A DNA stretch of 38,187 nt, taken from NCBI GenBank assembly GCA_945877035.1, contig CAMCQH010000014.1, forward strand, positions 1-38,187, given 5' to 3'. Below, one piece after another: positions 1 through 38,187 of this stretch; within the stretch, counting starts at the first letter, position 1; each line of letters begins with the position of its first letter. A program made the translations under genes and the position numbers. The notes below the pieces were generated by a model that was not told the origin of the DNA, made no database searches, and saw only the letters and a program-made list of their open reading frames with translations. The DNA comes from an uncultured Clostridium sp. (GTDB lineage Bacteria; Bacillota; Clostridia; TANB77; CAG-508).

Positions 1-24
1 TCGGTAAAAGTTTACTTTTACCGA
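1..24. repeat. Hairpin at left edge, copy of the hairpin at 38011-38040
   Basis: A 10-bp perfect stem (1-10 with 15-24) and a 4-nt loop. The same stem sequence, TCGGTAAAAG with its complement, forms the core of the 13-bp hairpin near the right edge. The left copy may be cut by the window boundary. It could be a bidirectional terminator or a phage-specific recognition hairpin; the sequence does not decide. Confidence 0.6.
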
Positions 25-245
25 TATCACTTATTTAAAGCTACATTGATAAAAGTTTTTTCCAAAGATATATTTTCATATCACTTTTATTCAATGTTGT
101 TAAAGGTAATTATGCTATAATCTATATTGTATTAGTATTATATAATATTTCTTTATGAAATGCAAATATATTTTTTTCTTTTAATTAAATAGTAAAATAA
201 CCTTGGTTATTTTTCACTGAAATTTTTAGTCTGGGGAGGCAAAAA
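25..245 (+). promoter_or_regulatory. Leader and probable promoter of the variable-protein gene
   Basis: No coding sequence is visible. An extended -10 box (TGCTATAAT, 113-121) is present without a good -35 box. Downstream, 194-213 forms an 8-9 bp hairpin of AAAATAACC with GGTTATTTT followed by more T, which could act as an attenuator. A strong Shine-Dalgarno (GGGGAGG) lies just ahead of the ATG at 246. The promoter and attenuator roles are inferred. Confidence 0.45.
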
Positions 246-1667
246 ATGGCTGCTATCACTATGAAAGATTTACAAGATAGGAAACTTGAAAAAGGTGGCT
301 ATACAGGTACAGCTCAAGATTTAGCTAATAAAGTGTCTTTAGCTGTTCCTTATGATAACTATAAAGGAGTTTATAGTTCTGGTACATCTTATAAAGATGG
401 AGATGTCGTATCAATGGATGGACATGAAACTTGTTATGTTATAGAAGTAACAATTCCTGAAAATCCAGATCCTGTACTACCAAAAATGTTTAGAAAAGTA
501 TACAGAATAACAGATAGAATGTTTTATTGTAGACAAAATGGTAGTTGGGAAATACTTTTTCCTTACGAGGAAAAAATAGATTTCTATACTATTCCACAAA
601 AAGGAACTACACAACAATATCAATCTACTGTAGATAATTTTTATCCTTATAGTAAAATGAAACGTGTAGTTATGAATGGATTGAATGGAACAACTGAAAA
701 ATATGAATTACATAACACAGACAGTACAAAACAAGCAAATGGAACTGCTGCAAAAATAGATGGTACTGATGGAAATGTAATGGTTAGATTACCTAAATTT
801 TATTCAGAAGTTAAATTTACTCCACAAGGAAAACGTTATAGATTATATACTTATGAAAATCCTAGTAAAAAAGTTGCCTTAGGTATAAAACCTAATCCTC
901 TTTTTGAAAAGGTAAGTGGTGGGTATTTTGATAAATGTTATATTAGTGCTTATGAAGGAAGTCAACAAGGAAGTCAATTAATTTCAAGAAGTGGAGTTGC
1001 TCCTAAAGTATCTATAACACAAGCTGCATTTAGAGATTTATGTAGACAAGGCAGAAATACAAACTGGAATATATTAACTTATTATCAAGTTTGTGCTTTA
1101 CAATTTTTATTTATTATTGAATTCGCTGAGCTTAATGCTCAAAAATTATTAGGACAAGGAAGAGCTAATACTAGTTCTGCTTCATCTGCTGGTACTACAA
1201 ATGCTTTAGGTAACAGAAGTGGAAGAATTTCTACCGATGATAGCAATGGTAATATATCTTATAGAGGTATAGAAGATTGGTATGCAAATATATGGGATTT
1301 CGTAGATGGATTAATGTTATCTAATGCTGGATATCATATTACTAATGATCCAACTAAATTTGGAAATATGTCAGCAATGGTTAATATTAAGAAAACATTA
1401 TCTTTGAATAATACGAATGGTTATATTACTGCTATGGAAAAGTTAGACGGATATGAATTTACTAATATACCTTGTGCTTTAGGTGGCAACGATCAAACAT
1501 ACTACTGTGATTATTTCTGGTCTCATGATAAGGATGAACAGAATATAGCTTTGTTTGGTGGTGATTGGGATGATGGTGCTAGGTGTGGTGCGTTTTGCCT
1601 GAGTTGTGATAATGTTGCGTCTGTAGCTTGGTCGGGTGATGGTTCTCGCTTGTCTATAATGGTATAA
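246..1667 (+). CDS. DGR variable protein, C-type-lectin-like phage receptor-binding/tail adhesin
   Basis: 473 residues. This is the target of the adjacent diversity-generating retroelement. The first roughly 110 residues contain a GVYSSGTSYKDGDVVSMDG segment resembling small carbohydrate-binding modules. The region from about 170 onward has the features of the FGE/C-type-lectin fold used by DGR variable proteins (VMVRLPKFY, an RGIEDWYANIWDFVDG segment, and a C-terminal WDDGARC-type loop region). The last 39 codons contain the variable repeat, and the stop follows it by a few codons, the usual arrangement. The start has a strong GGGGAGG site. By family knowledge it displays a ligand-binding surface at the phage tip; the exact receptor is unknown. 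Confidence 0.9.
   Translation: MAAITMKDLQDRKLEKGGYTGTAQDLANKVSLAVPYDNYKGVYSSGTSYKDGDVVSMDGHETCYVIEVTIPENPDPVLPKMFRKVYRITDRMFYCRQNGSWEILFPYEEKIDFYTIPQKGTTQQYQSTVDNFYPYSKMKRVVMNGLNGTTEKYELHNTDSTKQANGTAAKIDGTDGNVMVRLPKFYSEVKFTPQGKRYRLYTYENPSKKVALGIKPNPLFEKVSGGYFDKCYISAYEGSQQGSQLISRSGVAPKVSITQAAFRDLCRQGRNTNWNILTYYQVCALQFLFIIEFAELNAQKLLGQGRANTSSASSAGTTNALGNRSGRISTDDSNGNISYRGIEDWYANIWDFVDGLMLSNAGYHITNDPTKFGNMSAMVNIKKTLSLNNTNGYITAMEKLDGYEFTNIPCALGGNDQTYYCDYFWSHDKDEQNIALFGGDWDDGARCGAFCLSCDNVASVAWSGDGSRLSIMV
1549..1655 (+). repeat. DGR variable repeat (VR)
   Basis: 107 bp aligning without gaps to the template repeat 283 bp downstream. It differs at 19 positions, every one an A in the template: 18 become G and one (1624) becomes T. 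No difference falls at a C, G or T of the template. Homology ends sharply after 1655, about 12 bp before the end of the coding sequence. Confidence 0.95.
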
Positions 1668-1801
1668 TAACTCATTTAGGTTGATGTTTCTTCCAAGGTT
1701 GGCTGTGAAGTTTGGAGAAGACTAACTACTAATTAAGGGATGAACCGTAATTACACTTAATAATTTTATTTTAATTGAATGAAGTATTTGGAGGAGATTT
1801 T

Positions 1802-1885
1802 ATGTTTAAAAACAGAATTCTAACAAATCCACTTTATTTGGTAGTAATTGGGATAATGGTACTAAGTGTAGTACGTTTTACCTGA
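1802..1885 (+). CDS. Possible 27-residue hydrophobic mini-ORF reading through the template repeat
   Basis: An ATG at 1802 follows an excellent GGAGGAG Shine-Dalgarno at 1790-1796. It opens a 27-codon frame that crosses the template repeat in a frame different from the one encoding the variable protein. The product would have a membrane-like stretch (LYLVVIGIMVLSVV). It may be a genuine small membrane peptide, a leader whose translation affects the template RNA, or chance. Only the ribosome-binding site and the open frame are seen. Confidence 0.3.
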   Translation: MFKNRILTNPLYLVVIGIMVLSVVRFT

Positions 1886-1938
1886 ATTGTAATAATGTTA
1901 CGTCTGAAACTTGGTCGAATAATGGTTCTCACTTATCT
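1832..1938 (+). repeat. DGR template repeat (TR)
   Basis: The A-rich donor copy for mutagenic homing, holding 29 A residues of which 19 are substituted in the variable repeat. Read in the frame of the variable protein it carries seven AAT codons plus AGT, ACT, ACG and AAG codons, the codon choice that maximises diversity when A is mutated. It lies between the variable gene and the reverse transcriptase on the same strand. Confidence 0.95.
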
Positions 1939-2160
1939 TGCATTTTCATTTTTCAGATAAGAGATTTATGATCGAAAGATCGAAGTTTAAATCTTACGTA
2001 TCTTGTTTTCGTGAGATTAGAAACTTTAACCTTACCATCATGGTAAAATTGAGTAAGTTTTAAAACTTACGAAAAATAGTAGGAAATTTAACCATTTAAA
2101 TGGCGGCGTGTTAGTAGGTTAAATCTCGAAAACTCGTCGTTTCCTGCAAGACAAAAATTT
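1939..2160 (+). ncRNA. Structured spacer RNA between template repeat and reverse transcriptase
   Basis: 222 nt without a coding frame but with consecutive hairpins. 1984-2025 is an AAGTTT/AAACTT outer stem with an inner AATCTTACG/CGTGAGATT stem. 2032-2046 pairs TTACCA with TGGTAA. 2053-2070 is an 18-bp perfect palindrome. 2079-2093 pairs with 2117-2124 plus 2140-2147 around a 15-nt bulge. In studied DGRs the RNA downstream of the template is required for cDNA priming and binds the reverse transcriptase; that role here is by analogy. Confidence 0.7.
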
Positions 2161-2172
2161 TACTTATATAAG

Positions 2173-3273
2173 GTGATAAATATTAAGAGAATCGGTAATA
2201 TATTCGATAAAATATGTTCATACGAAAACATTAAAGAAGCTCATAAAATGGCTAGTAAAGATAAACAAGATTATACTGAAGTTGTAATGGTAAATAAAAA
2301 TCCTGATTATTTCATTAAAAGAATTCAAAAAATGTTAAAAGAAGGAACTTATACTATTACAAATAAAAATTATAAACATAAAGTTATAATTGATAATGGT
2401 AAAAGAAGAGACTTGTATAAATTATCTTACTATCCACACCGTATAATACAATGGGCTATAATTTTACAAATAGGAAAATATTTAGAAAAAAATTTTACTG
2501 TGGATACTTATTCTAGTATAAAAAATAGGGGTCTTCATACTGCAGCAATGGCAATAAGAAGAGATTTAGATGTATATCCAGAAAAAACTAAATATTGTCT
2601 TAAAATAGATATAACAAAATACTATCCTAGTATTGATAATAATATATTATTTGATAAATTAAAAAGAAAATTTAAAGATAAAAAATTATTAAATTTATTA
2701 CATATTATAATATTTTCTATGGGAGACAAAGGACAACCAATAGGTTCTTTATGGTCTCAATTTGCTGGGAATTTTTATTTATCAGAATTAGATCATTTAT
2801 TAAAAGAAAAATATGATGTTGAATTTTATTATAGATATTGTGATGATTTAGTAATATTATCTTCCGATAAAAATTTTTTACATAAAATTAGAGATACAAT
2901 ATTTTTTATTCTTAGTAATCTAAAATTAAACATGAAAAATAACTATCAAGTATTCAATGTTAAAAAAAGAGGAATTGATTTTTTAGGATATAGATTTTAT
3001 CCAAATTATACAATTTTAAGAAAAAGAACTTTAAATAATATGATTGCTAAAACTAAAAAATTAATTAACAAACCAATACTTAACTATTCTGATGTTTGTA
3101 CAATAGCTTCATACGTTGGAATATTAAAATATTGTAATGGATATAAATTATTTTGTAAATATATTAAACCATTCAATAATAAAAAAGCTAAAAATTGTAA
3201 TCAAGAATTAATATTGATAGACTTAAAATATAAACCATTTAAAAAGGATTGGTGTTATAATAAATGTATATAA
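2173..3273 (+). CDS. DGR reverse transcriptase
   Basis: 366 residues, the usual size of DGR reverse transcriptases. The N-terminus (IGNIFDKICSYENIKEAHK) matches the family opening, which supports the GTG start at 2173. Catalytic Asp146 lies in KIDITKYYPSID, the DGR-specific motif 4 reads IGSLWSQ (190-196), and the active-site box is YCDD (222-225), followed by a thumb motif GIDFLGYRFY. It copies the template RNA with errors at adenines, and the cDNA replaces the variable repeat. It overlaps the next gene by 10 bp. No Avd-type accessory protein is recognisable next to it. Confidence 0.95.
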   Translation: MINIKRIGNIFDKICSYENIKEAHKMASKDKQDYTEVVMVNKNPDYFIKRIQKMLKEGTYTITNKNYKHKVIIDNGKRRDLYKLSYYPHRIIQWAIILQIGKYLEKNFTVDTYSSIKNRGLHTAAMAIRRDLDVYPEKTKYCLKIDITKYYPSIDNNILFDKLKRKFKDKKLLNLLHIIIFSMGDKGQPIGSLWSQFAGNFYLSELDHLLKEKYDVEFYYRYCDDLVILSSDKNFLHKIRDTIFFILSNLKLNMKNNYQVFNVKKRGIDFLGYRFYPNYTILRKRTLNNMIAKTKKLINKPILNYSDVCTIASYVGILKYCNGYKLFCKYIKPFNNKKAKNCNQELILIDLKYKPFKKDWCYNKCI

Positions 3274-3575
3274 TTGACAAAGATAAAAGAAGAATAGTTA
3301 TATCAAAAGAACCAATGACTTTAGAAGAAGGTACTGTATTTTATCAAATACCAAAAGAACATATTATTGTAAATGAATTTGATAAAATAAATATAAATTT
3401 TATTCCTGGAACACAAGATACTTACGAATGCGAATTAGTTTTATTAGATGTAGAAATTAGAGATGAAAACAATCCTGAAGTTCATACAGGAAAATATGAA
3501 ACTAAAGCATTTGCTAAAAGAATTGGATATGATAACTGGTTAATGGAATTTAACGAAACTGAATATAAATTATAA
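3264..3575 (+). CDS. Small protein of unknown function downstream of the DGR reverse transcriptase
   Basis: 103 residues, not recognised. It alternates short hydrophobic and polar stretches, as in a beta-rich protein, and contains no predicted membrane segment. It overlaps the reverse-transcriptase stop by 10 bp and so is probably translated with it. It is not like the four-helix Avd accessory protein known from other DGRs. A bidirectional terminator follows. Confidence 0.75.
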   Translation: MYIIDKDKRRIVISKEPMTLEEGTVFYQIPKEHIIVNEFDKININFIPGTQDTYECELVLLDVEIRDENNPEVHTGKYETKAFAKRIGYDNWLMEFNETEYKL

Positions 3576-3578
3576 TAA

Positions 3579-3602
3579 AAAGCCCTCTTTCGAGGGCTTT
3601 TA
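3579..3602. terminator. Bidirectional terminator between converging operons
   Basis: AAGCCCTC pairs with GAGGGCTT around a 4-nt loop, with A and T tracts on both sides. It ends the DGR operon on the plus strand and the radical-SAM/amidoligase operon on the minus strand, whose last gene stops at 3600. Confidence 0.9.
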
Positions 3603-3995
3603 TTTTGTATATATATCTAATAATCTACAATCTATTCCACTATTAATAACTGGTATTTCTGATAATACAAAAATAATCCTATATTTATTACCTATTTTAT
3701 TAAATAAATAAACTATAATATTTTTAAACTGATCTTCTGTTATGTAATATAAATCATTTATTCTTCCTAATTCTAAATTAGGCATATAAGCTTGTAATAT
3801 ATCAACTTCACTATTACTAATAAAAAATTTAGATTCCTTTTTATAAAGAGTTTTTACAGGAAATAAATTTAATATTTCTTTATGAATTTGTTGAACTACA
3901 GTAAAATCATTATGATTTATAGCTTCTATAACAAAATCCTTTGTTATTTCATTTTTATTTTTATCTAAATCTTTATATTTAAAAATAAATCTCAT
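3600..3995 (-). CDS. Unknown protein, last gene of the radical-SAM/amidoligase operon
   Basis: 131 residues, no recognisable motif. Its ATG lies 17 bp inside the end of the broken gene upstream and has a GGGTGA site, so it is the intact distal gene of the operon. The stop codon abuts the shared terminator. Nothing in the sequence indicates a function; whether it is a substrate or accessory of the enzymes upstream is open. Confidence 0.7.
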   Translation of the reverse strand: MRFIFKYKDLDKNKNEITKDFVIEAINHNDFTVVQQIHKEILNLFPVKTLYKKESKFFISNSEVDILQAYMPNLELGRINDLYYITEDQFKNIIVYLFNKIGNKYRIIFVLSEIPVINSGIDCRLLDIYTK

Positions 3996-4318
3996 CTTTC
4001 ACCCAATTTATATAATCTTTTTCTGTATAAAATCTACAAATAAATTTTATATCAAATATATCTCGTTTACAAGCACAAGTTCCGATTTTATTTATACTAT
4101 CTTTCCAAAAATAAACGTTGCTATCTTCATCAGAAAATAAATTTTCACTAATTTTAACTTAAAAAATATCAGCTTTACCAAATAATTCTATAAAATCACA
4201 AGCTACGTCTACATTATTAATATGATACAAATAAATGGCTATATTTATGTTTTGTTCCGTAACCACTAGATTTACATCCTATTTTTAATCCATTTTTTAT
4301 AATAGAATTATAATACTA
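3979..4318 (-). pseudogene. Broken gene (frameshift plus internal stop) between the amidoligase-like gene and the last operon gene
   Basis: On the minus strand, coding-like sequence runs from the stop of the gene at 4319 to 3979. One frame gives KIGCKSSGYGTKHKYSHLF and then stops. A second frame continues as NNVDVACDFIELFGKADIF, meets a TAA, and resumes as KISENLFSDEDSNVYFWKD to the end. No good start codon remains. Codon use matches its neighbours, so this was a gene of roughly 110 codons. Family not recognised. Confidence 0.7.
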
Positions 4319-5422
4319 CTATGAAAAAATTTCATCAAATTTTCCTTTTTCACAAATTTCAAATAATTCTTCTTTACTATATTTAATAACTGATAAATAT
4401 TGTCTTAGCAATTTAATACCTTTCAGGTATGTTTCTTTATCTTTTAAATAACACCATTTAAATTCAATAGAATGATAATTATCTGGATCTCTTAACCATT
4501 TAGTATGATCTATTCTAGGATATATATCTTCTTTTGTTTCTGCAGTTTTATTCATATATTTTGAATATAAATCATATATAAAATTATCATCTTTAATATT
4601 TAAATTATATTTATTACATAAAAAATCAGTGTAATCTATATGTTCCTTAATAAAATCAGGTATGTTATCTTCTGATTTTCCATGATAATAATCTAATATA
4701 AATAATTTATGTAAATTATTCATTATTTCTTCTTTTGTTTTACCAAAAAAATATTTTGATATATGAACATGAACATTATCTAAATGTCCTAATTCACATC
4801 CATTATTAACTAAAAATTCTATAACATACCATTGTTTTTCTAATTCATTTAAATGAACTATATTGGTAGTAAACTCAATCGGAAAATCTACATTAGTTTC
4901 TGTTTCACAATATACAAAATCATTATAATGTTCTTTTACTTTTTTTATTAATTCTCTTCTTTTTTGAGCTGGTTTAGGAGCATATATTTCTATTTCAATT
5001 CCGCAAGAATTAATTTTATCTTCTATTGGATAATGTTTTCTAAATTTTTTACAATACTTAATAGTATAATCTTTATCTTTAAACATATTTAAAAATTGAT
5101 TAAAAGTATCTTCTGAATTAATATATAAAATTATATTTTCTATATTATTAGTATTTCTTGCATCTATATTTATAATTATATTATTTTCATTAAATTCAAT
5201 ATTATTACCTTCGGTATATTCTAAATTCCATTTTATTGGTTTATCCCACATTCCAATCATATAATGATTATAATGATCAAATAATCTATAATAAGAAACT
5301 GCATCATAAATTCTTAAAAAATCTAATGTTGGTAATATCCAAGTTCCCATACCAGCTTTATCAACGTATTGTGCATAAAACTCTATAGGCTGATGTTTCA
5401 ATTCTATATTTTTAATTTCCAA
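4319..5422 (-). CDS. Amidoligase-like protein (first of two paralogues)
   Basis: 367 residues. The region from about 138 has the hallmarks of the glutamine-synthetase-fold amidoligases (Amidoligase_2 type): GIEIE at 141-145, HVHIS at 218-222 and HSIEFKW at 317-323, placed like the metal and ATP ligands of that fold. The next gene upstream has the same order of motifs and the same KxxFGKTKEE stretch, so the two are paralogues. The family is predicted to join an amine to a carboxylate using ATP. The TTG start has a GAGGTG site 5 nt upstream. The substrate is unknown. Co-transcription with radical-SAM genes suggests a modification pathway. Confidence 0.75.
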   Translation of the reverse strand: MEIKNIELKHQPIEFYAQYVDKAGMGTWILPTLDFLRIYDAVSYYRLFDHYNHYMIGMWDKPIKWNLEYTEGNNIEFNENNIIINIDARNTNNIENIILYINSEDTFNQFLNMFKDKDYTIKYCKKFRKHYPIEDKINSCGIEIEIYAPKPAQKRRELIKKVKEHYNDFVYCETETNVDFPIEFTTNIVHLNELEKQWYVIEFLVNNGCELGHLDNVHVHISKYFFGKTKEEIMNNLHKLFILDYYHGKSEDNIPDFIKEHIDYTDFLCNKYNLNIKDDNFIYDLYSKYMNKTAETKEDIYPRIDHTKWLRDPDNYHSIEFKWCYLKDKETYLKGIKLLRQYLSVIKYSKEELFEICEKGKFDEIFS

Positions 5423-5445
5423 TTTTACACCTCAATTTTTATTTT

Positions 5446-5484
5446 TATACCTTTTCAAAAACATAATACTTTTGAAAAGGTATA
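5446..5484. repeat. Inverted pair of the dispersed TACCTTTTCAAAA motif
   Basis: TATACCTTTTCAAAA (5446-5460) and its exact reverse complement (5470-5484) form a 15-bp stem with a 9-nt loop between the two amidoligase-like genes. It is the only place where both orientations of the dispersed motif are adjacent. It could terminate or stabilise the upstream part of the operon mRNA, but no strong T-run follows, so the role is open. Confidence 0.75.
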
Positions 5485-5490
5485 ATAAAT

Positions 5491-6627
5491 TTAATCATAA
5501 TCTTTTAAGTTAATTAATTCTTTTTTCTTTTCTTCAAAAAAATTATAAAAATCTTGAATTGACATTTTTGATATTTCTTCTAAAGTTTTATTCATTACTA
5601 CACTAACACAAAATTCTGTAAATGCTACTAATAACCAAATACCTTCATGAGAAACATCTTTTAAATCAGCTAAACGAAATTCTAAAGTTGGTTCGTTTTC
5701 AAAATCATCTAATAATCTTGGAAAATTAATATAATAAGGAGCTAATTTATCTCTAACTTTATTTCTATTTTCTAACATTAAATCTATTATTTTTTCAGGA
5801 ATTATTTTTCCTTTATAATTCATTTTATCTTCATCATGTATTAAATATTTAAATGTTGGTAATAAATTCCAATCTTTAAATATAGGATTAAACATTCTTT
5901 CATTAATAAAATCATCAACTAAATAAATATAATATACTATTTTATTTATATTTGTTTTAGCTTCTTCTTTAGTTTTTCCAAATAGTGTTTTGCTTATGTG
6001 TGTTTGAAAATTACAACTCCAATTTGTATCCATTCCGTATTTAAAAGCTAAATCTATAACATAACAAATTTTATATAAATCTTCTATCGGCATAGGATAA
6101 CTATTAATTTCTATTAATTGATTTCTGAATCCTTCTGTTTGTGTAAATATTACATTTTCATATTTTTCTTTTAACACTTCTATCAGTTTATTTCTATTTT
6201 CTGGAGTATCCCAGTCTTTTTTCATTGTTAATTCTATTTCACATCCACTATACCAATTTGAATTATCTTTATGATAAAATTTCATTTTTTTCTTAGAATG
6301 TTTTTGTGAATAAAATTCATCTTCAAACATTCCTAAAAATTTTTTAAAACAATTTTCATCATTTATAATAATAGGAATGCCATAATGCTCTTTTAAGTCT
6401 TCGTCTAAAGAGCATTCAATAGAATCTGAATTAAATACCAACTCTGGATTATCTTTCTCAATATATTTAAAATTAATTCCGTATTTTACAAACATATAAA
6501 TATGAAAATTTTCTAATGTTTTTCTATTTGCTGTAATTAAAGAATTAATTAATCCAAATTTATTATCTAAATCATAAATTAAATCTATAGTAATAGGATA
6601 TTGTGTATCCGATTTAAAATATTGCAA
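5491..6627 (-). CDS. Amidoligase-like protein (second paralogue)
   Basis: About 378 residues. Motifs, numbered from a GTG nine bases upstream, are GCEIEL (131-136), QTHISKTLFGKTKEEA (211-226) and TLEFRLADL (317-325), matching its paralogue downstream. The GTG at 6636 lies within the AGAGGTG Shine-Dalgarno, so TTG at 6627, eight bases on, is the better start. The gene lies between the radical-SAM genes and the second paralogue. By family it should catalyse ATP-dependent amide bond formation. One paralogue has HVH and the other QTH at the same site, so their substrates or activities may differ. Confidence 0.75.
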   Translation of the reverse strand: MQYFKSDTQYPITIDLIYDLDNKFGLINSLITANRKTLENFHIYMFVKYGINFKYIEKDNPELVFNSDSIECSLDEDLKEHYGIPIIINDENCFKKFLGMFEDEFYSQKHSKKKMKFYHKDNSNWYSGCEIELTMKKDWDTPENRNKLIEVLKEKYENVIFTQTEGFRNQLIEINSYPMPIEDLYKICYVIDLAFKYGMDTNWSCNFQTHISKTLFGKTKEEAKTNINKIVYYIYLVDDFINERMFNPIFKDWNLLPTFKYLIHDEDKMNYKGKIIPEKIIDLMLENRNKVRDKLAPYYINFPRLLDDFENEPTLEFRLADLKDVSHEGIWLLVAFTEFCVSVVMNKTLEEISKMSIQDFYNFFEEKKKELINLKDYD

Positions 6628-6632
6628 AAAAA

Positions 6633-7523
6633 TCACCTCTCAACTTTTATATAATTATCATATCCAATATCAGGATCTCCATCTGTATAAAAACCTATTT
6701 GACAATGTTCGCATATTTCAAATGTTCTATTTGTATTAATTTCATATTTTATTTCATCATTATCTATATATAATTTCCCATAAGATAAATTTGAATTAAA
6801 TTTTGAATGTGAACAATTACAAGGTAATAAATATCCATAAGAATCCATTTTTAAAATCCAATGTTTACATATATCTTTACAAGAAGTAGTTTCTTTTTCT
6901 AAAAACCAGGCTATGTTATCAACATTTACTATTGGAAAATTATATTTTTTCAAAGTAGCTTTATAGTCTTCTAAAGGAACATTTTCTAGTAATAAATAAT
7001 CTGGTTTAAAAATACATTTTTTATTATCAAAATCTATAATTTCTGGTTCATATTTGTTATTAAAATATACAGTATATTTTTTATTTCTCTTTTCTAGTTC
7101 ATTCATTAAATCTTCTACCCAAAAAGTATCAGAAGTATGTCTAGAAAAAAATTGTAAATCATAATTCATATTAAATATATCTTCATAATTTAATTTTTTA
7201 GTTGTAGTTCCATTAGTACATAATTTTATAATTATATCTGGTCTAACTGATTTTACTTTTTTAAAAATATAATTAACTAATTCTATATCTTTTTTACTTA
7301 AAATCGGTTGATTTATACCAGATAATCCTAAAGTATCTATATTTTTATGTTTTATTATTTCATCTAAATAAAAATCTAATATTTTTAATGGAATTCTTAC
7401 TAATCCATCTATTTTTTTATTCATAATTAAATATCTAGGACAAAAAGGACATTCTAAGTTGCACATATTATGTAATTCTATTTGTGCAATTTTTATATTA
7501 GAAAAATTTATATTATCAAACAA
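6633..7523 (-). CDS. Radical-SAM protein with C-terminal cysteine cluster (SPASM-like)
   Basis: 296 residues. The radical-SAM 4Fe-4S motif CNLECPFC (Cys21, 25, 28) is preceded by a typical IELHNM strand. A C-terminal set of cysteines (TSCKDICKHW, LLPCNCSHS, FEICEHC) resembles SPASM/twitch domains that bind auxiliary clusters in enzymes modifying peptides or proteins. Start is TTG directly after the upstream stop, with an AGGTGA site. The gene overlaps the next one. Radical SAM chemistry is well supported; the substrate is not visible, and no precursor peptide is obvious in the operon. Confidence 0.85.
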   Translation of the reverse strand: MFDNINFSNIKIAQIELHNMCNLECPFCPRYLIMNKKIDGLVRIPLKILDFYLDEIIKHKNIDTLGLSGINQPILSKKDIELVNYIFKKVKSVRPDIIIKLCTNGTTTKKLNYEDIFNMNYDLQFFSRHTSDTFWVEDLMNELEKRNKKYTVYFNNKYEPEIIDFDNKKCIFKPDYLLLENVPLEDYKATLKKYNFPIVNVDNIAWFLEKETTSCKDICKHWILKMDSYGYLLPCNCSHSKFNSNLSYGKLYIDNDEIKYEINTNRTFEICEHCQIGFYTDGDPDIGYDNYIKVER

Positions 7524-8411
7524 TTAATCACCTACTTTATATTCAGTATTTTCATCTATATAACCGCAAATTTCACTAGTCATATGACAATATTTACAAC
7601 AAGGTTCTTGAAAAATATTCTTAACATGTTTTTTATGTATTACATTTAATCCTTCTCTTATATTCCCTAAAATCATTGTATTATGTTCGGGTATTCTACT
7701 AGAAATTTCACAACAATTAACAACTGTTCCATCATAATCTATAACTAAAACTCTATCTTTTAAATCACAATCGTATGTTCTAATTTTTCCATTATTTATT
7801 AAATTATTTTTTGTAAAGTTTTGTAAATAACTTCCTCTAGTAGTAATTTGTAAATCCTTACCTGAATTTAAAAACATAGTAACAGATTTTCCTTTATAAG
7901 AAAAATAAATTCTAGAACGATTATTTTCTTTTATATTACAAGTTTCTAATTGTAAATATTTACAATTATTACCTATTTGTTTTTCTAATTTATCTAAAGA
8001 CTGTTCAAAATTTAAATTTTCATAGTTATTAATTGTTATTTCGTCTATTACTTTCATTATCTTTTCAAAAACAAAAGGAGAAAGAAAATCTGAATTAGTA
8101 TGAATATAAATATAAGTATCAATATTTTTATTATGAAAAAAAGATTTAATCTCTTTTGCTATTTTGATAAGGTATTCATAATCAAATAATGGTTCATTAT
8201 ATCTAAACAATGAAAAAGTCAATTTATCTGTTTTGAATAAATGAATATTGTTATAAATTTCATTTAATATAATATTTAAAGTTTCTTCAGACATATATTT
8301 TATATTATTTAAATCATATGCTTTCATATGTTTAGCTAAGCACCAATCACATTTTCTGTTACAATAAGTATGATGTTCTAAAATTATTCTACCATATTGA
8401 AACACTTTCAT
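7524..8411 (-). CDS. Radical-SAM protein, first gene of the minus-strand operon
   Basis: About 295 residues, almost the same length as the second radical-SAM protein of the operon. It has CNRKCDWC (Cys18, 22, 25 numbered from a GTG three bases upstream of the ATG), a FRYNEPLFDYEY segment at the SAM-binding region, and C-terminal cysteines (VVNCCEISS, EPCCKYCHMTSEIC) typical of SPASM-like auxiliary clusters. The ATG overlaps a GGTGA site. A promoter with a 17-bp spacer lies immediately upstream, so this gene opens the operon. It is probably a peptide, protein or small-molecule modifying enzyme; the precise reaction cannot be read. Confidence 0.85.
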   Translation of the reverse strand: MKVFQYGRIILEHHTYCNRKCDWCLAKHMKAYDLNNIKYMSEETLNIILNEIYNNIHLFKTDKLTFSLFRYNEPLFDYEYLIKIAKEIKSFFHNKNIDTYIYIHTNSDFLSPFVFEKIMKVIDEITINNYENLNFEQSLDKLEKQIGNNCKYLQLETCNIKENNRSRIYFSYKGKSVTMFLNSGKDLQITTRGSYLQNFTKNNLINNGKIRTYDCDLKDRVLVIDYDGTVVNCCEISSRIPEHNTMILGNIREGLNVIHKKHVKNIFQEPCCKYCHMTSEICGYIDENTEYKVGD

Positions 8412-8423
8412 CACCCTTAAAAT

Positions 8424-8452
8424 ATTATATAATACATAAAATAAATAGTCAA
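8424..8452 (-). promoter_or_regulatory. Sigma-70-type promoter of the radical-SAM/amidoligase operon
   Basis: On the minus strand TTGACT (8452-8447), a 17-bp spacer and TATAAT (8429-8424) lie 13 bp ahead of the first start codon. The preceding operon's terminator abuts it. Confidence 0.85.
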
Positions 8453-8455
8453 ATA

Positions 8456-8484
8456 AAAAAAGCTCATATAAGAATGAGCTTTTT
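8456..8484 (-). terminator. Terminator of the lysis operon
   Basis: AAAAAGCTCAT pairs with ATGAGCTTTTT around a 7-nt loop. On the minus strand the stem is followed by a TTTTTTTATTT tract. It separates the lysis operon from the promoter at 8424-8452. Confidence 0.85.
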
Positions 8485-8487
8485 ATA

Positions 8488-8600
8488 CTATAAATATTAG
8501 CTTAAAAATTTTTTGATTTGTGTTTGAGTGAGTGTTGAAATCGAAAATCATACCTATTGTGAGGTAGCGAACAATAAGGTAGATGTTCTAATATTTATAG
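8488..8600 (-). ncRNA. Candidate structured RNA with a three-way-junction fold
   Basis: A perfect 13-bp inverted repeat (8488-8500 with 8588-8600) closes a region holding two further stems: 8552-8560 with 8571-8580 (9 bp, one bulge) and 8514-8519 with 8545-8550 (6 bp). No open frame spans it. It lies in the 3' untranslated part of the lysis operon just ahead of its terminator, so the minus strand is the likely transcript. It is not a tRNA and matches no RNA family I recognise. Confidence 0.55.
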
Positions 8601-8639
8601 ATTCATATTTATTTAAAATATTATTAATAATAAATTTAA

Positions 8640-8719
8640 CTAGAATTTTTTTATAAATCCTATTTCAGCTCTTACATCAGGATTACTATGAAAATCAGTA
8701 TCTAATACTATTTTTCCAT
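8640..8719 (-). pseudogene. Frameshifted mini-gene after the holin
   Basis: An AGGAG site precedes an ATG at 8719, but the frame stops after three codons (GAAAAATAG). If the A-run were one base longer, the frame would read MEKIVLDTDFHSNPDV and on to the TAG at 8640, 26 residues with codon use like the neighbours. The same sequence also continues the holin frame past its TGA. Either the gene is broken by one base or the base is missing from the assembly. Confidence 0.55.
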
Positions 8720-8732
8720 AAATTTCTCCTGT

Positions 8733-9173
8733 TCAATCTTGTTTTTCAACTGGATTTATTTTTTTACTAGTTTTTATTTCAGCTTTAAGAGACTTATTAA
8801 TTTCGTCTAAATCAAAATTAGTTTCTACAGTTTTTTCATTTCCAATTATATCAACATCATAATCTAATTGGAATATATCAGAAGTTTTATCTAAAACAAA
8901 TTCAATTATAGTGACTATTAACTTCTTAGTTACTAAAAATCTTAACCAACTAGGGAATTGTTGTTTTACATAGTCTGTAGCAAATTCTAATTTTTGTTGT
9001 CCTTCTCCTGAATTAAATTTCTTTTCAGCTAAAACTATACCATTATATACAGCTTTTTTAACTATATTTTTTTCTCTATAAAATATGGCTATTACAAATA
9101 ATATAATACCTAGTATTACTAAAAGCCATATATATGTAGGATTTGATAAAATTATATTTTTAATATTTTCCAT
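8733..9173 (-). CDS. Holin, LLH-type
   Basis: 146 residues. There is one N-terminal membrane segment (about residues 13-31, YIWLLVILGIILFVIAIFY). It is followed by a soluble part with EKKFNSGEGQQKLEFATDYV and a charged C-terminal tail, the pattern of the LL-H holin superfamily. It forms or controls the membrane lesion at lysis. It lies 9 bp after the endolysin gene in the same operon. The stop is TGA and the frame stays open for 30 further coding-like codons, explained best by the frameshifted gene downstream. Confidence 0.75.
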   Translation of the reverse strand: MENIKNIILSNPTYIWLLVILGIILFVIAIFYREKNIVKKAVYNGIVLAEKKFNSGEGQQKLEFATDYVKQQFPSWLRFLVTKKLIVTIIEFVLDKTSDIFQLDYDVDIIGNEKTVETNFDLDEINKSLKAEIKTSKKINPVEKQD

Positions 9174-9182
9174 AATAAACTC

Positions 9183-9626
9183 CTACGGTTTAAATATATA
9201 CAAACCTTTATGATTAATATTTGTTATGTCTATATGAACATATCCTAATTTTCCAGTAGTTTCTATATCTTCAATTCTTGTAATATTCAAATCCTTTTGA
9301 TTTTTTAAAATTATATCAAAAACTTGCTTTGGTGTATGATTTTTAACTTTTATATCAAAAGCATTTCCTAAACAATGAGCAGATAAATAATAATCATTTT
9401 TTTCTTTTACGATATTATCTTTGTTAGCTCTTAATCCACTTTCCTTATATCCTCCACCATAACACCAATTATTTATAGTTATAGGAACTCCAAATAATTC
9501 TCTTAGATAATCTAAATCTTTTAAAATTAATGGATTAAAAAATTCCCAAGCCTTTTCTCTATATTTATTATATACTCCTGGAGATACTAATTCTTGAATT
9601 TTAAAATACTTACATTTATAAAACAT
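9183..9626 (-). CDS. Endolysin, M15-family peptidase
   Basis: 147 residues. It matches the Peptidase_M15-type fold: SAHCLGNAFDIKV supplies zinc ligands His84 and Asp91, and GYVHIDI supplies His131. There is no signal peptide, so export depends on the holin next to it. By family it cleaves peptide bonds in peptidoglycan stems or cross-bridges (D,D-carboxypeptidase or L-alanyl-D-glutamate type; not decidable here). The ATG has an AGGTGAT site. Confidence 0.85.
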   Translation of the reverse strand: MFYKCKYFKIQELVSPGVYNKYREKAWEFFNPLILKDLDYLRELFGVPITINNWCYGGGYKESGLRANKDNIVKEKNDYYLSAHCLGNAFDIKVKNHTPKQVFDIILKNQKDLNITRIEDIETTGKLGYVHIDITNINHKGLYIFKP

Positions 9627-9635
9627 TTATATCAC

Positions 9636-9677
9636 CTATTTTTTCTTTTTCTTTCCATTTTTAGAACCACAAGCCAT
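9636..9677 (-). CDS. 13-residue lysine-rich mini-protein
   Basis: A very strong GAGGAGG Shine-Dalgarno precedes an ATG at 9677, giving MACGSKNGKKKKK and a TAG. It fills the space between two genes whose own ribosome-binding sites are spaced around it, so it is likely translated. The function is unknown; a basic nucleic-acid-binding tail or translational coupling element are guesses. Confidence 0.5.
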   Translation of the reverse strand: MACGSKNGKKKKK

Positions 9678-9679
9678 TT

Positions 9680-10042
9680 TTATACCTCCTCTAATTCTTC
9701 AATTTTTAAATTATATTTTTCTTGTAAATACTTTCTTAACAAGTGTCTATGACAAAATCCAATTTTACAATAACAACAAAAAATTAGATGTCTATTTTTG
9801 TCATTTTCATATTCTTTTAAATTTTCTGCTATTATTGGAATAGTTTCATCTTTGTCTAAACACTTTAAGTAATAATTTATATATTGTTTTTCTGATATTT
9901 CTTTTGATTTCATAGCTTTGACTAAATCGTAACTAGGAGCAAAATTAATCAGTTGTTTTATTCCTTTTGGTGTTATTCTAGATATACCTATTACAACACC
10001 TATGTTATTATTTTTATTACTGAAAAAATAAGTATATATCAT
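9680..10042 (-). CDS. DUF488-like small phage protein
   Basis: 120 residues. The C-terminal part contains LIFCCYCKIGFCHRHLLRKY, close to the C-rich CHR-type motif of DUF488/DUF4326-like proteins. The N-terminus (IGISRITPKGI) also fits that fold. These proteins are common in phages but biochemically undefined; the cysteines and His-Arg-His may bind a ligand or metal. It belongs to the lysis operon. The ATG has a GGTGACT site. Confidence 0.6.
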   Translation of the reverse strand: MIYTYFFSNKNNNIGVVIGISRITPKGIKQLINFAPSYDLVKAMKSKEISEKQYINYYLKCLDKDETIPIIAENLKEYENDKNRHLIFCCYCKIGFCHRHLLRKYLQEKYNLKIEELEEV

Positions 10043-10063
10043 ATAGTCACCAATTGTTTAAAG

Positions 10064-10450
10064 TTATTTTCTATTTAATCTTATATTTTTTATTAGTTTT
10101 TTATCTGTATTATATATATGCCAAAAACTATCATATAAAAACATGCTAAGTACAATATATGCTGTTTCTATATTATTTTTAGTTTTAATTTTAGATAAAT
10201 AAAAATTAAATAATTCTAAATTTTGTAATTCTTCCATTAAAGAATTTAATTGTTGTTCTGATACTATAATATTATAGTTTTCAGGATAAAAATATGTTTT
10301 AGACATATAACTACATACATCTTTTACTATGTTTTTAACATTATTATTTTCTATCCAATATCTTTGTTTAATATGCAGTTCATTAATTTTTTCTATAGAT
10401 ATTTCTAACATATCATTTATAATTTTAGGTAATATTTTTATTATAATCAC
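10064..10450 (-). CDS. Unknown protein of the lysis operon
   Basis: 128 residues, helical and rich in Ile, Asn and Lys, with no recognised motif. The GTG at 10450 overlaps the GGAAGTG site, so the true start may be a few codons downstream. A copy of the dispersed TACCTTTTCAAAAAT motif lies directly ahead of the ribosome-binding site. Confidence 0.65.
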   Translation of the reverse strand: MIIIKILPKIINDMLEISIEKINELHIKQRYWIENNNVKNIVKDVCSYMSKTYFYPENYNIIVSEQQLNSLMEELQNLELFNFYLSKIKTKNNIETAYIVLSMFLYDSFWHIYNTDKKLIKNIRLNRK

Positions 10451-10455
10451 TTCCT

Positions 10456-10470
10456 ATTTTTGAAAAGGTA
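10456..10470 (-). repeat. Dispersed junction motif, minus-strand copy
   Basis: On the minus strand TACCTTTTCAAAAAT followed by the AGGAAG ribosome-binding site of the gene starting at 10450. Confidence 0.7.
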
Positions 10471-10474
10471 TAAT

Positions 10475-12142
10475 TTATTTTTTTGTTATTTTAACTTCGT
10501 ATCTTGGTTTTTTATAATTATATATATTTTTAATCTTTGTGTCAAATCTATTATTTAAGATATAACAAATACTTTCATAAGGCTTATCTGTATTAATATC
10601 AACTTTATATTTTTTTCTTAATTTAGTTATTATATTTTTAGAAAAAATAAATAAATCTTTTATATCTTTAAATAAATAATCATTAAAATTAAAATTTTCA
10701 TTAATTGGTTTATTTGAATCATATATAATATATTTATCATTTAATTCTTGATAAGTATAATGGTTTTTTACCTTTTCAAAATTAAACAATCTGATTTTTC
10801 TTAAACTAAAAGAATATATTATATTTAATTCTTTAACTCGTTCTATTAATTCTGTATTGTAATTGCTAATAGGTTCTATTAATTTAAGTAAACTATTTAT
10901 ATTTCCTAATGAACTTTTATTTTTAACGTGTAATAAAGCATTAGCATTACCTATAGAATTTTTAAAATTACCATATAAAAATTTCATAGATGATTTAAAA
11001 TTATCACTTTTATCTATATCTTTAAGTTTAAAACTAGATTTAAAATCTTTATTAAAATTTCTATTTCCTTTTAACGAATTATTTGGAGTAATACTTATTT
11101 CTATTGAATTTATATTATCTTCATATTTTCTATTAAAATATTTAAAACAATCATTAGTAATTGTTTTGGCTAAATTCATATCTGAAGTCATATCTGATAT
11201 TTTATATTCCATATTTTTATACATAGAAGTTCCATCGTTATTTACTTTTATAGTTTGATAAGCACCAAAACTATCTTGTTTTAATGAAATATTTAAAGTG
11301 TCATCAAAATATATTATTCTATTTTCATAAGCTTCCTTTAAAGATTTTGTATTATCCAATGTAAAAAACGTAATTTTAATATCAGTTTTAGGAGATACTA
11401 ATCTTCCATCTTTTAATTTCATTTTAAGATTCATTACAGATATTTTTTCAAAATATAAAGTGTTATTTTCGTTTAATTTAAATATATCAAATAATTTATT
11501 ATTAGATTTTGTAGAATAATAATTTTTAAATATATTATAATTATTTTTATTTATTTTTTTATTTTTTAAGAATAATTGTAAATCTTTATCTTCTAATTCT
11601 TTATTAATATTATTTTTAATTTTATCATAAGGAATATACTCCATGTTTAAAACATTATCTATATTTTTTCCTTGAGATATTAAACTTATTAAATATTCAA
11701 AATCTCCACCTGTAACTTTATTAAGAGTTTTTTTATAATCTTTTGCATCAGATATTATATCTTTAACTAATAATTGAAATTCTTTAATATCTTTTTTATT
11801 ATTAGAATTAGCTATATCAATATTTTTAATAATATTTTTATTTATAACATCTTGTTCTGATAAATAATAATTATTGTTTAATTGTTTAAATAAAATTTCT
11901 TTATCTCCAATATTAGTATCTAATTCTTCTTTATTAGATAATACTTCTCTTAAATTAGTTATAGGAATATTTATTTCATCTATATTATTTTCATATCTAT
12001 AATTTATAGTAGGATATATATCTTCTGCTTTTATATTATTTTTATCTAAAAAGAATTTATTAATAATATTATTCTTAACATTTTTTTTATTATTAATTCT
12101 TTCTATTAAATTAGCAATTATCTCTTTATTATTATCCATCAT
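10475..12142 (-). CDS. Large unknown phage protein, first gene of the lysis operon
   Basis: 555 residues, very rich in Asn, Lys and Ile, with no membrane segment or signal peptide and no recognised motif. The N-terminal third looks helical and polar; the middle (residues about 200-330) has alternating patterns suggesting a beta-rich domain. A promoter with a perfect -10/-35 pair lies 14 bp upstream, and AAGGGG precedes the tandem ATG ATG. Placement ahead of the lysis genes would suit a structural or late protein, but this is inference. Confidence 0.7.
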   Translation of the reverse strand: MMDNNKEIIANLIERINNKKNVKNNIINKFFLDKNNIKAEDIYPTINYRYENNIDEINIPITNLREVLSNKEELDTNIGDKEILFKQLNNNYYLSEQDVINKNIIKNIDIANSNNKKDIKEFQLLVKDIISDAKDYKKTLNKVTGGDFEYLISLISQGKNIDNVLNMEYIPYDKIKNNINKELEDKDLQLFLKNKKINKNNYNIFKNYYSTKSNNKLFDIFKLNENNTLYFEKISVMNLKMKLKDGRLVSPKTDIKITFFTLDNTKSLKEAYENRIIYFDDTLNISLKQDSFGAYQTIKVNNDGTSMYKNMEYKISDMTSDMNLAKTITNDCFKYFNRKYEDNINSIEISITPNNSLKGNRNFNKDFKSSFKLKDIDKSDNFKSSMKFLYGNFKNSIGNANALLHVKNKSSLGNINSLLKLIEPISNYNTELIERVKELNIIYSFSLRKIRLFNFEKVKNHYTYQELNDKYIIYDSNKPINENFNFNDYLFKDIKDLFIFSKNIITKLRKKYKVDINTDKPYESICYILNNRFDTKIKNIYNYKKPRYEVKITKK

Positions 12143-12156
12143 TAATCCCCTTACAT

Positions 12157-12185
12157 ATTATAATTATAATTAAATTAAAAGTCAA
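12157..12185 (-). promoter_or_regulatory. Promoter of the lysis operon
   Basis: On the minus strand TTGACT (12185-12180), 17-bp spacer, TATAAT (12162-12157). It is divergent from the recJ promoter, their -35 boxes 12 bp apart. Confidence 0.85.
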
Positions 12186-12197
12186 ACATTTTTTTAT

Positions 12198-12226
12198 TTG
12201 CATTATTTTAATATAAATGATATAAT
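12198..12226 (+). promoter_or_regulatory. Promoter of the recJ-tail-fibre operon
   Basis: TTGCAT (12198-12203), 17-bp spacer ending in AATGA, TATAAT (12221-12226). Transcription would start about 20 bp ahead of the ATG at 12253. Confidence 0.8.
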
Positions 12227-12252
12227 AAAAAAGATAAATAATAATTATAGAA

Positions 12253-12441
12253 ATGGAAGTGGTAAATATTAAATACTTATTTAGAGATTATGATAACAAT
12301 AAATCTTTAAAAGATAATTTATTATCATATAGAAATATACCAAATAATTATAGAAAAGAAGAATTATATGGTATAAAAGATGCTATTAATAGAATTAAAA
12401 TAGCAATAGAAAATAAAGAAAAAATAGGAATTTTATCAGAT
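12253..12441 (+). CDS. recJ: recJ-like exonuclease, exon 1
   Basis: 63 codons ending ...KIGILSD. The unspliced frame meets a stop two codons later at 12447. Joining 12441 to 12697 gives ILSD-ADCDGINGCI, which restores the DxDxDG metal-binding motif I of DHH phosphoesterases, so 12441/12442 is the best 5' splice site. It ends with T, as group I introns require. The ATG lacks a good ribosome-binding site; GGAAGTGG at 12256 lies ahead of an ATT codon at 12268, a possible unusual alternative start. The full spliced protein is 540 residues, near the size of bacterial RecJ. Confidence 0.8.
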
Positions 12442-12696
12442 AAATAAGTGTCGTGTTATATAGAAATATATAATATTATAATTACTTAAATTGCTGGAAA
12501 ATCCTAAAGCTTAATATACTACAACAAAATTATAAATAATAATTGTGAAAGTTAAAAAAATATTAAGATAATAATGGACAATCAGCATCTAATACTCTAA
12601 TAGAGGAAAGTTCAGAGACTAAACAGGTAACCCTAAATTATTTAATAATATGGTGAAGATATAGTCCATTTTTATATGAAAGTATAAATATTAAAG
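12442..12696 (+). ncRNA. Group I intron 1 in recJ (no ORF)
   Basis: 255 nt with the group I core elements in order: P (AAATTGCTGGA, 12488-12498), Q (GACAATCAGCATC, 12578-12590), R (GTTCAGAGACTAAAC, 12610-12624) and S (AAGATATAGTCC, 12656-12667). GCTG of P pairs with CAGC of Q (P4), and GACTA of R with TAGTC of S (P7). It ends in G. The P1 pairing at the 5' site is weak (a GAT/GTC core across an 8-nt loop), so that boundary rests mainly on the reading frame. There is no homing endonuclease inside. Confidence 0.9.
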
Positions 12697-13686
12697 GCAG
12701 ATTGCGACGGAATAAATGGTTGTATAATTTTAATGAAAAATATGATTCCTATTAGTAAATGTATTCATTATATAGTTTGTGATAGAGATAATGGATATGG
12801 TATTATAAATAAATATTATAATGAAATGTCTAGATTAGGAATATCTTTAGTAATAACAACAGATATAGGAATATCTAATAAAGAAGAAATAGAATATGGA
12901 AAATCTTTAGGTATAGAAACAATTGTAACAGACCATCACCCTATTATAAATCCCCCTGATTGTATCTATATAAATCCTGAAGATTATAGAAATTATAATA
13001 TTACTAAATATTGTGGAGCTGGAGTTTCATACATTTTAATGAAAGAACTATATAAAGAATTAGGATTAGAATTTGATAAATATAAAATTTCATTATGTCA
13101 TGCTGGAATTGCTACAGTTGGAGACATGGTTCCTCTTATAGATAATAATTACATGTTAGTCAAAGAAGCATTAGAAGAATTTGAAAATTTAACTTATAAA
13201 AGTAAACCACTAAAATGGATTATAAACAATGGATTAAGTTATGTTAAAGATAGACCATATGTTTCTTCTGATATATCCTTTGGTATAGCACCTATGATAA
13301 ATTCATTACATAGAATGTCTCATCCTAGTAAGGCTGTAGAATTTTTCTTATCAAATGATAATGATTTTATAAATACATTAGGAAATTATATTAAAGAAAA
13401 TAATAATTTAAGAAAACAATTACAAAAAAAAGCTATAATTGAAGCATTATCGTTTTTACATAAAAATAATTTAAAAAATAAAGATTTTATATTTTTAGAT
13501 TTAGATGTTAAAAAAACTTTTGCTGGATTAGTAGCTTCTTTTATAACTTCAGATTACTTTAATAAACCATCTATTGTTGTAAGCAAAACAGATGGCGTTT
13601 ATTATGGTTCAGGACGTTCAATTCCAAATTGTAGTTTAGCTTCTTTAGTAAAAAATCTACAACCTTATTGCATAAGATGTGGTGGT
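12697..13686 (+). CDS. recJ: recJ-like exonuclease, exon 2 (DHH domain and part of DHHA1)
   Basis: 330 codons. They start with ADCDG, the second half of motif I, and continue through CDRDNGYGI, TTDIGI, the name-giving IVTDHHPI, CGAGVSYIL, ATVGDMVPLIDN and FGIAPMINSLHRM. The DHHA1-type region follows (TFAGLVASFI, GSGRSI) and ends at CGG. All the DHH catalytic motifs of RecJ are present in order. The enzyme would degrade single-stranded DNA 5' to 3' in repair, recombination or host DNA breakdown. Read without splicing, the frame ends after the same CGG at 13689 by a TAA that belongs to intron 2. Confidence 0.9.
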
Positions 13687-13922
13687 TAATTATGGCTACC
13701 CTATTTGTGAAAGCGAATAGTTAAAAATCCCTTAAATTGCTGGAACATCTTTAAGTTTAATATACTACAACGCAATTAGAAATAATAAACGTGAATAGTT
13801 AAAAAAATATTAAAATTAGACAATCAGCATCCAAATAACTTTATTAGTTAGAGGTTCAGAGACTATAATAGGGCATCGTATAGATGAAGGTATAGTCCAA
13901 TTTATATTGAAAAATATAAAAG
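13687..13922 (+). ncRNA. Group I intron 2 in recJ (no ORF)
   Basis: 236 nt. The core elements are P (AAATTGCTGGA, 13734-13744), Q (GACAATCAGCATC, 13819-13831), R (GTTCAGAGACTA, 13854-13865) and S (AAGGTATAGTCC, 13887-13898), with the same P4 and P7 pairings as intron 1. P1 is clear: exon GGTGGT pairs with intron GCTACC across an 8-nt loop, with the required U-G pair at the splice site. It ends in G. Long stretches match intron 1, so the two are paralogues. Splicing restores the GGH motif. Confidence 0.93.
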
Positions 13923-14366
13923 CATAATTCTGCAATGGGTTTAAGTTTTACTGAAGAAAATAAAAAAAATATAATCAATGAAATTGAAAAATTTTCATTA
14001 GAACAAAAAATAGAAGGAAATTTAGAACAAGAAGTTTTTATAGATAAAGAATTAAAAATAAAAGAAATTAATGAAAATTTAATAAAAGAAATTACTTCAC
14101 TAGAACCTTATGGAATGAATAATGCAACTCCTATATTTTATACAAAAGAATTACAAATAAGTAATATACAATGTATTAATTTTAATACTTATTTTATACT
14201 AGAAGAAGTTGGAGATTTTTTTAATTTCGAAGATAATGTAAGTTTTGAAGCTGTCTTTTTTAAAAGAGATTATGAGGGAATTTTAAATTGTGGAGACATA
14301 GTCAATATAATTTATGAATTAACTTCAGATGGAATAATGTTAATAAAAAATTTAGAAATAGTCTAA
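13923..14366 (+). CDS. recJ: recJ-like exonuclease, exon 3
   Basis: 147 codons beginning HNSAMGLSF. Together with the CGG at the end of exon 2 this makes GGHNSAMG, the conserved GGHxxAxG substrate-binding motif of DHHA1 domains. The remainder contains LEPYGMNNATPIF, the typical RecJ C-terminal signature, and a beta-rich tail resembling the OB domain. The stop is 4 bp ahead of the next gene, so the two are co-transcribed. Without splicing only an unproductive N-terminally truncated product could be made from the ATG at 13935. Confidence 0.9.
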   Translation, partial: HNSAMGLSFTEENKKNIINEIEKFSLEQKIEGNLEQEVFIDKELKIKEINENLIKEITSLEPYGMNNATPIFYTKELQISNIQCINFNTYFILEEVGDFFNFEDNVSFEAVFFKRDYEGILNCGDIVNIIYELTSDGIMLIKNLEIV

Positions 14367-14370
14367 GAAA

Positions 14371-15633
14371 GTGAGTAAATTAATGGAAATTATAAAAAGT
14401 TTAAAAAACATAGGACACAGCAAAAATTCAATAAAACATTTAGAAAGATATACTAAAAAATATGTTAAAGTTGTTGTTTTTGGTTTGGGATACATTGGTA
14501 TCCCTCTTCTTAAACAATTTAAACAATCAGGAATTAAATGTTTAGGTTATGATATTTCAGAAAAAAGAATACAAGAAATACAAAATAATACTACAAAAAT
14601 AGCTAATACAAATGATATCAAAGATATATGCACTTTTGATTTTGAAAAGGTAAAAGAATTTAGTAAACCAGAAAGAATTGTGTATATATGTTGTGTACCA
14701 ACTTTAGTTAAAGAAGATTATAGTAATGACTATAGTGCATTAGAAAATTCTTTAGATAGTATAAAATCATTATATTCTTGGATGAAAGATGATATTTTAG
14801 TAATAGAAAGTACAGTAGGGATTGGAAAAGTTGATGAATTGTGTAAAAAACGTTTTAAATTTTATTGTTATTCTCCTGAAAGAATAAGTCCTAACGATAA
14901 TGATAAAGTTGGAAGTATTGATAAATTGTTAGCAACTAACAATAAAAGAATAGATAAATTTATTTTTTCTTTATATAAAAAAGCTATTAATAATTTATAC
15001 TTAATAAGAGACGATAATTCTATTAAAATAGCTGAAGCAAGTAAATTAATAGAAAATACTCAAAGAGATGTAAATATAGCATTAATGAATGAATATCAAT
15101 TGTTTTGTAGTCAAAATAAAATAAATATTAAAGATGTTTTAAATGTTGCAGGAACAAAATGGAATTTTGCTAATTATCAACCAGGATTAGTTGGAGGACA
15201 ATGTATTGGAGTTGATCCTTATTATATTATAAATGAAAATATGAATACTCCATTAATAAAATTAGCAAGAGAAACTAATGAAAATAGAATTTCAGAAACT
15301 ATAAATTTTGTTGAAAACATAATTAAAGATTATAATAAAGAAGATATTTTAATTTTAGGAAAAACATATAAACCAAATTGTGCTTCTGTTGAAAATAGTG
15401 GAGCATTTAAAATATGTAAATATTTTAATGATATACAATCTTATGATCCATTAATAGATTTAGTAGAAGTACCTTTTCAAAATAAAAAAGTATTTGTATT
15501 ATTAGTTAATCAAAAAGATTTTAGTATTTATTTTAATAATCATATAAAATCCTTAAAGAATTTTATTATGATAGACCCATTTGGGTATTTATATAATCTT
15601 AAACACAAATTTCAAATGTACTACACTTTGTAA
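14371..15633 (+). CDS. UDP-sugar 6-dehydrogenase (UDP-GlcNAc/ManNAc dehydrogenase-like)
   Basis: 420 residues. NAD-binding GLGYIGIP (38-45), IESTVGIGKVDEL, YSPERISPND, the KLIENTQRDVNIALMNE helix, TKWNF, PGLVGGQCIGVDPYY with catalytic Cys278, and the C-terminal LGKTYKPNCASVENSGA follow the order of the WecC/WbpA-type nucleotide-sugar dehydrogenases. Family members usually have GGHC; here it is GGQC (Gln277). The enzyme oxidises C6 of a UDP-sugar to an acid. A GTG start with an AAGAAAG site is used; an ATG lies four codons later. Location between recJ and the fibres suggests a role in surface-sugar chemistry, by inference. Confidence 0.85.
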   Translation: MSKLMEIIKSLKNIGHSKNSIKHLERYTKKYVKVVVFGLGYIGIPLLKQFKQSGIKCLGYDISEKRIQEIQNNTTKIANTNDIKDICTFDFEKVKEFSKPERIVYICCVPTLVKEDYSNDYSALENSLDSIKSLYSWMKDDILVIESTVGIGKVDELCKKRFKFYCYSPERISPNDNDKVGSIDKLLATNNKRIDKFIFSLYKKAINNLYLIRDDNSIKIAEASKLIENTQRDVNIALMNEYQLFCSQNKINIKDVLNVAGTKWNFANYQPGLVGGQCIGVDPYYIINENMNTPLIKLARETNENRISETINFVENIIKDYNKEDILILGKTYKPNCASVENSGAFKICKYFNDIQSYDPLIDLVEVPFQNKKVFVLLVNQKDFSIYFNNHIKSLKNFIMIDPFGYLYNLKHKFQMYYTL

Positions 15634-15716
15634 AATTATAGTAATTTTAAAAAAGTAGTTCCTTTAAATGAATTTAGGTTGGTTGGAAAACTAAAAAATT
15701 TTTAAGGAGATTTTTA

Positions 15717-16952
15717 ATGGCAATTAATAAACTTATTAATCTAGAACTATTAAGACAATTTAAAGGAAAAATTGATGAATTACTACGTAACAAAGCTGAT
15801 GTTACTACTTTAAATAGTGCTAAAACAGAATTACAAGAGCAAATAAATAATAAACTTGGAAAATCTGAAAATGCAGTAAGTGCTAGTAAATTAGCAACTG
15901 CAAGAGAAATAAAATTACAAGGTGGAGTTTCTGGTGCAGTTAATTTTGATGGTTCTACAAACGTTGTTATAAATACAACACTAAATAATATAGATGCTTC
16001 TAAAATTACAACTGGTACAATCAGTATAGATAGATTACCAGCTGCAGCAATTGAAAGAGTATATGTAGCTGCTAATCAAGCTGCTATGCTTAAATTAACT
16101 AAAGCTGAAGTTCAAAATGGAGATATCGTAAGTGTAGAAGATACTAAAACATGGTATTTTGTTGTAGATGATACTAAATTAGGTGGATCTACTGCTATTC
16201 AAGCATTCAAAGAAATGGAAATAGGAAAAGCTGGTGCAGTTGATTGGGCTAACATCCAAGGAAGACCTGCTTGGGTAAAAGATTATAGTGCTGATATTGC
16301 CGCTAAAGGAGATAAAACAGCAGTTACAGCAAATACAAATGCTATTGCAACATTAAATGGAGCTGATAGCGTAGAAGGTTCAGTTGCTAACAAAATTAAA
16401 ACTGCTTTAGATCCAGTATCTGAAAAAGCTACAACAAATGCAACAGCTATAGCAGGTTTAAAAGACGGTACTGTTCAAGCTGGAGTTGCTAAAAAAGTAG
16501 CTAAGGCTTTAACAGTTGCTGGTAAAAAATATGACGGAAGTGTTGCAGTATCAGTTGAATTAACTCATGCAGATATTACAGATTTTAATGATAGTGTAGT
16601 AGCTGTTGATTTATCTAATAACGTTGCTGTTAAAGCTAACACAGATGCTATTGCAATTTTAAATGGTGCATCTACAGTTGCTGGTTCAGTAGATAAAAAA
16701 ATAGCTGACGCTGTTAATCCAGTATCTACTAAAGCTAATACAAACGAAGAGAATATTACAAAAATTACTAATGGAACAACAGTAGTTCCAAAAGCTACTC
16801 ATGCTACAAAATCAGATAGTGCTACAAACGCAACTACAGCTAGTAAAGTTGCTAATAGTTTAACAATAGGAGATCAATCTTTCAACGGATCTGCAGCTGT
16901 ATCAATACAATATGCTACAACTCAAGAAATTGAAGCAATGTTTACAGCATAA
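15717..16952 (+). CDS. Tail fibre protein with coiled-coil repeats
   Basis: 411 residues. It has an N-terminal helical part (INLELLRQFKGKIDELLRNKADVTTLNS), then modules of the type SAxKLATAREIKLQGGVSG and a duplicated NTNAIAxLNGAxxVxGSVxxKI segment predicted to form trimeric coiled coil. The C-terminus is ATTQEIEAMFTA, a short motif also found at the end of the gene at 18954. Such repeats are typical of phage tail fibres. It has a strong AAGGAG site. It is probably a structural shaft or a fibre joined to the next gene's product. Confidence 0.85.
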   Translation: MAINKLINLELLRQFKGKIDELLRNKADVTTLNSAKTELQEQINNKLGKSENAVSASKLATAREIKLQGGVSGAVNFDGSTNVVINTTLNNIDASKITTGTISIDRLPAAAIERVYVAANQAAMLKLTKAEVQNGDIVSVEDTKTWYFVVDDTKLGGSTAIQAFKEMEIGKAGAVDWANIQGRPAWVKDYSADIAAKGDKTAVTANTNAIATLNGADSVEGSVANKIKTALDPVSEKATTNATAIAGLKDGTVQAGVAKKVAKALTVAGKKYDGSVAVSVELTHADITDFNDSVVAVDLSNNVAVKANTDAIAILNGASTVAGSVDKKIADAVNPVSTKANTNEENITKITNGTTVVPKATHATKSDSATNATTASKVANSLTIGDQSFNGSAAVSIQYATTQEIEAMFTA

Positions 16953-16979
16953 TTAATTGATTTTAACAGGTGATAATTA

Positions 16980-18008
16980 ATGAAACTTATTAATATTGAA
17001 GGACTTACATCATTTTTAGCACAATGTAAAAAATTGTTTGCTACAAAAAGTGAATTAAGTTCTAAGCTAGGAGTAAATGATAGTGCTGCTAGTGCTAAAA
17101 AGTTATCTAGTCCTGTTAATATCAATGGAGTTTCTTTTGACGGAACTAAAAGTATTACTGTTACAGCTCAAGCAAATGGGGGGAATTCAACTACAGTAAA
17201 TGGACATACTGTATTAAGTAATGTACCAGCTAATGCAGTATTTACTGATACTAATACTACATATTCTGCTAGTACCGGTTTATCGCTTTCTGGTACAGCA
17301 TTTTCTGTAAAGTATGGATCTGTAGCTGGTACAGCTTGTCAAGGTAACGATACTAGATTATCAGATGCTAGACCTGCAAACGGAGGTACTTCAGCTGCTT
17401 GTAGTGGAAACTCTGCTACTGCAACAAAATTACAAACAGCAAGAACTATTAATGGAGTTTCTTTTGATGGAACAGGAAACATATCCATAAGTGCACCTGC
17501 TAATGGAGGAACTTCTGCTTCATGTAGTGGTAATGCAGCTACTGCTACTAAATTAGCTACTGGTAGAACTATAAATGGAATTGCATTTGATGGTACAAAA
17601 AATATAATTATACCCCCTATGCTTCCTACTGACGTTGTAATAGAAGGTACTCTTACAGTCAAAGGTTCAATTTTATCAAATGATAATGTTACTGCTTATT
17701 CTGATAAACGTTTAAAAGAAAATATTGAAATTATTAAAAATCCTTTAGATAGAATATCTTTAATTCATGGATATTTATATAATTTTATTGATACTCCTGA
17801 TGTTCAAAGAACAGGATTAATAGCACAAGAATTAAAAAAAGTACTTCCTCAAGCTGTTAAAACAGTTAAACATGAAAAATATGGTAATGTTCTTGCCATA
17901 AATTATGGAGAAACTATTGGGCTATTATTCGAAGGAATGAGGGAAATAATTTTTGAAAATAAGAAACTAAAAGCAGAAATAGAAGAACTAAAATTAAAAA
18001 TTAAATAA
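16980..18008 (+). CDS. Tail fibre protein with C-terminal S74 intramolecular chaperone
   Basis: 342 residues. Residues about 45-215 consist of repeated modules (INGVSFDGTxxI and PANGGTSAxCSGNxATATKL), typical of fibre shafts. IEGTLTVKGSILSNDNVTAY leads into YSDKRLKENIEII and the rest of an S74 (endosialidase-type) chaperone domain, including GLIAQEL and VNYGETIGLLFEGMRE-like segments and a terminal coiled coil. In this family the chaperone trimerises the fibre and cuts itself off at the Ser of the (A)YSDxRLK site. The gene follows another fibre gene and precedes an assembly-type gene. Confidence 0.9.
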   Translation: MKLINIEGLTSFLAQCKKLFATKSELSSKLGVNDSAASAKKLSSPVNINGVSFDGTKSITVTAQANGGNSTTVNGHTVLSNVPANAVFTDTNTTYSASTGLSLSGTAFSVKYGSVAGTACQGNDTRLSDARPANGGTSAACSGNSATATKLQTARTINGVSFDGTGNISISAPANGGTSASCSGNAATATKLATGRTINGIAFDGTKNIIIPPMLPTDVVIEGTLTVKGSILSNDNVTAYSDKRLKENIEIIKNPLDRISLIHGYLYNFIDTPDVQRTGLIAQELKKVLPQAVKTVKHEKYGNVLAINYGETIGLLFEGMREIIFENKKLKAEIEELKLKIK

Positions 18009-18017
18009 CAATTTCAT

Positions 18018-18048
18018 ATGGAGACTTGAAATATAGTCTCCATTTTTT
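18018..18048 (+). terminator. Terminator after the S74 fibre gene
   Basis: ATGGAGACT pairs with AGTCTCCAT around an 8-nt loop, followed by TTTTT. The next gene has its own AAGGAG site just after it, so termination may be partial. Confidence 0.75.
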
Positions 18049-18060
18049 ATAAGGAGTATT

Positions 18061-18954
18061 ATGTATTACATACTTGATAAAGATGAAGTATTAAAATGTC
18101 GTGTAGTTTGTATATATCATTCTGCAACTTTTGATGAACAATTTTTAAATGAGCAATATAAAGATAAATGGTGTGTATATATTTCTGATAAATATGATAT
18201 AGTTGTTCCTATATTAAATCCAGATAATACTGTTAGAAATGCTACTGATAAAGAATTAGTAGAATTAGGATATACTACCTTACAAGAAGGACAATTAATA
18301 AAAGGAAATAGTATAGTGGAAATTCCTAAACCAAATATAAGAGCTAATTGGAATAATGAAACACATCAATGGGAAACTAATGAAGAAAACTTACAAGATG
18401 GAGAAATATTATTAGAAGATCAAACTATTAAATTTATAGATAAACCTAATGAATATAGTATTTGGAATAAAAATACTAAACAATATGAAATAGATTTAAA
18501 TTTATTACATATGTATAATTTAACAAATATAAAAATGTTTGAAAAAGAAATTATAGATTCAGGTTTTGATTATAAAGGATTAAGAGTTTCTTGTTCTCCT
18601 GAACAAATTTATAAATTAGAACAAAAATATAAAACTAGTAAATATGTTATAGAAGCAACAAAAGTAGATGTTAAAAGTATTCCTACTGATATATTAAATG
18701 CTATACAACATTATTCAATTGTGTTACAAGGAGAAGAATATAAGATAAGTGTAAATTTAAATGGAGTTTATACTATATTAAGTTTAGAAGAACTTCAAAC
18801 ATTAATTATAACAGCTAGTGTTTTTATAGATAATGTGGAACAAATATGTGCTCAAGCAATGGAAAGTCCTAATAATAATCCTATAACAAAAGAAGAACTT
18901 ATACAACAAATAAATTCTATAGGATTATGTAATTGTTATGGAGGTGTTGCGTAA
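18061..18954 (+). CDS. Tail-fibre-associated protein (DUF4376-like)
   Basis: 297 residues. The first half has NPDNTVRNATDKELVELG and two WxxxTxxWE-type segments (ANWNNETHQWE, YSIWNKNTKQYEI), as in tail-fibre or tail-assembly proteins of phages of low-GC hosts. The second half (MFEKEIIDSGFDYKGLRVSC and on) resembles DUF4376. Position directly after two fibre genes supports a role in fibre assembly or a tail tip part. The stop overlaps the next start. Confidence 0.65.
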   Translation: MYYILDKDEVLKCRVVCIYHSATFDEQFLNEQYKDKWCVYISDKYDIVVPILNPDNTVRNATDKELVELGYTTLQEGQLIKGNSIVEIPKPNIRANWNNETHQWETNEENLQDGEILLEDQTIKFIDKPNEYSIWNKNTKQYEIDLNLLHMYNLTNIKMFEKEIIDSGFDYKGLRVSCSPEQIYKLEQKYKTSKYVIEATKVDVKSIPTDILNAIQHYSIVLQGEEYKISVNLNGVYTILSLEELQTLIITASVFIDNVEQICAQAMESPNNNPITKEELIQQINSIGLCNCYGGVA

Positions 18955-19244
18955 TGCCAAAAGAAATATTTGATACCACAAGTCGTTGGGTCAATATATA
19001 TCAATTAAATAATGTTATTAATAATGTTTATACAGAAATAGAAAAAATTGAAAGTATAGGTGGTAGTTTTATTTGGGGAAATCCAGTTCAAAATAAAGAA
19101 GATCTCCCTAAAGATAAAAATATTGGTTATGTAGCATTAGTAATATCAGAAATGAAATTATATGTTTTTAATGGACTAGAATATAAACCAATAGTGGATA
19201 TAAATTTCGCTACTTCACAAGATATAATAGATATGTTTAAATAA
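18954..19244 (+). CDS. Small tail protein ending in the fibre C-terminal motif
   Basis: 96 residues from the ATG at 18954, chosen because a GAGGTG site precedes it and it overlaps the upstream TAA. It contains GSFIWGNPVQNKEDLP and YVFNGLEYKPI. The end, ATSQDIIDMFK, resembles the end of the fibre protein at 15717 (ATTQEIEAMFTA), so the two may share a docking peptide. Exact role unknown. Confidence 0.7.
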   Translation: MPKEIFDTTSRWVNIYQLNNVINNVYTEIEKIESIGGSFIWGNPVQNKEDLPKDKNIGYVALVISEMKLYVFNGLEYKPIVDINFATSQDIIDMFK

Positions 19245-19246
19245 AG

Positions 19247-19277
19247 AAAAGAGGACTTAAAATAGTCCTCTTTTTTA
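19247..19277 (+). terminator. Terminator of the tail-fibre operon
   Basis: GAGGACT pairs with AGTCCTC, followed by TTTTTT. The next promoter begins 2 bp later. Confidence 0.9.
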
Positions 19278-19278
19278 T

Positions 19279-19307
19279 TTGACTAAAAATAACATATATA
19301 TTATAAT
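19279..19307 (+). promoter_or_regulatory. Promoter of the RNase H operon
   Basis: TTGACT (19279-19284), 17-bp spacer, TATAAT (19302-19307). Confidence 0.85.
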
Positions 19308-19338
19308 AAATTATAATAATTAAAATATAGGTGATAAA

Positions 19339-19722
19339 ATGGACTATAAAGAAAAAGTTAAATTAACTTGGGAAAAAATTGATGATATATATTATAAAAT
19401 AGAAGAACAAATAGATAAAAGACAAGCTGAAAACTCAATTACATATTTAATTAATACATTGATAGAATTAAATAAACATATTAGTAACAAAAATTTAGAT
19501 GATAAAACAATAGAAGAATTTATTGATAAATCAATAGAAAATGGAAGTAATATATTAGGATTTGAACTGTCAACATTAGTTTTAGATTCTTTTATAGAAT
19601 TTATGTATAATACTTATTCAATTAATAATAATAGTGAATTTACAAAAGAATTTGATTGTTTATTAGAAAGCATTCAATTTGCAATTAATAATAAAGATAT
19701 AACTTTAGATTATATACAGTAA
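19339..19722 (+). CDS. Unknown acidic helical protein
   Basis: 127 residues, predicted mostly helical, no recognised motif. It is the first gene after the promoter, with an AGGTGAT site. The reverse-complement form of the dispersed junction motif lies between it and the RNase H gene. Confidence 0.65.
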   Translation: MDYKEKVKLTWEKIDDIYYKIEEQIDKRQAENSITYLINTLIELNKHISNKNLDDKTIEEFIDKSIENGSNILGFELSTLVLDSFIEFMYNTYSINNNSEFTKEFDCLLESIQFAINNKDITLDYIQ

Positions 19723-19745
19723 TTTATTTTTGAAAAGGTGGATAA

Positions 19746-20321
19746 ATGTTAGGGAAATTTTGTACAATAGAAGCTTATACAGATGGAGCTTCAAAATTAA
19801 AATATAAAATAGGAGCTTGGGCTTACAGTATATGTGTAGATCAAATAGAAATATCTTATGATTATAGATGTATAGAAAATGCAACTAATAATCAAATGGA
19901 AATATCAGCATTAATTGAGTGTTTTAAAGCATTACAACAATGTAGTGGAGAAATTATAAATATTTGTTCAGATTCAAAATATTTATTAAATGGTATATCA
20001 CATTCTTTTACTTCATTAAGTAGCGGAGAATTAGAATTTCATATAAGATGGATAGACAAATGGAAATCTAATGGATGGAAAACTCTAGAAAATAAAGAAG
20101 TATCTAATAAAGAATTATGGATAGAATTAGATAATTTATATAATAATTTATTATCTAAAAATAATAAAATAGAATTTTTTCATGTTAGAGGACATGGAAA
20201 ATCAGGAATTAATATTGTTGGAAATGATAGAGTAGATTTATTATGTAATATTGCTATGAAAAAATATTTTGATAATAAAGGATGGAAATGGAATGGTAAA
20301 AAAATTAAAACAAAAGATTAA
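19746..20321 (+). CDS. rnhA: Ribonuclease H
   Basis: 191 residues. RNase HI active-site residues are visible in order: AYTDGA (Asp13), NNQMEISAL (Glu52), CSDSKY (Asp76), HVRGH (His150) and GNDRVD (Asp164). It cuts RNA in RNA-DNA hybrids, for phage replication primer removal. About 30 residues longer than the E. coli enzyme, with an insert SSGELEFHIRWIDKWKSNGW before the last motifs. The ribosome-binding site (AAGGTG) is itself part of an ATTTTTGAAAAGGTG copy of the dispersed motif. The 3' end overlaps the next gene. Confidence 0.9.
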   Translation: MLGKFCTIEAYTDGASKLKYKIGAWAYSICVDQIEISYDYRCIENATNNQMEISALIECFKALQQCSGEIINICSDSKYLLNGISHSFTSLSSGELEFHIRWIDKWKSNGWKTLENKEVSNKELWIELDNLYNNLLSKNNKIEFFHVRGHGKSGINIVGNDRVDLLCNIAMKKYFDNKGWKWNGKKIKTKD

Positions 20322-20703
20322 AGATTTTTTCTTTAAAAAACAAGATTTAAATAAAGTGCCTTTTATAAAAACAGAAACTTTTTATGTAAATAAAGATAAG
20401 ATAAAAATAATATATACAATAGAACCTATGTGTAATTCTAATGGAACTACATATGGATTAACACAAAATGCACATATATTTTATATTAATAATAAACTGT
20501 TATACAATATTTCTTGTAATTTTGATAGAAAAGATTTTTATAACGGAATTAGTTTTACTTTTTCTAAAGAAATGTTAGAAGAATATCCTGAATTATCTAA
20601 ATTTAACAACATTCCTATTAATAAATATAAATTTACTACTGATCTTATAGACAAAAATTTTGCAAAATATATCAAATCATATCTTGTACCTTTTCAAAAA
20701 TAA
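20293..20703 (+). CDS. Unknown protein overlapping the RNase H gene
   Basis: 136 residues from the ATG at 20293, preferred over an upstream TTG because AAGGATGG lies 7 nt ahead of it. The N-terminus is strongly basic (MVKKLKQKIKDFFFKKQ), the remainder beta-rich; no family recognised. It overlaps rnhA by 29 bp. The end of the gene contains a TACCTTTTCAAAAATAAA motif copy. Confidence 0.65.
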   Translation: MVKKLKQKIKDFFFKKQDLNKVPFIKTETFYVNKDKIKIIYTIEPMCNSNGTTYGLTQNAHIFYINNKLLYNISCNFDRKDFYNGISFTFSKEMLEEYPELSKFNNIPINKYKFTTDLIDKNFAKYIKSYLVPFQK

Positions 20704-20704
20704 A
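20687..20704 (+). repeat. Dispersed junction motif, plus-strand copy
   Basis: TACCTTTTCAAAAATAAA at the end of a gene, 12 bp before the next ATG, next to its AGAGG site. Confidence 0.7.
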
Positions 20705-20716
20705 AGAGGTTTTAGC

Positions 20717-20974
20717 ATGAGAGATAGAAAAATAAAAAAAGTAATTAAAAAGAAAATAAATGGGTTATATAATATATTAAAAACTAAAACAATACATATA
20801 AGTGTTTTAAATCATTTTATTAATTTGTTAGTAAAATTATTAAAAAAACATTATAATTATAATGAAAATAGATCAAAAAAAAGAATTAAAAAAGAGCTTA
20901 AAAAATATTTTTTAAAACATCCTAATAAACTTGTTATGACTTATTATGAATGGAGAAAATTATGTTCAAAATGA
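20717..20974 (+). CDS. Small, highly basic protein
   Basis: 85 residues from the ATG at 20717 (AGAGG site upstream). About a third of the residues are Lys or Arg, concentrated at the start and in NRSKKRIKKELKK, with a hydrophobic middle. A nucleic-acid-binding role is plausible but not shown. The stop is TGA, overlapping the next gene by 13 bp. Confidence 0.6.
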   Translation: MRDRKIKKVIKKKINGLYNILKTKTIHISVLNHFINLLVKLLKKHYNYNENRSKKRIKKELKKYFLKHPNKLVMTYYEWRKLCSK

Positions 20975-21159
20975 TATTAACATTACACAATTATGATGAT
21001 TATAAATATACATACGAAACTTATATAGGAACTAATAAAAAAGATTTATTAAAAATATTCTTGGATAAAAATAAATATTATGACATTTGTGAATATAAAA
21101 TAGAAGAAATTAATGTTAATCCTTGTTTGATAAATGTGGAGTGGAAAGAATGTTATTAG
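20962..21159 (+). CDS. Small unknown protein
   Basis: 65 residues from ATG 20962, preferred over 20950 because GGAGA sits just ahead. It contains a tyrosine-rich TLHNYDDYKYTYETYIG segment seen in phage small proteins that carry a beta-hairpin; no function known. Overlaps its neighbours at both ends. Confidence 0.6.
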   Translation: MFKMILTLHNYDDYKYTYETYIGTNKKDLLKIFLDKNKYYDICEYKIEEINVNPCLINVEWKECY

Positions 21160-21332
21160 AAGATATTAAATTAGATAAAGACGAAATAAAATGGTTATAT
21201 CAGTTTATTTCTAATAAAGAATACGGAGAATATACTATATTAGAAGAATTAGAAGATGGTTTTGCTCAATTTATAATAGGTAAAACAAAAGACAAAGATT
21301 ATTATCAAAAAAATATTACAATAAATCCTTGA
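21150..21332 (+). CDS. Small unknown acidic protein
   Basis: 60 residues from ATG 21150, with GGAGTGG upstream and a 10-bp overlap with the previous gene. No recognised family. Its TGA stop lies inside the -35 box of the next promoter. Confidence 0.6.
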   Translation: MLLEDIKLDKDEIKWLYQFISNKEYGEYTILEELEDGFAQFIIGKTKDKDYYQKNITINP

Positions 21333-21357
21333 CTTTTAATTAAAAATGTTATATAAT
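21329..21357 (+). promoter_or_regulatory. Promoter upstream of the gene at 21390
   Basis: TTGACT (21329-21334), 17-bp spacer, TATAAT (21352-21357). It overlaps the end of the previous gene. Confidence 0.85.
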
Positions 21358-21389
21358 ATATTTATAAAACAACAAAGGACGGTAGAAAA

Positions 21390-21992
21390 ATGATAGACTT
21401 TAGTTCAGATAGATTTAAATTACAACCTAGAACAGTAAAATCTGCTTTAAAAAAATTAAAAATGGAAGATAAAATTAATGAAAATAATAAATATCCTGAG
21501 CATATAGCTATAAAAATATGTGAATATATTATAAAACATGGAACTGAAAATACTATTATTTCAGCTTCTATAGCATTGCAAGAAATTAATAGTAAGATAG
21601 AAGAAGATGAAAGAAAAAAATCTGAAGCTAAACCTATTATAGCTCATGAGTTTAGAAATAATCATTATAAACCTAAAAATCAAGATAATATAGATTATGC
21701 TAATTATTGTATATATAATGATAAATGGAATAAAGAATATGAAGAATTTACAGGTTATTCTATTATAGCTAAAGATTTAGCAGGAGATTATGCACTTACA
21801 CATTATCCTAAAAAAGATAAAAAAACTGAAGCTGTAGTTACTGAAATTTTACATAGATATGAAACAATAACTAAACATATGGCTAAAGAAAAATTAAATT
21901 TTGAAGATATTGCTAATAGATATTGTTTTAGAGATACTGTAGAAATAATACCTGTTGTAAAATTAATTTTAGATACAGAAATGGAAAAATAA
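21390..21992 (+). CDS. Unknown protein with possible N-terminal helix-turn-helix
   Basis: 200 residues. The first 35 (QPRTVKSALKKLKMEDKINE) could form a winged or simple helix-turn-helix, which would fit a phage regulator directly behind its own promoter. The remainder is acidic and tyrosine-rich with no recognised fold. GGACGG precedes the ATG. The regulator idea is inference only. Confidence 0.65.
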   Translation: MIDFSSDRFKLQPRTVKSALKKLKMEDKINENNKYPEHIAIKICEYIIKHGTENTIISASIALQEINSKIEEDERKKSEAKPIIAHEFRNNHYKPKNQDNIDYANYCIYNDKWNKEYEEFTGYSIIAKDLAGDYALTHYPKKDKKTEAVVTEILHRYETITKHMAKEKLNFEDIANRYCFRDTVEIIPVVKLILDTEMEK

Positions 21993-22009
21993 TTTTTAAA
22001 ATACGATAA

Positions 22010-22080
22010 TTGCTTTAGGAATAAAAGTTTCACACCAAAAACCTCCCCTAAAAGCAAGTAGTATAAATTACTTGCTTTTT
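22010..22080 (+). terminator. Terminator with a competing upstream stem
   Basis: AAAGCAAGTA (22051-22060) pairs with TACTTGCTTT (22069-22078) ahead of a T tract. The 5' arm can instead pair with TTGCTTTAGG at 22010-22019 (through 22047-22057), so the two folds exclude each other, as in attenuators. Whether anything switches them is unknown. Confidence 0.75.
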
Positions 22081-22135
22081 TTATTGGGTTAATATATAAT
22101 AATAAAAGAAACTACGGAGAATTTTATAAAAAATT

Positions 22136-22364
22136 ATGAAATATAATATTAAATTAGATATTGATAAATATTATCCCAAAATAGTTAACACTGATGAACT
22201 TTGTAAAATATTAAGTATATTAATGATAAGTAATGAAAAACTATATCTTTTAACGGAATAAAAATTAATATATTTAATACCAATAATATTAATTTAGAAA
22301 AATTAAAAAAAAAGAACATATAAAAATTTATGATTGTAGAAAAAATAAGGAAGTGATTAAATGA
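22136..22364 (+). pseudogene. Small gene broken by two one-base deletions in homopolymers
   Basis: From the ATG at 22136 the frame stops at 22261. Adding one T to the T-run near 22250 and one A to the A-run at 22305-22313 gives a continuous 76-residue frame (MKYNIKLDIDKYYPKIVNTD at the start, EHIKIYDCRKNKEVIK at the end). Its TGA overlaps the ATG of the next gene, a normal phage junction. Either the gene is decayed or the bases are sequencing errors. Confidence 0.6.
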
Positions 22365-22441
22365 TTAATATACCGGTTTTATATCATATTGAAGATATGC
22401 AAAAATTAACTCATATAGGAGATAAAGAAAAATCTAAATAG
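22361..22441 (+). CDS. 26-residue ORF with strong ribosome-binding site, possibly a truncated gene
   Basis: AAGGAAGTG precedes the ATG. The product begins MINIPVLYHIEDMQKL and ends early at TAG, 15 bp ahead of the homing endonuclease gene. It may be the remnant of a longer gene cut off by the endonuclease insertion, or a true mini-gene. Confidence 0.4.
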   Translation: MINIPVLYHIEDMQKLTHIGDKEKSK

Positions 22442-22456
22442 GACAATATTATAAAT

Positions 22457-23254
22457 ATGAATGTTGTATATATAAAACACTTTGATAATGGTAAAAAATA
22501 TGTAGGTATTACTAATAATTTTCAAAAAAGAATGAGTGATCATGAATATGATGCTAAACATGGAAGTCAACTACTAGTTCATTTTGCTATGAGAAAATAT
22601 TCCCATAAAACAGAAATTGTATTTGAATCGGAAAATTATGATGAAGTATTAGAAATGGAACGCATTATAATACAAAATTTTAAAGATTTAGGTATAGAAT
22701 TGTATAATATGACTGACGGATGGGAAGGTTCATTAGGTTATAAACATTCCGAAGAATCAAAACAAAAAATGAGATGTAATCGTCCAAGTATGTCAGGATA
22801 AAATCATCATATGTATGGTAAACATCATACAGATGAAACTAAGCAAAAAATTAGTAAAACTCTTAAAGATAAACATAAAAAATCATCAATGTATGGCAAA
22901 CATCATACGGAGGAAACTAAAAAACTTTTAAGTGAAATTAGAAAAGAAAAATATAGTGGAGAAAATCATCCTTGGTATGGAAAACATCATACAGAAGAAA
23001 GTAAAAAGAAAATTAGTGAAACGTTAAAAAATGGTAAATCTTACGGTTTTGGTAAATTTGGTTCTCTCAATTCTAATTCAAAACCTAAAAAACATTATGA
23101 AACCAAATCATGTTTTAGGAGTGAATTTAAAAAAATATGTAAAAATCAAGGATGGGATTTTGATGATTTTGAAGAAATTTTTGCAGAATGGAAATATACC
23201 AAAGATAAAAGATTAAGGAAATATTATTATAAATTTAAAGGAAGTGAAAATAAT
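22457..23254 (+). pseudogene. GIY-YIG homing endonuclease with an in-frame TAA
   Basis: The N-terminal GIY-YIG domain reads VVYIKHFDNGKKYVGITNNF with a following ERIIIQNF metal-site helix. NUMOD3 repeats of the form YGKHHTEETKKKIS come after it. A TAA at 22799-22801 interrupts the frame in the first repeat (SG-stop-NHH), where the third repeat has SGENHP, so one base change (GAA to TAA) explains it. The frame then resumes and has no stop before the dUTPase, into which it runs in frame. It is the type of free-standing endonuclease (SegE-like) that spreads in phages; the full enzyme is probably not made unless the TAA is read through. Confidence 0.85.
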
Positions 23255-23695
23255 ATGAATAAAGTTAAAATTAATATTATGTTAGAAAATGGAGTTGGAA
23301 AACCATTTTATGCTACATGTGGTTCAGTTGGAATGGATGTAAAAGCTAATATTAACGAACCAATTATATTAAAATCATTAGAAAGAAAATTAATTCCAAC
23401 AGGAATAAAAATGGAAATTCCAGAAGGATATGAAATACAAGTAAGACCAAGAAGTGGATTAGCTTTGAAACACGGTATTTCTATGGTAAATACACCTGGA
23501 ACAATTGATTCGGATTATCGTGGTGATATAGGAATTATTTTAATTAACTTAAGTAGCGAGGAATATATAATACATCCTCAAGAAAGAATTGCTCAATTGG
23601 TTCTTAACAAAGTAGAACAAATGGAATTAGTTGAAGTAGATTCATTATCAGATACAGAAAGAAACGCAAGTGGATTTGGAAGCACAGGTAAATAA
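23255..23695 (+). CDS. dut: dUTPase
   Basis: 146 residues from the ATG at 23255, which has its own AAGGAAGTG site; the frame is open upstream into the endonuclease. All five trimeric dUTPase motifs are present: GSVGMDVKA, RPRSGLALKHG, NTPGTIDSDYRGDI, QERIAQLVL and RNASGFGSTG. It converts dUTP to dUMP and pyrophosphate, keeping uracil out of phage DNA. It is 23 bp upstream of the Thg1-like gene. Confidence 0.95.
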   Translation: MNKVKINIMLENGVGKPFYATCGSVGMDVKANINEPIILKSLERKLIPTGIKMEIPEGYEIQVRPRSGLALKHGISMVNTPGTIDSDYRGDIGIILINLSSEEYIIHPQERIAQLVLNKVEQMELVEVDSLSDTERNASGFGSTGK

Positions 23696-23718
23696 TCATA
23701 CAAAGAAAGGATTTTATT

Positions 23719-24504
23719 ATGAAAAAAGATAGTTTAGGCGATAGAATGAAAAAATATGAAAAATGTAGTCAATTTAATTTAATGGATAAAGTTCCTGTTG
23801 TTATTAGATTAGATGGTGCTCATTTTCATACCTTTACAAAAGGACTAAATACTCCTTTTGATATAGAATTTCAAGAAGTAATGAGAAAAACTATGAAGGA
23901 CTTAGTAGATAATATACAAAATTGTGTTTTAGGATATACTCAATCTGATGAAATAACTTTAGTTTTATTAGATACAAAAACTTTAGAAACACAATCTTGG
24001 TTTAATAATAATCTACAAAAAATAGTAAGTATAAGTGCTTCTTTAGCAACTATGTTTTTTAACAAACATATAAATGAACTTACAGAAGAACGTTTTTCAA
24101 ATAAAAAATTTATAGGATATTTTGATTCTAGAGCTTTTAATATTCCTTTAGAAGATTTGCCTAATGTATTAATATGGCGTTCTCAAGATGCTTATAGAAA
24201 TGCTGTTAGTATGTTTGCTTTATCAAGATTTTCACATAAAGAATTACAATATAAATCTACAAGAGATAAGATAGAAATGTTAGGCGAAGATTATATTGAA
24301 AGTCAATTTAATTGTTTACCTTATGAGATGTATTACTTAAAAAATGAATATGGACAATTCCGTTATAGTAGTAAAAAAAGAAATTATGAAGATTTATATC
24401 AATATTTTTCTGATTGTTTAAAAGAACCTCTACAAAATCAAAATAATTTACAAGGACATTCGCAAGATTTAGCAATGAATGGCTATTTTACTAAAATAGA
24501 CTAG
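23719..24504 (+). CDS. Thg1-like tRNA-His guanylyltransferase
   Basis: 261 residues. It starts with DSLGDRMKKYE, the family signature, then RLDGAHFHTFTKG (Asp32, Gly33) and YTQSDEITL (Asp77, Glu78) supply the two-metal site of this reverse (3'-5') polymerase fold, and FDSRAFNIP with WRSQDAYRNAVSM complete it. Eukaryotic Thg1 adds G to the 5' end of tRNA-His; bacterial and phage relatives (TLPs) repair truncated tRNA 5' ends. Here it could restore tRNAs damaged by host nucleases, an inference. AAAGGA site upstream. Confidence 0.92.
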   Translation: MKKDSLGDRMKKYEKCSQFNLMDKVPVVIRLDGAHFHTFTKGLNTPFDIEFQEVMRKTMKDLVDNIQNCVLGYTQSDEITLVLLDTKTLETQSWFNNNLQKIVSISASLATMFFNKHINELTEERFSNKKFIGYFDSRAFNIPLEDLPNVLIWRSQDAYRNAVSMFALSRFSHKELQYKSTRDKIEMLGEDYIESQFNCLPYEMYYLKNEYGQFRYSSKKRNYEDLYQYFSDCLKEPLQNQNNLQGHSQDLAMNGYFTKID

Positions 24505-24548
24505 AATTCTTTTTTGAAAAGTTACGATAATTATATTGGGTGATAAAA

Positions 24549-24827
24549 ATGAATTTTTGTAATTGCGGTTGTTATTTAGGATTTGATGTTAGTCCATATT
24601 TTGCTTCAATAGAAGATTCATTAATTTATAATACAAAACCATTTGATAATACTTATAGAAATGAAGGTATTCAAATAATAGATTATAAATTAAATAATTT
24701 ATTAGCAAATGGATTATATCCTAAATATTCTTATTTTTCTCAACCAATAGTTAAATTTAATCCTTTACCGCAAAATAATTGTTGTATTCAAAATGGATTA
24801 AATTTATATAAGTTTTTAGCAAGATAG
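24549..24827 (+). CDS. Small cysteine-containing unknown protein
   Basis: 92 residues from ATG 24549 (GGGTGAT site; a GTG nine bases upstream lies within that site). Cysteines lie at the start (NFCNCGCYLGFD) and end (NNCCIQNG). No family recognised. The terminator hairpin overlaps its last codons. Confidence 0.6.
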   Translation: MNFCNCGCYLGFDVSPYFASIEDSLIYNTKPFDNTYRNEGIQIIDYKLNNLLANGLYPKYSYFSQPIVKFNPLPQNNCCIQNGLNLYKFLAR

Positions 24828-24846
24828 GAAACTACCTTGCTTTTTT
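24818..24846 (+). terminator. Terminator at the end of the plus-strand gene
   Basis: AGCAAG pairs with CTTGCT, with an inner TAG/CTA, followed by TTTTTT. Confidence 0.8.
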
Positions 24847-24856
24847 TATATATAAA

Positions 24857-24884
24857 AAAAGAAGAGTATTACTACTCTTCTGAA
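24857..24884 (-). terminator. Terminator for the minus-strand gene
   Basis: On the minus strand AGAAGAGTA pairs with TACTCTTCT, followed by a T tract. It overlaps the stop region of the gene ending at 24872 and faces the plus-strand terminator. Confidence 0.8.
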
Positions 24885-25219
24885 TAAGCTGTTATATCAC
24901 CTTTAGTTTTTAAATTTCCATTGACAGTTAAATTTCCTTCTATTATTCCATTTTTTAATTTAATTTCACCTGTTTCTATTTTTTCTTCTAATCTTTTTAT
25001 TTCTTCTATAACTGGTGTTAATTCTGGAATATCTAATTGTTTTATTTCTTGTAAAATAGAAATATAATTATTGTCCATTTTTTCTAAAATAGGTTTAAAA
25101 TCTATTGTAATTTTTAATTTTTGTAATTCATTAATAAAAGTTTTTTCTTCACGTTTTGTTAAATAAAGCATGAATATACCTAAAATTAATAATTCAACAA
25201 TAGTTATAATACATTGCAT
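24872..25219 (-). CDS. Membrane-anchored protein with a fibre-like C-terminus
   Basis: 115 residues. One N-terminal membrane segment (VELLILGIFMLYL), a coiled-coil-like middle (EELKQL-type heptads), then GIIEGNLTVNGNLKTKGDITAYSEE. This tail resembles the piece just before the S74 chaperone in the fibre at 16980 (IEGTLTVKGSILSNDNVTAY-SDK), and ends right where the chaperone would begin. It is the only minus-strand gene of the right half. AAGTGATTTT precedes the ATG, and its own promoter is not clear. Confidence 0.7.
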   Translation of the reverse strand: MQCIITIVELLILGIFMLYLTKREEKTFINELQKLKITIDFKPILEKMDNNYISILQEIKQLDIPELTPVIEEIKRLEEKIETGEIKLKNGIIEGNLTVNGNLKTKGDITAYSEE

Positions 25220-25268
25220 AAAATCACTTCCTTTATTATTTTTACTACCATTTAATTAAAAGTTTAAT

Positions 25269-25297
25269 TTGATTTATTTTTTTCTATATGCTATAAT
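25269..25297 (+). promoter_or_regulatory. Promoter upstream of the gene at 25334
   Basis: TTGATT (25269-25274), 17-bp spacer ending in ATGC, TATAAT (25292-25297). Confidence 0.75.
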
Positions 25298-25333
25298 ATA
25301 TTATAAATATTGAAGATAAAGGACGTGGATGAA

Positions 25334-25690
25334 ATGTTAATAATAAAACGTGGAAATAAAACAATGGAAATACAAAAAAATACTTTAGTTTCTTTTTATA
25401 ATAATGTAGAAGATTTACTATGTATATTTATGGTTCAATTATCAGAGCATATATATGGTAGTTGTTATATATTTAATAAAAAAGCCTTACCTGAAAATAT
25501 AGATTATAAAAATGGAGACGAAATGATAAAATTAATTCAGACAGGAAATCCATTTTTATTATTAAGCTTTTCAAATAATCTTAATGATTATGAAACTGGA
25601 ACTATTGAAGATACTGAAGATATATTAAATTCTTTAAATTTTGATTTAGATATAAAAGTAAACGAAAGTGCACCAAAATTTTATAATTAA
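25334..25690 (+). CDS. Unknown protein
   Basis: 118 residues from ATG 25334, chosen because AAAGGACGTGG lies ahead. The first half contains a hydrophobic SFYNNVEDLLCIFMVQL helix, the end is acidic. No recognised family. It is monocistronic between a promoter and the long HU leader. Confidence 0.6.
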   Translation: MLIIKRGNKTMEIQKNTLVSFYNNVEDLLCIFMVQLSEHIYGSCYIFNKKALPENIDYKNGDEMIKLIQTGNPFLLLSFSNNLNDYETGTIEDTEDILNSLNFDLDIKVNESAPKFYN

Positions 25691-25995
25691 AAAGTTAATT
25701 TTAAAAAAATTTTTTCTTTAAAAAGTTTTGCCGTTGACAAAAACGAAGAAAATAATAATAAAGATTTTAAAATTTTTTAATGAAAAATGGTTAATAAAAA
25801 TTTTTACTACTCTTTACAATATAATATAAATAATACCGAAAAGAAAAATAATAAAAATTTTTTCTAAAAAGGTTAATTAAATTTTACTAAAATCTTTAAA
25901 TAAAAATGTAAGAAATAAGCAACAAAATTATTTGTAGTAAATACTACTAAAAAAATTAATATAAATGCCAAAGGGCAATCAAGGAGACCAACAAT
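25691..25995 (+). promoter_or_regulatory. 305-nt AT-rich non-coding leader ahead of HU
   Basis: No coding frame. It contains two near copies of AAAAATTTTTTCTxTAAAAAG (about 25702 and 25853), a TTGACA at 25736 with only a weak -10, TACAATATAATATAAATAATAC around 25817, and a good AAGGAG site near 25982. It may hold the HU promoter, AT-rich HU binding sites, or a long 5' untranslated region. Confidence 0.4.
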
Positions 25996-26328
25996 ATGGA
26001 AAATGTAAAAGAAGTTTTATCAAGACACGACTTATCTAAAGCAATAACAGAAAAAATCAAAGGAAAAACATCTAAAAGAGTAACAATTGATGATGTTACT
26101 ACTATTATATGTGCTATTCAAGAAGTAGTTAAAGATAATCTAATGGCAGGAAAAAAAGTTAGATTACCAGGTTTAGGAGATTTTTCAAGCGTAATTAAAC
26201 CTGCAGGAGAAGGAAGAGATCCTAGAACTGGAGAAACTATTCAATTAGATGAAAGAATGGCAGTTAAATTCAAACCATCTAGAACTCTAAAAGACGAAAT
26301 TAAAAAACTATTTAAAGAATCTAAATAA
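25996..26328 (+). CDS. HU/IHF-family DNA-bending protein
   Basis: 110 residues, slightly longer than the usual 90. The N-terminal dimer helices (LSKAITEKIKGKTSKRVTIDDV, then VKDNLMAGKKVRLPGLGDFS) and the beta-arm (EGRDPRTGETIQLDERMAVKF) with its conserved Pro are clear. It bends or packages DNA; phage copies serve replication, packaging or gene control. It has AAGGAG upstream and a strong terminator 4 bp after the stop, so it is a single-gene unit with a long leader. Confidence 0.93.
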   Translation: MENVKEVLSRHDLSKAITEKIKGKTSKRVTIDDVTTIICAIQEVVKDNLMAGKKVRLPGLGDFSSVIKPAGEGRDPRTGETIQLDERMAVKFKPSRTLKDEIKKLFKESK

Positions 26329-26331
26329 TTT

Positions 26332-26360
26332 TAAGAGCTACTAAAAAGTAGCTCTTTTTT
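26332..26360 (+). terminator. Terminator of the HU gene
   Basis: AGAGCTAC pairs with GTAGCTCT, followed by TTTTTTT; the next promoter starts 3 bp later. Confidence 0.9.
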
Positions 26361-26362
26361 TA

Positions 26363-26391
26363 TTGACTTTTTTTACCATAAATGATATAAT
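26363..26391 (+). promoter_or_regulatory. Promoter of the operon from 26421
   Basis: TTGACT (26363-26368), 17-bp spacer ending in AATGA, TATAAT (26386-26391). Confidence 0.87.
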
Positions 26392-26420
26392 AAAATATAA
26401 ATTAAATTAATGGTGATATA

Positions 26421-26927
26421 ATGAATTGTGGAAACTGTATTTATTCGGAAATTAATATACAAGATTATTATCCATGTATTTCTTATATATTTATTTGCAA
26501 TAAAAACAAAAAACTTATAAATGATATAGATAATGATGTTTGCAATATGTTTATAGAAAAAAATATAAAAAAAACAAAAATATCAAACTTAAAAAATTTT
26601 ATAAGAGATGAATTATATGAAGAAGAAATAGAAGTTTTTAATAAAATATATATGTTAATTTATCCAGTTGCTGTTCCAACAAAAGAAAATGTAAAAGAAA
26701 TTATAGACATTATAAACACAGGAAATTTCAATAATTTGAAATTAAATATAGAACAACTATATAATGAATATTATATAGATAATAAACTATCTGAAGAAAA
26801 TAAACTATATTTATTAAAAGAAAATAAATTTATAACACAGGCTATAAAAAATAAAAAAATATATGAAAAAGATTGTAATATTGATAATCATAGAAATCAG
26901 TTATCTTTTATTTTTGAAAAGGTGTAA
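26421..26927 (+). CDS. CxxC small protein, extended form
   Basis: 168 residues. It starts MNCGNCIYSE, with further cysteines at FICNK and DVCNMF, so residues 1-45 could be a four-cysteine zinc knuckle like those of the small proteins at 27249, 28484 and 30370. The rest is helical and unknown. The end of the gene contains ATTTTTGAAAAGGTG, the reverse form of the dispersed motif. Confidence 0.65.
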   Translation: MNCGNCIYSEINIQDYYPCISYIFICNKNKKLINDIDNDVCNMFIEKNIKKTKISNLKNFIRDELYEEEIEVFNKIYMLIYPVAVPTKENVKEIIDIINTGNFNNLKLNIEQLYNEYYIDNKLSEENKLYLLKENKFITQAIKNKKIYEKDCNIDNHRNQLSFIFEKV

Positions 26928-26941
26928 GAAAGGGGAATTAT

Positions 26942-27259
26942 ATGAAATATTATTATGGTATATTTGAAAAGAATTGGGCTGATGAATTTGACTATACAGA
27001 AAATTTTATTTGCACAGAAAACGAAATTATTGAATTTAATAATTTAAAATCAAATCTTAAAAATACATATGTTAATTTTTACTTTGGAACTAATGAAGGA
27101 TGGGATGAAGTAAAAGTACAAGAATTATTTAATTCTACAAAATTCTATGAAATATCTGAAAATACATTTAATGAACTTAAAAAATTTTTAAGAGTTGACT
27201 TGCCTTATTTTATTGATAGTGAAATAATATCAGAAGAAGATGATGAGTATGAATTGTAG
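26942..27259 (+). CDS. Unknown acidic protein
   Basis: 105 residues with an aromatic-rich N-terminus (KYYYGIFEKNWADEFDY) and an acidic tail. No recognised family. AAAGGGG site; overlaps the next gene by 11 bp. Confidence 0.6.
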   Translation: MKYYYGIFEKNWADEFDYTENFICTENEIIEFNNLKSNLKNTYVNFYFGTNEGWDEVKVQELFNSTKFYEISENTFNELKKFLRVDLPYFIDSEIISEEDDEYEL

Positions 27260-27617
27260 AAGTTGTAAATATTTAATAAAGAGTAAAAGCAATATATTAT
27301 ATTGTTCAGAAAATCATAATTGTACATTTGAAAATTGTGAACATTATAAATTAGATTATAAACAATTAAATAAAAATAGTATATTATTAGATTGTATAGT
27401 ATCATTATATGCATTATATCAAGAATTAGATGATTATACAATCAATGATTTAAAACAAATTAGAGTATTTGTTAAAGATGTAGAAATAAATCCTGTTGAA
27501 TTAGATAAAGTATTAAAACATAGAAATGATTTATCTAAATTAGACGGTATAAATAAAATTATACCTAAAATACAAGAAACAATTAAAAATTGGGAAAGGG
27601 ATTTACAAAATGAATAA
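27249..27617 (+). CDS. CxxC small protein with helical tail
   Basis: 122 residues from ATG 27249, chosen because the start MNCRSCKYL matches the related protein at 26421. Cysteine pairs NCRSC, LYCSE, NCTFENCEHY form a probable zinc knuckle in the first 35 residues. The tail is helical. It overlaps both neighbours. Function unknown. Confidence 0.65.
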   Translation: MNCRSCKYLIKSKSNILYCSENHNCTFENCEHYKLDYKQLNKNSILLDCIVSLYALYQELDDYTINDLKQIRVFVKDVEINPVELDKVLKHRNDLSKLDGINKIIPKIQETIKNWERDLQNE

Positions 27618-28050
27618 ATTTTATTTAAAAGATAAACATTTAGTTATTAAAGAAGTTATAAATGTATTTAATGATTTAAGTATAGAAGTAGAAAAGAAAT
27701 TTGAATTTTCTAAATTATGGGAATCTTTTGCTAAAAATTTTGATAAAGAAGTTAGTTTTGAAAATTGTTATAATGAAAAATATACTGCAATTAATTTTAG
27801 ATTTATGCAATTTTTATCATATTTTCTAACAATTTTATCTCCTTATATAAATGAAGAAGAAAAAGCAGAAATGTTAAAATATTTAATAATATCAATATAT
27901 AATGAATACAAAATAACATTCCCAGAAAAAATAACTTTTACTAGTGAAGAAGATATAAAATCTTTTAACATAATTTTTAATTTTATTAACAAAATTAAAG
28001 TTTCACAAGAACCATTAACAGCTGATAATTTATTTGCTAAACTATTTTAA
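27610..28050 (+). CDS. Unknown helical protein
   Basis: 146 residues, helical, no recognised motif. GGGAAAGG site; overlaps the upstream gene by 8 bp and ends directly at a copy of the dispersed junction motif. Confidence 0.6.
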   Translation: MNKFYLKDKHLVIKEVINVFNDLSIEVEKKFEFSKLWESFAKNFDKEVSFENCYNEKYTAINFRFMQFLSYFLTILSPYINEEEKAEMLKYLIISIYNEYKITFPEKITFTSEEDIKSFNIIFNFINKIKVSQEPLTADNLFAKLF

Positions 28051-28068
28051 TACCTTTTCAAAAATAAA
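28051..28068 (+). repeat. Dispersed junction motif, plus-strand copy
   Basis: TACCTTTTCAAAAATAAA starts at the base after a stop codon and is followed by CAGGAG, the ribosome-binding site of the next (broken) gene. Confidence 0.75.
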
Positions 28069-28079
28069 CAGGAGATTAT

Positions 28080-28239
28080 ATGAAAAATTATAAGCACGTT
28101 AAGTTTTGGTAATGTACAAGTAGAAGAAGTTTGTAAAGAGGGATATAAATTGAATATATCCAATGAATACATAGATGTTAATAACATAAAATTTGATTCA
28201 CTTGATTTTGATTTACAAAAATATAAATACGATATATAG
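28080..28239 (+). pseudogene. Small gene broken by one extra A
   Basis: CAGGAG precedes an ATG at 28080, but the frame ends after ten codons. Removing one A from the run of five after the ATG gives a 52-residue frame (MKIISTLSFGNVQVEEVC at the start, DFDLQKYKYDI at the end) with normal codon use that ends at 28239. No family recognised. Real decay or a sequencing error. Confidence 0.6.
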
Positions 28240-28260
28240 TTAGTAATTTTAGTGACTTAA

Positions 28261-28491
28261 ATGGATAAGAAAGATTTTAAACAAATAAAAATACCATTAT
28301 ATATTGATTTTGCTAAACAATTTATTTTAAATAAAAATTGTTATAGAAATTGTGTTAATTGTCCTCTTAATCCAATGAATTTAATAAAACCAAATGGATA
28401 TTATTGTAGAATGAAAATGTTTAAAGAATTTTTAGATATATTTTACAAATATTCTTGGTTATCTGAATATAGTGAGGTAGACGATGCTTAA
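28261..28491 (+). CDS. Small cysteine-rich protein
   Basis: 76 residues. CYRNCVNCPLNP and YYCRM give four or five cysteines, suggesting a zinc-binding knuckle. GTGACTTAA precedes the ATG, so the ribosome-binding site is poor and translation may depend on readthrough from upstream. Overlaps the next gene. Confidence 0.55.
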   Translation: MDKKDFKQIKIPLYIDFAKQFILNKNCYRNCVNCPLNPMNLIKPNGYYCRMKMFKEFLDIFYKYSWLSEYSEVDDA

Positions 28492-28675
28492 AAAATGTTG
28501 TAGAACTTGTGTTAATTTTAATCCATATATATTTGATTATAATTGGTATGATATAGAAAGCCCTCCTGAATATCAATACAGAAATTGCTATTTAACAGAA
28601 AACGATATTAATTGTAATGAGATAAATGATTGTTGTAAATATAAAAGTATAAAAATTGAAGATTTAATGGAGTAA
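28484..28675 (+). CDS. CxxC small protein
   Basis: 63 residues. KKCCRTCVNFNPYIF at the start and CNEINDCCKYKS at the end form the same arrangement (CxxC near the start, C-x5-6-C near the end followed by an aromatic residue) as the other small CxxC proteins nearby. GAGGTAG site; overlaps the upstream gene by 8 bp. Function unknown. Confidence 0.65.
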   Translation: MLKKCCRTCVNFNPYIFDYNWYDIESPPEYQYRNCYLTENDINCNEINDCCKYKSIKIEDLME

Positions 28676-28678
28676 AAA

Positions 28679-29035
28679 ATGAAAATATTAGTAGATATTT
28701 TAATGTTAATTACTGCACATATTTTTGGAGACTATGTTTTTCAAAATGATTTTTTAGCAAACAACAAAGGGAAATATAAATTTATTTGCTTAATACATTC
28801 TTGGATATGGACTGTCTGTATTATGTTCTGTTTGTTTTTGATAGGATATAATAATGTATTAGGAATTCCAGAATTTGTTGTTTTATTATCAACGCATTAT
28901 TTATTAGATAGAGATAAAGCTACTATGGAAGATAAAACAAATGCTTTAACAAAAGATTTATGTATAGATCAAGCTTGGCATATATTAATTATTTTAGTTT
29001 TAGTATTTGTACAACATATATATAATATGATATAA
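28679..29035 (+). CDS. DUF3307-like membrane protein
   Basis: 118 residues with about three membrane segments. The N-terminal HIFGDYVFQNDFLANNKGKY, a following IHSWIWT and the STHYLLDRDKA stretch are characteristic of DUF3307 membrane proteins found in many phages and plasmids. Activity unknown; it sits in the host membrane by prediction. Confidence 0.75.
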   Translation: MKILVDILMLITAHIFGDYVFQNDFLANNKGKYKFICLIHSWIWTVCIMFCLFLIGYNNVLGIPEFVVLLSTHYLLDRDKATMEDKTNALTKDLCIDQAWHILIILVLVFVQHIYNMI

Positions 29036-29068
29036 TAAATTAATTAATTTAATAATAAGGAGATAAAA

Positions 29069-29275
29069 ATGGATTATATTGAAAATTTACAAATTGAATT
29101 AGATAATTTAAATGATAACATTAAAAAAACTACAGAATTTTTTCATTCAGAATTTGAAGTACCTAAATTTACAGATGAATTTGTAAGAATAAAATTGGCT
29201 TGCCAAATAGAATACATGATAGGTTATAAAGAAATGTTAGAGCAAATATTGATACATCAAACACAAGTGAAATAA
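29069..29275 (+). CDS. Small helical protein, tandem paralogue 1
   Basis: 68 residues, helical hairpin. It shares the RIKLACQIEYM segment and overall spacing with the following gene, so the two arose by tandem duplication. Similar short helical proteins are common in phages of low-GC hosts. It has an AAGGAG site. Confidence 0.7.
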   Translation: MDYIENLQIELDNLNDNIKKTTEFFHSEFEVPKFTDEFVRIKLACQIEYMIGYKEMLEQILIHQTQVK

Positions 29276-29288
29276 TAAGGAGTAAAAA

Positions 29289-29501
29289 GTGAATCATATT
29301 GAAAGAATGGAATTAGAAGCTGAAGAATTAAATAATAAAATTACAAAAGCAACTGAATTTTTAGAAAACGAAATTAAAAATCCTACTTGCACAAACGAAG
29401 TACAAAGAATAAAATTAGCTTGTCAAATAGAATATATGTTAAATTATTTTACAATTCTAATAGATAGAATTAATTATGACAAATCTTTATTAAATAAATA
29501 A
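29289..29501 (+). CDS. Small helical protein, tandem paralogue 2
   Basis: 70 residues. It repeats the pattern of the gene before it (IxxMExEAEELNNKITKATEFL, RIKLACQIEYM). A GTG start with an AAGGAG site. A strong terminator follows 5 bp after the stop. Confidence 0.7.
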   Translation: MNHIERMELEAEELNNKITKATEFLENEIKNPTCTNEVQRIKLACQIEYMLNYFTILIDRINYDKSLLNK

Positions 29502-29505
29502 TTTT

Positions 29506-29536
29506 AAAAGAGAGAAAATTTTTCTCTCTTTTTTTT
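29506..29536 (+). terminator. Terminator after the tandem paralogues
   Basis: AAAAGAGAGAAA pairs with TTTCTCTCTTTT around a 3-nt loop, followed by more T. Confidence 0.9.
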
Positions 29537-29537
29537 C

Positions 29538-29566
29538 TTGACTTTTTTATATTTTAATGATATAAT
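29538..29566 (+). promoter_or_regulatory. Promoter of the operon from 29594
   Basis: TTGACT (29538-29543), 17-bp spacer ending in AATGA, TATAAT (29561-29566). Confidence 0.87.
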
Positions 29567-29593
29567 AAAGAAAAGTAAGTGGAGGATTGAAGA

Positions 29594-30160
29594 ATGGATA
29601 AAAAAATAAAAGCTTTAATGTATATAGCAAAAGATTATTATGATATAGATATAAGTTTTGATAATGCTGAAAAATTATTAATAGACAAAGATTATTTAGT
29701 ATTAACTTCAGAAGAATCATATAAATACTGTATAGAATATTTAGAAAGTTTATTTAATGAAGATATATCCTACTTTAACGTAAATATAGAATATTATTTA
29801 AATGAAGATTTCTTTAAATCTTATTATAAAGAATCTTACGAGAATTATATAGAAGATATAAAATATGAAGATGGAAGATTAGAACAAGAATTAAAAGAAA
29901 GTAATTGTAATACTGAAGAAGAATATTTACAATATCTTTTAAGTAATGTAAAAAATTATGCAGAAGAATATATTTTTGAATTTGGTAAAAATGAATTAAA
30001 TAATTTAATAAAGTATTATCCTGAATGTATTGATAAGAATAAATTATTTGATGATATTATTTTAAATGATGGAAAAGGAAATATCTTATCTAGATATGAT
30101 GGTATTGAACATGAAATTGAAATAGAAGGAATCTTATATTATGTTTACAGAAATTATTAA
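29594..30160 (+). CDS. Unknown strongly acidic protein
   Basis: 188 residues, rich in Glu, Asp and Tyr, no recognised motif. The acidity would suit a DNA-mimic type of protein, but nothing more specific supports that. GGAGG site. Overlaps the next gene by 20 bp. Confidence 0.65.
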   Translation: MDKKIKALMYIAKDYYDIDISFDNAEKLLIDKDYLVLTSEESYKYCIEYLESLFNEDISYFNVNIEYYLNEDFFKSYYKESYENYIEDIKYEDGRLEQELKESNCNTEEEYLQYLLSNVKNYAEEYIFEFGKNELNNLIKYYPECIDKNKLFDDIILNDGKGNILSRYDGIEHEIEIEGILYYVYRNY

Positions 30161-30386
30161 ACGATTATCAATATTTTTCTTTATTAGTAGCATTACGTTT
30201 GCAGATTGTTTAGAATGTTCACATCCTAATAATCAATGTTCTGTATGTAGAGATTTATTAAATTTAATAGAAAAACAACAAATTATTATTCAATATAAAA
30301 TGAATAGTCCTAATGAAGAATTATTAAAAAAATTAATAGAAATATACAAAAAACATTTGGAGGAAGTACATGGAAAAAAATTGTAA
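30141..30386 (+). CDS. Small exported protein with cysteine knuckle
   Basis: 81 residues. The N-terminus is a typical signal peptide (basic TEIIKR, hydrophobic LSIFFFISSITF, AD). The mature part has CLECSHPNNQCSVC, four cysteines close together that may pair or bind metal, and a basic helix. Overlapping position and small size recall phage spanin subunits, but no lysis gene is adjacent. Confidence 0.65.
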   Translation: MFTEIIKRLSIFFFISSITFADCLECSHPNNQCSVCRDLLNLIEKQQIIIQYKMNSPNEELLKKLIEIYKKHLEEVHGKKL

Positions 30387-30519
30387 GAGTTGTAAGTATT
30401 TTGAAATATTTAAAGAAAAATATTTTAGATGTAATTTTTATTATAAAAAAAAGCATTATTATATGCCTATAAATAAACCAGAAGAGTTTATATGTGAAAA
30501 TTATGAAGAAAAAAATTAA
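30370..30519 (+). CDS. CxxC small protein, 49 residues
   Basis: Starts MEKNCKSCKYFEIFKEKY with an AGGAAG site and ends after FICENYEEKN, so CxxC near the start, RCNF in the middle and a final C match the other small CxxC proteins of the region. It overlaps the previous gene by 17 bp. Probably a zinc-binding mini-protein. Confidence 0.65.
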   Translation: MEKNCKSCKYFEIFKEKYFRCNFYYKKKHYYMPINKPEEFICENYEEKN

Positions 30520-30520
30520 T

Positions 30521-30549
30521 TTGCATTTTAAATAATTATATGTTATAAT
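30521..30549 (+). promoter_or_regulatory. Promoter upstream of the gene at 30571
   Basis: TTGCAT (30521-30526), 17-bp spacer ending in TATGT, TATAAT (30544-30549). Confidence 0.83.
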
Positions 30550-30570
30550 TATTTAAGAAAGTGAGACAGC

Positions 30571-30945
30571 ATGTTATTTATAAAAATTAAAGAAATAAAA
30601 AATGAAGAAGTAATTATGTTTTTTGAAGATAACACTTTGGTTGGTTGTATAAAAAACCATCTTTGGGATAACGAAACTGATTTTAGTTTTTTATTAAAAT
30701 ATTTATCTAATATAAATTGGAGATTTCAAAAATTTTCTGATTTTATAGTAGATGAAAAAGATTATCACTTTGAAGATTGGATTGATTCGTATAATAGTTA
30801 TGAACGTATTTACAAATTTAATACAGGTGAAGTATATAAAGTATTTTATGACGATTTTGGAAATAATTCAGTAGGAATAACTTTAAAAGAGTTTTTTAAG
30901 TTCATAAAAGAAAATTCTGGTGTTGATTTAAAATTCAAAGATTAA
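30571..30945 (+). CDS. Unknown protein
   Basis: 124 residues, aromatic-rich (FHFEDWIDSYNSYERIYKF), no recognised family. AAGTGAGA site 22 bp after a promoter. The dispersed junction motif begins at the base after its stop. Confidence 0.6.
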   Translation: MLFIKIKEIKNEEVIMFFEDNTLVGCIKNHLWDNETDFSFLLKYLSNINWRFQKFSDFIVDEKDYHFEDWIDSYNSYERIYKFNTGEVYKVFYDDFGNNSVGITLKEFFKFIKENSGVDLKFKD

Positions 30946-30963
30946 TACCTTTTCAAAAATAAA
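30946..30963 (+). repeat. Dispersed junction motif, plus-strand copy
   Basis: TACCTTTTCAAAAATAAA immediately after the stop codon of the upstream gene. Confidence 0.75.
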
Positions 30964-31011
30964 AAGCTATTAAACTGTTAAAAATATAAAAATTAGGAGT
31001 GTAATAATACT

Positions 31012-31104
31012 ATGAAAAAATTATTAATTGCAGGTTTATTAGCTTTAGGAGTATCAGCAACAGCTTTTGCTGTTAAAGGAGTGGGAATTACAATGACTAT
31101 ATAA
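31012..31104 (+). CDS. 30-residue signal-peptide ORF, probably truncated by the TnpB element
   Basis: AGGAGTG precedes the ATG. The first 20 residues, MKKLLIAGLLALGVSATAFA, are a textbook signal peptide ending in an AFA cleavage site; only ten residues follow before TAA. The stop lies at the left edge of the TnpB element, so the mature part of the protein was probably lost by insertion. Coding sequence at 32503-32591, right of the element, could be its former end. Confidence 0.55.
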   Translation: MKKLLIAGLLALGVSATAFAVKGVGITMTI

Positions 31105-31181
31105 AATAATAAAATATGTATAAAATTTATACTAATTTATAGCAGAAGATTTTATATTCAAATATATTTAAGGAAGTAATA

Positions 31182-32342
31182 ATGAAAACTTATAAGGTTG
31201 AAATAAAACTTACAGAAGAACAAATTAAAATAGTTGAAAATACTTCTAACGTATGCAGATTTTTATATAATGAAATGATTGCAACTAATCAATTAATATA
31301 TGATATGAGCAGACTTATTGGAAGTGAAAAATATTTTATGGATTCCAAAAAGTTTGATAAATATGTTAATAATGTTTTAAGTAATTATTCAATTATGACT
31401 TGGATAAAAACAGCTAATGGTAAATCAAGAAAACAGACTATGGTTTATTGCGAAAGAGCTTTTAAAAGATTTTTTAAAAAATAAGGTGGATTTCCAAGAT
31501 TTAAAAAGAAAAAAGAATTTTGTAGTGTATATTTACCGAAAAATAATAAAAAAGATTTTGAAATTAAAAGACATAAAGCTAAAATTCCAATATTGTCTTG
31601 GATAAGATTAAAAGAAAAAGGATATATTCCTAAAAATGCAGAAATTACATCTTGTACTATTACTAAAACAGCTAATAGATATTATGCATCATTTTTAACA
31701 AAAGATATAATTAAAGTAATTGATTGTGATAAAACAGATGGAATTGGTATTGATTTAGGTATAAAAGAATTAGCAGTTTGTTCAAATGGTAAGTTTTATA
31801 AAAATATTAATAAAAGCAGTAAAATTAAAAAATTAGAAAAGAAATTAAAAAGAAAACAAAAAAGTTTAAGTAGAAAATTTGAAAGTTTAAAATCAAGAAA
31901 GGAGAAAGCTACTCGTAAAAATATTGATAAAAACATATTGTCAATTCAGAAAATATATAACAAACTTTCAAATATAAGAACTGAATATACAAAAAATGTT
32001 GTAAATGAAGTGGTGAGAACCAAGCCTAAGTATATTACAATAGAAGATTTGAATATTTCAGCAATGAAAAAGAATAAGCATTTATCAAAATCTATTTCAG
32101 AACAAAAATGGTATTTCTTTAAAATATTTTTAATACAACAATGTATAAAATATGGAATTGAGGTTAGGTTGGCTAATAGAAAATTTCCTAGTTCTAAAAC
32201 TTGTAGTTGTTGTGGAAAAATAAAACAAGATTTAAAACTATCAGAGCGTACATATAAATGTGAATGTGGTTTAATTATAGATAGAGATTTGAATGCTAGT
32301 ATAAATCTTAAAAATTGTAAAAAGTATAAAATACTCACTTAA
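31182..32342 (+). pseudogene. tnpB: tnpB (RNA-guided nuclease) with a premature stop
   Basis: About 386 codons in one frame, interrupted only by TAA at 31482-31484 (FKRFFKK-stop-GGFPRFKKKK). The rest is intact. RuvC-type IGIDLGIKELA (Asp), ITIEDLNISAM (Glu) and the final DRDLNAS (Asp) supply the catalytic triad, and CSCCG...CECG a zinc finger. A start with an AAGGAAG site. With the TAA, only a 100-residue N-terminal piece is made, unless the stop is suppressed. In intact elements TnpB cuts DNA guided by the RNA from the element's right end. Confidence 0.87.
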
Positions 32343-32500
32343 AAGAGTTTTATGCTATGTACTCGTGGGCTAGACGAGGAATTTAAGGCTGTGGACTATA
32401 AACGTGTAAGTAGGCATACATTGTAGTATGTACAAAAGCATATAGGAAGAAACAGCAATAATTCTCAAATACATACATTTGTATATATTTTGAGTAGCAG
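32343..32500 (+). ncRNA. Probable omega RNA of the TnpB element
   Basis: Directly downstream of tnpB, non-coding sequence with paired segments (CTCGTGGGCTAGACGAG near 32361-32377, CATAC-ATTGTA-GTATG near 32416-32431, and the end hairpin at about 32465-32495). TnpB guide RNAs come from this position and carry the flanking sequence as guide. The limits are approximate. Confidence 0.5.
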
Positions 32501-32502
32501 TA

Positions 32503-32591
32503 AAGACAAAGTTAAATTATCTGAAATATATTTATGTCCTGAATGTTTAATGGTTTCATATGATTTAGAAGACATAACAATAGAAGAATAG
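32503..32591 (+). pseudogene. 3' fragment of a gene interrupted by the TnpB element
   Basis: From about 32503 a frame reads KDKVKLSEIYLCPECLMV and ends IEE at TAG 32591, ten bases ahead of the NADAR gene. The CPEC pair recalls the small CxxC proteins nearby. No start codon or ribosome-binding site is present at its left, so it looks like a cut-off tail. Confidence 0.45.
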
Positions 32592-32600
32592 GGGAAAATA

Positions 32601-33104
32601 ATGATAAATTTTAAGAAATTATATGAAGAAAATAAAATATTTAATGGGCTAGAAGGATTTCAAGGAGAATATAGAATATTGTCAAATTTTGCAATACATG
32701 ATAAATTATCTATAAAATTACCTTGGGGTTCTGAAGAAGCCAAAGAATATTATGGAGATAATGTAGAAGCTTTATTTCAGGCTTCTAAAACTTATTCTTT
32801 ACCTATGATTAAAAGTTTAGCAAAAACTAATCCATATAGAGCTAAATCAGTTGGTAGACATTGTAAATTGAGACCAGATTGGGAAGATATAAAAGAAGAA
32901 GTAATGCTATTTTTATTAAAACAAAAATATGAAAAAATAAAAGAATTTAGAGATATTTTAAATTCTATACCTAAAGATAAATATATTGTTGAAATGAATA
33001 AATGGAATGATAAAGAATGGGGAGTTTCAATTAAAGATTTTCAAGGAAAAAATAAATTAGGAAGATTATTAACTCAAATTAGAAATGAAAATAAGAAAAG
33101 CTAA
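32601..33104 (+). CDS. NADAR-family protein (YbiA-like)
   Basis: 167 residues. Family features occur in order: FQGEYRILSNF, NVEALFQASK (Glu56, Gln60), AKSVGRHCKLRPDWEDIKEEVM, and EWGVSIKDFQGKNKLGRLLTQIR at the end. NADAR proteins act on ADP-ribosyl or NAD-related substrates: YbiA is an N-glycosidase and others remove ADP-ribose from DNA guanine. In a phage this could counter NAD-based or ADP-ribosylating defence, which is inference. GGGG site near the start. Confidence 0.88.
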   Translation: MINFKKLYEENKIFNGLEGFQGEYRILSNFAIHDKLSIKLPWGSEEAKEYYGDNVEALFQASKTYSLPMIKSLAKTNPYRAKSVGRHCKLRPDWEDIKEEVMLFLLKQKYEKIKEFRDILNSIPKDKYIVEMNKWNDKEWGVSIKDFQGKNKLGRLLTQIRNENKKS

Positions 33105-33457
33105 TATAAATGATAAAAATACAATAAAAGATTTTATAATAAAATCAGATATTTATCATTATGATAATTGTCCTAGCTTTGCTAAAAATTATGATTTAAA
33201 TCCAATAAAACATTATAATCAATCTTGTATTTTAATAAATAAGATTAATATAAATGATTTTTATATAATAGAATTGAATAACAATCCAATTGGAACTATT
33301 ATGTGTTGGAATAATAATGGAGAAATTACTTTAATTAATTTTTATCTTAAAACTCCAAGAAGACTCCCTCATCTTTAGGTGGGAGTAGTTCACACTAACA
33401 AAACAAATTAATACAATTTTTAAAAAATGGATGGAAAAAATAAATGTTGAAACCTAG
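33085..33457 (+). pseudogene. GNAT acetyltransferase broken by an IS605-type end
   Basis: The first 89 codons have the GNAT beginning (MKIRKANINDKNTIKDFI) and the beta strands FYIIELNNNPIGTIMCWN and EITLINFYLK. The acetyl-CoA loop (motif A) should follow. Instead there are about 42 bp of unrelated sequence (33353-33394) and then, in another frame, the C-terminal helix LTKQINTIFKKWMEKINVET ending at 33457. The gene overlaps the NADAR stop upstream and the next ATG downstream, so it was part of the operon before it was broken. Confidence 0.65.
33353..33394 (+). mobile_element. IS605-type right-end remnant
   Basis: CTCCC-TCATCTTTAGGT-GGGAG is a hairpin with a TTTAG loop, followed by TAGTTCAC, a form I associate with right ends of IS605/IS1341-type elements. 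Nothing else of an element is present and it differs from the right end of the TnpB element 0.9 kb upstream. It sits where motif A of the acetyltransferase should be. Confidence 0.45.
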
Positions 33458-33932
33458 TAATAGATTAACAAGTATAGTTTCATTTTTGATAAGGTTAAAT
33501 CCTGAATTAAGTGCAATTAAATTAAAATGCTATTTATATATATTAAATATACATTATTTAATACAATATAATGAATTAGCATTTCCTGATAAAATGTATA
33601 TAGGATTATTTAAAATATCATTTTCACAATGTGATGATTTTATAGATGATTGGGATATAAAAAATTATTTTAATGATACTTTAGTTTATCATATTTATGA
33701 AAATCAAGAATATATTCATTGTACTGATTATGAAGAAACAGAAAACAAAGATTTAATATATACTTGTAAATTAATTAATGAAGGACTTAAAAATATAAAT
33801 AGTTTAACTTTATGGGCTCATATAATAAATGAAATTTTAAAACCTAAAACAGTAATTTTACAAGAAATTGATTGGAAAGTTTGTAAAAAAGTACATGAAG
33901 ATATAATAAACAAAACAGGAAAAATAATATAA
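33444..33932 (+). CDS. Unknown protein, possibly a diverged Panacea/DUF4065 relative
   Basis: 162 residues. PELSAIKLKCYLYILNIHY followed by LIQYNELAF is reminiscent of the S-x-LKLQKLLYFAQ start of DUF4065/Panacea domains, as in the gene at 36581, but the GP(V)VP segment is missing. The resemblance is weak. It overlaps the acetyltransferase fragment by 14 bp. Confidence 0.6.
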   Translation: MLKPSNRLTSIVSFLIRLNPELSAIKLKCYLYILNIHYLIQYNELAFPDKMYIGLFKISFSQCDDFIDDWDIKNYFNDTLVYHIYENQEYIHCTDYEETENKDLIYTCKLINEGLKNINSLTLWAHIINEILKPKTVILQEIDWKVCKKVHEDIINKTGKII

Positions 33933-33945
33933 GGAAGTGATTTTT

Positions 33946-34413
33946 TTGTTTAGTAAAGCTAAAGTTGGAGATAAAGTATGGGATTTTTTATTAGGATGGG
34001 GTATTGTTTATGAAATAACAAAAACAAATAGACCTATAAAAGTTGAATTTAATAATACTTGTCAAGATTATATTATAGATGGAAAAATTAATGAAACAGA
34101 CATTAATCCAAGATTATTTTGGAATGAACTTAAATTTGAAATTCCATCAAAACAATTTGATTTAACTAATTATTTAAAAACTACAATAGAACCAAAAGAA
34201 TTTAAATTATATGAAAACAATTGGCATTTTGTATATCATCCAACAAGTGGAGATTGTAAGTTATTATTTAAATACGACATAAACATACAACAAATAAACA
34301 CTCCATATTTTAAATTATTACCTAATAAAAATCCAATAGAAGTTCAAGATATTTTATATAAAGTAAATTATGAAGAATTAGTTGATAGTTTAAAAGAGCT
34401 TAAATGGATTTAG
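33946..34413 (+). CDS. Unknown phage protein with GDKVWDFLLGWG motif
   Basis: 155 residues from TTG 33946. An upstream GTG at 33937 lies within the AAGGAAGTG ribosome-binding site and so is less likely. KVGDKVWDFLLGWGIVYEI followed by PIKVEF looks like a small SH3-like beta barrel; similar openings occur in phage hypothetical proteins. The remainder is not recognised. Confidence 0.6.
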   Translation: MFSKAKVGDKVWDFLLGWGIVYEITKTNRPIKVEFNNTCQDYIIDGKINETDINPRLFWNELKFEIPSKQFDLTNYLKTTIEPKEFKLYENNWHFVYHPTSGDCKLLFKYDINIQQINTPYFKLLPNKNPIEVQDILYKVNYEELVDSLKELKWI

Positions 34414-34424
34414 AAAGGATACAT

Positions 34425-34847
34425 ATGACAAAAATAAAAACAATAGAAGAATTACAAGAAATTCTTAGTTTAGATAAGCCAATGACTTATAATGATAAAT
34501 ATATTTTTAGTTTAGAAGGATTAGCACAAGAGATATTTAAACAAAATTTAAAATATAAAAATAATAATTATATATTAAAAATTATAAATAAGTCTTGGAA
34601 AAGCGTTCCAATACAACAATTATCTTCTTATGAAAAATTAAAAGAAGATATTTATAATAAAATACATGAAGGATGTTATTATTCTCTTAGAGAAATTGGA
34701 TGTAAATTTACTAGAGAAAATTTTGATAAAAATATATATTCTTTTATCGATACTATTACAAAAGATACTTTAATAGAACAAACTATAGATGAATATAACA
34801 TAAGTTTAATAATAAAAGATATTTTTAGAAAGTTGAGTGATAATTAA
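34425..34847 (+). CDS. Unknown protein
   Basis: 140 residues from ATG 34425, supported by an AAAGGA site. An ATG at 34404 overlaps the previous gene and lacks a site. No family recognised; predicted mixed alpha/beta with a helical C-terminus. Its stop shares a base with the next ATG. Confidence 0.62.
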   Translation: MTKIKTIEELQEILSLDKPMTYNDKYIFSLEGLAQEIFKQNLKYKNNNYILKIINKSWKSVPIQQLSSYEKLKEDIYNKIHEGCYYSLREIGCKFTRENFDKNIYSFIDTITKDTLIEQTIDEYNISLIIKDIFRKLSDN

Positions 34848-35275
34848 TGAAAAATTATTTTTATTATAAAATTTATGATGAAGATGGATATTCAATAGAA
34901 GAAGATGAATTATATATTGAAAAATTTGATGATTGGCATAAAGAAATTATAAAAATATTAAACGATTTAAAATATAATGGAAAAGTTGAAGTAAATATAA
35001 CATTAAATGAACCTTATGAAGATTATATTGATATAGATGATATACTGGAAGATATGAGCAATAAAGCTTATAATGAAGGCGGAGATTATGCTTTAGAATA
35101 CTTACAATATACCTCTGAAAATAGTAGAAAATGGTTTGAAGAAGAAATTAATAAGTTATGGATAAAATTTAAAGAAATGAATAATGAAAGTTCTCCATTC
35201 TCTAATATATTAGAAGAAAAATCATATATTTTTGAAATAAAAGATAATAATATTAAATTAATTGAAGAGCTTTAA
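34847..35275 (+). CDS. Unknown acidic protein
   Basis: 142 residues, strongly acidic, with YYKIYDEDGYSIEEDELYIE at the start, no recognised family. Coupled to the previous gene (TAATG overlap). The terminator hairpin starts inside its last codons. Confidence 0.62.
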   Translation: MKNYFYYKIYDEDGYSIEEDELYIEKFDDWHKEIIKILNDLKYNGKVEVNITLNEPYEDYIDIDDILEDMSNKAYNEGGDYALEYLQYTSENSRKWFEEEINKLWIKFKEMNNESSPFSNILEEKSYIFEIKDNNIKLIEEL

Positions 35276-35290
35276 TAAGCTCTTTTTTTA
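35264..35290 (+). terminator. Terminator overlapping the end of the upstream gene
   Basis: AAGAGCTT pairs with AAGCTCTT around a 4-nt loop, followed by TTTTTT. The next promoter starts nine bases later. Confidence 0.88.
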
Positions 35291-35298
35291 TTTATATA

Positions 35299-35327
35299 TT
35301 GACTTTTTCTAAATAATTTGTTATAAT
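35299..35327 (+). promoter_or_regulatory. Promoter of the AAA ATPase/Panacea operon
   Basis: TTGACT (35299-35304), 17-bp spacer, TATAAT (35322-35327). Confidence 0.87.
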
Positions 35328-35347
35328 ATTAATGGGTAGGTGATAAG

Positions 35348-35767
35348 ATGAAAAATAAAACACAAGAATTAAAAGAAAAATATGATACTTTATTTAAAGT
35401 ACAAGAAGAAATTGAAAGTATAAATAATTTAATTATAGAAACAGTAAATAAAAAAATAAACAATAAATTTAATGATTATAAAATATTAAATAAAATAATA
35501 ATGGATTACATAGATGAAACTGATTGTTTAAAATATAGATTTATAGGAATTTACAAAAATAAATATTGTTATAAATTAATAATTCCAATAAAATATTTTA
35601 ATAGCGAAGATACACAGATTTTACTTTTGAAAAGTTTAAGTAATGATAGTATAGATAATATAACAAAATTAAAACTTATAATATTAGATGAAGATTTTAA
35701 TGAAGAAAATTATTTATTTTTTAATACAATAAAGGAAGTGAATGATTATATTGAACAAAGAAACTAA
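35348..35767 (+). CDS. Unknown protein with N-terminal coiled coil
   Basis: 139 residues. The first 40 have heptad-like spacing (ELKEKYDTLFKVQEEIESIN), the rest is mixed. No recognised family. AGGTGAT site. Overlaps the next gene by 26 bp. Confidence 0.62.
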   Translation: MKNKTQELKEKYDTLFKVQEEIESINNLIIETVNKKINNKFNDYKILNKIIMDYIDETDCLKYRFIGIYKNKYCYKLIIPIKYFNSEDTQILLLKSLSNDSIDNITKLKLIILDEDFNEENYLFFNTIKEVNDYIEQRN

Positions 35768-35930
35768 AATTAAAATATTCCAAGGTTATTTTTACGAAAT
35801 AGAAGAACAAGTAAATAATTTTACAAAAGAGCATGATTATGAAATTATTGATATAAAATTTAACGATACATTTACCAAAACTTGTATTATCTATACCTTT
35901 TCAAAAATAAACGAGGATAAAAATGATTAA
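35742..35930 (+). CDS. Small unknown protein
   Basis: 62 residues with an AAGGAAGTG site ahead of the ATG. EIIDIKFNDTFTKTCIIYTF is a beta hairpin pattern seen in small phage proteins. The dispersed junction motif lies within its 3' part. Confidence 0.6.
   Translation: MIILNKETKIKIFQGYFYEIEEQVNNFTKEHDYEIIDIKFNDTFTKTCIIYTFSKINEDKND
35894..35911 (+). repeat. Dispersed junction motif, plus-strand copy
   Basis: TACCTTTTCAAAAATAAA followed directly by CGAGG, the ribosome-binding site of the ATPase gene at 35923. Confidence 0.75.
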
Positions 35931-36588
35931 GAAAATTAAAATACATGAAGATTATAAAGAACGTATACCTAAGAAAGAATATGAATTTAGTAAAAGATTA
36001 AATCTTCTTTACGGATGTAATGGAATAGGAAAAAGTTCATTATTAGAATTGATAGCTAATAATAGACATACAACTGTTAGAAGTAAAAGTATATATGATC
36101 CAATTTCATATTATAAAGATTATATGGATTGTGAACCACCCAAAATAGCATTTTATAGAGTTTCAGTAGATTCTTATAAAAGAGCTAATAACTATCAAAA
36201 TGATAGTGTATTGAATAGTATAGAAAATGTTAAAGATTATTGGTTTGCAATGAACTCTTCTGAAGGACAAGCTATTACAGAATTATTTTTAGATTGGTTA
36301 AATAAATTAGATGATGATATAGATATTCTTTTAATAGATGAATTAGATAGCGGATTAAGTGTAGTAAGTATTTATATGTGTGCTCATTACATAAATGAAT
36401 GGTTAAATAAACATCCTAATGTACAATGCTTTATTTCTATAAATAATTATGAATGGATTAGATTATTTAAAAAAATATACAGAATTGATAATGGACAATA
36501 TCAAGAAATAAAAAATTATGAAGAATTTTTTGAAATAACTAAAGATATACATATAAAATTGTATGATAAAAGTGATAAAAATGTATGA
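35923..36588 (+). CDS. AAA/ABC-type ATPase (SMC/OLD-like)
   Basis: 221 residues. Walker A GCNGIGKSS (31-39), an ABC-type signature NSSEGQAI (111-118), and Walker B DILLIDELDSG (134-144) followed by a switch-like FISINNYEW. The fold is that of the small single-domain AAA_21/OLD-type ATPases used in defence or repair. There is no attached nuclease domain. Stop is TGA, overlapping the Panacea gene, so both are likely made together. Confidence 0.85.
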   Translation: MIKKIKIHEDYKERIPKKEYEFSKRLNLLYGCNGIGKSSLLELIANNRHTTVRSKSIYDPISYYKDYMDCEPPKIAFYRVSVDSYKRANNYQNDSVLNSIENVKDYWFAMNSSEGQAITELFLDWLNKLDDDIDILLIDELDSGLSVVSIYMCAHYINEWLNKHPNVQCFISINNYEWIRLFKKIYRIDNGQYQEIKNYEEFFEITKDIHIKLYDKSDKNV

Positions 36589-37081
36589 TGTATTAGATAT
36601 TTGTAGATACATAATAAATTATTCCTATAAAAATTTAGATGGAATAAGTAATTTAAAATTACAAAAAATGTTATATTTTGTACAAATACAATTTTTAAGA
36701 GAATATAATAAACTTTGTTTTTCTGATAATATAGAAGCTTGGGATTTTGGACCAGTAGTTCCTAAAGCTTATAAAGAATACAGTATGTATGGATCTTTAC
36801 CTATACCATATATAAATTCTTATATTGAATATACTCCAAATATTCTTTGGGATGTAGAAAGAAAAACATTTAATGAAAACATAATAAAGAAAAAACATAG
36901 AAAAACAATTGATTTAATTTTAAATATATTTTCTGAATATTCTAATAGTCATTTAACTGATCTTACAATAAACCAAGAACCTTATATTGAAGCTTATAAT
37001 GGAAATAAAATAATTACTATTGATTCTATCAGAAAATATTTTAATATAAAGGAAAGGAAATTATGGATATTCAATTTTTAA
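36581..37081 (+). CDS. Panacea-domain (DUF4065/SocA-like) protein
   Basis: 166 residues from ATG 36581. ISNLKLQKMLYFVQIQFL, then IEAWDFGPVVPKAYKEY and LTDLTINQEPYIEAY are the family's typical segments. Panacea domains are antitoxins paired with many unrelated toxins, and phage-encoded members exist. The neighbouring ATPase could be a partner or target, but no obvious small toxin is next to it. Overlaps the ATPase gene by 8 bp. Confidence 0.85.
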   Translation: MYDVLDICRYIINYSYKNLDGISNLKLQKMLYFVQIQFLREYNKLCFSDNIEAWDFGPVVPKAYKEYSMYGSLPIPYINSYIEYTPNILWDVERKTFNENIIKKKHRKTIDLILNIFSEYSNSHLTDLTINQEPYIEAYNGNKIITIDSIRKYFNIKERKLWIFNF

Positions 37082-37461
37082 AACAGAAAGAAAAAGAATT
37101 AAATAAAATAATTAAAAATATATGGGATATTGGTAAAAAAGAAATTAGTGAAGAATTAGGATATAAAGTTAATTTAGAATTTGTAGATAAAGGAGAATAT
37201 GATATAGAAAAAATTTTAATAATTTCTATTCCTCGTCCTTGCGGATGTTGTGTTTTAAATTGCAATGAATATTTAACTATAAACACTCCTAATTTAAAAG
37301 AAATTATAAGTAAGTTAAAAGAAGTTGAAAAGCTTGTTGTGGATTTTGATGATTCATACGAATATATGTATACAATAACTATACCTTGCACAATAAAAGA
37401 AATATTAGAAAAAACTCCACAGGAATTATTTAAATTATGGAAGGAGTATTATTATGAGTAA
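37063..37461 (+). CDS. Unknown protein with internal CGCC cluster
   Basis: 132 residues. An N-terminal helix (KEKELNKIIKNIWDIGKK), then PRPCGCCVLNCNE, four cysteines within eight residues that could bind metal. No recognised family. AAAGGAAAGG site; overlaps both neighbours. Confidence 0.62.
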   Translation: MDIQFLKQKEKELNKIIKNIWDIGKKEISEELGYKVNLEFVDKGEYDIEKILIISIPRPCGCCVLNCNEYLTINTPNLKEIISKLKEVEKLVVDFDDSYEYMYTITIPCTIKEILEKTPQELFKLWKEYYYE

Positions 37462-37957
37462 AAAAGATTTATTTGAATTAACTAAATTAGAATTAGAAGA
37501 AATATTAATTAATCCAGATGTTGTTAAAATAAATAATTCAATTAAAAATAAAGAAGATTTATGTAAATTATTTAATATAAATACAAACGGATTAACTTCC
37601 GTTGTTACTACTACTGTTAAAACTTATTTATTTAGTAATAGAGAATTAAATAAATACATTCTTAAATACGAAGATAGATGTATTCAGATATTTATTCCTA
37701 CATTAAAAGATAAGCCTAACTTATTAGATGATTTTGATAAAATATATCCTTTCTTTTTTGTAGACTATTATAAGTTTTTAAATAAAAATGATAGGCATTT
37801 TACTAAATTAGATACAATAGAAGAAGTAAAAAATTATTTAAATTTTAAAGATTGTAGAACTTGCAAGAACTTATTTGAAGATTTAAATGGCTTTTTATTT
37901 TGTCAATTATCTAAATGCAAACTAAACGAAAATTGCGATTACTACGAAAAATATTAA
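37454..37957 (+). CDS. Unknown protein with C-terminal CxxC knuckle
   Basis: 167 residues. The body is helical and unrecognised. The last 32 residues (CRTCKNLFEDLNGFLFCQLS, then CKLNENCDYYEKY) have the same cysteine layout as the free-standing CxxC proteins at 27249 and 28484, here fused to a larger protein. AAGGAG site. Confidence 0.65.
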   Translation: MSKKDLFELTKLELEEILINPDVVKINNSIKNKEDLCKLFNINTNGLTSVVTTTVKTYLFSNRELNKYILKYEDRCIQIFIPTLKDKPNLLDDFDKIYPFFFVDYYKFLNKNDRHFTKLDTIEEVKNYLNFKDCRTCKNLFEDLNGFLFCQLSKCKLNENCDYYEKY

Positions 37958-38010
37958 AAAAATAGAAATCTTTATAAAAAATTATCTTTCAATAAAATTG
38001 TGAAAAACCA

Positions 38011-38040
38011 CTATCGGTAAAAGATCTCTTTTACCGATAG
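38011..38040. repeat. Hairpin near right edge, copy of the one at 1-24
   Basis: CTATCGGTAAAAG pairs with its exact complement around a 4-nt ATCT loop: 13 bp. Its core equals the hairpin at the left edge of the window. It follows the last gene of the plus-strand operon, so a terminator or processing role is possible, though no T tract follows directly. Confidence 0.6.
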
Positions 38041-38075
38041 AACAATTGCATAAATCATTTGAATCTTTTTCCTCC

Positions 38076-38103
38076 AAAAACCTTGTTTAATGCAAGGTTT
38101 TTT
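38076..38103. terminator. Bidirectional terminator between converging genes
   Basis: AAAAACCTTG pairs with CAAGGTTTTT around a 7-nt loop with T tracts on both strands. It lies between the plus-strand operon and the minus-strand gene entering from the right. Confidence 0.85.
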
Positions 38104-38187
38104 ATTTTGCGAAATTTTTTATTTTTAGAATGTTATGGAGATAGAGAAATAAACAACCCATTAATATATAAACTCCTAAACCACTAG
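38102..38187 (-). CDS. 3' end of a minus-strand gene, cut by the window
   Basis: The last 27 codons of a frame reading GLGVYILMGCLFLYLHNILK and ending AK at TAA. The hydrophobic stretch suggests a C-terminal membrane segment followed by a short basic tail. The terminator next to the stop supports it. The rest of the gene is outside the window. Confidence 0.5.
   Translation of the reverse strand, partial: SGLGVYILMGCLFLYLHNILKIKNFAK

Follow-up and report, generated by a model that had tools for sequence, protein, structure and literature searches.

The window analysed here, an entire contig (C14) of 38,187 bases from a metagenome-assembled genome (1.70 Mb, approximately 80% complete), contains a recJ-like gene in which a gene caller would see three separate open reading frames (ORFs) of 64, 318 and 143 codons, i.e., truncated RecJ pieces, and would miss the enzyme. 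The question that this locus raises is what lies between the pieces and whether a complete protein could still be produced. Searches of PHROG and Pfam identify tail and tail-fibre genes, the RecJ-like gene, RNase H, dUTPase and a Thg1-like protein on this contig. The contig is phage-like, probably covers only part of the phage genome, and is binned with an uncultured Clostridia genome; the binning suggests that the phage infects the bacterium of the same bin. The bin also contains a separate, intact recJ of 578 codons (L008), for which the matches listed (80 of 114) belong to genomes of uncultured Clostridia, several of which have sample names that point to the gut. The phage additionally carries a diversity-generating retroelement with a reverse transcriptase, a GIY-YIG endonuclease frame that contains a stop, and TnpB-like pieces at 31182-32342, 17 kb from the recJ interruptions.

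The reading that we consider very probable is that the phage recJ-like gene is split by two ORF-less sister group I introns and is spliced to yield a 540-residue protein. The initial annotation had proposed two group I introns that split recJ at its catalytic motifs, and the fit to homologues, the Rfam model RF00028 and our covariance model R1 (see below) agree with this proposal. The coordinates of all features are given in Table 1.

Table 1. Exons, introns and intron elements of the recJ-like gene, in positions of the window
Feature	Position	Strand	Details and evidence
recJ exon 1	12253..12441	+	63 codons, the last being the first Asp of DxDxDG; placed on intact homologues
Group I intron 1 (predicted)	12442..12696	+	255 nt; RF00028, R1, blastn
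Intron 1, putative guide GUCGUG	12450..12455	+	exon pairs: 3 contiguous, or 5 with one bulge
Intron 1, P2 hairpin UUAUAUA-GAAA-UAUAUAA	12456..12473	+	sequence; in minimum-free-energy fold
Intron 1, P element (P4 5' side)	12489..12499	+	R1, sequence
Intron 1, Q element (P4 3' side)	12579..12589	+	R1, sequence
Intron 1, R element	12611..12621	+	P7 5' = GACUA, 12617-12621
Intron 1, S element	12656..12667	+	P7 3' = UAGUC, 12662-12666
recJ exon 2	12697..13686	+	330 codons; remainder of DxDxDG, DHH, other motifs, to GG
Intron 2, P1	13681..13700	+	exon GGUGGU (13681-13686) with guide GCUACC (13695-13700), U.G at splice site
Group I intron 2 (predicted)	13687..13922	+	236 nt; RF00028, R1, blastn
Intron 2, P10 5' strand AAUUAUG	13688..13694	+	7/7 pairs with 3' exon CAUAAUU (13923-13929)
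Intron 2, P2 hairpin, GAAA loop	13701..13720	+	sequence; in minimum-free-energy fold
Intron 2, P element	13735..13745	+	R1, sequence
Intron 2, Q element	13821..13831	+	R1, sequence
Intron 2, R element	13855..13865	+	P7 5' = GACUA, 13861-13865
Intron 2, S element	13887..13898	+	P7 3' = UAGUC, 13893-13897
recJ exon 3	13923..14366	+	147 codons and stop; HxxAxG, OB domain

The recJ exons and their joins

Exon 1 alone (63 aa) retrieves no match in Pfam or PHROG. Exon 2 matches the Pfam DHH domain (1.1e-12) and the RecJ-like family phrog_2484 (profile positions 72-402, 2.2e-51), and exon 3 matches Pfam RecJ_OB (3.4e-14) and positions 410-537 of the same phrog_2484 profile, i.e., the profile continues across the second join; when exons 2 and 3 are searched singly, neither matches Pfam DHHA1. 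The product is predicted to be a single-strand DNA exonuclease of the DHH/OB type.

When each exon is aligned individually to 12 intact RecJ proteins, there is no gap or overlap, and no residue is lost or repeated. On these proteins, exon 1 reaches as far as the first D of DxDxDG and exon 2 resumes at the next column, and exon 2 ends at GG and exon 3 begins with the H of GGHxxAxG, which are the positions that the initial annotation had assigned to the two introns. At the first join, the terminal GAT of exon 1 (12441) and the start of exon 2 (12697) give A-D-C-D-G, and at the second, GGT GGT (to 13686) is followed by CAT (13923), with H-N-S-A-M-G at the start of exon 3. All three exons are in phase 0, and the joined frame comprises 540 codons and a stop, without a frameshift, which bears out the earlier expectation that removal at sites ending in T and G restores a 540-residue RecJ-like protein with its motifs. 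Read in the exon frame, intron 1 has TAA as its second codon and intron 2 opens with TAA, so that an unspliced message would encode 64 residues and no complete catalytic motif. An intein reading was rejected because both insertions contain stops in the exon frame.

Intron cores and splice sites

A cmscan search with RF00028 yields 50.2 bits (E 5.2e-10) for intron 2, above the cut-off of 50, but 34.5 bits (E 2.6e-5), under the cut-off, for intron 1. In a whole-genome search with the same model, intron 1 is listed, intron 2 is absent and nothing is above the cut-off; we take this miss of intron 2 to be due to the first-look filter of the tool. For the model R1, 73 stretches of IMG/VR sequence were collected by a pattern based on the R and S elements, without regard to recJ; P7 is part of this pattern, and hence the P7 of the comparison introns is not independent evidence. 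The 39 places with a P string gave 34 distinct introns shorter than 330 nt, of which the 30 with a length of at least 200 nt, including both window introns, were aligned. The consensus fold of these 30 introns consists of 50 pairs, 41 of which show at least one pair-keeping change on both sides. R1 was derived from 24 trimmed viral introns of the alignment, with six kept out, namely, the two from the window and those of loci L145, L101, L110 and L126.

With E up to 10, R1 detects exactly two matches in the window, intron 2 with 117.5 bits and intron 1 with 96.9 bits, both of which span the whole model (P, Q, R, S core and P3-P8 fold); in the entire bin, the same two introns are joined by one 47.4-bit match on contig C25. 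The covariance-model scan that had been suggested as a check is positive for both introns with R1 but reaches the RF00028 cut-off for intron 2 only. The P, Q, R and S elements, which had been recognised previously with P4 and P7 pairing, were located in both introns, and the complementarity of P with Q (P4) and of R with S (P7) is present in each. A blastn search against phage records retrieves 62 records for intron 1, including the Twort nrdE intron with 76.1% identity (query positions 48-159), and 66 records for intron 2, including the same Twort intron with 80.2% identity (query positions 49-148). From these sequence features, both interruptions are predicted to be group I introns, and they may belong to subgroup IA, to judge by their likeness to Twort-type phage introns.

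No ORF of at least 30 codons is present within intron 1 and no sense-strand ORF of this length within intron 2, although the latter is overlapped by two ORFs on the antisense strand, of 39 and 40 codons; accordingly, a sense-strand ORF scan at this threshold finds no homing endonuclease ORF in either intron. An IStron, described in the relevant part of the source as a group I intron combined with an insertion sequence (PMC4227781), was considered and rejected: neither recJ intron contains a transposase gene, and the TnpB-like gene of this phage is far removed from them.

At both introns, U precedes the 5' site and G ends the intron (T12441/G12696 and T13686/G13922). For intron 2, when the exon ends are shuffled, the sum of the 6 bp of P1 and the 7 bp of P10 is equalled in 2 of 5000 trials, and when one bulge is allowed in P1, in none of 20000, so that the splice sites of this intron appear to be fixed by P1 and P10. 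In contrast, the guide of intron 1 seems to fit badly: P1 and P10 comprise 3 and 2 contiguous pairs, respectively, with 2479 of 5000 shuffles as good, and with one bulge 5 and 2 pairs, with 7080 of 20000 shuffles as good, which is the chance level. Because of this, the join across intron 1 is predicted from the frame, the motif, the T/G rule and the layout. The layout is the same as in intron 2, that is, 14 bases followed by a P2 hairpin with a GAAA loop, and in a search by eye no T/G join other than 12441|12697 leaves D-x-D in frame. Alternative splice sites for this intron were rejected; the best of them, with 9 pairs at 12434/12682, loses the frame.

The weak P1 of intron 1, together with the presence of another recJ in the bin, would fit a decayed gene, i.e., dead recJ fragments with intron-like remnants. 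This is, however, very improbable and was rejected given that the three exons are open, the motif residues are kept, both cores are intact and the 540 codons contain no frameshift.

Kinship of the two introns and their proposed splicing

The cores of introns 1 and 2 are 86% identical over 107 nt, and at full length 176 of the 231 aligned bases are identical. Among the best-scoring of 35 other cores (the best eight comparisons were considered for each window intron), the next-best identity reaches 78.3% with intron 1 and 78.5% with intron 2. A search of viral contigs with an intron-specific pattern identifies two places, one in a terminase-like gene and one at L215 (R1 score of 74 bits); the same pattern has no match in the genome contigs. 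The core of the intron in the terminase-like gene (a weak PHROG match to the terminase large subunit, at best 1.2e-8) is identical to intron 2 at 88 of 108 positions (81.5%) and to intron 1 at 81 of 108, that is, below 86% in both cases. In a tree of 37 cores, for which 3 of the 12 fetched phage introns were dropped for want of a P string and 2 more for want of a usable core, introns 1 and 2 are joined with a support of 97/54 (ultrafast bootstrap/SH-aLRT) and have branch lengths of 0.14 and 0.038, respectively. Both are flagged in the tree for a base composition unlike that of the other rows, and part of their similarity may come from AT-richness. Their guides differ at nearly every position. 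These comparisons suggest that introns 1 and 2 are sister copies, each other's closest relatives among those found, and, with moderate confidence, that one intron lineage colonised one gene twice.

Group I splicing involves attack by a guanosine, joining of the exons and release of the ribozyme. In the recJ transcript, each intron would fold into a ribozyme; guanosine attack would follow GAU| for intron 1 and GGU| for intron 2, the introns would leave after their terminal G, and the exons would join in phase 0 to encode a 540-residue protein with all metal-binding residues. Given that unspliced RNA stops early and encodes no complete catalytic motif, exonuclease activity would need both splicing events. 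Slow splicing could be tolerated by the phage because the recJ of the bin is itself intact; the part of PMC3888941 cited here suggests such tolerance for phage genes with a function that the host duplicates.

The longer branch of intron 1, the chance-level pairing of its P1 and P10, and the intact recJ of the bin are all compatible with a different outcome, in which intron 2 alone is active, intron 1 is a copy that inserted where its guide misfits and that splices poorly or never, most of the phage RecJ is lost and the host RecJ is used instead. Several features of the locus make this unlikely. The core of intron 1 matches R1 across the whole model, its P1 reaches 5 pairs with a bulge, and exon 2 is open over 330 codons with the remainder of motif I intact, although its translation in the frame of exon 1 would require the removal of intron 1. 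The DxDG codons at the start of exon 2 lie upstream of the first ATG there (12733); were intron 1 never removed, these codons would have nothing keeping them.

With all exons in phase 0, the 5' site of intron 1 could also be spliced to the 3' site of intron 2, in which case exon 2 would be skipped and an in-frame protein of 210 residues, consisting of the ends and the OB domain, would be produced. Cases of exon skipping have been reported, in Twort between similar introns (in the part of PMC3073962 cited here) and in the polymerase gene of SIOphi, where an exon is missing from >47.2% of the transcripts (in the cited part of PMC11878797). However, the guides of the two recJ introns differ nearly throughout, so that neither is predicted to recognise the 5' site of the other, and two occurrences of phase 0 are not rare by chance; we regard such cross-splicing as rather improbable.

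A more elaborate version of the two-intron reading, which we consider doubtful at best, is that intron 1 arose by transposition from intron 2 or from a parent of both, via RNA or DNA, and that the two unequal ribozymes set the output of RecJ, with the 210-residue protein as a by-product. Under this order of colonisation, intron 1 would have been caught in the same gene after a move to a site that its guide as yet misfits. An RNA route would involve reverse splicing and copying, perhaps with the help of the reverse transcriptase of the phage retroelement, and a DNA route would involve the GIY-YIG endonuclease acting in trans. Whatever the route, a pair of sister introns in one gene, with one perfect guide and one imperfect, makes the spread of ORF-less introns to new sites testable.

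Other intron-bearing phage genes and other recJ genes

Group I introns of phages are found mainly in genes for polymerases, ribonucleotide reductases and terminases, according to the parts of Hausner 2014 (PMC3984707) and Weglewska 2025 (PMC11878797) cited here, and in crAss-like phages also in genes for MCP, PolB, primase and others, according to that of PMC7886860. In Bastillevirinae, the cited part of PMC11878797 describes introns that, like those in the window, reside in genes of DNA metabolism, some of which contain two or three; these introns are mostly IA-like, and 8 of 9 tested genes are spliced. The differences are that recJ is not among the intron-containing gene families named in this part of the source, and that a homing nuclease is present in 32 of the 45 introns, whereas neither window intron has one. 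The multi-intron gene of Twort resembles the recJ-like gene in that several similar introns are found together (PMC3073962, PMC11878797, in part); that gene encodes the tail-tube protein, and its spliced RNA has been shown (the cited part of PMC11878797), whereas the window has two copies in recJ, predicted from sequence alone.

A further known parallel, nrdE of Twort (AF485080), is annotated in three pieces, and its matching intron core is 75.7% identical to that of intron 1 and 78.5% identical to that of intron 2 over 107 nt. Host gene and sites are different, and the Twort system includes the HNH endonuclease I-TwoI, in contrast to the introns of 255 and 236 nt without an endonuclease described here. 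The Twort nrdE introns reportedly self-splice, a finding ascribed to Landthaler in 2002.

Continuity across the two insertion sites was assessed in 58 recJ loci, comprising 50 IMG/VR loci and 8 of 74 phage records. In 57 of the 58, both sites are crossed in a single ORF; L042 has one in-frame TGA within the DxDxDG motif. R1 detects nothing credible in these 58 loci (two weak matches, with E of 0.5 and 0.91). Among the 60 of 132 records listed in a wider tblastn search, 35 span both sites (query residues 83 and 420), 34 of them in one piece; MT839274 was rejected as an intron carrier, being shorter rather than longer than expected. The other 25 rows listed test a single site each, as they begin past the first or stop short of the second.

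A single further case emerged from the 73 stretches collected by pattern. Locus L145 (IMGVR_UViG_3300043003_000019) contains an 84.9-bit group I intron match in a phage-type recJ, located at D|HH of the DHH motif in phase 0, with a P1 of 7 bp and a P10 of 4 bp (3 of 5000 shuffles are as good). This intron resembles those in the window in being a group I intron in a catalytic motif of a phage-type recJ, in the same phase, but differs in its site and in that its core is not close to theirs in the tree. The contig of L145 contains a second group I intron, in a DnaB-like helicase gene. Scans sited on the motifs D|xDxDG, GG|H and D|HH yield 8, 4 and 16 stretches, respectively, with L145 again obtained from D|HH, and no RecJ HMM match is detected in the 27 new loci (L164-L190). 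A scan of viral contigs with the exon 2 protein gives 7 pattern matches and no confirmed relative. A search of 385 genomes from the order finds close relatives of the phage RecJ (E <=1e-50) only in the genome of the window itself, and R1 matches 5 of 287 genomes of the order, including that of the window, with 7 new loci that lack a RecJ HMM match. On plasmids, 101 records contain RecJ relatives, all with an identity of <60%.

Since the contig derives from a metagenome bin, an assembly error or a chimera might in principle be responsible for the breaks. This is exceedingly improbable and was rejected: the exon fit is exact, the two ribozymes are coherent, P1 and P10 of intron 2 are drawn from both flanks, and L145, on another contig, has a like break at another motif.

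A search of the literature found no report of an intron in recJ, with subscription papers and sequence annotations elsewhere lying outside its scope, and the cited parts of the phage papers PMC3888941 and PMC7685451 do not link RecJ with introns. It is likely, but not certain, that recJ is a new host gene of group I introns, which would add it, with three sites in two phages, to the phage genes colonised by such introns. Preference for conserved sites and the occurrence of similar introns within one phage gene are already known; the unusual traits are recJ as the host, the sister copies, the misfit guide in one of them and the recurrence at another motif in another phage.

Each of the three recJ sites falls within a metal-binding motif that is invariant. 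An alignment was made of 70 RecJ proteins, of which 52 come from phages (the 58 loci after removal of L042, identical copies and short HMM spans) and 18 from bacteria belonging to the order. When its 567 junctions are ordered by how conserved the two flanking residues are, the insertion sites take ranks 11, 1 and 1, the last two tied for first place. None of 100,000 random triples of sites is as conserved, and 34 of 100,000 are when six residues are averaged; these are statistics of small numbers, with two of the three sites in one gene. All three insertion sites are among the most conserved positions of RecJ, in line with the established tendency of group I introns to occupy conserved sites of proteins, as described in the cited part of Swithers 2009 (PMC2814812).

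Diversity-generating retroelement and other features of the window

A tail-protein gene of the window ends in a VR that forms an 82% repeat with the nearby TR, and all mismatches between the two copies (19 of 19) fall at template adenines, 18 of them A to G and one A to T. Together with the RT gene, VR and TR (1549-3273) make up a diversity-generating retroelement.

The RAGATH-18 RNA lies directly after the two TnpB-like pieces, and this position suggests that the RNA family is linked to TnpB. The GIY-YIG/NUMOD3 frame contains an in-frame stop at about 22800 and none further up to and into the dUTPase domain. Hence this region looks like a dUTPase with an endonuclease fused at its front.

Features of the window and of two phage loci
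Feature	Location	Remarks
VR	window 1549-1655	at 3' end of tail-protein gene
TR (template)	window 1832-1938	
RT gene	window 2173-3273	downstream of VR/TR
GIY-YIG/NUMOD3 endonuclease reading frame leading into dUTPase domain	window 22457-23695	
TnpB-like (IS605 OrfB) gene	window 31182-32342	in two pieces
RAGATH-18 family RNA	window 32388-32458	45.6 bits, cut-off 44.9
Group I intron in DnaB-like helicase gene	phage contig L145, 2823-3114	contig also carries recJ intron
Phage recJ with one in-frame TGA	locus L042, 2677-4440	

Intron-like matches elsewhere

Within the host bin, a group I intron was found at about 6330-6640 of locus L005 with a score of 41 bits, which is below the cut-off. By eye, it looks to interrupt a tRNA gene; ARAGORN reported no tRNA in this interval, as may happen with an intron this large. 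The third weak match of the Rfam model RF00028 in the bin (contig C2:117426-117615 of G000, locus L003) scores 32.7 bits, and a search of the bin with R1, a covariance model built from 24 other viral introns, gave no match at this site. At four loci from the motif-sited scans (L165, L168, L170 and L171), intron-core-like sequence is followed by the reading YDGDTVSLR, which, by eye, we take to resemble the metal-binding motif of the phage RNA polymerase beta' subunit.

Other phage recJ loci

The TGA of the L042 recJ falls within the DxDxDG motif, which reads DYDV-stop-VDG and apparently contains six additional bases; sequencing error, decay or recoding may each account for this codon. Near another phage recJ, a HEARO RNA was detected (L041:5823-6052, 124.6 bits).
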